A model generated the notes under the pieces. It did not search any database and was not told the origin of the DNA. It saw only the letters and a list, made by a program, of their open reading frames with translations. A stretch of DNA of 64,000 nucleotides from Saccoglossus kowalevskii (taxonomy: Eukaryota; Hemichordata; Enteropneusta; Harrimaniidae), in assembly GCF_000003605.2 (NCBI RefSeq), contig NW_003140751.1:16864-80863 (forward strand), written 5' to 3'. The translations under genes were made by a program, and so were the position numbers. Position 1 is the first letter of the stretch, and each line of letters opens with the position of its first letter. Below are positions 1 through 64,000 of the stretch, piece after piece.

Positions 1-449
1 CTAGGGACAAGCTGCAGAAACTTACATGCAATGTAGACATAGGCAAATCAGTTCTAGGGACAAGCTGCAGAAACTTTATGGAATGTAGACATACCACAAG
101 TCAGTTCTAGGGACAAGCTGCAGAAACTTGCATGCAATGTAGACACATACCACAAATCAGTTCTAGGGACAAGCTGCAGAAACTTACATGCAATGTAGAC
201 ATAGGCAAATCAGTTCTAGGGACAAGCTGCAGAAACTTTATGGAATGTAGACATACCACAAGTCAGTTCTAGGGACAAGCTGCAGAAACTTGTATGCAAT
301 GTAGACACATACCACAATTCAGTTCTAGGGACAAGCTGCAGAAACTTGTATGCAATGTAGACACATACCACAAATCAGTTCTAGAGACAAGCTGCAGAAA
401 CTTGCATGCAATGTAGACACATATCACAAATCAGTTCTAGGAACAAGCT
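1..449. repeat. A-type units with a 162-bp three-unit higher-order repeat
   Basis: The window opens inside a unit. Three units of 53, 53 and 56 bp (TACATGCAATG with GACATAGGCAAAT; CTTTATGGAATG with CCACAAGTCAG; a normal 56-mer) repeat at an offset of 162 bp, for example TACATG at 23 and again at 185. The rest of the segment is 56-bp units with GTATGC or GCATGC. There is no gene. Confidence 0.88.
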
Positions 450-1109
450 ACAGAAACTTGCATGGAATGTAGACATACCACAAATCAGTTCACGGGACAA
501 GCTGCAGAAACTTGCATGCAATGTAGACATATACTACAAATCCGTTCTAGGGACAAGCTGCAGAAACTTGTATGGAATGTAGAAATACCACAAATCAGTT
601 CTAGGGACAAGCTGCAGAAACTTGCATGGAATATTGACACATCCCACAAATCAGTTCTAGGGACAAGCTGCAGAAACTTGTATGGAATGTAGAAATACCA
701 CAATTCAGGTCTGGGGACAAGCTGCAGAAACTTGCATGCAATGTAGACACATACCACAAATCAGTTCTAGAGACAAGCTGCAGAAACTTGCATGGAATGT
801 AGACATACCACAAATCAGTTCACGGGACAAGCTGCAGAAACTTGCATGCAATGTAGACATATACTACAAATCCGTTCTAGGGACAAGCTGCAGAAACTTG
901 TATGGAATGTAGAAATACCACAAATCAGTTCTAGGGACAAGCTGCAGAAACTTGCATGGAATATTGACACATCCCACAAATCAGTTCTAGGGACAAGCTG
1001 CAGAAACTTGTATGGAATGTAGAAATACCACAATTCAGGTCTAGGGACAAGCTGCAGAAACTTGCATGCAATGTAGACACATACCACAAATCAGTTCTAG
1101 AGACAAGCT
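450..1109. repeat. Two tandem copies of a 330-bp six-unit higher-order repeat
   Basis: Units of alternating 54 and 56 bp form a six-unit block. Its marks, in order, are GTTCACGGGAC, CATATACTACAAATCCG, GTATGGAATGTAGAAATACC, AATATTGACACATCCC, CAATTCAGGTCT and a normal 56-mer with GTTCTAGAGAC. The copies near 450-779 and 780-1109 are in register at 330 bp and nearly identical; one visible difference is GGTCTGGGG near 717 against GGTCTAGGG near 1047. Parts or all of the block recur near 2420, 5740, 6840, 7990, 16840, 19725, 20055 and 50805. Confidence 0.9.
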
Positions 1110-2229
1110 GCAGAAACTTGCATGCAATGTAGACACATACCACAAATCAGTTCTAGGGACAAGCTACAGAAACTTGTATGGAATGTAGAAATACCACAAA
1201 TCAGTTCTCGGCACAAGCTGCAGAAACTTGCATGCAATGTAGACACATACTACAAATCAGTTCTAGGACAAGCTGCAGAAACTTGCATGGAATTTTGTCA
1301 TACCACAAATCAGTTCTAGGGACAAGCTGCAGAAACTTGTATGGAATGTAGAAATACCACAAATCAGTTCTAGGGACAAGCTGCAGAAACTTGCATGCAA
1401 TGTAGACACACACCACAAATCAGTTCTCGGGACAAGCTACACAAACTTGCATGGAATGTAAACATAGACAAATCAGTTCTAGGGACAAGCTGCAGAAATT
1501 TGTATGGAATGTAGAAATACCACAAATCAGTTCTAGGGACAAGCTGCAGAAAGTTGCATGCAATGTAGACACATACCACAAATCAGTTCTAGGGAAAAGT
1601 TGTAAAAACTTGCATGCAATGTAGACACATACCACAAATCAGTTCTAGGGACAAGCTACAGAAACTTGCATGCAGTGTAGACACATACTACAAATCAGTT
1701 CTAGGAACAAGCTGCAGAAACTTGTATGGAATGTAGAAATACCACAAATCAGTTCTAGGGACAAGCTGCAGAAAGTTGCATGCAATGTAGACACATACCA
1801 CAAATCAGTTCTAGGGACAAGCTGCAGAAACTTGTATGGAATGTAGACATAGGCAAATCAGTTCTAGGGACAAGCTGCAGAGACTTTATGGAATGTAGAC
1901 ATACCACAAGTCAGTTCTAGGGACAAGCTGCAGAAACTTACATGCAATGTAGACATAGGCAAATCAGTTCTAGGGACAAGCTGCAGAGACTTTATGGAAT
2001 GTAGACATACCACAAATCAGTTCTAGGGACAAGCTGCAGAAAGTTGCATGCAATGTAGACACATACCACAAATCAGTTCTAGGGACAAGCTGCAGAAACT
2101 TACATGCAATGTAGACATAGGCAAATCAGTTCTAGGGACAAGCTGCAGAGACTTTATGGAATGTAGAAATACCACAAATGAGATCTAGGGACAAGCTGCA
2201 GAAACTTGTATGGAATGTAGAAATACCAC
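1110..2229. repeat. Mixed A-type units
   Basis: This stretch contains the GTTCTCGGCAC, CTAGGACAAG and GAATTTTGTCATACC unit series (about 1130-1310). A segment with GGGAAAAGTTGTAAAAAC near 1592 is shared at about 5,728 bp offset with 7098-7363. Three units with GACATAGGC lie near 1847, 1953 and 2115. There is no gene. Confidence 0.85.
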
Positions 2230-3285
2230 AAATGAGATGTAGGGACAAGCTGCAGAAACTTGTATGCAATGTAGACACATACCACAATTCAGTTCTAGGG
2301 ACAAGCTGCAGAAACTTGTATGCAATGTAGACACATACCACAAATCAGTTCTAGAGACAAGCTGCAGAAACTTGCATGCCATGTAGACACATTCCACAAA
2401 TCAGTTCTAGGAACAAGCTACAGAAACTTGCATGGAATGTAGACATACCACAAATCAGTTCACGGGACAAGCTGCAGAAACTTGCATGCAATGTAGACAT
2501 ATACTACAAATCCGTTCTAGGGACAAGCTGCAGAAACTTGTATGGAATGTAGAAATACCACAAATCAGTTCTAGGGACAAGCTGCAGAAACTTGCATGGA
2601 ATATTGACACATCCCACAAATCAGTTCTAGGGACAAGCTGCAGAAACTTGTATGGAATGTAGAAATACCACAATTCAGGTCTAGGGACAAGCTGCAGAAA
2701 CTTGCATGCAATGTAGACACATACCACAAATCAGTTCTAGGGACAAGCTACAGAAACTTGTATGGAATGTAGAAATACCACAAATCAGTTCTCGGCACAA
2801 GCTGCAGAAACTTGCATGCAATGTAGACACATACTACAAATCAGTTCTAGGACAAGCTGCAGAAACTTGCATGGAATTTTGTCATACCACAAATCAGTTC
2901 TAGGGACAAGCTCCAGAAACTTGTATGGAATGTAGAAATACCACAATTCAGGTCTAGGGACAAGCTGCAGAAACTTGCATGCAATGTAGACACATACCAC
3001 AAATCAGTTCTAGAGACAAGCTGCAGAAACTTGCATGCAATGTAGACACATACCACAAATCAGTTCTAGGGACAAGCTACAGAAACTTGTATGGAATGTA
3101 GAAATACCACAAATCAGTTCTCGGCACAAGCTGCAGAAACTTGCATGCAATGTAGACACATACTACAAATCAGTTCTAGGACAAGCTGCAGAAACTTGCA
3201 TGGAATTTTGTCATACCACAAATCAGTTCTAGGGACAAGCTGCAGAAACTTGTATGGAATGTAGAAATACCACAAATCAGTTCTA
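2230..3285. repeat. Duplicated A-type block, first copy (offset 3,320 bp)
   Basis: It begins with the variant AAATGAGATGTAGGG and continues through one 330-bp six-unit block. Two tandem 329-bp sets follow (start points 2706 and 3035) marked by GTTCTCGGCAC, CTAGGACAAG and GAATTTTGTCATACC. The same order and spacing reappear at 5550-6605. Borders are placed where the flanking unit types stop matching and are good to about one unit. Confidence 0.85.
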
Positions 3286-5549
3286 GGGACAAGCTACAGA
3301 AACTTATATGGAATGTAGATACATACCACATATCAGTTCTAGAGACAAGCTGCAGAAACTTGCATGGATTGTAGACACATACCACAAATCAGTTCTAGGG
3401 ACAAGCTGCAGAAACTTGCATGCAATGTAGACACATACCACAAATCAGTTCTAGGGACAAGCTGCAGAAACTTGCATGCATTGTAGACACATACTACAAA
3501 TCAGTTCTAGGGACAAGCTGCAGAAACTTGTATGGAATGTAGAAATACAACAAATCAGTTCTAGGGACAAGCTGCAGAAACTTGCATGCAATGTAGACAT
3601 AGACAAACCAGTTCTAGGGACAAGCTGCTGAAACTTGCATGGAATGTAGACACACAACACAAATCAGTTCTAGGGACAAGCTACAGAAACTTGCATGGAA
3701 TGTAGACACATACCACAAATCAGTTCTAGGGACAAGCTACAGAAACTTGCATGGAATGTAGACATACCACAAATCAGTTCTCGAGACAAGCTGCAGAAAC
3801 TTGCAGGGAATGTAGACACATACCACAAATCAGTTCTAGGGACAAGCTGCAGAAACGTGCATGCAATGTAGACACATACCACAAATCAGTTCTAGAGACA
3901 AGCTGCAGAAACTGGCATGCAATGTAGACACATACCACAAATCAGTTCTAGGGACAAGCTTCAGAAACTTGCATGCAATGTAGACACATACCAAATATCA
4001 GTTCTAGGAACAAGCTCCAGAAACTTGCATGCAATGTAGACATATACCACAAATCAGTTCTAGGGACAAGCTACAGAAACTTGCATGGAATGTAGAAATA
4101 CCACAAATCAGTTCTAGGGACAAGCTACAGAAACTTGCATGCAATGTAGACACATACCACAAATCAATTCTAGGGACAAGCTACAGAAACTTGCATGCAA
4201 TGTAGACACATACCACAAATCAGTTCTAGAGACAAGCTACAGAAACTTGCATACAATGTAGACACATACCACAAATCAGTTCTAGGGACAAGCTACAGAA
4301 ACTTGCATGCAATGTAGACACATACCACAAATCAGTTCTAGAGACTAGCTACAGAAACTTGCATGCAATGTAGACATACCACAAATCAGTTCTCGGGACA
4401 AGCTGCAGAAACTTGCATGGAATGTAGACACATACCACAAATCTGTTCTAGGGACAAGCTGCAGAAACTTGCATGCAATGTAGACACATACCACAAATCA
4501 GTTCAAGGGACAAGCTGCAGAAACTTGCTTGCAATGTAGACACATACCACAAGTCAGTTCTAGGGACAAGCTGCAGAACCTTGCATGCAATGTAGACACA
4601 TACCACAAATCAGTTCTAGGGACAAGCTACAGAAACTTATATGGAATGTAGATACATACCACATATCAGTTCTAGGGACAAGCTGCAGAAACTTGCATGG
4701 AATGTAGACACATACCACAAATCAGTTCTAGGGACAAGCTGCAGAAACTTGCATGCAATGTAGACACATACCACAAATCAGTTCTAGGGACAAGCTGCAG
4801 AAACTTGCATGCATTGTAGACACATACTACAAATCAGTTCTAGGGACAAGCTGCAGAAACTTGTATGGAATGTAGAAATACAACAAATCAGTTCTAGGGA
4901 CAAGCTGCAGAAACTTGCATGCAATGTAGACATAGACAAACCAGTTCTAGGGACAAGCTGCTGAAACTTGCATGGAATGTAGACACACAACACAAATCAG
5001 TTCTAGGGACAAGCTACAGAAACTTGCATGGAATGTAGACACATACCACAAATCAGTTCTAGGGACAAGCTACAGAAACTTGCATGGAATGTAGACATAC
5101 CACAAATCAGTTCTCGAGACAAGCTGCAGAAACTTGCAGGGAATGTAGACACATACCACAAATCAGTTCTAGGGACAAGCTGCAGAAACGTGCATGCAAT
5201 GTAGACACATACCACAAATCAGTTCTAGAGACAAGCTGCAGAAACTGGCATGCAATGTAGACACATACCACAAATCAGTTCTAGGGACAAGCTTCAGAAA
5301 CTTGCATGCAATGTAGACACATACCAAATATCAGTTCTAGGAACAAGCTCCAGAAACTTGCATGCAATGTAGACATATACCACAAATCAGTTCTAGGGAC
5401 AAGCTACAGAAACTTGCATGGAATGTAGAAATACCACAAATCAGTTCTAGGGACAAGCTACAGAAACTTGCATGCAATGTAGACACATACCACAAATCAG
5501 TTCTAGGGACAAGCTACAGAAACTTGCATGCAATGTAGACACATACCAC
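3286..5549. repeat. B-type block with a 1,333-bp tandem duplication
   Basis: The unit type changes here to 56-mers with GCTACAG. The mark ACTTATATGGAATGTAGATAC occurs near 3303 and again near 4636. Everything from about 3286 to 4214 recurs 1,333 bp later, up to about 5547, including the GACATAGACAAACCAG, CTGCTGAAAC, CACACAACAC, TTGCAGGG and AACTGGCATGC variants. The second copy is cut off where AAATGAGATCT begins, so only about 925 bp are duplicated. The block sits as a B island inside an A domain. Confidence 0.87.
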
Positions 5550-6605
5550 AAATGAGATCTAGGGACAAGCTGCAGAAACTTGTATGCAATGTAGACACAT
5601 ACCACAATTCAGTTCTAGGGACAAGCTGCAGAAACTTGTATGCAATGTAGACACATACCACAAATCAGTTCTAGAGACAAGCTGCAGAAACTTGCATGCA
5701 ATGTAGACACATACCACAAATCAGTTCTAGGAACAAGCTACAGAAACTTGCATGGAATGTAGACATACCACAAATCAGTTCACGGGACAAGCTGCAGAAA
5801 CTTGCATGCAATGTAGACATATACTACAAATCCGTTCTAGGGACAAGCTGCAGAAACTTGTATGGAATGTAGAAATACCACAAATCAGTTCTAGGGACAA
5901 GCTGCAGAAACTTGCATGGAATATTGACACATCCCACAAATCAGTTCTAGGGACAAGCTGCAGAAACTTGTATGGAATGTAGAAATACCACAATTCAGGT
6001 CTAGGGACAAGCTGCAGAAACTTGCATGCAATGTAGACACATACCACAAATCAGTTCTAGGGACAAGCTACAGAAACTTGTATGGAATGTAGAAATACCA
6101 CAAATCAGTTCTCGGCACAAGCTGCAGAAACTTGCATGCAATGTAGACACATACTACAAATCAGTTCTAGGACAAGCTGCAGAAACTTGCATGGAATTTT
6201 GTCATACCACAAATCAGTTCTAGGGACAAGCTGCAGAAACTTGTATGGAATGTAGAAATACCACAATTCAGGTCTAGGGACAAGCTGCAGAAACTTGCAT
6301 GCAATGTAGACACATACCACAAATCAGTTCTAGAGACAAGCTGCAGAAACTTGCATGCAATGTAGACACATACCACAAATCAGTTCTAGGGACAAGCTAC
6401 AGAAACTTGTATGGAATGTAGAAATACCACAAATCAGTTCTCGGCACAAGCTGCAGAAACTTGCATGCAATGTAGACACATACTACAAATCAGTTCTAGG
6501 ACAAGCTGCAGAAACTTGCATGGAATTTTGTCATACCACAAATCAGTTCTAGGGACAAGCTGCAGAAACTTGTATGGAATGTAGAAATACCACAAATCAG
6601 TTCTA
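5550..6605. repeat. Duplicated A-type block, second copy (offset 3,320 bp)
   Basis: This repeats 2230-3285 in order, including the six-unit block at 5740-6060 and the two tandem 329-bp sets starting at 6026 and 6355. One visible difference is GAGATCTAGGG here against GAGATGTAGGG in the first copy. It is followed by a third start of the same block near 6647, offset 1,098 bp. Confidence 0.87.
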
Positions 6606-7999
6606 GGGACAAGCTGCAGAGACTTGCATGGAATGTAGAAATACCACAAATGAGATCTAGGGACAAGCTGCAGAAACTTGTATGCAATGTAGACACATAC
6701 CACAATTCAGTTCTAGGGACAAGCTGCAGAAACTTGTATGCAATGTAGACACATACCACAAATCAGTTCTAGAGACAAGCTGCAGAAACTTGCATGCAAT
6801 GTAGACACATACCACAAATCAGTTCTAGGAACAAGCTACAGAAACTTGCATGGAATGTAGACATACCACAAATCAGTTCACGGGACAAGCTGCAGAAACT
6901 TGCATGCAATGTAGACATATACTACAAATCCGTTCTAGGGACAAGCTGCAGATACTTGTATGGAATGTAGAAATACCACAAATCAGTTCTAGGGACAAGC
7001 TGCAGAAACTTGCATGCAATGTAGATACATACCACAAATCAGTTCTATGGACAAGCTACACAAACTTGCATGGAATGTAGACATAGACAAATCAGTTCTA
7101 GGGACAAGCTGCAGAAACGTGCATGTAATGTAGACACACACCACAAATCAGTTCTCGGGACAAGCTACACAAACTTGCATGGAATGTAAACGTAGACAAA
7201 TCAGTTCTAGGGACAAGCTGCAGAAATTTGTATGGAATGTAGAAATACCACAAATCAGTTCTAGGGACAAGCTGCAGAAAGTTGCATGCAATGTAGACAC
7301 ATACCACAAATCAGTTCTAGGGAAAAGTTGTAAAAACTTGCATGCAATGTAGACACATACCACAAATCAGTTCTAGGGACAAGCTACAGAAACTTGCATG
7401 CAGTGTAGACACATACTACAAATCAGTTCTAGGAACAAGCTGCAGAAACTTGTATGGAATGTAGAAATACCACAAATCAGTTCTAGGGACAAGCTGCAGA
7501 AAGTTGCATGCAATGTAGACACATACCACAAATCAGTTCTAGGGACAAGCTGCAGAAACTTGTATGGAATGTAGAAATACCACAAATCAGTTCAAGGAAC
7601 AAGCTGCAGAATGTTGCATGCAATGTAGACACATACCACAAATCAGTTCTAGGGACAAGCTGCAGAAACTTACATGCAATGTAGACATAGGCAAATCAGT
7701 TCTAGGGACAAGCTGCAGAAACTTTATGGAATGTAGACATACCACAAGTCAGTTCTAGGGACAAGCTGCAAAAACTTGCATGCAATGTAGACACATACCA
7801 CAAATCAGATCTAGGGACAAGCTGCAGAAACTTGTATGCAATGTAGACACATACCACAATTCAGTTCTAGGGACAAGCTGCAGAAACTTGTATGCAATGT
7901 AGACACATACCACAAATCAGTTCTAGAGACAAGCTGCAGAAACTTGCATGCAATGTAGACACATACCACAAATCAGTTCTAGGAACAAGCTACAGAAAC
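6606..7999. repeat. A-type units, third partial copy and GTTGTAAAAAC segment
   Basis: The AAATGAGATCT start and the six-unit block recur near 6648-7000 but switch to other units after GCAGATACTTG. The segment 7098-7758, with GTGCATGTAATG, GTAAACGTAGAC and GGGAAAAGTTGTAAAAAC, is matched at 17845-18500 (offset 10,747 bp). The GACATAGGC and CTTTATGG trimer is present at about 7670-7760. There is no gene. Confidence 0.85.
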
Positions 8000-9659
8000 T
8001 TGCATGGAATGTAGACATACCACAAATCAGTTCACGGGACAAGCTGCAGAAACTTGCATGCAATGTAGACATATACTACAAATCCGTTCTAGGGACAAGC
8101 TGCAGAAACTTGTATGGAATGTAGAAATACCACAAATCAGTTCTAGGGACAAGCTGCAGAAACTTGCATGGAATATTGACACATCCCACAAATCAGTTCT
8201 AGGGACAAGCTGCAGAAACTTGTATGGAATGTAGAAATACCACAATTCAGGTCTAGGGACAAGCTGCAGAAACTTGCATGCAATGTAGACACATACCACA
8301 AATCAGTTCTAGAGACAAGCTGCAGAAACTTGCATGCAATGTAGACACATACCACAAATCAGTTCTAGGGACAAGCTACAGAAACTTGTATGGAATGTAG
8401 AAATACCACAAATCAGTTCTCGGCACAAGCTGCAGAAACTTGCATGCAATGTAGACACATACTACAAATCAGTTCTAGGACAAGCTGCAGAAACTTGCAT
8501 GGAATGTTGACATACCACAAATCAGTTCTTGGGACAAGCTTCAGAAACTTGTATGGAATGTAGAAATACCACAAATCAGTTCTAGGGACAAGCTGCAGAA
8601 ACTTGCATGCAATGTAGACACATACCACAAATCAGTTCTAGGGACAAGCTGCAGAAACTTGTATGCAATGTAGAAATACCACAAATCAGTTCTAGGGACA
8701 AGCTGCAGAAACTTGCATGCAATGTAGATACATACCACAAATCAGTTCTATGGACAAGCTACACAAACTTGCATGGAATGTAGACATAGACAAATCAGTT
8801 CTAGGGACAAGCTGCAGAAACGTGCATGTAATGTAGACACACACCACAAATCAGTTCTCGGGACAAGCTACACAAACTTGCATGGAATGTAGACATAGAC
8901 AAATCAGTTCTAGGGACAAGCTGCAAAAACTTGTATGGAATGTAGAAATACCACAAATCAGTTCTAGGGAGAAGTTGCAAAAAATTGCATGCAATGTAGA
9001 CACATACCACAAATCAGTTCTAGGGACAAGCTACAGAAACTTGCATGCAATGTAGACACATACTACAAATCAGTTCTAGGAACAAGCTGCAGAAACTTGT
9101 ATGGAATGTAGAAATACCACAAATCAGTTGTAGGGACAAGCTGCAGAAAGTTGCATGCAATGTAGACACATACCACAAATCAGTTCTAGGGACAAGCTGC
9201 AGAAACTTGTATGGAATGTAGAAATACCACAAATCAGTTCTAGGAACAAGCTGCAGAATGTTGCATGCAATGTAGAAATACCACAAATCAGTTCTAGGGA
9301 CAATCTGCAGAAACTTGCATGGAATGTAGACATAGACAAATCAGTTCTAGGGACAAGCTGCAGAAACTTGCATGCAATGTAGACACATACCACAAATCAG
9401 TTCGAGGGACAAGCTGCAGAAACTTGTATGGAATGTAGATACATACCACAAATCAGTTCTAGGGACAAGCTGCAGAAACTTGTATGGAATGTAGAAATAC
9501 CAGAAATCAGTTCCAGGGACAAGCTGCAGAAACTTGCATGCAATGTAGACACATACCACAAATCAGTTCTAGGGACAAGCTGCAGAAACTTGTATGCAAT
9601 GTAGAAATACCACAAATCAGTTCTAGGGACAATCTGCAGAAACTTGCATGCAATGCAGA
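8000..9659. repeat. A-type units with another six-unit block
   Basis: The six-unit block with GTTCACGGGAC is found at 7990-8330. After it come GTTCTCGGCAC and CTAGGACAAG units, then a GTGCATGTAATG segment near 8820, and 54-bp GTATGGAATG/GAAATACC units up to 9620. A GGGAGAAGTTGCAAAAAATTG unit near 8968 looks like a relative of the GTTGTAAAAAC unit found elsewhere. There is no gene. Confidence 0.85.
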
Positions 9660-11980
9660 TACATACCACAAATCAGTTCTTTGGACAAGCTACACAAACT
9701 TGCATGGAATGTAGACATAGACAAATCAGTTCTAGGGACAAGCTGCAGAAACTTGCATGCAATGTAGACACATACCACAAATCAGTTCGAGGGACAAGCT
9801 GCAGAAACTTGTATGGAATGTAGATACATACCACAAATCAGTTCTAGGGACAAGCTGCAGAAACTTGTATGGAATGTAGACATACCATAAATCAGTTCTA
9901 GGGACAAGCTGCAGAAACTTGCACGCAATGTAGACATAGACAAATCAGTTCTAGGGACAAGCTGCAGAAACTTGCATGCAATGTAGACACATACCACAAA
10001 TGAGTTCCAGGGACAAGCTGTAGAAACTTGCATGGAATGTAGAAATACCACAAATCAGTTCTAGGGACAAGCTGCAGAAACTTGTATGCAATGTAGACAC
10101 ATACCACAATTCAGTTCTAGCGACAAGCTGCAGAAACTTGCATGCAATGTAGACACATACCGCAAATCAGTTCTAGGAACAAGCTACAGAAACTTGCATG
10201 GAATGTAGACATACCACAAATCAGTTCTCGGGACAAGCTGCAGAAACTTGCATGCAATGTAGACATATACTACAAATCAGTTCTAGGGACAAGCTGCAGA
10301 AACTTGCATGCAATGTAGACACATACCACAAATCAGTTCTAGGAACAAGCTACAGAAACTTGCATGGAATGTAGACATACCACAAATCAGTTCTCGGGAC
10401 AAGCTGCAGAAACTTGCATGCAATGTAGACATATACTACAAATCAGTTCTAGGGACAAGCTGCAGAAAGTTGCATGCAATGTAGACACATACCACAAATC
10501 AGTTCTAAGGACAAGCTGCAGAAACTTGCATGCAATGTAGACACATACCACAAATCAGTTCTAGGGACAAGCTGCAGAAACTTGCATGCAATGTAGACAA
10601 ATACTACAAATCAGTTCTAGGGATAAGCTGCAGAAACTTGCATGCAATGTAGACACATACCACAAATCAGTTCTAGGGACAAGCTACAGAAACTTGCATG
10701 CAATGTAGACACATACTACAAATCAGTTCTAGGGACAAGCTGCAGAAACTTGCATGCAATGTAGACACATACCACAAATCAGTTCAAGGGACAAGCTGCA
10801 GAAACTTACATGCAATGTAGACACATACCATAAATCAGTTCTAGGGACAAGCTGCAGAAACTTGCATGCAATGTAGACACATACCACAAATCAGTTCTAG
10901 GGACAAGCTGCAGAAACTTGCATGCAATGTAGACACATACCACAATTCAGGTCTAGGGACAAGCTGCAGAAACTTGCATGCAATGTAGACACATACCACA
11001 AATCAGTTCTAGAGACAAGCTGCAGAAACTTGCATGCAATGTAGACACATACCACAAATCAGTTCTAGGGACAAGCTACAGAAACTTGTATGGAATGTAG
11101 AAATACCACAAATCAGTTCTCGGCACAAGCTGCAGAAACTTGCATGCAATGTAGACACATACTACAAATCAGTTCTTGGACAAGCTGCAGAAACTTGCAT
11201 GGAATGTTGACATACCACAAATCAGTTATAGGGACAAGCTGCAGAAACTTGCATGCAATGTAGACACATACCACAAATCAGTTCTAGGAACAATCTGCAG
11301 AAACTTGCATGCAATGCAGATACATACCACAAATCAGTTCTATGGACAAGCTACACAAACTTGCATGGAATGTAGACAAACCACAAATCAGTTCTAGGGA
11401 CAAGCTGCAGAAACTTGCATGCAATGTAGACACATACCACAAATCAGTTCGAGGGACAAGCTGCAGAAACATGTATGGAATGTAGATACATACCACAAAT
11501 CAGTTCTAGGGACAAGCTGCAGAAACTTGTATGGAATGTAGAAATACCAGAAATCAGTTCTAGGGACAAGCTGCAGAAACTTGCATGGAATATAGACACA
11601 TACCACAAATCAGTTCTAGGGACAAGTTGCAGAAACTTGTATGGAATGTAGAAATACCACAAATCAGTTCACGGGAAAAGCTGCAGAAACTTGCATGCAA
11701 TGTAGACAAATACTACAAATCAGTTCTAGGGACAAGCTGCAGAAACTTGCATGCAATGTAGACACATACCACAAATGAGTTCTAGGGACAAGCTACAGAA
11801 ACTTGCATTAAATGTTGACATACCACAAATCAGTTCACGGGACAAGCTGCAGAAACTTACATGCAATGTAGACATACCACAAGTCAGTTCTAGGGACAAG
11901 CTGCTGAAACTTTCATGCAATGTAGACATAGACAAATCAGTTCTAGGGACAAGCTGCTGAAACTTGCATGGAATGTAGAC
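9660..11980. repeat. 2.32-kb tandem duplication, first copy
   Basis: Features from GTTCTTTGGAC near 9680, GTTCGAGGGAC, CCATAAATC, TTGCACGC and GAGTTCCAGGG recur 2,320 bp downstream. The register becomes 2,323 bp after a +1 and a +2 change (GACATGGCTGCAG and GACACATACC in the second copy). It becomes 2,267 bp after loss of one 56-bp unit. Inside this copy a 166-bp three-unit set (GAACAAGCTACAG, GTTCTCGGGAC, CATATACTAC) is itself tandem near 10171 and 10337. Confidence 0.85.
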
Positions 11981-13300
11981 ACATACCACAAATCAGTTCT
12001 TTGGACAAGCTACACAAACTTGCATGGAATGTAGACATAGACAAATCAGTTCTAGGGACAAGCTGCAGAAACTTGCATGCAATGTAGACACATACCACAA
12101 ATCAGTTCGAGGGACAAGCTGCAGAAACTTGTATGGAATGTAGATACATACCACAAATCAGTTCTAGGGACAAGCTGCAGAAACATGTATGGAATGTAGA
12201 CATACCATAAATCAGTTCTAGGGACAAGCTGCAGAAACTTGCACGCAATGTAGACATAGACAAATCAGTTCTAGGGACAAGCTGCAGAAACTTGCATGCA
12301 ATGTAGACACATACCACAAATGAGTTCCAGGGACAAGCTGCAGAAACTTGCATGGAATGTAGAAATACCACAAATCAGTTCTAGGGACAAGCTGCAGAAA
12401 CTTGTACGCAATGTAGACACATACCACAATTCAGTTCTAGGGACAAGCTGCAGAAACTTGCATGCAATGTAGACACATACCACAAATCAGTTCTAGGAAC
12501 AAGCTACAGAAACTTGCATGGAATGTAGACACATACCACAAATCAGTTCTCGGGACAAGCTGCAGAAAATTGCATGCAATGTAGACATATACTACAAATC
12601 AGTTCTAGGTACAAGCTGCAGAAACTTGCATGCAATGTAGACACATACCACAAATCAGTTCTAGGAACAAGCTACAGAAACTTGCATGGAATGTAGACAT
12701 ACCACAAATCAGTTCTCGGGACAAGCTGCAGAAACTTGCATGCAATGTAGACATATACTACAAATCAGTTCTAGGGACATGGCTGCAGAAAGTTGCATGC
12801 AATGTAGACACATACCACAAATCAGTTCTAAGGACAAGCTGCAGAAACTTGCATGCAATGTAGACACATACCACAAATCAGTTCTAGGGACAAGCTGCAG
12901 AAACTTGCATGCAATGTAGACACATACTACAAATCAGTTCTAGCGATAAGCTGCAGAAACTTGCATGCAATGTAGACACATACCACAAATCAGTTCTAGG
13001 GACAAGCTACAGAAACTTGCATGCAATGTAGACACATACTACAAATCAGTGCTAGGGACAAGCTGCAGAAACTTACATGCAATGTAGACACATACCATAA
13101 ATCAGTTCTAGGGACAAGCTGCAGAAACTTGCATGCAATGTAGACACATACCACAAATCAGTTCTAGGGACAAGCTGCAGAAACTTGCATGCAATGTAGA
13201 CACATACCACAATTCAGGTCTAGGGACAAGCTGCAGAAACTTGCATGCAATGTAGACACATACCACAAATCAGTTCTAGAGACAAGCTGCAGAAACTTGC
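11981..13300. repeat. 2.32-kb tandem duplication, second (partial) copy
   Basis: This matches 9660-11030 unit by unit with the indels described for the first copy. The piece from GTTCTAGGTACAAG (12602) to about 13175 also matches 54917-55490 at an offset of 42,315 bp, including the odd GACATGGCTGCAG insertion and GTTCTAGCGATAAG. There is no gene. Confidence 0.86.
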
Positions 13301-14130
13301 ATGCAATGTAGACACATACCACAATTCAGTTCTAGGGACAAGCTGCAGAAACTTGCATGCAATGTAGATACATACCACAAATCAGTTCTAGAGACAAGCT
13401 GCAGAAACTTGCATGCAATGTAGACACATACAACAAATCAGTTCTAGGGACAAGCTGCAGAAACTTGAATGGAATGTTGAAATACCACAATTCAGTTCTA
13501 GGGACAAGCTGCAGAAACTTGCATGCAATGTAGACACATACAACAAATCAGTTCTAGGGACAAGCTGCAGAAACTTGTATGGAATGTAGAAATACCACAA
13601 TTCAGTTCTAGGGACAAGCTGCAGAAACTTGCATGCAATGTAGATACATACCACAAATCAGTTCTAGAGACAAGCTGCTGAAACTTGCATGCAATGTAGA
13701 CACATACAACAAATCAGTTCTAGGGACAAGCTGCAGAAACTTGAATGGAATGTTGACATACCACAAATCAGTTCTAGGGACAAGCTGCAGAAACTTGTAT
13801 GGAATGTAGAAATACCACAAATCAGTTCTAGGGACAAGCTGCAGAAACTTGCATGCAATGTAGACACATACCACAAATCAGTTCGAGGGACAAGCTGCAG
13901 AAACTTGTATGGAATGTAGATACATACCACAAATCAGTTCTAGGGACAAGCTGCAGAAACTTGTATGGAATGTAGAAATACCAGAAATCAGTTCTAGGGA
14001 CAAGCTGCAGAAACTTGCATGGAATATAGACACATACCACAAATCAGTTCTAGGGACAAGCTGCAGAAACTTGTATGGAATGTAGAAATACCACAAATCA
14101 GTTCACGGGAAAAGCTGCAGAAACTTGCAT
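13301..14130. repeat. Local 110-bp dimers (56 + 54 bp)
   Basis: Units with CATACAACAAATC alternate with TTGAATGGAATG or GTATGGAATG/GAAATACC units. CAACAAATC occurs at 13431, 13541 and 13707, that is at +110 and +166 bp. The downstream part (13828-14100), with ACCAGAAATC and GAATATAGACAC, is one of five related segments; the others lie near 11394, 15209, 21253 and 57469. Confidence 0.84.
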
Positions 14131-16230
14131 GCAATGTAGACACATACTACAAATCAGTTCTAGGGACAAGCTGCAGAAACTTGCATGCAATGTAGACACA
14201 TACCACAAATGAGTTCTAGGGACAAGCTACAGAAACTTGCATGCAATGTTGACATACCACAAATCAGTTCTAAGGACAAGCTGCAGAAACTTGCATGCAA
14301 TGTAGACACATACCACAAATCAGTTCTAGGGACAAGCTGCAGAAACTTGCATGCAATGTAGACACATACTACAAATCAGTTCTAAGGATAAGCTGCAGAA
14401 ACTTGCATGCAATGTAGACACATACCACAAATCAGTTCTAGGGACAAGCTACAGAAACTTGCATGCAATGTAGACACATACTACAAATCAGTTCTAGGGA
14501 CAAGCTGCAGAAACTTGCATGCAATGTAGACACATACCACAAATCAGTTCCAGGGACAAGCTGCAGAAACTTGCATGCAATGTAGACACATACCACAAAT
14601 CAGTTCTAGGGACAAGCTACAGAAACTTGCATGGAATGTAGACATACCACAAATCAGTTCTAGGGACAAGCTACAGAAACTTGCATGGAATGTAGACATA
14701 CCACAAATCAGTTCTAGGGACAAGCTGCAGAAACTTGTATGGAATGTAGAAATACCACAAATCAGTGCTCGGGACAAGCTGCAGAAACTTGCATGCAATG
14801 TAGACACATACTAAAAATCAGTTCTAGGGACAAGCTGCAGAATCTTGCATGCAATGTAGACACATACCACAAATCAGTTCTAGGGACAAGCTACAGAATA
14901 TTGTATGGAATGTAGACACATACTACAAATCAGTTCGAGGGACAAGCTGCAGAAACTTGTATGGAATGTAGAAATACCACAAATCAGTTATAGGGACAAG
15001 CTGCAGAAACTTGCATGCAATGTAGACACATACCACAAATCAGTTCTAGGGACAAGCTACAGAAACGTGTATGCAATGTAGAAATACCCCAAATCAGTTC
15101 TAGGGACAATCTGCAGAAACTTGCATGCAATGCAGATACATACCAAAAATCAGTTCTATGGACAAGCTACACAAACTTGCATGGAATGTAGACATAGACA
15201 AATCAGTTCTAGGGACAAGCTGCAGAAACTTGCATGCAATGTAGACACATACCACAGATCAGTTCGAGGGACAAGCTACAGAAATTTGTATGGAATGTAG
15301 ATACATACCACAAATCAGTTCTAGGGACAAGCTGCAGAAACTTGTATGGAATGTAGAAATACCAGAAATCAGTTCTAGGGACAAGCTGCAGAAACTTGCA
15401 TGGAATATAGACACATACCACAAATCAGTTCTAGGGACAAGCTGCAGAAACTTGTACGGAATGTAGAAATACCACAAATCAGTTCACGGGAAAAGCTGCA
15501 GAAACTTGCATGCAATGTAGACACATACTACAAATCAGTTCTAGGGACAAGCTGCAGAAACTTGCATGCAATGTAGACACATACCACAAATGATTTCTAG
15601 GGACAAGTTACAGAAACTTGCATGGAATGTTGACATACCACAAATCAGTTCAAGGGACAAGCTACAGAAACTTACATGCAATGTAGACATACCACAAGTC
15701 AGTTCTAGGGACAAGCTGCAGAAACTTGCATGGAATGTTGACATAGACAAATCAGTTCTAGGGACCAGCTGCAGAAACTTGCATGCAATGTAGACACATA
15801 CCACAATTCAGTTCTAGGGACAAGCTGCAGAAACTTGCATGCAATGTAGACACATACCACAAATCAGTTCTAGGGACAAGCTACAGAAACTTGCATTGAA
15901 TGTAGATATACCACAAATCAGTTCTAGGGACAAGCTGCAGAAACTTGCATGGAATGTAGACATACCACAAATCAGTTCTAGGGACAAGATACAGAAACTT
16001 GCATGGAATGTAGACATACCACAAATCAGTTCTAGGGACAAGCTGCAGAAACTTGTATGGAATGTAGAAATACCACAAATCAGTGCTCGGGACAAGCTGC
16101 AGAAACTTGCATGCAATGTAGACACATACTAAAAATCAGTTCTAGGGACAAGCTGCAGAATCTTGCATGCAATGTAGACACATACCACAAATCAGTTCTA
16201 GGGACAAGCTGCAGAAAGTTGCATGCAATG
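14131..16230. repeat. A-type block copied elsewhere in the window
   Basis: The segment from CTAAGGAC near 14271 to about 15530 recurs at 56475-57790 (offset 42,204 to 42,260 bp, one extra unit there). Part of it recurs at 22100-22980 (offset 7,973 bp). Marks are CAGTGCTCGGGAC, ACATACTAAAAATC, GCAGAATCTTG and CAGAATATTGTATGG. The part 15541-16125 recurs at 58628-59104 (offset 43,087 bp). There is no gene. Confidence 0.86.
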
Positions 16231-18500
16231 TAGACACATACCACAAATCAGTTCTAGGGAAAAGTTGTAAAAACTTGCATGCAATGTAGACACATACCAC
16301 AAATCAGTTCTAGGGACAAGCTACAGAAACTTGCATGCAATGTAGACACATACCACAAATCAGTTCTAGGAACAAGCTGCAGAAACTTGTATGCAATGTA
16401 GAAATACCACAAATCAGTTCTAGGGACAAGCTGCAGAAAGTTGCATGCAATGTAGACACATACCACAAATCAGTTCTAGGGACAAGCTGCAGAAACTTGT
16501 ATAGAATGTAGAAATACCACAAATCAGTTCAAGGAACAAGCTGCAGAATGTTGCATGCAATGTAGACACATACCACAAATCAGTTCTAGGGACAAGCTGC
16601 AGAAACTTACATGCAATGTAGACATAGGCAAATCAGTTCTAGGGACAAGCTGCAGAAACTTGCATGGAATGTAGACACATACCACAAGTCAGTTCTAGGG
16701 ACAAGCTACACAAACTTTATGGAATGTAGACACATACCACAAATCAGTTCTAGGGACAAGCTGCAGAGACTTGCATGGAATGTAGAAATACCACAAATCA
16801 GTTCTAGGAACAAGCTACAGAAACTTGCATGGAATGTAGACATACCACAAATCAGTTATAGGGACAAGCTGCAGAAACTTGCATGCAATGTAGACATATA
16901 CTACAAATCCGTTCTAGGGACAAGCTGCAGAAACTTGTATGGAATGTAGAAATACCACAAATCAGTTCTAGGGACAAGCTGCAGAAACTTGCATGGAATA
17001 TTGACACATCCCACAAATCAGTTCTAGGGACAAGCTGCAGAAACTTGTATGGAATGTAGAAATACTACAATTCAGGTCTAGGGACAAGCTGCAGAAACTT
17101 GCATGCAATGTAGACACATACCACAAATCAGTTCTAGAGACAAGCTGCAGAAACTTGCATGCAATGTAGACACATACCACAAATCAGTTCTAGGGACAAG
17201 CTACAGAAACTTGTATGGAATGTAGAAATACCACAAATCAGTTCTCGGCACAAGCTGCAGAAACTTGCATGCAATGTAGACACATACTACAAATCAGTTC
17301 TAGGACAAGCTGCAGAAACTTGCATGGAATTTTGTCATACCACAAATCAGTTCTAGGGACAAGCTGCAGAAACTTGTATGGAATGTAGAAATACCACAAT
17401 TCAGGTCTAGGGACAAGCTGCAGAAACTTGCATGCAATGTAGACACATACCACAAATCAGTTCTAGAGACAAGCTGCAGAAACTTGCATGCAATGTAGAC
17501 ACATACCACAAATCAGTTCTAAGGACAAGCTACAGAAACTTGTATGGAATGTAGAAATACCACAAATCAGTTCTCGGCACAAGCTGCAGAAACTTGCATG
17601 CAATGTAGACACATACTACAAATCAGTTCTAGGACAAGCTGCAGAAACTTGCATGGAATTTTGTCATACCACAAATCAGTTCTAGGGACAAGCTGCAGAA
17701 ACTTGTATGGAATGTAGAAATACCACAAATCAGTTCTAGGGACAAGCTGCAGAAACTTGCATGCAATGTAGATACATACCACAAATCAGTTCTATGGACA
17801 AGCTACACAAACTTGCATGGAATGTAGACATAGACAAATCAGTTCTAGGGACAAGCTGCAGAAACGTGCATGTAATGTAGACACACACCACAAATCAGTT
17901 CTCGGGACAAGCTACACAAACTTGCATGGAATGTAAACATAGACAAATCAGTTCTAGGGACAAGCTGCAGAAATTTGTATGGAATGTAGAAATACCACAA
18001 ATCAGTTCTAGGGACAAGCTGCAGAAAGTTGCATGCAATGTAGACACATACCACAAATCAGTTCTAGGGAAAAGTTGTAAAAACTTGCATGCAATGTAGA
18101 CACATACCACAAATCAGTTCTAGGGACAAGCTACAGAAACTTGCATGCAGTGTAGACACATACTACAAATCAGTTCTAGGAACAAGCTGCAGAAACTTGT
18201 ATGGAATGTAGAAATACCACAAATCAGTTCTCGGGACAAGCTGCAGAAAGTTGCATGCAATGTAGACACATACCACAAATCAGTTCTAGGGACAAGCTGC
18301 AGAAACTTGTATGGAATGTAGAAATACCACAAATCAGTTCAAGGAACAAGCTGCAGAATGTTGCATGCAATGTAGACACATACCACAAATCAGTTCTAGG
18401 GACAAGCTGCAGAAACTTACATGCAATGTAGACATAGGCAAATCAGTTCTAGGGACAAGCTGCAGAAACTTGTATGGAATGTAGAAATACCACAATTCAT
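16231..18500. repeat. A-type units, incl. GTTGTAAAAAC and 329-bp sets
   Basis: GGGAAAAGTTGTAAAAAC units occur near 16258 and 18065. A part six-unit block is near 16840-17150. Two tandem 329-bp sets start at 17159 and 17488. The segment 17845-18332 equals 7098-7585 at an offset of 10,747 bp. There is no gene. Confidence 0.85.
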
Positions 18501-20289
18501 GTCTAGGGACAAGCTGCAGAAACTTGCATGCAATGTAGACACATACCACAAATCAGTTCTAGAGACAAGCTGCAGAAACTTGCATGCAATGTAGACACAT
18601 ACCACAAATCAGTTCTAGGGACAAGCTACAGAAACTTGTATGGAATGTAGAAATACCACAAATCAGTTCTCGGCACAAGCTGCAGAAACTTGCATGCAAT
18701 GTAGACACATACTACAAATCAGTTCTAGGACAAGCTGCAGAAAACTTGCATGGAAATTTGTCATACCACAAATCAGTTCTAGGGACAAGCTGCAGAAACT
18801 TGTATGGAATGTAGAAATACCACAAATCAGTTTTAGGGACAAGCTGCAGAAAATTGCATGCAATGTAGATACATACCACAAATCAATTCCATGGACAAGC
18901 TACACAAACTTGCATGGAATGTAGACATAGACAAATCAGTTCTAGGGACAAGCTGCAGAAACGTGCATGTAATGTAGACACACACCACAAATCAGTTCTC
19001 GGGACAAGGTACACAAACTTGCATGGAATGTAGACATAGACAAATCAGTTCTAGGGACAAGCTGCAGAAATTTGTATGGAATGTAGAAATACCACACATC
19101 AGTTCTAGGGACAAGCTGCAGAAAGTTGCATGCAATGTAGACACATACCACAAATCAGTTCTAGGGAAAAGTTGTAAAAACTTGCATGCAATGTAGACAC
19201 ATACCACAAATCAGTTCTAGGGACAAGCTACAGAAACTTGCATGCAGTGTAGACACATACTACAAATCAGTTCTAGGAACAAGCTGCAGAAACTTGTATG
19301 GAATGTAGAAATACCACAAATCAGTTCTAGGGACAAGCTGCAGAAAGTTGCATGCAATGTAGACACATACCACAAATCAGTTTTAGGGACAAGCTGCAGA
19401 AACTTGTATGGAATGTAGAAATACCACAAATCAGTTCTAGGAACAAGCTGCAGAATGTTGCATGCAATGTAGACACATACCACAAATCAGTTCTAGGGAC
19501 AAGCTGCAGAAACTTACATGCAATGTAGACATAGGCAAATCAGTTCTAGGGACAAGCTGCAGAAACTTTATGGAATGTAGACATACCACAAGTCAGTTCT
19601 AGGGACAAGCTGCAGAAACTTGCATGCAATGTAGACACATACCACAAATCAGTTCTAGAGACAAGCTGCAGAAACTTGCATGCAATGTAGACACATACCA
19701 CAAATCAGTTCTAGGAACAAGCTACAGAAACTTGCATGGAATGTAGACATACCACAAATCAGTTCACGGGACAAGCTGCAGAAACTTGCATGCAATGTAG
19801 ACATATACTACAAATCCGTTCTAGGGACAAGCTGCAGAAACTTGCATGGAATGTAGAAATACCACAAATGAGATCTAGGGACAAGCTGCAGAAACTTGTA
19901 TGCAATGTAGACACATACTACAATTCAGTTCTAGGGACAAGCTGCAGAAACTTGTATGCAATGTAGACACATACCACAAATCAGTTCTAGAGACAAGCTG
20001 CAGAAACTTGCATGCAATGTAGACACATACCACAAATCAGTTCTAGGAACAAGCTACAGAAACTTGCATGGAATGTAGACATACCACAAATCAGTTCACG
20101 GGACAAGCTGCAGAAACTTGCATGCAATGTAGACATATACTACAAATCCGTTCTAGGGACAAGCTGCAGAAACTTGTATGGAATGTAGAAATACCACAAA
20201 TCAGTTCTAGGGACAAGCTGCAGAAACTTGCATGGAATGTAGACACATACTACAAATCAGTTCTAGGGACAAGCTGCAGAAACTTGCAT
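18501..20289. repeat. A-type units; source or copy of the 52.4-53.1 kb segment
   Basis: The piece 18942-19600 matches 52436-53094 at a constant offset of 33,494 bp, with rare shared variants such as CAAGGTACACAAAC, CCACACATCAG and GTTTTAGGGAC. Six-unit-block pieces with GTTCACGGGAC lie near 19755 and 20090, 332 bp apart. There is no gene. Confidence 0.86.
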
Positions 20290-21240
20290 GCAATGTAGAC
20301 ACATACCACAAATCAGTTCCAGGGACAAGCTGCAGAAACTTGCATGCAATGTAGACACATACCACAAATCAGTTCTAGGGACAAGCTGCAGAAACTTGCA
20401 TGCAATGTAGACACATACCACAAATCAGTTCTAGGGACAAGCTACAGAAACTTGCATGGAATGTAGACATACCACAAATCAGTTCTAGGGACAAGCTACA
20501 GAAACTTGCATGGAATGTAGACATACCACAAATCAGTTCTAGGGACAAGCTGCAGAAACGTGTATGGAATGTAGAAATACCACAAATCAGTGCTCGGGAC
20601 AAGCTGCAGAAACTTGCATGCAATGTAGACACATACTAAAAATCAGTTCTAGGGACAAGCTGCAGAATCTTGCATGCAATGTAGACACATACCACAAATC
20701 AGTTCTAGGGACAAGCTACAGAATATTGTATGGAATGTAGACACATACTACAAATCAGTTCGAGGGACAAGCTGCAGAAACTTGTATGGAATGTAGAAAT
20801 ACCTCAAATCAGTTATAGGGACAAGCTGCAGAAACTTGCATGCAATGTAGACACATACCACAAATCAGTTCTAGAGACAAGCTGCAGAAACGTGCATGCA
20901 ATGTAGACACATACCACAAATCAGTTCTAGGGACAAGCTACAGAAACTTGTATGGAATGTAGAAATACCACAAATCAGTTCTCGGCACAAGCTGCAGAAA
21001 CTTGCATGCAATGTAGACACATACTACAAATCAGTTCTAGGACAAGCTGCAGAAACTTGCATGGAATGTTGTCATACCACAAATCAGTTCTAGGGACAAG
21101 CTGCAGAAACTTGTATGGAATGTAGAAATACCACAAATCAGTTCTAGGGACAAGCTGCAGAAAATTGCATGCAATGTAGATACATACCACAAATCAATTC
21201 CATGGACAAGCTACACAAACTTGCATGGAATGTAGACATA
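20290..21240. repeat. A-type segment duplicated at 51.48-52.42 kb
   Basis: The offset is constant at 31,183 bp over about 940 bp. Shared rare forms are CAGTGCTCGGGAC, ACTAAAAATC, CAGAATATTG, GAAATACCTCAAATC, GTTATAGGG, GAAACGTGCATGC and GAATGTTGTCATACC. There is no gene. Confidence 0.87.
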
Positions 21241-23009
21241 GACAAATCAGTTCTAGGGACAAGCTGCAGAAAGTTGCATGCAATGTAGACACATACCACA
21301 GATCAGTTCGAGGGACAAGCTACAGAAATTTGTATGGAATGTAGATACATACCACAAATCAGTTCTAGGGACAAGCTGCAGAAACTTGTATGGAATGTAG
21401 AAATACCAGAAATCAGTTCTAGGGACAAGCTGCAGAAACTTGCATGGAATATAGACACATACCACAAATCAGTTCTAGGGACAAGCTGCAGAAACTTGTA
21501 TGGAATGTAGAAATACCACAAATCAGTTCACGGGAAAAGCTGCAGAAACTTGCATGCAATGTAGACACATACTACAAATCAGTTCTAGGGACAAGCTGCA
21601 GAAACTTGCATGCAATGTAGACACATACCACAAATGAGTTCTAGGGACAAGCTACAGAAACTTCCATGGAATGTTGACATACCATAAATCAGTTCAAGGG
21701 ACAAGCTGCAGAAACTTACATGCAATGTAGACATTCCACAAGTCAGGTCTAGGGACAAGCTGCTGAAACTTGCATGCAATGTAGAAATAGACACATCAGT
21801 TCTAGGGACAAGCTGCAGAAACTTGTATGGAATGTAGAAATACCACAAATCAGTTATAGGGACAAGCTGCAGAAACTTGCATGCAATGTAGACACATACC
21901 ACAAATCAGTTCTAGGGACAAGCTGCAGAAACTTGTATGGAATGTAGAAATACCACAAATCAGTTCTAGGGACAATCTGCAGAAACTTGCATGCAATGCA
22001 GATACATACCACAAATCAGTTCTTTGGACAAGCAACACAAACTTGCATGGAATGTAGACATAGACAAATCAGTTCTAGGGACAAGCTGCAGAAACTTGCA
22101 TGCAATGTAGACACATACCACAAATCAGTTCGAGGGACAAGCTGCAAAAACTTGCATGCAATGTAGACATATACTACAAATCAGTTCTAGGGACAAGCTG
22201 CAGAAATGTGCATGCAATGTAGACACATACCACAAATCAGTTCTAAGGACAAGCTGCAGAAACTTGCATGCAATGTAGACACATACCACAAATCAGTTCT
22301 AGGGACAAGCTGCAGAAACTTGCATGCAATGTAGACACATACTACAAATCAGTTCTAAGGATAAGCTGCAGAAACTTGCATGCAATGTAGACACATACCA
22401 CAAATCAGTTCTAGGGACAAGCTACAGAAACTTGCATGCAATGTAGACACATACTACAAATCAGTTCTAGGGACAAGCTGCAGAAACTTGCATGCAATGT
22501 AGACACATACCACAAATCAGTTCCAGGGACAAGCTGCAGAAACTTGCATGCAATGTAGACACATACCACAAATCAGTTCTAGGGACAAGCTACAGAAACT
22601 TGCATGGAATGTAGACATACCACAAATCAGTTCTAGGGACAAGCTACAGAAACTTGCATGGAATGTAGACATACCACAAATCAGTTCTAGGGACAAGCTG
22701 CAGAAACTTGTATGGAATGTAGAAATACCACAAATCAGTGCTCGGGACAAGCTGCAGAAACTTGCATGCAATGTAGACACATACTAAAAATCAGTTCTAG
22801 GGACAAGCTGCAGAATCTTGCATGCAATGTAGACACATACCACAAATCAGTTCTAGGGACAAGCTACAGAATATTGTATGGAATGTAGACACATACTACA
22901 AATCAGTTCGAGGGACAAGCTGCAGAAACTTGTATGGAATGTAGAAATACCACAAATCAGTTATAGGGACAAGCTGCAGAAACTTGCATGCAATGTAGAC
23001 ACATACCAC
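21241..23009. repeat. Last part of the left A domain
   Basis: The segment 21900-22980 recurs at 56130-57265 (offset 34,231, then 34,287 bp after one added unit) and includes GTTCTTTGGACAAGCAACAC. 22170-22980 also matches 14200-15000. The A type ends near 23010, after which GCTACAG 56-mers take over. Confidence 0.85.
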
Positions 23010-23920
23010 AAATCAGTTCTAGGGACAAGCTACAGAAACTTGCATGCAATGTAGACACATACCACAAATCAGTTCTAAGGACAAGCTATAGAAACTTGCA
23101 TGCAATGTAGACATACCACAATTCAGTTCTAGAGACAAGCTACAGAAACTTGCATGCAATGTAGACACATACCACAAATCAGTTCTAGGGACAAGCTGCA
23201 GAAACTTGCATGGAATGTAGACACATACCCACAAATCAGTTCTAGAGACAAGCTGCAGAAACTTGCATGCAATGTAGACACATATCACAAATCAGTTCTA
23301 GGGACAAGCTGCAGAAACTTGCTTGCAATGTAGACACATACCACAAGTCAGTTGTAGGGACAAGCTGCAGAACCTTGCATGCAATGTAGACACATACCAC
23401 AAATCAGTTGTAGGGACAAGCTATAGGAACTTGCATGCAATGTAGAAATACCACAAATCAGTTGTAAAGACAAGCTACAGAAACTTGCATGCAATGTAGA
23501 CACATACCACAAATCAATTGTAGGGACAAGCTACAGAATCTTGCATGCAATGTAGACACATACCACAAATCAGTTGTAGGGACAAGCTGCAGAAACTTGC
23601 ATGCAATGTAGACACATACCACAAATCAGTTATAGGGACAAGTTGCAGAAACTTGCATGCAATGTAGACACATACCACTAATCAGTTCTAGGGACAAGTT
23701 ACAGAAACTTGCATGGAATGTAGACACATACCACAAATCAGTTCTAGGGACAAGCTGCAGAAACTTGCATGGAATGTAGACACATACCACAAATCAGTTC
23801 TAGAGACAAGCCTACAGAAATTTGCATGCAATGTAGACACATACCACAAATCAGTTCTAGGGACAAGCTGCAGAAACTTGCATGCAATGTAGACACATAC
23901 CACAAATCAGTTCTAGGGAC
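23010..23920. repeat. Start of the main B domain, with a TTGTAG sub-run
   Basis: Most units here are 56-mers with GCTACAG. Between about 23351 and 23640, consecutive units carry GTTGTAGGG, GTTGTAGGG, GTTGTAAAGAC, AATTGTAGGG, GTTGTAGGG and GTTATAGGG in place of GTTCTAGGG, so they lack CTAG. A CAAGCCTACAG unit with ATTTGCAT is at about 23812-23827. There is no gene. Confidence 0.86.
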
Positions 23921-25526
23921 AAGCTACATAAACTTACATACAATGTAGACACATACCACAAATCAGTTCTAGGGACAAGCTGCAGAAACTTGCATGCAAT
24001 GTAGACACATACCACAAATCAGTTCTAGGGACAAGCTACAGAAACTTGCATGCAATGTAGACATACCCCAAATCACTTCTAGGGACAAGCTACGCAAACT
24101 TGTGTGCGATGTATACATACCTCAAATCCGTTCTATGGACAAACTACCTAAACTTGCATGGAATGTATACATACCACCAATCAATTCTATGGACAGACTA
24201 CCTAAACTTGCATGCAAGGTATGCATACCCCTAATCAATTCTATGGACAAGCAACATATACTTACATATGCTGGAGACGCATACCCCTAATACATTCTAG
24301 GGACAAGCTACAGAAACTTGCATGCAATGTAGACATACCACAAATCAGTTCTAGAGACAAGCTACACAAACTTGCATGCAATGTAGACATATACCACAAA
24401 TCAGTTCTAGAGACAAGCTGCAGAAACTTGCATGCAATGTAGACACATACTACAAATCAGTTCTAGGGACAAGCTATAGAAACTTGCATGCAATGTAGAC
24501 ATAGCACAAATCAGTTCTGGAGACAAGCTACAGAAACTTGCATGCAATGTAGACACATACCACAAATCAGTTCTAGGGACAAGCTACAGAAACTTGCATG
24601 CAATGTAGACACATACCACAAATCAGTTCTAGGGACAAGCTGCAGAAACTTGCATAGAATGTAGACACATACCACAAATCAGTTCTAGGGACAAGCTGCA
24701 GAAACTTGCATGCAATGTAGACACATACCACAAATCAGTTCTAGAGACAAGCTACATAAACTTGCATGCAATGTAGACATACCACAAATCAGTTCTACGG
24801 ACAAGCTATAGAAACTTGCATGCAATGTAGACACATACCACAAATCAGTTCTAGGGTCAAGCTACGGAAACTTGCATGCAATGTAGACACATACCTCAAA
24901 TCAGTTCTAGGGACAAGCTACAGAAACGTGCATGCAATGTAGACATACCACAAATCAATTCTAGAGACAAGCTACAGAAACGTGCATGCAATGTTGACGC
25001 ATACCACAGATCAGTTCTAGGGACAAGCTGCAGAAAATTGCATGCAATGTAGACACATACCACAAATCAATTCTAGGGACAAGCTGCAGAAACTTTTATG
25101 GAATGTAGAAATACCACAAATCAGTTCTAAAGACAAGCTGCAGAAACTTGCATGCAATGTAAACACATACCACAAATCAGTTCTAGGGACAAGCTACATA
25201 AACTTACATACAATGTAGACACATACCACAAATCAGTTCTATGGACAAGCTGCAGAAACTTGCATGCAATGTAGACACATACCACAAATCAGTTCTAGGG
25301 ACAAGCTACAGAAACTTGCATGGAATGTAGACACATACCACAAATCAGTTCTAGGGACAAGCTGCAGAAACTTGCATGCAATGTAGACACATACCACAAA
25401 TCAGTTCTAGAGACAAGCTACAGAAACTTGCATGCAATGTAGACACATACCACAAATCAGTTCTAGGGACAAGCTGCAGAAACTTGCATGCAATGTAGAC
25501 ACATACCACAAATCAGTTCTAGGGAC
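23921..25526. repeat. 1,606-bp tandem duplication, first copy
   Basis: AAGCTACATA at 23921 matches 25527, the GTTCTAGAGAC unit (CTAGAG) near 24351 matches 25957, and AGTTCTACGG at 24791 matches 26397. All three are exactly 1,606 bp apart. The variants GACATAGCACAAATC, GTTCTGGAGAC and GGGTCAAGCTAC are shared. This copy contains the diverged units at 24066-24300. Confidence 0.9.
24066..24300. repeat. Diverged island 1, in register with normal units 1,606 bp downstream
   Basis: Four to five units here differ heavily from consensus: CCCCAAATCACTTCT, ACGCAAACTTGTGTGCGATG, GACAAACTACCTAAAC, GGACAGACTACC, CATATGCTGGAGACGC. They keep unit-specific marks of their counterpart at 25672-25906, namely AATCCGTTCT in the second unit, GCATGGAATG in the next, and CTATGGACAAGC before an ACTTACATA unit. 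The length is unchanged. Confidence 0.88.
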
Positions 25527-26540
25527 AAGCTACATAAACTTACATACAATGTAGACACATACCACAAATCAGTTCTAGGGACAAGCTGCAGAAACTTGCA
25601 TGCAATGTAGACACATACCACAAATCAGTTCTAGGGACAAGCTACAGAAACTTGCATGCAATGTAGACATACCACAAATCAGTTCTAGGGACAAGCTACA
25701 GAAACTTGCATGCAATGTAGACATACCACAAATCCGTTCTAGGGACAAGCTACAGAAACTTGCATGGAATGTAGACATACCACAAATCAGTTCTAGGGAC
25801 AAGCTACAGAAACTTGCATGCAATGTAGACATACCACAAATCAGTTCTATGGACAAGCTACATAAACTTACATACAATGTAGACACATACCACAAATCAG
25901 TTCTAGGGACAAGCTACAGAAACTTGCATGCAATGTAGACATACCACAAATCAGTTCTAGAGACAAGCTACACAAACTTGCATGCAATGTAGACACATAC
26001 CACAAATCAGTTCTAGGGACAAGCTGCAGAAACTTGCATGCAATGTAGACACATACTACAAATCAGTTCTAGGGACAAGCTATAGAAACTTGCATGCAAT
26101 CTAGACATAGCACAAATCAGTTCTGGAGACAAGCTACAGAAACTTGCATGCAATGTAGACACATACCACAAATCAGTTCTAGGGACAAGCTACAGAAACT
26201 TGCATGCAATGTAGACACATACCACAAATCAGTTCTAGGGACAAGCTGCAGAAACTTGCATAGAATGTAGACACATACCACAAATCAGTTCTAGGGACAA
26301 GCTGCAGAAACTTGCATGCAATGTAGACACATACCACAAATCAGTTCTAGAGACAAGCTACATAAACTTGCATGCAATGTAGACATACCACAAATCAGTT
26401 CTACGGACAAGCTATAGAAACTTGCATGCAATGTAGACACATACCACAAATCAGTTCTAGGGTCAAGCTACAGAAACTTGCATGCAATGTAGACACATAC
26501 CACAAATCAGTTCTAGGGACAAGCTACAGAAACTTGCATG
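25527..26540. repeat. 1,606-bp tandem duplication, second (partial) copy
   Basis: This matches 23921-24930. It carries ordinary, near-consensus units in the interval equivalent to the diverged island. The match ends near 26540, where a 56-mer faces a 54-mer in the first copy. There is no gene. Confidence 0.88.
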
Positions 26541-27120
26541 CAATGTAGACACATACCACAAATCAGTTCTAGGGACAAGCTACAGAAACTTGTATGGAAT
26601 GTAGAAATACCACAAATCAGTTCTAGAGACAAGCTACAGAAACTTGCGTGCGCTGTGTACACATATCACACATCTCTTCTAGAGAGACGCTACGCAAACT
26701 TGTGTGCGATGTATACACATACCACACATCACTTCTAGGGACAAGCTGCAATATATTGCATGGAATGTACACATACCACAAATCAGTTGTAGGGACAAGC
26801 TGCAGAAACTTGTATGGAATGTAGAAATACCACAAATCAGTTTTCGGGACAAGCTGCAGAAACTTGCATGCAATGTAGACCCATACCACAAATGAGTTTT
26901 AGGGCCAAGTTGCGGAAACTTGCATGGAATGAGGACATAGACAAATCAGTTCTAGGGACCAGCTGCAGAAACTTGCATGCAATGTAGACACATACCACAA
27001 ATCAGTTCTAGGGACAAGCTGCAGAAACTTGTATGGAATGTAGAAATACCACAAATCAGTTCTAGGGACAAGCTGCAGAAACTTGCATGGAATATTGACA
27101 CATCCCACAAATCAGTTCTA
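26541..27120. repeat. Diverged island 2 followed by a short A-type patch
   Basis: From about 26645 to 26780 units read TTGCGTGCGCTGTGTACAC, CACATCTCTTCT, GAGACGCTACGCAAAC, TTGTGTGCGATGTATACAC and CAATATATTGCATGG. Milder changes continue to about 26935 (GACCCATACC, GGGCCAAGTTGCGG, GAATGAGGACATAGAC). A-type units with GTATGGAATG/GAAATACC and AATATTGACACATCCC surround or follow it up to about 27120. There is no gene. Confidence 0.85.
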
Positions 27121-28569
27121 GGGACAAGCTGCAGAAACTTGCATAGAATGTAGACACATACCACAAATCAGTTCTAGGGACAAGCTACAGAAACTCGCAT
27201 GCAATGTAGACACATACCACAAATCAGTTCTAGGGACAAGCTACAGAAACTTGCATGCAATGTAGACACATACCACAAATCAGTTCTAGGGACAAGCTGC
27301 AGAAACTTGCATGCAGTGTAGACACATACCACAAATCAGTTCTAAGGACAAGCTACAGAAACTTGCGTGGAATGTAGACACATACCACAAATCAGTTCTA
27401 GGGACAAGCTGCAGAAACTTGCATGCAATGTAGACACATACCACAAATCAGTTCTAGAGACAAGCTACAAAAACTTGCATGCAATGTAGACACATACCAC
27501 TAATCAGTTCTAGGGACAAGTTGCAGAAACTTACATGCAATGTAGACACATACCACAAATCAGTTCTAGGGACAAGCTACATAAACTTACATACAATGTA
27601 GACACATACCACAAATCAGTTCTAGGGACAAGCTACAGAAACTTGCATGGAATGTAGACACATACCACAAATCAGTTCTAGGGACATGCTGCAGAAACTT
27701 GCATGCAATGTAGACACATACTACAAATCAGTTCTAGAGACAAGCTACAGAAACTTGCATGGAATGTAGAAATACCACAAATCAGTTCTAGGGACAAGCT
27801 ACAGAAACTTGCATGCAATGTAGACACATACCACAAATCAGTTCTAGGGACAAGCTACAGAAACTTGCATGGAATGTAGACACATACCACAAATCAGTTC
27901 TAGGGACAAGCTGCAGAAACTTGCATGGAATGTAGACACATACCACAAATCAGTTCTAGGGACAAGCTGCATAAACTTGCATGCAATGTAGACACATACC
28001 ACAAGTCAGTTCTAGGGACAAGCTGCAGAAACTTGCATGCAATGTAGACACATACCACAAATCAGTTCTAGGGACAAGCTACAGAACCTTCCATGCGATG
28101 TAGACACATACCACAAATCAGTTCTAGGGACAAGCTGCAGAACCTTGCATGCAATGTAGACACATACCACAAATCAGTTCTAGAGACAAGCTATAGGAAC
28201 TTGCATGCAATGTAGACATACCACAAATCAGTTCTAGAGACAAGCTACAGAAACTTGCATGCAATGTAGACATACCACAAATCAGTTCTAGGGACAAGCT
28301 ACAGAAACTTGCATGAAATGTAGACACATACCACAAATCAGTTCTAGGGACAAGCTGCAGAAACTTGCATGCAATGTAGACACATACCACAAATCAGTTC
28401 TAGGGACAAGCTACAGAAACTTGCATAGAATGTAGACACATACCACAAATCAGATCTAGGGACAAACTGCAGAAACTTGCATGCAATGTAGACACGTACC
28501 ACAAATCAGTTCTAGAGACAAGCTACAGAAACTTGCATGGAATGTACAAATACCACAAATCAGTTCTAG
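27121..28569. repeat. B-type units
   Basis: These are near-consensus 56-mers with GCTACAG or GCTGCAG and GCATGC or GCATGG. The part from about 27960 to 28210, with CTGCATAAAC, CCACAAGTCAG, CAGAACCTTCC and CTATAGGAAC, recurs at 29513-29763 (offset 1,553 bp). There is no gene. Confidence 0.85.
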
Positions 28570-29500
28570 GGACAAGCTACAGAAACTTGCATGCAATGTA
28601 GACATAGACAAACCAGTTCTAGGGACAAGCTGCTGAAACTTGCATGGAATGTAGACACACAACACAAATCAGTTCTAGGGACAAGCTACAGAAACTTGCA
28701 TGGAATGTAGACACATACCACAAATCAGTTCTAGGGACAAGCTACAGAAACTTGCATGGAATGTAGACATACCACAAATCAGTTCTCGAGACAAGCTGCA
28801 GAAACTTGCAGGGAATGTAGACACATACCACAAATCAGTTCTAGGGACAAGCTGCAGAAACGTGCATGCAATGTAGACACATACCACAAATCAGTTCTAG
28901 AGACAAGCTGCAGAAACTGGCATGCAATGTAGACACATACCACAAATCAGTTCTAGGGACAAGCTTCAGAAACTTGCATGCAATGTAGACACATACCACA
29001 AATCAGTTCTAGGAACAAGCTCCAGAAACTTGCATGCAATGTAGACATATACCACAAATCAGTTCTAGGGACAAGCTACAGAAACTTGCATGGAATGTAG
29101 AAATACCACAAATCAGTTCTAGGGACAAGCTACAGAAACTTGCATGCAATGTAGACACATACCACAAATCAATTCTAGGGACAAGCTACAGAAACTTGCA
29201 TGCAATGTAGACACATACCATAAATCAGTTCTAGAGACAAGCTACAGAAACTTGCATACAATGTAGACACATACCACAAATCAGTTCTAGGGACAAGCTA
29301 CAGAAACTTGCATGCAATGTAGACACATACCACAAATCAGTTCTAGAGACAAGCTACAGAAACTTGCATGCAATGTAGACATACCACAAATCAGTTCTCG
29401 GGACAAGCTACAGGAACTTGCATGGAATGTAGACACATACCACAAATCTGTTCTAGGGACAAGCTGCAGAAACTTGCATGCAATGTAGACACATACCACA
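28570..29500. repeat. B-type cassette also present at 3.57-4.50 kb
   Basis: The offset is constant at 25,005 bp over about 930 bp. GACATAGACAAACCAG, CTGCTGAAAC, GACACACAACAC, GTTCTCGAGAC, TTGCAGGGAATG, GAAACTGGCATGC, AAGCTTCAG and AAGCTCCAG appear in the same order. GTTCTCGAGAC creates an XhoI-type CTCGAG. There is no gene. Confidence 0.87.
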
Positions 29501-31460
29501 AATCAGTTCTAGGGACAAGCTGCATAAACTTGCATGCAATGTAGACACATACCACAAGTCAGTTCTAGGGACAAGCTGCAGAAACTTGCATGCAATGTAG
29601 ACACATACCACAAATCAGTTCTAGGGACAAGCTACAGAACCTTCCATGCAATGTAGACACATACCACAAATCAGTTCTAGGGACAAGCTGCAGAACCTTG
29701 CATGCAATGTAGACACATACCACAAATCAGTTCTAGAGACAAGCTATAGGAACTTGCATGCAATGTAGACATACCACAAATCAGTTCTAGAGACAAGCTA
29801 CAGAAACTTGCATGGAATGTAGAAATACCACAAATCAGTTTTAGGGACAAGCTACAGAAACTTGCATGCAATGTAGACACATACCACAAATCAGTTCTAG
29901 GGACAAGCTACAGAAACTTGCATGCAATGTAGACACATACCACAAATCAGTTCTAGAGACAAGCTACAGAAACTTGCATGGAATGTAGACACATACCACA
30001 AATCAGTTCTAGGGACAAGCTACAGAAACTTGCATGGAATGTAGACACATACCACAAATCAGTTCTAGGGACAAGCTGCAGAAACTTGCATGCAATGTAG
30101 ACACATACTACAAATCAGTTCTAGGGACAAGCTATAGAAACTTGCATGCAATGTAGACATACCACAAATCAGTTCTAGGGACAAGCTACAGAAACTTGCA
30201 TGCAATGTAGACACATACCACAAATCAGTTCTAGGGACAAGCTACAGAAACTTGCATGGAATGTAGACACATACCACAAATCAGTTCTAGGGACAAGCTG
30301 CAGAAACTTGCATGCAATGTAGACACATACCACAAATCAGTTCTAGAGACAAGCTACAGAAACTTGCATGCAGTGTAGACATACCACAAATCAGTTCTAC
30401 GGACAAGCTACAGAAACTTGCATGCAATGTAGACACATACCACAAATCAGTTCTAGGGACAAGCTACAGAAACTTGCATGCAATGTAGACACATACCACA
30501 AATCAGTTCTAGGGACAAGCTGCAGAAACTTGCATGGAATGTAGAAATACCACAAATCAGTTCTAGAAACAAGCTACAGAAACTTGCATGCAATGTAGAC
30601 ACATACCACAAATCAGTTCTAGGAACAAGCTGCAGAAACTTTCATGCAATGTAGACACATACCACAAATCAGTTCTAGGGACAAGCTGCAGAAACTTGCA
30701 TGCAATGTAGAAACATACCACAAATCAGTTCTAGGGACAAGCTACAGAAACTTGCATGGAATGTAGACACATACCACAAATCAGTTCTAGGGACAAGCTG
30801 CAGAAACTTGCATGCAATGTAGACACATACCACAAATCAGTTCTAGAGACAAGCTACAGAAACTTGCATGCAATGTAGACACATACCACAAATCAGTTCT
30901 AGGGACAAGCTGCAGAAACTTGCATGAAATGTAGACACATACCACAAATCAGTTCTAGGGACAAGCTACAGAAACTTGCATGGAATGTAGACACATACCA
31001 CAAATCAGTTCTAGGGACAAGCTGCAGAAACTTGCATGCAATGTAGACACATACCACAAATCAGTTCTAGAGACAAGCTACAGAAACTTGCATGCAATGT
31101 AGAAATACAACAAATCAGTTCTGGGGACAAGCTACAAAAACTTGCATGCAATGTAGACACATACCACAAATCAGTTCTAGGGACAAGCTACAGAAACTTG
31201 CATGCAATGTAGACACATACCACAAATCAGTTCTAGAGACAAGCTACAGAAACTTGCATGGAATGTAGACACATACCACAAATCAGTTCTAGGGACAAGC
31301 TGCAGAAACTTGCATGCAATGTAGACACATACCACAAATCAGTTCTAGAGACAAGCTACAGAAACTTGCATGCAATGTAGACACATACCACAAATCAGTT
31401 CTAGAGACAAGCTACAGAAACTTGCATGGAATGTAGACACATACCACAAATCAGTTCTAG
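29501..31460. repeat. B-type units, low divergence
   Basis: These are long runs of 56-mers differing mainly at three sites: GCTACAG/GCTGCAG, GCATGC/GCATGG and GTTCTAGGG/GTTCTAGAG. The segment 29513-29889 repeats 27960-28340. A unit near 31099 has GAAATACAACAAATC with GTTCTGGGGAC and is repeated near 49160. There is no gene. Confidence 0.85.
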
Positions 31461-31890
31461 GGACAAGCTACAGAAACTTATATGGAATGTAGATACATAC
31501 CACATATCAGTTCTAGGGACAAGCTGCAGAAACTTGCATGGAATGTAGACACATACCACAAATCAGTTCTAGGGACAAGCTGCAGAAACTTGCATGCAAT
31601 GTAGACACATACCACAAATCAGTTCTAGGGACAAGCTGCAGAAACTTGCATGCATTGTAGACACATACTACAAATCAGTTCTAGGGACAAGCTGCAGAAA
31701 CTTGTATGGAATGTAGAAATACAACAAATCAGTTCTAGGGACAAGCTGCAGAAACTTGCATGCAATGTAGACATAGACAAACCAGTTCTAGGGACAAGCT
31801 GCTGAAACTTGCATGGAATGTAGACACACAACACAAATCAGTTCTAGGGACAAGCTACAGAAACTTGCATGGAATGTAGACACATACCAC
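31461..31890. repeat. Copy of the 3.29-3.72 kb B cassette
   Basis: It starts with ACTTATATGGAATGTAGATAC and runs through TGCATTGTAGAC, GAAATACAACAAATC, GACATAGACAAACCAG, CTGCTGAAAC and CACACAACAC. The offset to 3288-3717 is 28,174 bp. Confidence 0.87.
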
Positions 31891-34829
31891 AAATCAGTTC
31901 TAGGGACAAGCTACAGAAACTTGCATGCAATGTAGACACATACCACAAATCAGTTCTAGGGACAAGCTACAGAAACTTGCATGCAATGTAGACACATACC
32001 ACAAATCAATTCTAGGGACAAGCTACAGAAACTTGTATGGAATGTAGAAATACCACAAATCAGTTCTAGAGACAAGCTACAGAAACTTGCATGCAATGTA
32101 GACACATACCACAAATCAGTTCTAGGGACAAGCTGCAGAAACTTTCATGCAATGTAGACACATACCAAAAATCAGTTCTAGGGACAAGCTGCAGAAACTT
32201 GCATGCAATGTAGACACATACCACAAATCAGTTCTAGGGACAAGCTACAGAAACTTGCATGGAATGTAGACACATACCACAAATCAGTTCTAGGGACAAG
32301 CTGCAGAAACTTGCATGCAATGTAGACACATACCACAAATCAGTTCTAGGGACAAGCTACATCAACTTACATACAATGTAGACACATACCACAAATCAGT
32401 TCTAGGGACAAGCTACAGAAACTTGCATGGAATGTAGACACATACCACAAATCAGTTCTAGGGACAAGCTGCAGAAACTTGCATGCAATGTAGACACATA
32501 CCACAAATCAGTTCTAGAGACAAGCTACAGAAACTAGCATGGAATGTAGACACATACCACAAATCAGTTCTAGGGACAAGCTACGTCAACTTACATACAA
32601 TGTAGACACATACCACAAATCAATTCTAGGGACAAGCTGCAGAAACGTTTATGGAATGCAGAAATACCACAAATCAGTTCTAAAGACAAGCTACAGAAAC
32701 TTGCATGCAATGTAGACACATACCACAAATCAATTCTAGGGACAAGCTACAGAAACTTGCATGCAATGTAGACACATACCACAAATCAGTTCTAGGGACA
32801 AGCTGCAGAAACTTGCATGCAATGTAGACACATACCACAAATCAGTTCTAGGGACAAGCTGCAGAAACTTGCATGCAATGTAGACACATACCACTAATCA
32901 GTTCTAGGGACAAGCTACAGAAACTTGCATGGAATGTAGACACATACCACAAATCAGTTCTAGGGACAAGCTACAGAAATTTGCATGCAATGTATACACA
33001 TACCACAAATCAGTTCTAGGGACAAGCTGCAGAAACTTGCATGCAATGTAGACACATACCACAAATCAGTTCTAGGGACAAGCTACATAAACTTACATAC
33101 AATGTAGACACATACCACGAATCAGTTCTATGGACAAGCTGCAGAAACTTGCATGCAATGTAGACACATACCACAAATCAGTTCTAGGGACAAGCTACAG
33201 AAACTGGCATGCAATGTAGACACATACCACAAATCAGTTCGAGGGACAAGCTGCAGAAACTTGCATGCAATGTAGACACATACTACAAATCAGTTCTAGG
33301 GACAAGCTATAGAAACTTGCATGGAATGTAGACATACCACAAATCAGTTCTAGGGACAAGCTACAGAAACGTGCATGCAATGTAGACACATACCACTAAT
33401 CAGTTCTAGGGACAAGCTACAGAAACTTGCATGGAATGTAGACACATACCACAAATCAGTTCTAGGGACAAGCTGCAGAAAATTGCATGCAATGTAGACA
33501 CATACCACAAATCAATTCTAGGGACAAGCTGCAGAAACTTGTATGGAATGTAGAAATACCACAAATCAGTTCTAAAGACAAGCTACAGAAACTTGCATGC
33601 AATGTAGACACATACCACAAATCAATTCTAGGGACAAGCTACAGAATCTTGCATGCAATGTAGACACATACCACAAATCAGTTCTAGGGACAAGCTGCAG
33701 AAACTTGCATGCAATGTAGACACATACCACAAATCAGTTCTAGGGACAAGCTGCAGAAACTTGCATGCAATGTAGACACATACCACTAATCAGTTCTAGG
33801 GACAAGCTACAGAAACTTGCATGGAATGTAGACACATACCACAAATCAGTTCTAGAGACAAGCTGCAGAAACTTGCATGGAATGTAGACACATACCACAA
33901 ATCAGTTCAAGGGACAAGCTGCAGAAACTTGCATGCAATGTAGACACATACCACAAATCAGTTCTAGGGACAAGCTACATAAACTTACATACAATGTAGA
34001 CACATACCACGAATCAGTTCTATGGACAAGCTGCAGAAACTTGCATGCAATGTGGACACATACCACAAATCAGTTCTAGAGACAAGCTACAGAAACTTGC
34101 ATGGAATGTAGAAATACCACAAATCAGTTCTAGGGACAAGCTACAGAAACTTGCATGCAATGTAGACACATACCACAAATCAGTTCTAGGGACAAGCTAC
34201 AGAAACTTGCATGCAATGTAGACACATACCACAAATCAGTTCTAGGGACAAGCTACAGAAACTTGCATGCAATGAAGACACATACCACAAATCAGTTCTA
34301 GAGACAAGCTACAGAATCTTGCATGGAATGTAGACACATACCACAAATCAGTTCTAGGGACAAGCTGCAGAAACTTGCATGCAATGTAGACACATACTAC
34401 AAATCAGTTCTAGGGACAAGCTATAGAAACTTGCATGCAATGTAGACATACCACAAATCAGTTCTAGAGACAAGCTACAGAAACTTGCATGCAATGTAGA
34501 CACATACCACAAATCAGTTCTAGGGACAAGCTACAGAAACTTGCATGCAATGTAGACACATACCACAAATCAGTTCTACGGACAAGCTACAGAAACTTGC
34601 ATGCAATGTAGACACATACCACAAATCAGTTCTAGGGACAAGCTACAGAAACTGGCATGCAATGTAGACACATACCACAAATCAGTTCTAGGGACAAGCT
34701 ACAGTAACTTGCATGCAATGTAGACACATACCACAAATCAGTTCTAGGGACAAGCTGCAGAAACTTGCATGCAATGTAGACACATACCACAAATCAATTC
34801 TAGGGACAAGCTACAGAAACTTGCATGGA
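31891..34829. repeat. B-type units with ACTTACATACAATG variants
   Basis: Units with CTACATCAACTTACATAC or CTACATAAACTTACATAC occur near 32350, 32585, 33080 and 33980. GAAACGTTTATGGAATGCAG is at 32641. The segment 33780-34700 recurs at 36961-38100 (offset 3,180, then 3,237 bp after one extra 57-bp unit). There is no gene. Confidence 0.85.
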
Positions 34830-35060
34830 ATGTAGAAATACACCAAATCTCTTCTATAGACAAGCTACGCAAACTTGTGTGCGCTGTGTACACACACCCC
34901 AAATCTCTTCTCGGGACAAGCTGCACAAACTTTCGTGCGATGTGTACACATACCCCACATCTCTTCTAGGGACAAGCTGCGCAAACTTGTGTGCGATGTG
35001 TACACATACCCCAAATCAGTTCTAGGGACAAGCTACACAACCTTGTATGGAATGTGAACA
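34830..35060. repeat. Diverged island 3 with CpG-rich units
   Basis: Three to four adjacent units carry AAATCTCTTCT, GCTACGCAAACTTGTGTGCG, CTGTGTACACACACCCC, TTTCGTGCGATG, CACATCTCTTCT, GCTGCGCAAAC and GATGTGTACACATACCCC. These are the same alternative bases seen in islands 1, 2 and 4. The flanking units are ordinary B type. Confidence 0.9.
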
Positions 35061-37440
35061 TATACCACAAATCAGTTCTATGGACAAGCTACAGAAACTT
35101 GCATGCAATGTAGACACATACCACAAATCAATTCTCGGGACAAGCTACAGAAACTAGCATGGAATGTAGACACATACCACAAATCAATTCTAGGGACAAG
35201 CTACAGAAACTAGCATGGAATGTAGACACATACCACAAATCAGTTCTAGGGACAAGCTACAGAAACTTGCATGCAATGTAGACACATACCACAAATCAGT
35301 TCTAGAGACAAGCTACAGAAACTAGCATGGAATGTAGACACATACCACAAATCAGTTCTAGGGACAAGCTACATCAACTTACATACAATGTAGACACATA
35401 CCACAAATCAATTCTAGGGACAAGCTGCAGAAACGTTTAAGGAATGCAGAAATACCACAAATCAGTTCTAGGGACAAGCTACAGAAACTTGCATGCAATG
35501 TAGACACATACCACAAATCAATTCTAGGGACAAGCTACAGAAACTTGCATGCAATGTAGACACATACCACAAATCAGTTCTAGGGACAAGCTGCAGAAAC
35601 TTGCATGCAATGTAGACACATACCACAAATCAGTTCTAGGGACAAGCTGCAGAAACTTGCATGCAATGTAGACACATACCACTAATCAGTTCTAGGGACA
35701 AGCTACAGAAACTTGCATGGAATGTAGACACATACCACAAATCAGTTCTACGGACAAGCTACAGAAATTTGCATGCAATGTATACACATACCACAAATCA
35801 GTTCTAGGGACAAGCTGCAGAAACTTGCATGCAATGTAGACACATACCACAAATCAGTTCTAGGGACAAGCTACATAAACTTACATACAATGTAGACACA
35901 TACCACGAATCAGTTCTATGGACAAGCTGCAGAAACTTGCATGCAATGTAGACACATACCACAAATCAGTTCTAGGGACAAGCTACAGAAACTGGCATGC
36001 AATGTAGACACATACCACAAATCAGTTCGAGGGACAAGCTGCAGAAACTTGCATGCAATGTAGACACATACCACAAATCAGTTCTAGGGACAAGCTACAT
36101 CAACTTACATACAATGTAGACACATACCACAAATCAGTTCTAGGGACAAGCTACAGAAACTTGCATGGAATGTACACACATACCACAAATCAGTTCTAGG
36201 GACAAGCTGCAGAAACTTGCATGCAATGTAGACACATACCACAAATCAGTTCTAGAGACAAGCTACAGAAACTAGCATGGAATGTAGACACATACCACAA
36301 ATCAGTTCTAGGGACAAGCTACATCAACTTGCATGGAATGTAGACACATACCACAAATCAGTTCTAGGGACAAGCCGCAGAAACTTGCATGCAATGTAGA
36401 CACATACCACAAATCAGTTCTAGAGACAAGCTACAGAAACTTGCATGCAATGTAGACATACCACAAATCAGTTCTACGGACAAGCTACAGAAACTTGCAT
36501 GCAATGTAGACACATACCACAAATCAGTTCTAGGGACAAGCTACAGAAACTGGCATGCAATGTAGACACATACCACAAATCAGTTCTAGGGACAAGCTAC
36601 AGTAACTTGCATGCAATGTAGACACATACCACAAATCAGTTCTAGGGACAAGCTGCAGAAACTTGCATGCAATGTAGACACATACCACAAATCAATTCTA
36701 GGGACAAGCCTACAGAAACTTGTATGGAATGTAGAAATACCACAAATCAGTTCTAGAGACAAGCTACAGAAACTTGCATGCAATGTAAAAACATACCACA
36801 AATCAGTTCAAGGACAAGCTGCAGAAACTTTCATGCAATGTAGACACATACCACAAATCAGTTCTAGGGACAAGCTGCAGAAACTTGCATGCAATGTAGA
36901 CACATACCACAAATCAGTTCTAGGGACAAGCTGCAGAAACTTGCATGCAATGTAGACACATACCACTAATCAGTTCTAGGGACAAGCTACAGAAACTTGC
37001 ATGGAATGTAGACACATACCACAAATCAGTTCTAGAGACAAGCTGCAGAAACTTGCATGGAATGTAGACACATACCACAAATCAGTTCTAGAGACAAGCC
37101 TACAGAAATTTGCATGCAATGTAGGCACATACCACAAATCAGTTCTAGGGACAAGCTGCAGAAACTTGCATGCAATGTAGACACATACCACAAATCAGTT
37201 CTAGGGACAAGCTACATAAACTTACATACAATGTAGACACATACCACGAATCAGTTCTATGGACAAGCTGCAGAAACTTGCATGCAATGTGGACACATGC
37301 CACAAATCAGTTCTAGAGACAAGCTACAGAAACTTGCATGGAATGTAGAAATACCACAAATCAGTTCTAGGGACAAGCTACAGAAACTTGCATGCAATGT
37401 AGACACATACCACAAATCAGTTCTAGGGACAAGCTACAGA
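35061..37440. repeat. B-type units, related to 31.9-34.8 kb
   Basis: ACATCAACTTACATAC followed by AAACGTTTAAGGAATGCAG (35431) parallels 32643 (offset 2,788 bp). The TTTGCATGCAATGTATACAC unit near 35766 parallels the one near 32978. CAAGCCTACAG units occur near 36707 and 37097. There is no gene. Confidence 0.85.
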
Positions 37441-38380
37441 AACTTGCATGCAATGTAGACACATACCACAAATCAGTTCTAGGGACAAGCTACAGGAACT
37501 TGCATGCAATGAAGACACATACCACAAATCAGTTCTAGAGACAAGCTACAGAATCTTGCATGGAATGTAGACACATACCACAAATCAGTTCTAGGGACAA
37601 GCTGCAGAAACTTGCATGCAATGTAGACACATACTACAAATCAGTTCTAGGGACAAGCTATAGAAACTTGCATGCAATGTAGACATACCACAAATCAGTT
37701 CTAGAGACAAGCTACAGAAACTTGCATGCAATGTAGACACATACCACAAATCAGTTCTAGGGACAAGCTACAGAAACTTGCATGCAATGTAGACACATAC
37801 CACAAATCAGTTCTAGGGACAAGCTACAGAAACTTGCATGGAATGTAGACACATACCACAAATCAGTTCTAGGGACAAGCTGCAGAAACTTGCATGCAAT
37901 GTAGACACATACCACAAATCAGTTCTAGAGACAAGCTACAGAAACTTGCATGCAATGTAGACATACCACAAATCAGTTCTACGGACAAGCTACAGAAACT
38001 TGCATGCAATGTAGACACATACCACAAATCAGTTCTTGGGACAAGCTACAGAAACTGGCATGCAATGTAGACACATACCACAAATCAGTTCTAGGGACAA
38101 GCTACAGTAACTTGCATGCAATGTAGACACATACCACAAATCAGTTCTAGGGACAAGCTGCAGAAACTTGCATGCAATGTAGACACATACCACAAATCAA
38201 TTCTAGGGACAAGCTACAGAAACTTGTATGGAATGTAGAAATACCACAAATCAGTTCTAGAGACAAGCCTACAGAAATTTGCATGCAATGTAGGCACATA
38301 CCACAAATCAGTTCTAGGGACAAGCTGCAGAAACTTGCATGCAATGTAGACACATACTACAAATCAGTTCTAGGGACAAG
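37441..38380. repeat. 947-bp tandem duplication, first copy
   Basis: GAAGACAC at 37511 matches 38458, GCTACAGTAAC at 38101 matches 39048, and CAATTCTAGGG at 38198 matches 39145. Each pair is 947 bp apart. The match is lost after about 38260, where a CAAGCCTACAG unit with GTAGGCAC appears only here. There is no gene. Confidence 0.87.
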
Positions 38381-39210
38381 CTATAGAAACTTGCATGCAA
38401 TGTAGACACATACCACAAATCAGTTCTAGGGACAAGCTACAGAAACTTGCATGCAATGAAGACACATACCACAAATCAGTTCTAGAGACAAGCTAAAGAA
38501 TCTTGCATGGAATGTAGACACATACCACAAATCAGTTCTAGGGACAAGCTGCAGAAACTTGCATGCAATGTAGACACATACTACAAATCAGTTCTAGGGA
38601 CAAGCTATAGAAACTTGCATGCAATGTAGACATACCACAAATCAGTTCTAGAGACAAGCTACAGAAACTTGCATGCAATGTAGACACATACCACAAATCA
38701 GTTCTAGGGACAAGCTACAGAAACTTGCATGCAATGTAGACACATACCACAAATCAGTTCTAGGGACAAGCTACAGAAACTTGCATGGAATGTAGACACA
38801 TACCACAAATCAGTTCTAGGGACAAGCCGCAGAAACTTGCATGCAATGTAGACACATACCACAAATCAGTTCTAGAGACAAGCTACAGAAACTTGCATGC
38901 AATGTAGACATACCACAAATCAGTTCTACGGACAAGCTACAGAAACTTGCATGCAATGTAGACACATACCACAAATCAGTTCTAGGGACAAGCTACAGAA
39001 ACTGGCATGCAATGTAGACACATACCACAAATCAGTTCTAGGGACAAGCTACAGTAACTTGCATGCAATGTAGACACATACCACAAATCAGTTCTAGGGA
39101 CAAGCTGCAGAAACTTGCATGCAATGTAGACACATACCACAAATCAATTCTAGGGACAAGCTACAGAAACTTGTATGGAATGTAGAAATACCACAAATCA
39201 GTTCTAGAGA
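38381..39210. repeat. 947-bp tandem duplication, second copy
   Basis: The same unit order as 37441-38260 is seen, with small changes such as GCTAAAGAATC for GCTACAGAATC and CAAGCCGCAG for CAAGCTGCAG. There is no gene. Confidence 0.87.
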
Positions 39211-41459
39211 CAAGCTACAGAAACTTGCATGCAATGTAGACACATACCACAAATCAGTTCTAGGGACAAGCTGCAGAAACTTTCATGCAATGTAGACACA
39301 TACCACAAATCAGTTCTAGGGACAAGCTGCAGAAACTTGCATGCAATGTAGACACATACCACAAATCAGTTCTAGGGACAAGCTACAGAAACTTGCATGG
39401 AATGTAGACACATACCACAAATCAGTTCTAGGGACAAGCTGCAGAAACTTGCATGCAATGTAGACACATACCACAAATCAGTTCTAGGGACAAGCTACAT
39501 CAACTTACATACAATGTAGACACATACCACAAATCAGTTCTAGGGACAAGCTACAGAAACTTGCATGGAATGTAGACACATACCACAAATCAGTTCTAGG
39601 GACAAGCTGCAGAAACTTGCATGCAATGTAGACACATACCACAAATCAGTTCTAGAGACAAGCTACAGAAACTAGCATGGAATGTAGACACATACCACAA
39701 ATCAGTTCTAGGGACAAGCTACATCAACTTACATACAATGTAGACACATACCACAAATCAATTCTAGGGACAAGCTGCAGAAACGTTTATGGAATGCAGA
39801 AATACCACAAATCAGTTCTAAAGACAAGCTACAGAAACTTGCATGCAATGTAGACACATACCACAAATCAATTCTAGGGACAAGCTACAGAAACTTGCAT
39901 GGAATGTAGACACATACCACAAATCAGTTCTAGGGACAAGCTACAGAAATTTGCATGCAATGTATACACATACCACAAATCAGTTCTAGGGACAAGCTGC
40001 AGAAACTTGCATGCAATGTAGACACATACCACAAATCAGTTCTAGGGACAAGCTACATAAACTTACATACAATGTAGACACATACCACGAATCAGTTCTA
40101 TGGACAAGCTGCAGAAACTTGCATGCAATGTAGACACATACCACAAATCAGTTCTAGGGACAAGCTACAGAAACTTGCATGGAATGTAGACACATACCAC
40201 AAATCAGTTCTAGGGACAAGCTACAGAAATTTGCATGCAATGTATACACATACCACAAATCAGTTCTAGGGACAAGCTGCAGAAACTTGCATGCAATGTA
40301 GACACATACCACAAATCAATTCTAGGGACAAGCTGCAGAAACTTGCATGCAATGTAGACACATACCACTAATCAGTTCTAGGGACAAGCTACAGAAACTT
40401 GCATGGAATGTAGACACATACCACAAATCAGTTCTAGGGACAAGCTACAGAAATTTGCATGCAATGTATACACATACCACAAATCAGTTCTAGGGACAAG
40501 CTGCAGAAACTTGCATGCAATGTAGACACATACCACAAATCAGTTCTAGGGACAAGCTGCAGAAACTTTCATGCAATGTAGATACATACCACAAATCAGT
40601 TCTAGGGACAAGCTACAGAAACTGGCATGCAATGTAGACACATACCACAAATCAGTTCTAGGGACAAGCTACAGTAACTTGCATGCAATGTAGACACATA
40701 CCACAAATCAGTTCTAGGGACAAGCTGCAGAAACTTGCATGCAATGTAGACACATACCACAAATCAATTCTAGGGACAAGCTACAGAAACTTGTATGGAA
40801 TGTAGAAATACCACAAATCAGTTCTAGAGACAAGCTACAGAAACTTGCATGCAATGTAGACACATACCACAAATCAGTTCTAGGGACAAGCTGCAGAAAC
40901 TTTCATGCAATGAAGACACATACCACAAATCAGTTCTAGAGACAAGCTACAGAATCTTGCATGGAATGTAGACACATACCACAAATCAGTTCTAGGGACA
41001 AGCTGCAGAAACTTGCATGCAATGTAGACACATACTACAAATCAGTTCTAGGGACAAGCTATAGAAACTTGCATGCAATGTAGACACATACCACAAATCA
41101 GTTCTAGGGACGAGCTACAGAAACTTGCGTGCGATGAAGACTCATACCACAAATCAGTTCTAGGGACGAAGCTGCAGAAACTTGCATGCGATGTAGACAC
41201 ATACCACAAATCAGATCTAGGGACAAGCTACAGAAACTTGCATGCAATGTAGACACATACCACAGATCAGTTCGAGGGACAAGCTACAGAAACTTGCATG
41301 CAATGTAGACACATACCATCAAATCAGTTCTAGGGACAAGCTACATAAACTTACATACAATGTAGACACATACCACAAATCAGTTCTAGGGACAAGCTGC
41401 AGAAACTTGCGTGCAGTGTAGACACATACCACAAATCAGTTCTAGGGACAAGCTACAGA
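39211..41459. repeat. B-type units, incl. block shared with 49.7-50.3 kb
   Basis: AAACGTTTATGGAATGCAG (39781) and TTTGCATGCAATGTATACAC units (near 39947, 40227 and 40452) recur. The segment 40660-41230 matches 49740-50310 at 9,079 bp and includes GGGACGAGCTACAG and CAGATCTAGGG. One-base insertions occur near 41167 (GGGACGAAGCTG) and 41318 (ACCATCAAATC). There is no gene. Confidence 0.86.
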
Positions 41460-42040
41460 AACTTGCATGCTATGTACACATACCACACATCTCCTCTTGG
41501 GACAATCTACAAAAACTTGTGTGCGGTGTACACATACCACAAATCAGTTCTAGGGACAAGCTGCAGAAACTTGCATGCAATGTAGACACATACCACAAAT
41601 CAATTCTAGGGACAAGCTACAGAAACTTGAAGGGAAAGTTGAAATACCACAAATCTCTTCTCTGGACAAGCCTTTTAAAATTTGCATGCTGGGAAAGCCC
41701 TTACCTTAAATCACTTCTTCGGATTGCCTGACAAACCTTTTTCGCCATGTGGAGTAATACTACAAATCCCCTCTCCGATCGCCCTTCCCAAACTTGCATG
41801 CAATGGAACACATAATGGAACCCGATTCTATATTTTCTCCTTACAAACTTGTGCGGTATTTCAACTCATACAAGGAGTCCTCTCTAGGGACTCTGTTCAG
41901 AAGCTTGATAGTTAAGCAAACCCCTACCCCAAATCACTTCCAGGGACGCGCTACAAAAACTTTTGTGCGCTGTAGACATCCACTAACAAACAATTCGAGG
42001 GACTCTCTAGGAACTCTTGGAGGCAAAGGATATCACTACC
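41460..42040. repeat. Most diverged stretch: relic monomers (island 4)
   Basis: 41460-41530 has CTATGTACACATACC, CACATCTCCTCTTGGG and TTGTGTGCGGTGTACAC. After one normal unit and a half, 41630-42040 holds about seven units of about 53-58 bp that are barely recognisable. They keep AAATCTCTTCTCTGGAC, TTTGCATGCTGG, AAACTTGCATGCAATGG, AAACTTGTGCGG, CTCTAGGGACTC, AAATCACTTCCAGGGACG and TTTTGTGCGCTGTAGAC at the expected spacing. Other parts are AT- or C-rich and unlike any unit. The open frames across it keep no known motif. No inserted element, target duplication or gene is seen. Confidence 0.88.
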
Positions 42041-42899
42041 ACAAATCAGTTCTAGGGACAAGCTACAGAAACTTGCATGGAATGTATACACATACCACAA
42101 ATCAGTTCTAGGGACATGCTGCAGAAACTTGCATGCAATGTAGACACATACCACAAATCAGTTCTAGAGACAAGCTACAGAAACGTGCATGAAATGTAGA
42201 AATACCACAAATCAGTTCTAGGGACAAGCTACAGAAACTTGCATGCAATGTAGACACATACCACAAATCAGTTCTAGGGACAAGCTACAGAAACTTGCAT
42301 GCAATGTAGACACATACCACAAATCAGTTCTAAGGACAAGCTATAGAAACTTGCATGCAATGTAGACATACCACAATTCAGTTCTAGAGACAAGCTACAG
42401 AAACTTGCATGCAATGTAGACACATACCACAAATCAGTTCTAGGGACAAGCTACAGAAACTTGCATGGAATGTAGACACATACCACAAATCAGTTCTAGG
42501 GACAAGCTGCAGAAACTTGCATGCAATTTAGACACATACCACAAATCAGTTCTAGAGACAAGCTACAGAAACTTGCATGCAATGTAGACATACCACAAAT
42601 CAGTTCTACGGACAAGCTACAGAAACTTGCATGCAATGTAGACACATACCACAAATCAGTTCTAGGGACAAGCTACAGTAACTTGCATGCAATGTAGACA
42701 CATACCACAAATCAGTTCTAGGGACAAGCTACAGAAACTTGCATGGAATGTAGACACATACCACAAATCAGTTCTAGGGACAAGCTGCAGAAACTTGCAT
42801 GCAATGTAGACACATACCACAAATCAGTTCTAGAGACAAGCTACAGAAACTTGCATGCAATGTAGACATACCACAAATCAGTTCTACGGACAAGCTACA
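42041..42899. repeat. B-type units, copied near 61.1-61.7 kb
   Basis: From about 42330 onward the order CCACAATTCAG, GCAATTTAGACAC, GTTCTACGGAC, GCTACAGTAAC recurs 18,791-18,792 bp downstream, and the match continues to about 43610. There is no gene. Confidence 0.86.
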
Positions 42900-45050
42900 G
42901 AAACTTGCATGCAATGTAGACACATACCACAAATCAGTTCTAGGGACAAGCTACAGTAACTTGCATGCAATGTAGACACATACCACAAATCAGTTCTAGG
43001 GACAAGCTGCAGAAACTTGCATGCAATGTAGACACATACCACAAATCAATTCTAGGGACAAGCTACAGAAACTTGTATGGAATGTAGAAATACTACAAAT
43101 CAGTTCTAGAGACAAGCTACAGAAACTTGCATGCAATGTAGACACATACCACAAATCAGTTCAAGGGACAAGCTGCAGAAACTTTCATGCAATGTAGACA
43201 CATACCACAAATCAGTTCTAGGGACAAGCTGCAGAAACTTGCATGCAATGTAGACACATACCACAAATCAGTTCTAGGGACAAGCTACAGAAACTTGCAT
43301 GGAATGTAGACACATACCACAAATCAGTTCTAGGGACAAGCTGCAGAAACGTGCATGCAATGTAGACACATACCACAAATCAGTTCTAGGGACAAGCTAC
43401 AGAAACTTGAATGCAATGTAGACACATACCACAAATCAGTTCTAGGGACAAGCTGCAGAAACTTGCATGCAATGTAGACACATACCACAAATCAGTTCTA
43501 GGGACAAGCTACATCAACTTACATACAATGTAGACACATACCACAAATCAGTTCTAGGGACAAGCTACAGAAACTTGCATGGAATGTAGACACATACCAC
43601 AAATCAGTTCGAGGGACAAGCTGCAGAAACTTGCATGCAATGTAGACACATACCACAAATCAGTTCTAGAGACAAGCTACAGAAACTTGCATGGAATGTA
43701 GACATACCACAAATCAGTTCTAGGGACAAGCTACAGAAACGTGCATGCAATGTAGACATACCACAAATCAGTTCTAGGGACAAGCTACAGAAACTTGCAT
43801 GCAATGTTGACGCATACCACAAATCAGTTCTAGGGACAAGCTGCAGAAAATTGCATGCAATGTAGACACATACCACAAATCAATTCTAGGGACAAGCTGC
43901 AGAAACTTGTATGGAATGTAGAAATACCACAAATCAGTTCTAAAGACAAGCTACAGAAACTTGCATGCAATGTAGACACATACCACAAATCAATTCTAGG
44001 GACAAGCTACAGAATCTTGCATGCAATGTAGACACATACCACAAATCAGTTCTAGGGACAAGCTGCAGAAACTTGCATGCAATGTAGACACATACCACAA
44101 ATCAGTTCTAGGGACAAGCTGCAGAAACTTGCATGCAATGTAGACACATACCACTAATCAGTTCTAGGGACAAGCTACAGAAACTTGCATGGAATGTAGA
44201 CACATACCACAAATCAGTTCTAGGGACAAGCTGCAGAAACTTGCATGGAATGTAGACACATACCACAAATCAGTTCTAGAGACAAGCCTACAGAAATTTG
44301 CATGCAATGTAGACACATACCACAAATCAGTTCTAGGGACAAGCTGCAGAAACTTGCATGCAATGTAGACACATACCACAAATCAGTTCTAGGGACAAGC
44401 TACATAAACTTACATACAATGTAGACACATACCACGAATCAGTTCTATGGACAAGCTGCAGAAACTTGCATGCAATGTGGACACATACCACAAATCAGTT
44501 CTAGAGACAAGCTACAGAAACTTGCATGGAATGTAGAAATACCACAAATCAGTTCTAGGGACAAGCTACAGAAACTTGCATGCAATGTAGACACATACCA
44601 CAAATCAGTTCTAGGGACAAGCTGCAGAAACGTGCATGCAATGTAGACACATACCACAAATCAGTTCTAGAGACAAGCTACAGAAACTTGAATGCAATGT
44701 AGACACATACCACAAATCGGTTCTAGGGACAAGCTGCAGAAACTTGCATGCAATGTAGACACATACCACAAATCAGTTCTAGGGACAAGCTACATCAACT
44801 TACATACAATGTAGACACATACCACAAATCAGTTCTAGGGACAAGCTACAGAAACTTGCATGGAATGTAGACACATACCACAAATCAGTTCTAGGGACAA
44901 GCTACAGAAACTTGCATGCAATGTAGACACATACCACAAATCAGTTCTAGAGACAAGCTACAGAAACTTGCATGCAATGTAGACACATACCACAAATCAG
45001 TTCTAGGGACAAGCTGCAGAAACTTGCATGAAATGTAGACACATACCACA
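42900..45050. repeat. 2.15-kb B-type segment, first copy (offset 3,950 bp)
   Basis: GCTACAGTAAC at 42951 matches 46901, TCAAGGG at 43161 matches 47111, and TGAAATG at 45029 matches 48981. The offset is 3,950 and then 3,952 bp. Shared marks include GTTCGAGGGAC, GTGCATGC 54-mers, CAAGCCTACAGAAATTTGC, ACCACGAATC and TGTGGACAC. The middle (43870-44160) differs in unit content but not much in length. 43560-44000 also matches 59190-59640. There is no gene. Confidence 0.88.
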
Positions 45051-45469
45051 AATCAGTTCTAGGGAAAAGTTGTAAAAACTTGCATGCAATGTAGACACAT
45101 ACCACAAATCAGTTCTAGGGACAAGCTACAGAAACTTGCATGCAGTGTAGACACATACTACAAATCAGTTCTAGGAACAAGCTGCAGAAACTTGTATGGA
45201 ATGTAGAAATACCACAAATCAGTTCTAGGGACAAGCTGCAGAAAGTTGCATGCAATGTAGACACATACCACAAATCAGTTCTAGGGACAAGCTGCAGAAA
45301 CTTGTATGGAATGTAGAAATACCACAAATCAGTTCAAGGAACAAGCTGCAGAATGTTGCATGCAATGTAGACACATACCACAAATCAGTTCTAGGGACAA
45401 GCTGCAGAAACTTACATGCAATGTAGACATAGGCAAATCAGTTCTAGGGACAAGCTGCAGAAACTTGCA
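45051..45469. repeat. Short A-type patch inside the B domain
   Basis: GGGAAAAGTTGTAAAAAC (45063), GTATGGAATG/GAAATACC 54-mers, CAGAATGTTGC and a GACATAGGC 53-mer appear abruptly. They match 7321-7700 and 18065-18450 in order. The patch ends at a diverged island. Confidence 0.87.
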
Positions 45470-45590
45470 TGAAAGGTAAACTAATACCACAAGTCTCTTC
45501 TAGCGACCTGCTACACCAAGTTTGTGGAGTGTACACACATACCACATCTCTTCTCTAGGGACAATCTGCAAACACTTGCGTGGAGTGTAC
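45470..45590. repeat. Diverged island 5 at an A/B border
   Basis: The units read GCATGAAAGGTAAACTAATACC, AAGTCTCTTCTAGCGACC, CACCAAGTTTGTGGAGTG, TACACACATACCACATCTC and CACTTGCGTGGAGTGTAC. It lies exactly where the A patch ends and the B type resumes. Confidence 0.87.
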
Positions 45591-46849
45591 AAATACCACA
45601 AATCAGTTCTAGGGACAAGCTGCAGAAACTTGCATGCAATGTAGACACATACCACAAAGTCAGTTCTAGGGACAAGCTACAGAAACTTGCATGGAATGTA
45701 GACACATACCACAAATCAGTTCTAGGGACAAACTGCAGAAACTTGCATGCAATGTAGACACGTACCACAAATCAGTTCTAGATACAAGCTACAGAAACTT
45801 GCATGGAATGTACAAATACCACAAATCAGTTCTAGGGACAAGCTACAGAAACTTGCATGCAATGTAGACACATACCACAAATCAGTTCTAGGGACAAGCT
45901 ACAGAAACTTGCATGCAATGTAGACACATACCACAAATCAGTTCTAGAGACAAGCTACAGAAACTTGCATGGAATGTAGACACATACCACAAATCAGTTC
46001 TAGGGACAAGCTGCAGAAACTTGCATGCAATGTAGACACATACCACAAATCATTTCTAGGGACAAGCTACAGAAACTTGCATGCAATGTAGACATACCAC
46101 AAATCAGTTCTAGGGACAAGCTACAGAAACTTGCATGGAATGTAGACACATACCACAAATCAGTTCTAGAGACAAGCTGCAGAAACTTGCATGCAATGTA
46201 GACACATACCACAAATCAGTTCTAGGGACAAGCTACAGAAACTTGCATGGAATGTAGACACATACCACAAATCAGTTCTAGGGACATGCTGCAGAAACTT
46301 GCATGGGATGTAGACACATACCACAAATCAGTTCTAGAGACAAGCTACAGAAACTTGCATGGAATGTAGAAATACCACAAATCAGTTTTAGGGACAAGCT
46401 ACAGAAACTTGCATGCAATGTAGACACATACCACAAATCAGTTCTAGGGACAAGCTACAGAAACTTGCATGCAATGTAGACACATACCACAAATCAGTTC
46501 TAGGGACAAGCTACAGAAACTTGCATGGAATGTAGACACATACCACAAATCAGTTCTAGAGACAAGCTACAGAAACTTGCATGGAATGTAGACACATACC
46601 ACAAATCAGTTCTAGGGACAAGCTGCAGAAACTTGCATGCAATGTAGACACATACTACAAATCAGTTCTAGGGACAAGCTATAGAAACTTGCATGCAATG
46701 TAGACATACCACAAATCAGTTCTAGGGACAAGCTACAGAAACTTGCATGCAATGTAGACACATACCACAAATCAGTTCTAGGGACAAGCTACAGAAACTT
46801 GCATGCAATGTAGACACATACCACAAATCAGTTCTAGGGACAAGCTACA
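45591..46849. repeat. B-type units
   Basis: These are near-consensus 56-mers with a few 54-mers. One-base or two-base changes include CCACAAAGTCAG near 45655 and GTTCTAGATAC near 45775. There is no gene. Confidence 0.85.
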
Positions 46850-49000
46850 GAAACTTGCATGCAATGTAGACACATACCACAAATCAGTTCTAGGGACAAG
46901 CTACAGTAACTTGCATGCAATGTAGACACATACCACAAATCAATTCTAGGGACAAGCTGCAGAAACTTGCATGCAATGTAGACACATACCACAAATCAAT
47001 TCTAGGGACAAGCTACAGAAACTTGTATGGAATGTAGAAATACCACAAATCAGTTCTAGAGACAAGCTACAGAAACTTGCATGCAATGTAGACACATACC
47101 ACAAATCAGTTCAAGGGACAAGCTGCAGAAACTTTCATGCAATGTAGACACATACCACAAATCAGTTCTAGGGACAAGCTGCAGAAACTTGCATGCAATG
47201 TAGACACATACCACAAATCAGTTCTAGGGACAAGCTACAGAAACTTGCCTGGAATGTAGACACATACCACAAATCAGTTCTAGGGACAAGCTGCAGAAAC
47301 GTGCATGCAATGTAGACACATACCACAAATCAGTTCTAGAGACAAGCTACAGAAACTTGAATGCAATGTTGACACATACCACAAATCAGTTCTAGGGTCA
47401 AGCTGCAGAAACTTGCATGCAATGTAGACACATACCACAAATCAGTTCTAGGGACAAGCTACATCAACTTACATACAATGTAGACACATACCACAAATCA
47501 GTTCTAGGGACAAGCTACAGAAACTTGCATGGAATGTAGACACATACCACAAATCAGTTCGAGGGACAAGCTGCAGAAACTTGCATGCAATGTAGACACA
47601 TACCACAAATCAGTTCTAGAGACAAGCTACAGAAACTTGCATGGAATGTAGACATACCACAAATCAGTTCTAGGGACAAGCTACAGAAACGTGCATGCAA
47701 TGTAGACATACCACAAATCAGTTCTAGGGACAAGCTACAGAAACTTGCATGCAATGTTGACACATACCACAAATCAGTTCTAGGGACAAGCTGCAGAAAA
47801 TTTCATGCAATGTAGACACATACCACAAATCAGTTCTAGGGACAAGCTACAGAAACTTGCATGGAATGTAGACACATACCACAAATCAGTTCTAGGGACA
47901 AGCTGCAGAAACTTGCATGCAATGTAGACACATACCGCAAATCAGTTCTAGGGACAACCTACAGAAACTTGCATAGAATGTAGACACATACCACAAATCA
48001 GATCTAGGGACAAACTGCAGAAACTTGCATGCAATGTAGACACATACCACAAATCAGTTCTAGGGACAAGCTGCAGAAACTTGCATGCAATGTAGACACA
48101 TACCACTAATCAGTTCTAGGGACAAGCTACAGAAACTTGCATGGAATGTAGACACATACCACAAATCAGTTCTAGGGACAAGCTGCAGAAACTTGCATGG
48201 AATGTAGACACATACCACAAATCAGTTCTAGAGACAAGCCTACAGAAATTTGCATGCAATGTAGACACATACCACAAATCAGTTCTAGGGACAAGCTGCA
48301 GAAACTTGCATGCAATGTAGACACATACCACAAATCAGTTCTAGGGACAAGCTACATAAACTTACATACAATGTAGACACATACCACGAATCAGTTCTAT
48401 GGACAAGCTGCAGAAACTTGCATGCAATGTGGACACATACCACAAATCAGTTCTAGAGACAAGCTACAGAAACTTGCATGGAATGTAGAAATACCACAAA
48501 TCAGTTCTAGGGACAAGCTACAGAAACTTGCATGCAATGTAGACACATACCACAAATCAGTTCTAGGGACAAGCTGCAGAAACGTGCATGCAATGTAGAC
48601 ACATACCACAAATCAGTTCTAGAGACAAGCTACAGAAACTTGAATGCAATGTAGACACATACCACAAATCAGTTCTAGGGACAAGCTGCAGAAACTTGCA
48701 TGCAATGTAGACACATACCACAAATCAGTTCTAGGGACAAGCTACATCAACTTACATACAATGTAGACACATACCACAAATCAGTTCTAGGGACAAGCTA
48801 CAGAAACTTGCATGGAATGTAGACACATACCACAAATCAGTTCTAGGGACAAGCTACAGAAACTTGCATGCAATGTAGACACATACCACAAATCAGTTCT
48901 AGAGACTAGCTACAGAAACTTGCATGCAATGTAGACACATACCACAAATCAGTTCTAGGGACAAGCTGCAGAAACTTGCATGAAATGTAGACACATACCA
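46850..49000. repeat. 2.15-kb B-type segment, second copy (offset 3,950 bp)
   Basis: This repeats 42900-45050. Private changes include TTGCCTGG near 47249, GGGTCAAGCTG near 47396 and GAAAATTTCATGC near 47796. After about 49000 the first copy goes to A-type units while this one stays B type. There is no gene. Confidence 0.88.
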
Positions 49001-50310
49001 CAAATCAGTTCTAGGGACAAGCTACAGAAACTTGCATGGAATGTAGACACATACCACAAATCAGTTCTAGGGACAAGCTGCAGAAACTTGCATGCAATGT
49101 AGACACATACCACAAATCAGTTCTAGAGACAAGCTACAGAAACTTGCATGCAATGTAGAAATACAACAAATCAGTTCTGGGGACAAGCTACAAAAACTTG
49201 CATGCAATGTAGACACATACCACTAATCAGTTCTAGAGACAAGCTACAGAAACTTGCATGCAATGTAGACACATACCACAAATCAGTTCTAGAGACAAGC
49301 TACAGAAACTTGCATGCAATGTAGACACATACCACAAATCAGTTCTAGGGACAAGCTACAGAAACTTATATGGAATGTAGATACATACCACATATCAGTT
49401 CTAGGGACAAGCTGCAGAAACTTGCATGGAATGTAGACACATACCACAAATCAGTTCTAGGGACAAGCTACAGAAATTTGCATGCAATGTATACACATAC
49501 CACAAATCAGTTCTAGGGACAAGCTGCAGAAACTTGCATGCAATGTAGACACATACCACAAATCAGTTCTAGGGACAAGCTACATAAACTTACATACAAT
49601 GTAGACACATACCACGAATCAGTTCTATGGACAAGCTGCAGAAACTTTCATGCAATGTAGACACATACCACAAATCAGTTCGAGGGACAAGCTACAGTAA
49701 CTGGCATGCAATGTAGACACATACCACAAATCAGTTCTAGGGACAAGCTACAGTAACTTGCATGCAATGTAGACACATACCACAAATCAGTTCTAGGGAC
49801 AAGCTGCAGAAACTTGCATGCAATGTAGACACATACCACAAATCAATTCTAGGGACAAGCTACAGAAACTTGTATGGAATGTAGAAATACCACAAATCAG
49901 TTCTAGAGACAAGCTACAGAAACTTGCATGCAATGTAGACACATACCACAAATCAGTTCTAGGGACAAGCTGCAGAAACTTTCATGCAATGAAGACACAT
50001 ACCACAAATCAGTTCTAGAGACAAGCTACAGAATCTTGCATGGAATGTAGACACATACCACAAATCAGTTCTAGGGACAAGCTGCAGAAACTTGCATGCA
50101 ATGTAGACACATACTACAAATCAGTTCTAGGGACAAGCTATAGAAACTTGCATGCAATGTAGACACATACCACAAATCAGTTCTAGGGACGAGCTACAGA
50201 AACTTGCATGCAATGAAGACTCATACCACAAATCAGTTCTAGGGACAAGCTGCAGAAACTTGCATGCAATGTAGACACATACCACAAATCAGATCTAGGG
50301 ACAAGCTGCA
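49001..50310. repeat. B-type units ending in the copy of 40.66-41.23 kb
   Basis: GAAATACAACAAATC with GTTCTGGGGAC (near 49160) parallels 31100. ACTTATATGGAATGTAGATAC is near 49366. From about 49740 to 50310 the match to 40660-41230 holds at 9,079 bp. There is no gene. Confidence 0.86.
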
Positions 50311-53300
50311 GAAATTTGCATGCAATGTAGACACATACCACAAATCAGTTCTAGGGACAAGCTGCAGAAACTTGTATGGAATGTAGAAATACCACAAATC
50401 AGTTCAAGGAACAAGCTGCAGAATGTTGCATGCAATGTAGACACATAACCACAAATCAGTTCTAGGGACAAGCTGCAGAAACTTACATGCAATGTAGACA
50501 TAGGCAAATCAGTTCTAGGGACAAGCTGCAGAAACTTTATGGAATGTAGACATACCACAAGTCAGTTCTAGGGACAAGCTGCAGAAACTTGCATGGAATG
50601 TAGAAATATCACAAATGAGATCTAGGGACAAGCTGCAGAAACTTGTATGCAATGTAGACACATACCACAATTCAGTTCTAGGGACAAGCTGCAGAAACTT
50701 GTATGCAATGTAGACACATACCACAAATCAGTTCTAGAGACAAGCTGCAGAAACTTGCATGCAATGTAGACACATACCACAAATCAGTTCTAGGAACAAG
50801 CTACAGAAACTTGCATGGAATGTAGACATACCACAAATCAGTTCACGGGACAAGCTGCAAAAACTTGCATGCAATGTAGACATATACTACAAATCCGTTC
50901 TAGGGACAAGCTGCAGAAACTTGTATGGAATGTAGAAACACCACAAATCAGTTCTAGGGACAAGCTGCAGAAACTTGCATGGAATATTGACACATCCCAC
51001 AAATCAGTTCTAGGGACAAGCTGCAGAAACTTGTATGGAATGTAGAAATACCACAATTCAGGTCTAGGGACAAGCTGCAGAAACTTGCATGCAATGTAGA
51101 CACATACCACAAATCAGTTCTAGGGACAAGCTACAGAAACTTGTATGGAATGTAGAAATACCACAAATCAGTTCTCGGCACAAGCTGCAGAACTTGCATG
51201 CAATGTAGACACATACTACAAATCAGTTCTAGGACAAGCTGCAGAAACTTGCATGGAATTTTGTCATACCACAAATCAGTTCTAGGGACAAGCTGCAGAA
51301 ACTTGTATGGAAGGTAGAAATACCACATTTCAGGTATAGGGACAAGGTGCAGAAACTCGCATGCAATGTAGACACATCCCACAAATCAGTTATAGAGACA
51401 AGATGCAGAAACTCGCATGCAATGTAGACACATTCCACAAATCAGTTATAAGGACAAGGTACAGAAACTTGTATGGAATGTAGAAATACCACAAATCAGT
51501 TCTAGGGACAAGCTGCAGAAACTTGCATGCAATGTAGACACATACCACAAATCAGTTCTAGGGACAAGCTGCAGAAACTTGCATGCAATGTAGACACATA
51601 CCACAAATCAGTTCTAGGGACAAGCTACAGAAACTTGCATGGAATGTAGACATACCACAAATCAGTTCTAGGGACAAGCTACAGAAACTTGCATGGAATG
51701 TAGACATACCACAAATCAGTTCTAGGGACAAGTTGCAGAAACTTGTATGGAATGTAGAAATACCACAAATCAGTGCTCGGGACAAGCTGCAGAAACTTGC
51801 ATGCAATGTAGACACATACTAAAAATCAGTTCTAGGGACAAGCTGCAGAATCTTGCATGCAATGTAGACACATACCACAAATCAGTTCTAGGGACAAGCT
51901 ACAGAATATTGTATGGAATGTAGACACATACTACAAATCAGTTCGAGGGACAAGCTGCAGAAACTTGTATGGAATGTAGAAATACCTCAAATCAGTTATA
52001 GGGACAAGCTGCAGAAACTTGCATGCAATGTAGACACATACCACAAATCAGTTCTAGAGACAAGCTGCAGAAACGTGCATGCAATGTAGACACATACCAC
52101 AAATCAGTTCTAGGGACAAGCTACAGAAACTTGTATGGAATGTAGAAATACCACAAATCAGTTCTCGGCACAAGCTGCAGAAACTTGCATGCAATGTAGA
52201 CACATACTACAAATCAGTTCTAGGACAAGCTGCAGAAACTTGCATGGAATGTTGTCATACCACAAATCAGTTCTAGGGACAAGCTGCAGAAACTTGTATG
52301 GAATGTAGATATACCACAAATCAGTTCTAGGGACAAGCTGCAGAAAATTGCATGCAATGTAGATACATACCACAAATCAGTTCTATGGACAAGCTACACA
52401 AACTTGCATGGAATGTAGACATAGACAAATCAGTTCTAGGGACAAGCTGCAGAAACGTGCATGTAATGTAGACACACACCACAAATCAGTTCTCGGGACA
52501 AGGTACACAAACTTGCATGGAATGTAGACATAGACAAATCAGTTCTAGGGACAAGCTGCAGAAATTTGTATGGAATGTAGAAATACCACACATCAGTTCT
52601 AGGGACAAGCTGCAGAAAGTTGCATGCAATGTAGACACATACCACAAATCAGTTCTAGGGAAAAGTTGTAAAAACTTGCATGCAATGTAGACACATACCA
52701 CAAATCAGTTCTAGGGACAAGCTACAGAAACTTGCATGCAGTGTAGACACATACTACAAATCAGTTCTAGGAACAAGCTGCAGAAACTTGTATGGAATGT
52801 AGAAATACCACAAATCAGTTCTAGGGACAAGCTGCAGAAAGTTGCATGCAATGTAGACACATACCACAAATCAGTTTTAGGGACAAGCTGCAGAAACTTG
52901 TATGGAATGTAGAAATACCACAAATCAGTTCTAGGAACAAGCTGCAGAATGTTGCATGCAATGTAGACACATACCACAAATCAGTTCTAGGGACAAGCTG
53001 CAGAAACTTACATGCAATGTAGACATAGGCAAATCAGTTCTAGGGACAAGCTGCAGAAACTTTATGGAATGTAGACATACCACAAGTCAGTTCTAGGGAC
53101 AAGCTGCAGAAACTTGTATGCAATGTAGACACATACCACAAATCAGTTCTAGGGACAAGCTGCAGAAACTTGTATGGAATGTAGACATAGGCAAATCAGT
53201 TCTAGGGACAAGCTGCAGAAACTTTATGGAATGTAGACATACCACAAGTCAGTTCTAGGGACAAGCTGCAGAAACTTGTATGCAATGTAGACACATACCA

Positions 53301-53340
53301 CAAATCAGTTCTAGGGACAAGCTGCAGAAACTTGCATGCA
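50311..53340. repeat. A-type domain assembled from segments seen at 2.4-3.1 and 18.9-21.2 kb
   Basis: 50800-51300 matches 2420-2920 (offset 48,383, then 48,382 bp after a one-base loss near 51190). 51483-52423 matches 20300-21240 (31,183 bp). 52436-53094 matches 18942-19600 (33,494 bp). Two 162-bp trimers with GACATAGGC follow at 53021 and 53183. There is no gene. Confidence 0.87.
51310..51475. repeat. Clustered substitutions in three adjacent units (island 6)
   Basis: Compared with the counterpart at about 2928-3090, about 13 single-base changes fall in about 165 bp with no length change: GAAGG, CATTTCAG, GGTATAGG, AAGGTGCAG, ACTCGC, CATCCCAC, GTTATAGAG, AAGATGCAG, ACTCGC, CATTCCAC, GTTATAAGG, AAGGTACAG. 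The 500 bp before it are nearly identical to their counterpart. Confidence 0.85.
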
Positions 53341-54899
53341 ATGTAGACACATACCACAAATCAGTTCTAGAGACAAGCTACAGAAACTTGCATGCAATGT
53401 AGACATACCACAAATCAGTTCTACGGACAAGCTACAGAAACTTGCATGCATTGTAGACACATACCACAAATCAGTTCTAGGGACAAGCTACAGAAACGTG
53501 CATGGAATGTAGACACATACCACAAATCAGTTCTAGGGACAAGCTGCAGAAACTTGCATGCAATGTAGACACATACCACAAATCAGTTCTAGAGACAAGC
53601 TACAGAAACTTGCATACAATGTAGACACATACCACAAATCATATCTAGGGACAAACTGCAAAAACTTGCGTGCTGTGTACACACCTACCACCAATCCTTT
53701 CTACAGACTAGCTACACAAGCTTGCATGGAATGTACAAATACCACAAATCATCTCTAGGGACAAGCTACAGAAACTTGCGTGCAATGTAGACATAGACAA
53801 ACCAGTTCTAGGGACAAGCTGCTGAAACTTGCATGGAATGTAGACACACAACACAAATCAGTTCTAGGGACAAGCTACAGAAACTTGCATGGAATGTAGA
53901 CACATACCACAAATCAGTTCTAGGGACAAGCTACAGAAACTTGCATGGAATGTAGACATACCACAAATCAGTTCTCGAGACAAGCTGCAGAAACTTGCAG
54001 GGAATGTAGACACATACCACAAATCAGTTCTAGGGACAAGCTGCAGAAACTTGCATGCAATGTAGACACATACCACAAATCAGTTCTAGAGACAAGCTAT
54101 AGAAACTTGCATGCAATGTAGACATACCACAAATCAGTTCTAGGGACAAGCTACAGAAACTTGCATGCAATGTAGACACATACCACAAATCAGTTCTAGG
54201 GACAAGCTACAGAAACTTGCATGGAATGTAGACACATACCACAAATCAGTTCTAGGGACAAGCTGCAGAAACTTGCATGGAATGTAGACACATACCACAA
54301 ATCAGTTCTAGGGACAAGCTGCAGAAACTTGCATGCAATGTAGACACATACCACAAATCAGTTCTAGAAACAAGCTACAGAAACTTGCATGCAATGTAGA
54401 CACATACCACAAATCAATTCTAGGGACAAGCTACAGAAACTTGTATGGAATGTAGAAATACCACAAATCAGTTCTAGAAACAAGCTACAGAAACTTGCAT
54501 GCAATGTAGACACATACCACAAATCAGTTCTAGGAACAAGCTGCAGAAACTTTCATGCAATGTAGACACATACCACAAATCAGTTCTAGGGACAAGCTGC
54601 AGAAACTTGCATGGAATGTAGACACATACCACAAATCAGTTCTAGAGACAAGCTACAGAAACTTGCATGGAATGTAGACACATACCACAAATCAGTTCTA
54701 GGGACAAGCTACAGAAACTTGCATGGAATGTAGACACATACCACAAATCAGTTCTAGGGACAAGCTGCAGAAACTTGCATGCAATGTAGACACATACTAC
54801 AAATCAGTTCTAGGGACAAGCTATAGAAACTTGCATGCAATGTAGACATACCACAAATCAGTTCTAGGGACAAGCTGCAGAAACTTGCATGCAATGTAG
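53341..54899. repeat. B-type patch with diverged island 7 at its left part
   Basis: After about 300 bp of ordinary B units, 53640-53770 has AATCATATCTAGGG, TTGCGTGCTGTGTACACACC, CCACCAATCCTTTCTACAGAC and AAATCATCTCTAGGG. Immediately after, GACATAGACAAACCAG starts a further copy of the cassette seen at 3590-3890 (offset 50,194 bp). GTTCTAGGTAC near 54915 marks the switch back to A type. There is no gene. Confidence 0.86.
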
Positions 54900-57800
54900 A
54901 CACATACCACAAATCAGTTCTAGGTACAAGCTGCAGAAACTTGCATGCAATGTAGACACATACCACAAATCAGTTCTAGGAACAAGCTACAGAAACTTGC
55001 ATGGAATGTAGACATACCACAAATCAGTTCTCGGGACAAGCTGCAGAAACTTGCATGCAATGTAGACATATACTACAAATCAGTTCTAGGGACATGGCTG
55101 CAGAAAGTTGCATGCAATGTAGACACATACCACAAATCAGTTCTAAGGACAAGCTGCAGAAACTTGCATGCAATGTAGACACATACCACAAATCAGTTCT
55201 AGGGACAAGCTGCAGAAACTTGCATGCAATGTAGACACATACTACAAATCAGTTCTAGCGATAAGCTGCAGAAACTTGCATGCAATGTAGACACATACCA
55301 CAAATCAGTTCTAGGGACAAGCTACAGAAACTTGCATGCAATGTAGACACATACTACAAATCAGTGCTAGGGACAAGCTGCAGAAACTTACATGCAATGT
55401 AGACACATACCATAAATCAGTTCTAGGGACAAGCTGCAGAAACTTGCATGCAATGTAGACACATACCACAAATCAGTTCTAGGGACAAGCTGCAGAAACT
55501 TGCATGCAATGTAGACACATATCACAAATCAGTTCTAGGGACAAGCTACAGAAACTTGCATAGAATGTAGACATACCACAAATCAGTTCTAGGGACAAGC
55601 TACAGAAACTTGCATGGAATGTAGACATACCACAAATCAGTTCTAGGGACAAGCTGCAGAAACTTGTATGGAATGTAGAAATACCACAAATCAGTTCTAG
55701 GGACAAGCTGCAGAAAGTTGCATGCAATGTAGACACATACCACAAATCAGTTCTAGGGACAAGCTGCAGAAACTTGCATGCAATGTAGACACATACTAGA
55801 AATCAGTTCTAAGGATAAGCTGCAGAAACTTGCATGCAATGTAGACACATACCACAAATCAGTTCTAGGGACAAGCTACAGAAACTTGCATGCAATGTAG
55901 ACACATACTACAAATCAGTTCTAGGGACAAGCTGCAGAAACTTGCATGCAATGTAGACACATACCACAAATCAGTTCCAGGGACAAGCTGCAGAAACTTG
56001 CATGCAATGTAGACACATACCACAAATCAGTTCTAGGGACAAGCTGCAGAAACTTGCATGCAATGTAGACACATACCACAAATCAGTTCTAGGGACAAGC
56101 TGCAGAAACTTGTATGGAATGTAGAAATACCACAAATCAGTTCTAGGGACAAGCTGCAGAAACTTGTATGGAATGTAGAAATACCACAAATCAGTTCTAG
56201 GGACAATCTGCAGAAACTTGCATGCAATGCAGATACATACCACAAATCAGTTCTTTGGACAAGCAATACAAACTTGCATGGAATGTAGACATAGACAAAT
56301 CAGTTCTAGGGACAAGCTGCAGAAACTTGCATGCAATGTAGACACATACCACAAATCAGTTCGAGGGACAAGCTGCAAAAACTTGCATGCAATGTAGACA
56401 TATACTACAAATCAGTTCTAGGGACAAGCTGCAGAAATGTTCATGCAATGTAAACACATACCACAAATCAGTTCTAAGGACAAGCTGCAGAAACTTGCAT
56501 GCAATGTAGACACATACCACAAATCAGTTCTAGGGACAAGCTGCAGAAACTTGCATGCAATGTAGACACATACTACAAATCAGTTCTAAGGATAAGCTGC
56601 AGAAACTTGCATGCAATGTAGACATATACCACAAATCAGTTCTAGGGACAAGCTACAGAAACTTGCATGCAATGTAGACACATACTACAAATCAGTTCTA
56701 GGGACAAGCTGCAGAAACTTGCATGCAATGTAGACACATACCACAAATCAGTTCCAGGGACAAGCTGCAGAAACTTGCATGCAATGTAGACACATACCAC
56801 AAATCAGTTCTAGGGACAAGCTGCAGAAACTTGCATGCAATGTAGACACATACCACAAATCAGTTCTAGGGACAAGCTACAGAAACTTGCATGGAATGTA
56901 GACATACCACAAATCAGTTCCAGGGACAAGCTACAGAAACTTGCATGGAATGTAGACATACCACAAATCAGTTCCAGGGACAAGCTACAGAAACTTGTAT
57001 GGAATGTAGAAATACCACAAATCAGTGCTCGGGACAAGCTGCAGAAACTTGCATGCAATGTAGACACATACTACAAATCAGTTCTAGGGACAAGCTGCAG
57101 AATCTTGCATGCAATGTAGACACATACCACAAATCAGTTCTAGGGACAAGCTACAGAATATTGTATGGAATGTAGACACATACTACAAATCAGTTCGAGG
57201 GACAAGCTGCAGAAACTTGTATGGAATGTAGAAATACCACAAATCAGTTATAGGGACAAGCTGCAGAAACTTGCATGCAATGTAGACACATACCACAAAT
57301 CAGTTCTAGGGACAAGCTACAGAAACTTGTATGCAATGTAGAAATACCCCAAATCAGTTCTAGGGACAATCTGCAGAAACTTGCAGGCAATGCAGATACA
57401 TACCAAAAATCAGTTCTATGGACAAGCTACACAAACTTGCATGGAATGTAGACATAGACAAATCAGTTCTAGGGACAAGCTGCAGAAACTTGCATGCAAT
57501 GTAGACACATACCACAGATCAGTTCGAGGGACAAGCTACAGAAATTTGTATGGAATGTAGATACATACCACAAATCAGTTCTAGGGACAAGCTGCAGAAA
57601 TTTGTATGGAATGTAGAAATACCAGAAATCAGTTCTAGGGACAAGCTGCAGAAACTTGCATGGAATATAGACACATACCACAAATCAGTTCTAGGGATAA
57701 GCTGCAGAAACTTGTATGGAATGTAGAAATACCACAAATCAGTTCACGGGAAAAGCTGCAGAAACTTGCATGCAATGTAGACACATACTACAAATCAGTT

Positions 57801-59219
57801 CTAGGGACAAGTTGCAGAAACTTGCATGCAATGTAGACACATACAACAAATCAGTTCTAGGGACAAGCTACAAAAACTTGCATGGAATGTACACATACCA
57901 CAAATCAGTTCTAGGGACAAGCTACAGAAACTTGCATGGAATGTACACATACCACAAATCAGTTCTAGGGACAAGCTGCAGAAACTTGTATGGAATGTAG
58001 AAATACCACAAATCAGTGCTCGGGACAAGCTGCAGAAACTTGCATGCAATGTAGACATATACTACAAATCAGTTCTAGGGACAAGCTGCAGAAACTTGCA
58101 TGCAATGTAGACACATACCACAAATCAGTTCTAGGGACAAGCTACAGCATCTTGTATGGAATGTAGACACATACTACAAATCAGTTCGAGGGAAAAGCTG
58201 CAGAAACTTGTATGGAATGTAGAAATACCACAAATCAGTTATAGGGACAAGCTGCAGAAACTTGCATGCAATGTAGACACATACCACAAATCAGTTCTAG
58301 GGACAAGCTGCAGAAACTTGTATGCAATGCAGAAATACCACAAATCAGTTCTAGGGACAATCTGCAGAAACTTGCATGCAATGCAGATACATACCACAAA
58401 TCACTTCTATGGACAAGCTACACAAACTTGCATGGAATGTAGACATAGACAAATCAGTTCTAGGGACAAGCTGCAGAAACTTGCATGCAATGTAGACAAA
58501 TACCACAAATCAGTTCGAGGGACAAGCTGCAGAAACTTGTATGGAATGTTGATACATACCACAAATCAGTTCACGGGAAAAGCTGCAGAAACTTGCATGC
58601 AATGTAGACACATACTACAAATCAGTTCTAGGGACAAGCTGCAGAAACTTGCATGCAATGTAGACACATACCACAAATGAGTTCTAGGGACAAGCTACAG
58701 AAACTTGCATGGAATGTTGACATACCACAAATCAGTTCAAGGGACAAGCTGCAGAAACTTACATGCAATGTAGACATACCACAAGTCAGTTCTAGGGACA
58801 AGCTGCAGAAACTTGCAAGGAATGTTGACATAGACAAATCAGTTCTAGGGACCAGCTGCAGAAACTTGTATGCAATGTAGACACATACCACAATCCAGTT
58901 CTAGGGACAAGCTGCAGAAACTTGCATGCAATGTAGACACATACCACAAATCAGTTCTAGGGACAAGCTACAGAAACTTGCATTGAATGTAGATATACCA
59001 CAAATCAGTTCTAGGGACAAGCTGCAGAAACTTGTATGGAATGTAGAAATACCACAAATCAATTCTCGGGACAAGCTGCAGAAACTTGCATGCAATGTAG
59101 ACACATACTACAAATCAGTTCTAGGGACAAGCTGCAGAAACTTGCATGCAATGTAGACACATACGACAAATCAGTTCTAGGGACAAGCTACAGAAACATG
59201 CATGGAATATTGACATACC
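54900..59219. repeat. A-type domain collinear with 12.6-16.1 kb
   Basis: 54917-55490 matches 12602-13175 (42,315 bp), 56475-57790 matches 14271-15530 (42,204 then 42,260 bp), and 58628-59104 matches 15541-16125 (43,087 bp, with some units missing). About 830 bp at 57800-58620 are extra here; their first half also matches 63237-63640 (5,437 bp). The order is kept over more than 3 kb. There is no gene. Confidence 0.86.
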
Positions 59220-62200
59220 ACAAATCAGTTCGAGGGACAAGCTGCAGAAACTTGCATGCAATGTAGACACATACCACAAATCAGTTCTAGAGACAAGCTA
59301 CAGAAACTTGCATGGAATGTAGACATACCACAAATCAGTTCTAGGGACAAGCTACAGAAACGTGCATGCAATGTAGACATACCACAAATCAGTTCTAGGG
59401 ACAAGCTACAGAAACTTGCATGCAATGTTGACGCATACCACAAATCAGTTCTAGGGACAAGCTGCAGAAAATTGCATGCAATGTAGACACATACCACAAA
59501 TCAATTCTAGGGACAAGCTGCAGAAACTTGTATGGAATGTAGAAATACCACAAATCAGTTCTAAAGACAAGCTACAGAAACTTGCATGCAATGTAGACAC
59601 ATACCACAAATCAATTCTAGGGACAAGCTGCAGAAACTTGCATGCAATGTAGACACATACCACAAATCAATTCTAGGGACAAGCTACAGTAACTTGCATG
59701 CAATGTAGACACATACCACAAATCAGTTCTAGGGACAAGCTACAGAAACTTGCATGGAATGTAGACACATACCACAAATCAGTTCTAGGGACAAGCTGCA
59801 GAAACTTGCATGCAATGTAGACACATACCACAAATCAGTTCTAGGGACAAGCTACAGAAACTTGCATGGAATGTAGACATACCACAAATCAGTTCTAAGG
59901 ACAAGCTACAGAAACTTGCATGCAATGTAGACACATACCACAAATCAGTTCTAGAGACAAGCTACAGAAACTTGAATGCAATGTAGACACATACCACAAA
60001 TCAGTTCTAGGGACAAGCTGCAGAAACTTGCATGCAATGTAGACACATACCACAAATCAGTTCTAGGGACAAGCTACAGAAACTTGCATGGAATGTAGAC
60101 ACATACCACAAATCAGTTCTAGGGACAAGCTGCAGAAACGTGCATGCAATGTAGACACATACCACAAATCAGTTCTAGAGACAAGCTACAGAAACTTGAA
60201 TGCAATGTAGACACATACCACAAATCAGTTCTAGGGACAAGCTGCAGAAACTTGCATGCAATGTAGACACATACCACAAATCAGTTCTAGGGACAAGCTA
60301 CATCAACTTACATACAATGTAGACACATACCACAAATCAGTTCTAGGGACAAGCTACAGAAACTTGCATGGAATGTAGACACATACCACAAATCAGTTCT
60401 AGGGACAAGCTGCAGAAACTTGCATGCAATGTAGACACATACCACAAATCAGTTCTAGGGACAAGCTACAGAAACTTGCATGGAATGTAGACATACCACA
60501 AATCAGTTCTAAGGACAAGCTACAGAAACTTGCATGCAATGTAGACATACCACAAATCAGTTCTAGGGACAAGCTACAGAAACTTGCATGGAATGTAGAC
60601 ACATACCACAAATCAGTTCTAGAGACAAGCTGCAGAAACTTGCATGCAATGTAGACAAATACCACAAATCAGTTCTAGGGACAAGCTACAGAAACTTGCA
60701 TGGAATGTAGACACATACCACAAATCAGTTCTAGGGACATGCTGCAGAAACTTGCATGCAATGTAGACACATACCACAAATCAGTTCTAGAGACAAGCTA
60801 CAGAAACGTGCATGGAATGTAGAAATACCACAAATCAGTTCTAGGGACAAGCTACAGAAACTTGCATGCAATGTAGACACATACCACAAATCAGTTCTAG
60901 GGACAAGCTACAGAAACTTGCATGCAATGTAGACACATACCACAAATCAGTTCTAGGGACAAGCTACAGAAACTTGCATGCAATGTAGACACATACCACA
61001 AATCAGTTCTAGAGACAAGCTACAGAAACTTGCATGGAATGTAGACACATACCACAAATCAGTTCTAGAGACAAGCTGCAGAAACTTGTATGCAATGTAG
61101 TCACATACTAAAAATCAGTTCTAGGGACAAGCTATAGAAACTTGCATGCAATGTAGACATACCACAATTCAGTTCTAGAGACAAGCTACAGAAACTTGCA
61201 TGCAATGTAGACACATACCACTAAATCAGTTCTAGGGACAAGCTACAGAAACTTGCATGGAATGTAGACACATACCACAAATCAGTTCTAGGGACAAGCT
61301 GCAGAAACTTGCATGCAATTTAGACACATACCACAAATCAGTTCTAGAGACAAGCTACAGAAACTTGCATGCAATGTAGACATACCACAAATCAGTTCTA
61401 CGGACAAGCTACAGAAACTTGCATGCAATGTAGACACATACCACAAATCAGTTCTAGGGACAAGCTACAGTAACTTGCATGCAATGTAGACACATACCAC
61501 AAATCAGTTCTAGGGACAAGCTACAGAAACTTGCATGGAATGTAGACACATACCACAAATCAGTTCTAGGGACAAGCTGCAGAAACTTGCATGCAATGTA
61601 GACACATACCACAAATCAGTTCTAGAGACAAGCTACAGAAACTTGCATGCAATGTAGACATACCACAAATCAGTTCTACGGACAAGCTACAGAAACTTGC
61701 ATGCAATGTAGACACATACCACAAATCAGTTCTAGGGACAAGCTACAGTAACTTGCATGCAATGTAGACACATACCACAAATCAGTTCTAGGGACAAGCT
61801 GCAGAAACTTGCATGCAATGTAGACACATACCACAAATCAATTCTAGGGACAAGCTACAGAAACTTGTATGGAATGTAGAAATACCACAAATCAGTTCTA
61901 GAGACAAGCTACAGAAACTTGCATGCAATGTAGACACATACCACAAATCAGTTCAAGGGACAAGCTGCAGAAACTTTCATGCAATGTAGACACATACCAC
62001 AAATAAGTTCTAGGGACAAGCTGCAGAAACTTGCATGCAATGTAGACACATACCACAAATCAGTTCTAGGGACAAGCTACAGAAACTTGCATGGAATGTA
62101 GACACATACCACAAATCAGTTCTAGGGACAAGCTGCAGAAACGTGCATGCAATGTAGACACATACCACAAATCAGTTCTAGAGACAAGCTACAGAAACTT

Positions 62201-62680
62201 GAATGCAATGTAGACACATACCACAAATCAGTTCTAGGGACAAGCTGCAGAAACTTGCATGCAATGTAGACACATACCACAAATCAGTTCTAGGGACAAG
62301 CTACATCAACTTACATACAATGTAGACACATACCACAAATCAGTTCTAGGGACAAGCTACAGAAACTTGCATGGAATGTAGACACATACCACAAATCAGT
62401 TCTAGGGACAAGCTGCAGAAACTTGCATGCAATGTAGACACATACCACAAATCAGTTCTAGGAACAAGCTACAGAAACTTGCATGGAATGTAGACATACC
62501 ACAAATCAGTTCTACGGACAAGCTACAGAAACTTGCATGCAATGTAGACATACCACAAATCAGTTCTAGGGACAAGCTACAGAAACTTGCATGGAATGTA
62601 GACACATACCACAAATCAGTTCTAGAGACAAGCTGCAGAAACTTGCATGCAATGTAGACAAATACCACAAATCAGTTCTA
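59220..62680. repeat. B-type domain with a 2,003-bp offset duplication
   Basis: 59225-59640 matches 43604-44020 (15,621 bp). 60060-60680 matches 62063-62683 (2,003 bp). 61120-62400 matches 42330-43610 (18,791-18,792 bp, after a one-base insertion near 61212 in CCACTAAATC). There is no gene. Confidence 0.87.
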
Positions 62681-63779
62681 GGGACAAGCTGCAGAAAGTT
62701 GCATGCAATGTAGACACATACCACAAATCAGTTCTAGGGACAAGCTGCAGAAACTTGCATGCAATGTAGACACATACTACAAATCAGTTCTAAGGATAAG
62801 CTGCAGAAACTTGCATGCAATGTAGACACATACCACAAATCAGTTCTAGGGACAAGCTACAGAAACTTGCATGCAATGTAGACATATACTACAAATCAGT
62901 TCTAGGGACAAGCTGCAGAAAGTTGCATGCAATGTAGACACATACCACAAATCAGTTCTAGGGACAAGCTGCAGAAACTTGCATGCAATGTAGACACATA
63001 CTACAAATCAGTTCTAAGGATAAGCTGCAGAAACTTGCATGCAATGTAGACACATACCACAAATCAGTTTTAGGGACAAGCTACAGAAACTTGCATGCAA
63101 TGTAGACACATACTACAAATCAGTTCTAGGGACAAGCTGCAGAAACTTGCATGCAATGTAGATACATACCACAAATCAGTTCCAGGGACAAGCTGCAGAA
63201 ACTTGCATGCAATGTAGACACATACCACAAATCAGTTCTAGGGACAAGCTGCAGAAACTTGCATGCAATGTAGACACATACAACAAATCAGTTCTAGGGA
63301 CAAGCTACAGAAACTTGCATGGAATGTAGACATACCACAAATCAGTTCTAGGGACAAGCTACAGAAACTTGCATGGAATGTAGACATACCACAAATCAGT
63401 TCTAGGGACAAGCTGCAGAAACTTGTATGGAATGTAGAAATACCACAAATCAGTGCTCGGGACAAGCTGCAGAAACTTGCATGCAATGTAGACATATACT
63501 ACAAATCAGTTCTAGGGACAAGCTGCAGAAACTTGCATGCAATGTAGACACATACCACAAATCAGTTCTAGGGACAAGCTACAGCATCTTGTATGGAATG
63601 TAGACACATACTACAAATCAGTTCGAGGGAAAAGCTGCAGAAACTTGTATGCAATGTAGACACATACCACAAATCAGTTCTAGGGACAAGCTGCAGAAAC
63701 TTGCATGCAATGTAGACACATACCACAAATCAGTTCTAGGGACAAGCTACAAAAACTTGCATGCAATGTAGACACATAC
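62681..63779. repeat. A-type units
   Basis: Two 222-bp sets with GTTCTAAGGATAAGCTG and ACATACTAC units stand side by side at about 62690-63130. 63237-63640 is a copy of 57800-58203 with CAGTGCTCGGGAC and CAGCATCTTGTATGG. There is no gene. Confidence 0.85.
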
Positions 63780-64000
63780 CACAAATCATTTCTAGGGACA
63801 AGCTTCAGAAACTTGCATGCAATGTAGACACATACCACAAATCACTTCTAGGGACAAGCTGCAGAAACTTGCATGGAATGTACACACATACCACAAATCA
63901 TTTCTAGGGACCATCTGCAGAAATTTGCATGCAATGTAGACGCATACTACAAATCATTTCTAGGGACAAGCTATAGAAACTTGCATGCAATGTACACATA
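63780..64000. repeat. Mildly diverged units at the right edge of the window
   Basis: Four successive units replace CAGTTCT with CATTTCT, CACTTCT, CATTTCT and CATTTCT. GTACACACATACC, GGGACCATCTGCAG and GACGCATACTAC also occur, and the window stops in TGTACACATA. TGTACACATA and CACTTCT are marks of the diverged islands. Confidence 0.85.

Follow-up and report, generated by a model that had tools for sequence, protein, structure and literature searches.

A 227-bp patch in one copy of a duplicated satellite block differs from its in-register counterpart at roughly one position in six (17%). Other copies of the segment suggest that this patch was altered in place rather than surviving as an older version of the array. 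The window, the whole 64,000-bp stretch of Saccoglossus kowalevskii DNA analysed here, corresponds to positions 16864-80863 of the 80,863-bp contig C3159 in an assembly of 572 Mb and 4,830 contigs. A mitochondrial COX1 on contig C4830, in which TGA is read as Trp, points to an animal. C3159 has no non-satellite flanks and is a block-structured (higher-order) satellite array, with head-to-tail units of one length class (1,031 of its 1,460 units are 56 bp long, 319 are 54 bp, 79 are 53 bp and 31 have other lengths) and repeated multi-unit blocks of high identity. Using 150-bp windows at ≥97% identity, we found that the contig contains 266 ungapped diagonals, each 420 bp or longer, with a maximum of 1,315 bp.

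To place the satellite in the genome, we searched the whole assembly with a 28-base unit pattern, which gave 1,324 forward and 843 reverse matches (2,167 in total). The counts on C3159 (1,324), C2104 (387), C3567 (434) and C940 (22) therefore place all matches on these four contigs, at a limit of ≤2 mismatches that leaves room for more diverged units elsewhere. The array on C940 is short and bordered by non-satellite sequence on one side and by a run of N on the other, and for this reason we treat it as a separate locus. The array (reverse strand, ~17100-18553) is of the same satellite and has variants of its own, a AATTGTAG insertion and GCTGCTG. One exact unit pattern had no match in viral contigs, and the unit word was not found in the open-access papers searched.

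Within the window, two copies of a 1,134-bp block, L and R, lie at a lag of 1,606 bp; the 472 bases between them (24946-25417) are unshared, and the alignment breaks on both sides of the block. The features of the array and of this block pair are as follows.

1-64000, forward strand: satellite array of ~56-bp units from end to end of the window (Tandem Repeats Finder: period 56, 1,155.7 copies)
23812-24067, forward strand: left flank of copy L (block 23812-24945); 1 difference from 25418-25673 and 2 from the reverse complement of C2104 15022-15277
24068-24294, forward strand: diverged island of copy L; 39 substitutions and 0 indels against 25674-25900, this in-register copy being its best match on C3159 and C2104
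24295-24945, forward strand: right flank of copy L; 6 differences from 25901-26551
25418-26551, forward strand: block copy R, in the ordinary state throughout in the alignment at lag 1,606
25674-25900, forward strand: in-register ordinary counterpart of the island; identical to C2104 at all 39 island-different sites, with 5 differences from C2104 in all

L and R differ at 39 of 227 bp inside the island and at 7 of 907 bp outside it (Fisher p = 5e-22), and across the 1,134 bp every difference is a substitution, with no indels. The island has the sharp ends and kept length of a gene conversion tract: its first difference is at 24068 and its last at 24294, and the adjoining 200 bp on the two sides have 0 and 2 differences. 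It touches five units (54, 54, 54, 54 and 56 bp), and copy L keeps its local marks and unit lengths through it. The initial annotation, made from the sequence alone, had reported that the lag stays at exactly 1,606 bp on both sides of the island and through it, with the left copy strongly diverged and the right near consensus, all of which was borne out. The figure of 1,606 bp, however, is the lag and not, as proposed, the length of the copies, and the proposed island bounds of 24066-24300 are corrected to those given above. The unit-specific marks said to be shared are present in both copies (AATCCGTTCT at 24125 and 25731, GCATGG, and the ACATA.ACTTACATA unit) but are not private to them: AATCCGTTCT occurs 13 times on C3159 and 4 times on C2104, GCATGG 278 and 75 times, and ACATAAACTTACATACAATG 18 and 6 times.

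To determine which copy had changed, we used a third copy of the left flank and island segment, found on the reverse strand of C2104 from 15022 to about 15540. This copy has the base of R at 39/39 island-different sites and that of L at 0/39. The initial annotation had preferred an older state on the left and a right copy overwritten toward consensus, which the third copy does not support; its other suggestion, that the left copy was hit by a local cluster of mutations, fits better, although a plain random cluster does not suffice, as the recurrence described below indicates. Compared with 14 other, partly similar segments, R or C2104 departs from the majority at 16 sites, and L has the base of R at every one of them; the island is therefore part of this same segment, in place. 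The third copy differs from L and R alike at five sites (24129, 24244, 24245, 24257 and 24264). Opposite 24244-24264, four sites within 21 bases of C2104 differ from both L and R in a version that resembles the unit type at 24352, likely a short conversion patch.

The island is one of six that lie within about 30 kb, the 24-54 kb part of the window. The other five are the following.

26623-26734, forward strand: second island, two units; its 28-mer at 26690 recurs exactly at 24090-24117, in the first whole unit of island 24068
34844-35077, forward strand: third island (34854), four units; 39194 and -14026 (window numbering continued leftward) are the in-register partners of 34844-35060
41496-42051, forward strand: most diverged stretch, with small indels, from unit comparison on C3159 and a whole-assembly search
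45444-45608, forward strand: fourth island, with an in-register ordinary block at 16639
53645-53770, forward strand: fifth island, with an in-register ordinary block at 28456

Several units of 41496-42051 have 12 to 28 differences from consensus, far beyond the other islands, and its 41650-41960 portion had no other match at E <= 0.001 in the 572-Mb assembly; being without an in-register ordinary block, this stretch was omitted from the mark and spectrum counts. We did not class as islands the single units at -7543 and 56253, the latter a repeated type, that have 8 differences. No islands of this kind were seen on C2104 or C3567, leaving aside two units on the reverse strand of C3567 (1839-2000) with 15 differences each, which look like an out-of-phase join rather than such an island.

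For islands 24068, 45444 and 53645, the block predicted from the flanks is the best match on C3159 and C2104; for 34854 it is best after a shifted self-match, and for 26623 and the most diverged island it is not the best match. At marks, the columns that vary between ordinary units, five islands equal the predicted block in 116/135 cells (null 86.6, sd 4.9; reached in 0/20,000 shuffles). Taken singly, the ordinary-unit runs that agree as well number 58/1,822 for 24068, 7/1,822 for 34854, 2/1,842 for 53645, 1/1,832 for 45444 and 35/1,842 for 26623. By eye, 8 of the 19 mark disagreements reflect gap placement and 5 fall at column 24, leaving 6, and the second unit of island 26623 loses marks. 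This agreement with the predicted blocks therefore indicates that the islands are altered versions of ordinary local blocks, and on sequence comparison five of them are in-place variants of such blocks.

At 11 columns picked because they changed in islands, the ordinary base stands in 284/295 cells on C940 (3.7% non-ordinary, 7 of the 11 exceptions at column 15), in 4,955/5,058 on C3567 (2.0%) and in 4,482/4,588 on C2104 (2.3%); the non-ordinary share is 2.2% in the rest of C3159 and 51% (84/165) in the five islands. We also collected 117 distinct copies matching one or both flanks of any of the six islands, finding the island state in none of them; the 41 that run in register through the island, and are thus informative, divide as 2 for 24068, 22 for 26623, 9 for 34854, 0 for 41496, 1 for 45444 and 7 for 53645. 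Conversion of the right copy toward consensus would lead one to expect the island state in other copies of the block, but for island 24068 it is present in 0/15 flank-sharing copies (2/15 in register through it). Island alleles likewise do not spread among neighbouring units beyond the edge unit, as a sweep in progress might have left them: they number 0.69 per unit within 120 bp, 0.25 at 120-400 bp and 0.21-0.29 farther away, and the value within 1 kb, 0.288, compares with 0.258 by shift (reached by 863/5,000).

We then looked for a source of the changed sequence. A genome search for island 24068 found nothing closer than the right copy, and no donor-identical tract for the left copy was found, the best other match on C3159 and C2104 having 44 mismatches over 239 bases (the island with 6-bp margins) and the best on C3567 54 over 227. 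As a direct donor, the ordinary array accounts for 0/39 changes at word length 9 (null 5.5) and 6 at word length 8 (null 7.7), and it was rejected for this island; in island 34854 (word lengths 9 and 10) and island 26623 (word length 8) it exceeds the 95% limit. Dense substitution clusters would be expected of template-switch mutation through a local inverted repeat, but local reverse-complement templates explain 0/39 changes of island 24068 at word lengths 8, 9, 10 and 12, so this candidate was also rejected. For island 45444 such templates account for 4/26 changes at word lengths 8 and 9 (null 0.6 and 0.2) and none at 10 and 12.

A self-survey of C3159 for substitution-type clusters, with spans up to 350 bp and clean 200-bp flanks on both sides, found 10, of which island 24068 has 39 changes and the other nine have 5-7. 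These nine, three of which concern one place (31055-31137), are in-register patches of 34-83 bp, each with at least one version elsewhere on C3159 or C2104 within 1 mismatch. At island 24068, the left version has nothing closer than 44 mismatches and the right version has one copy at 5.

The changes are biased to the bases of one strand, as in a strand-coordinated cluster. Plus-strand purines are the origin of 104/120 changes in four islands and of 121/139 in five; with the four islands pooled, purine columns change in 25% of cells and pyrimidine columns in 5% (p = 0.0009, treating columns as independent). Most often hit is G in the contexts AGA (24/27 changed) and AGT (11/14), again in four islands. 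In island 24068 alone, changes affect 19/95 A, 14/39 G, 3/55 C and 3/51 T. The columns prone to change in islands show no correspondence with those variable in ordinary units (rho -0.07).

The changes also recur. In island 24068, 16 unit pairs have the same change at the same column, against 4.5 (sd 1.9) expected and in 0/20,000 shuffles, so that its units do not behave as independent targets of a random local cluster under a shuffle null that has no context hot spots in its model. Changes at the same column agree in 59/78 pairs within an island (shuffled 44.4, sd 3.1) and in 150/316 between islands (shuffled 109.4, sd 8.1), and islands 34854 and 26623 agree in 40/42. This agreement looks like a common source, not independent errors. 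That bases of the island recur in other islands, as initially noted, holds, though unevenly, for changes lying in 12-mers with at least two changes that are common with other islands: these make up 8/39 changes in 24068 (null mean 0.8), 27/38 in 34854, 5/15 in 53645, 5/26 in 45444 and 15/21 in 26623. A frequency-weighted match of island 24068 to the other islands gives 78 against 41 by chance (reached by 28/20,000 shuffles), but plain present/absent matches are weak, at 22 against 16.8 (1,032/20,000), or 31 against 26.5 with the most diverged island included (1,316/20,000). Recurrent and common changes together imply that part of the changed sequence has a common source, through copying between islands or from an unassembled source, or else that strong hot spots are common to the islands. 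Real as this recurrence is, the age that it had been taken to signal does not follow: across the 572-Mb assembly, a 24-mer of one type of island is confined to three C3159 islands (6 matches at <=2 mismatches), which points to a source or hot spots that the islands have in common, not to a state preserved elsewhere.

We tentatively favour, at somewhat less than even confidence, an alteration of the left copy in place after the duplication, by highly error-prone repair synthesis over a few hundred bases together with the copying of short patches from island to island. Once the block had been duplicated, a break or gap in its left copy would have been filled by error-prone synthesis across a few hundred bases, leaving a substitution-only tract biased to one strand; the same may have happened elsewhere between 24 and 54 kb of the window, and the array's ordinary short-tract conversion would then have carried small pieces of changed sequence from one island to another. 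The place and register of the changes, the strand bias, and the match of R to the third copy and to the separate loci are observed directly, whereas the enzyme and the event are inferred. To our knowledge, such a dense purine-biased tract fits no known polymerase or deaminase signature. A broader reading, which we regard as possible but less probable, is that discrete length-preserving tracts hit satellite arrays, very dense, biased to purines of one strand and dependent on context (G in AG[A/T] nearly always), and act as a source of new variants that are spread by short conversion. Sharp edges and the lack of indels would also be expected if the left copy had received its island by in-register gene conversion from an unassembled, diverged sister array with the same block layout and marks, and both the multi-change 12-mers common between islands (most of all in 34854 and 26623) and the position of island 24068 as the odd one out among the copies agree with such an import. 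No donor stands among the best candidates scored in the 572 Mb, however, and a donor that kept layout and marks and yet differed by 17% is hard to imagine, with 6 mark disagreements remaining after the gap and column-24 cases; we consider the import unlikely.

That the islands are relics of an older array state, left when the right copy and others were overwritten to a new consensus or when the left flanks were overwritten around the island, we hold to be rather unlikely. The bases that recur in several islands, the graded divergence among islands with indels in the worst, the placement of all six within about 30 kb, and the occurrence, by eye, of CpG in islands where ordinary units have CA, which is the direction of CpG decay, are points in its favour. 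Against it, the C2104 copy and the C940 locus are in the ordinary state, the neighbourhood has no leftover island alleles, and no flank-sharing copy has the island (0/117), though for 82.6% of the 734 220-bp windows compared, C3159 or C2104 has a further copy that differs by at most 2.7%. R, moreover, retains marks so close to the sites in question, a few bases away, that ordinary tracts would be too coarse to have overwritten the one and spared the other. Most errors in long reads are indels, and the lack of indels over hundreds of bases argues against an artefact of consensus or assembly, in which context-dependent miscalls at poor read support would have been kept because the reads could not be placed in the array. 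Changes that are in place, strand-biased, context-dependent and unique fit this explanation, as does their restriction to one 30-kb part of one contig; clustering of this kind suits a relic zone as well as an artefact. Beyond the islands, rare variants are also commoner in the 24-54 kb zone (17/503 units against 13/920 elsewhere), which favours an artefact or a faster-changing zone a little, but outside the islands the zone is otherwise alike in unique 31-mers (6.2% against 7.1%) and odd-length units (10/503 against 17/920). We consider an artefact quite doubtful.

Homogenisation of satellite arrays by gene conversion is discussed in PMC2834710, and the array resembles the higher-order arrays treated there in its head-to-tail units, shuffled near-identical blocks and short in-register patches with a version elsewhere, whereas the island makes one copy less array-like, not more. 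Break-induced replication, for which PMC11034957 cites an error rate in yeast of up to 1,000-fold over normal synthesis, is likewise proposed there as a source of change in satellite arrays and combines this with a high substitution rate; the cited rate is nevertheless far below 17% in one tract, and this counts against the error-prone synthesis that we favour. Conversion and block duplication in satellites are well known, but a dense, register-keeping, strand-biased tract that makes one copy an outlier is unusual, and the titles and abstracts found in searches of an open-access library gave no account of in-register dense substitution tracts in satellites. The usual signature of kataegis is C-based. 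The islands are like kataegis, the clustered strand-coordinated mutation of PMC8850194, in being substitution clusters with a strand bias, and differ in changing both A and G, to all other bases, and in being far denser. If the bases are real, the array records a one-stroke event that made new satellite variants in exact register within ~99%-identical blocks, and it offers a testable answer to how diverged units arise inside homogenised arrays. If they are a consensus artefact, they are a warning that divergent islands of this sort in an assembled satellite can be misread as relics.

Three further observations concern composition and structure. Over 24001-50000, the zone in which most islands lie, GC skew drops near 24 kb to about -0.1 and column 13 is A in more units. 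In folding stability, islands 34854 and 45444 form more stable secondary structure than random mutants (reached by 8 and 15 of 300, respectively) and islands 24068 and 53645 do not (85 and 198 of 300), a mixed result. At 24218-24229, TGTAGACATACC becomes the perfect palindrome GGTATGCATACC in island 24068, and in island 34854 ATGTAGACACAT becomes ATGTGTACACAT.
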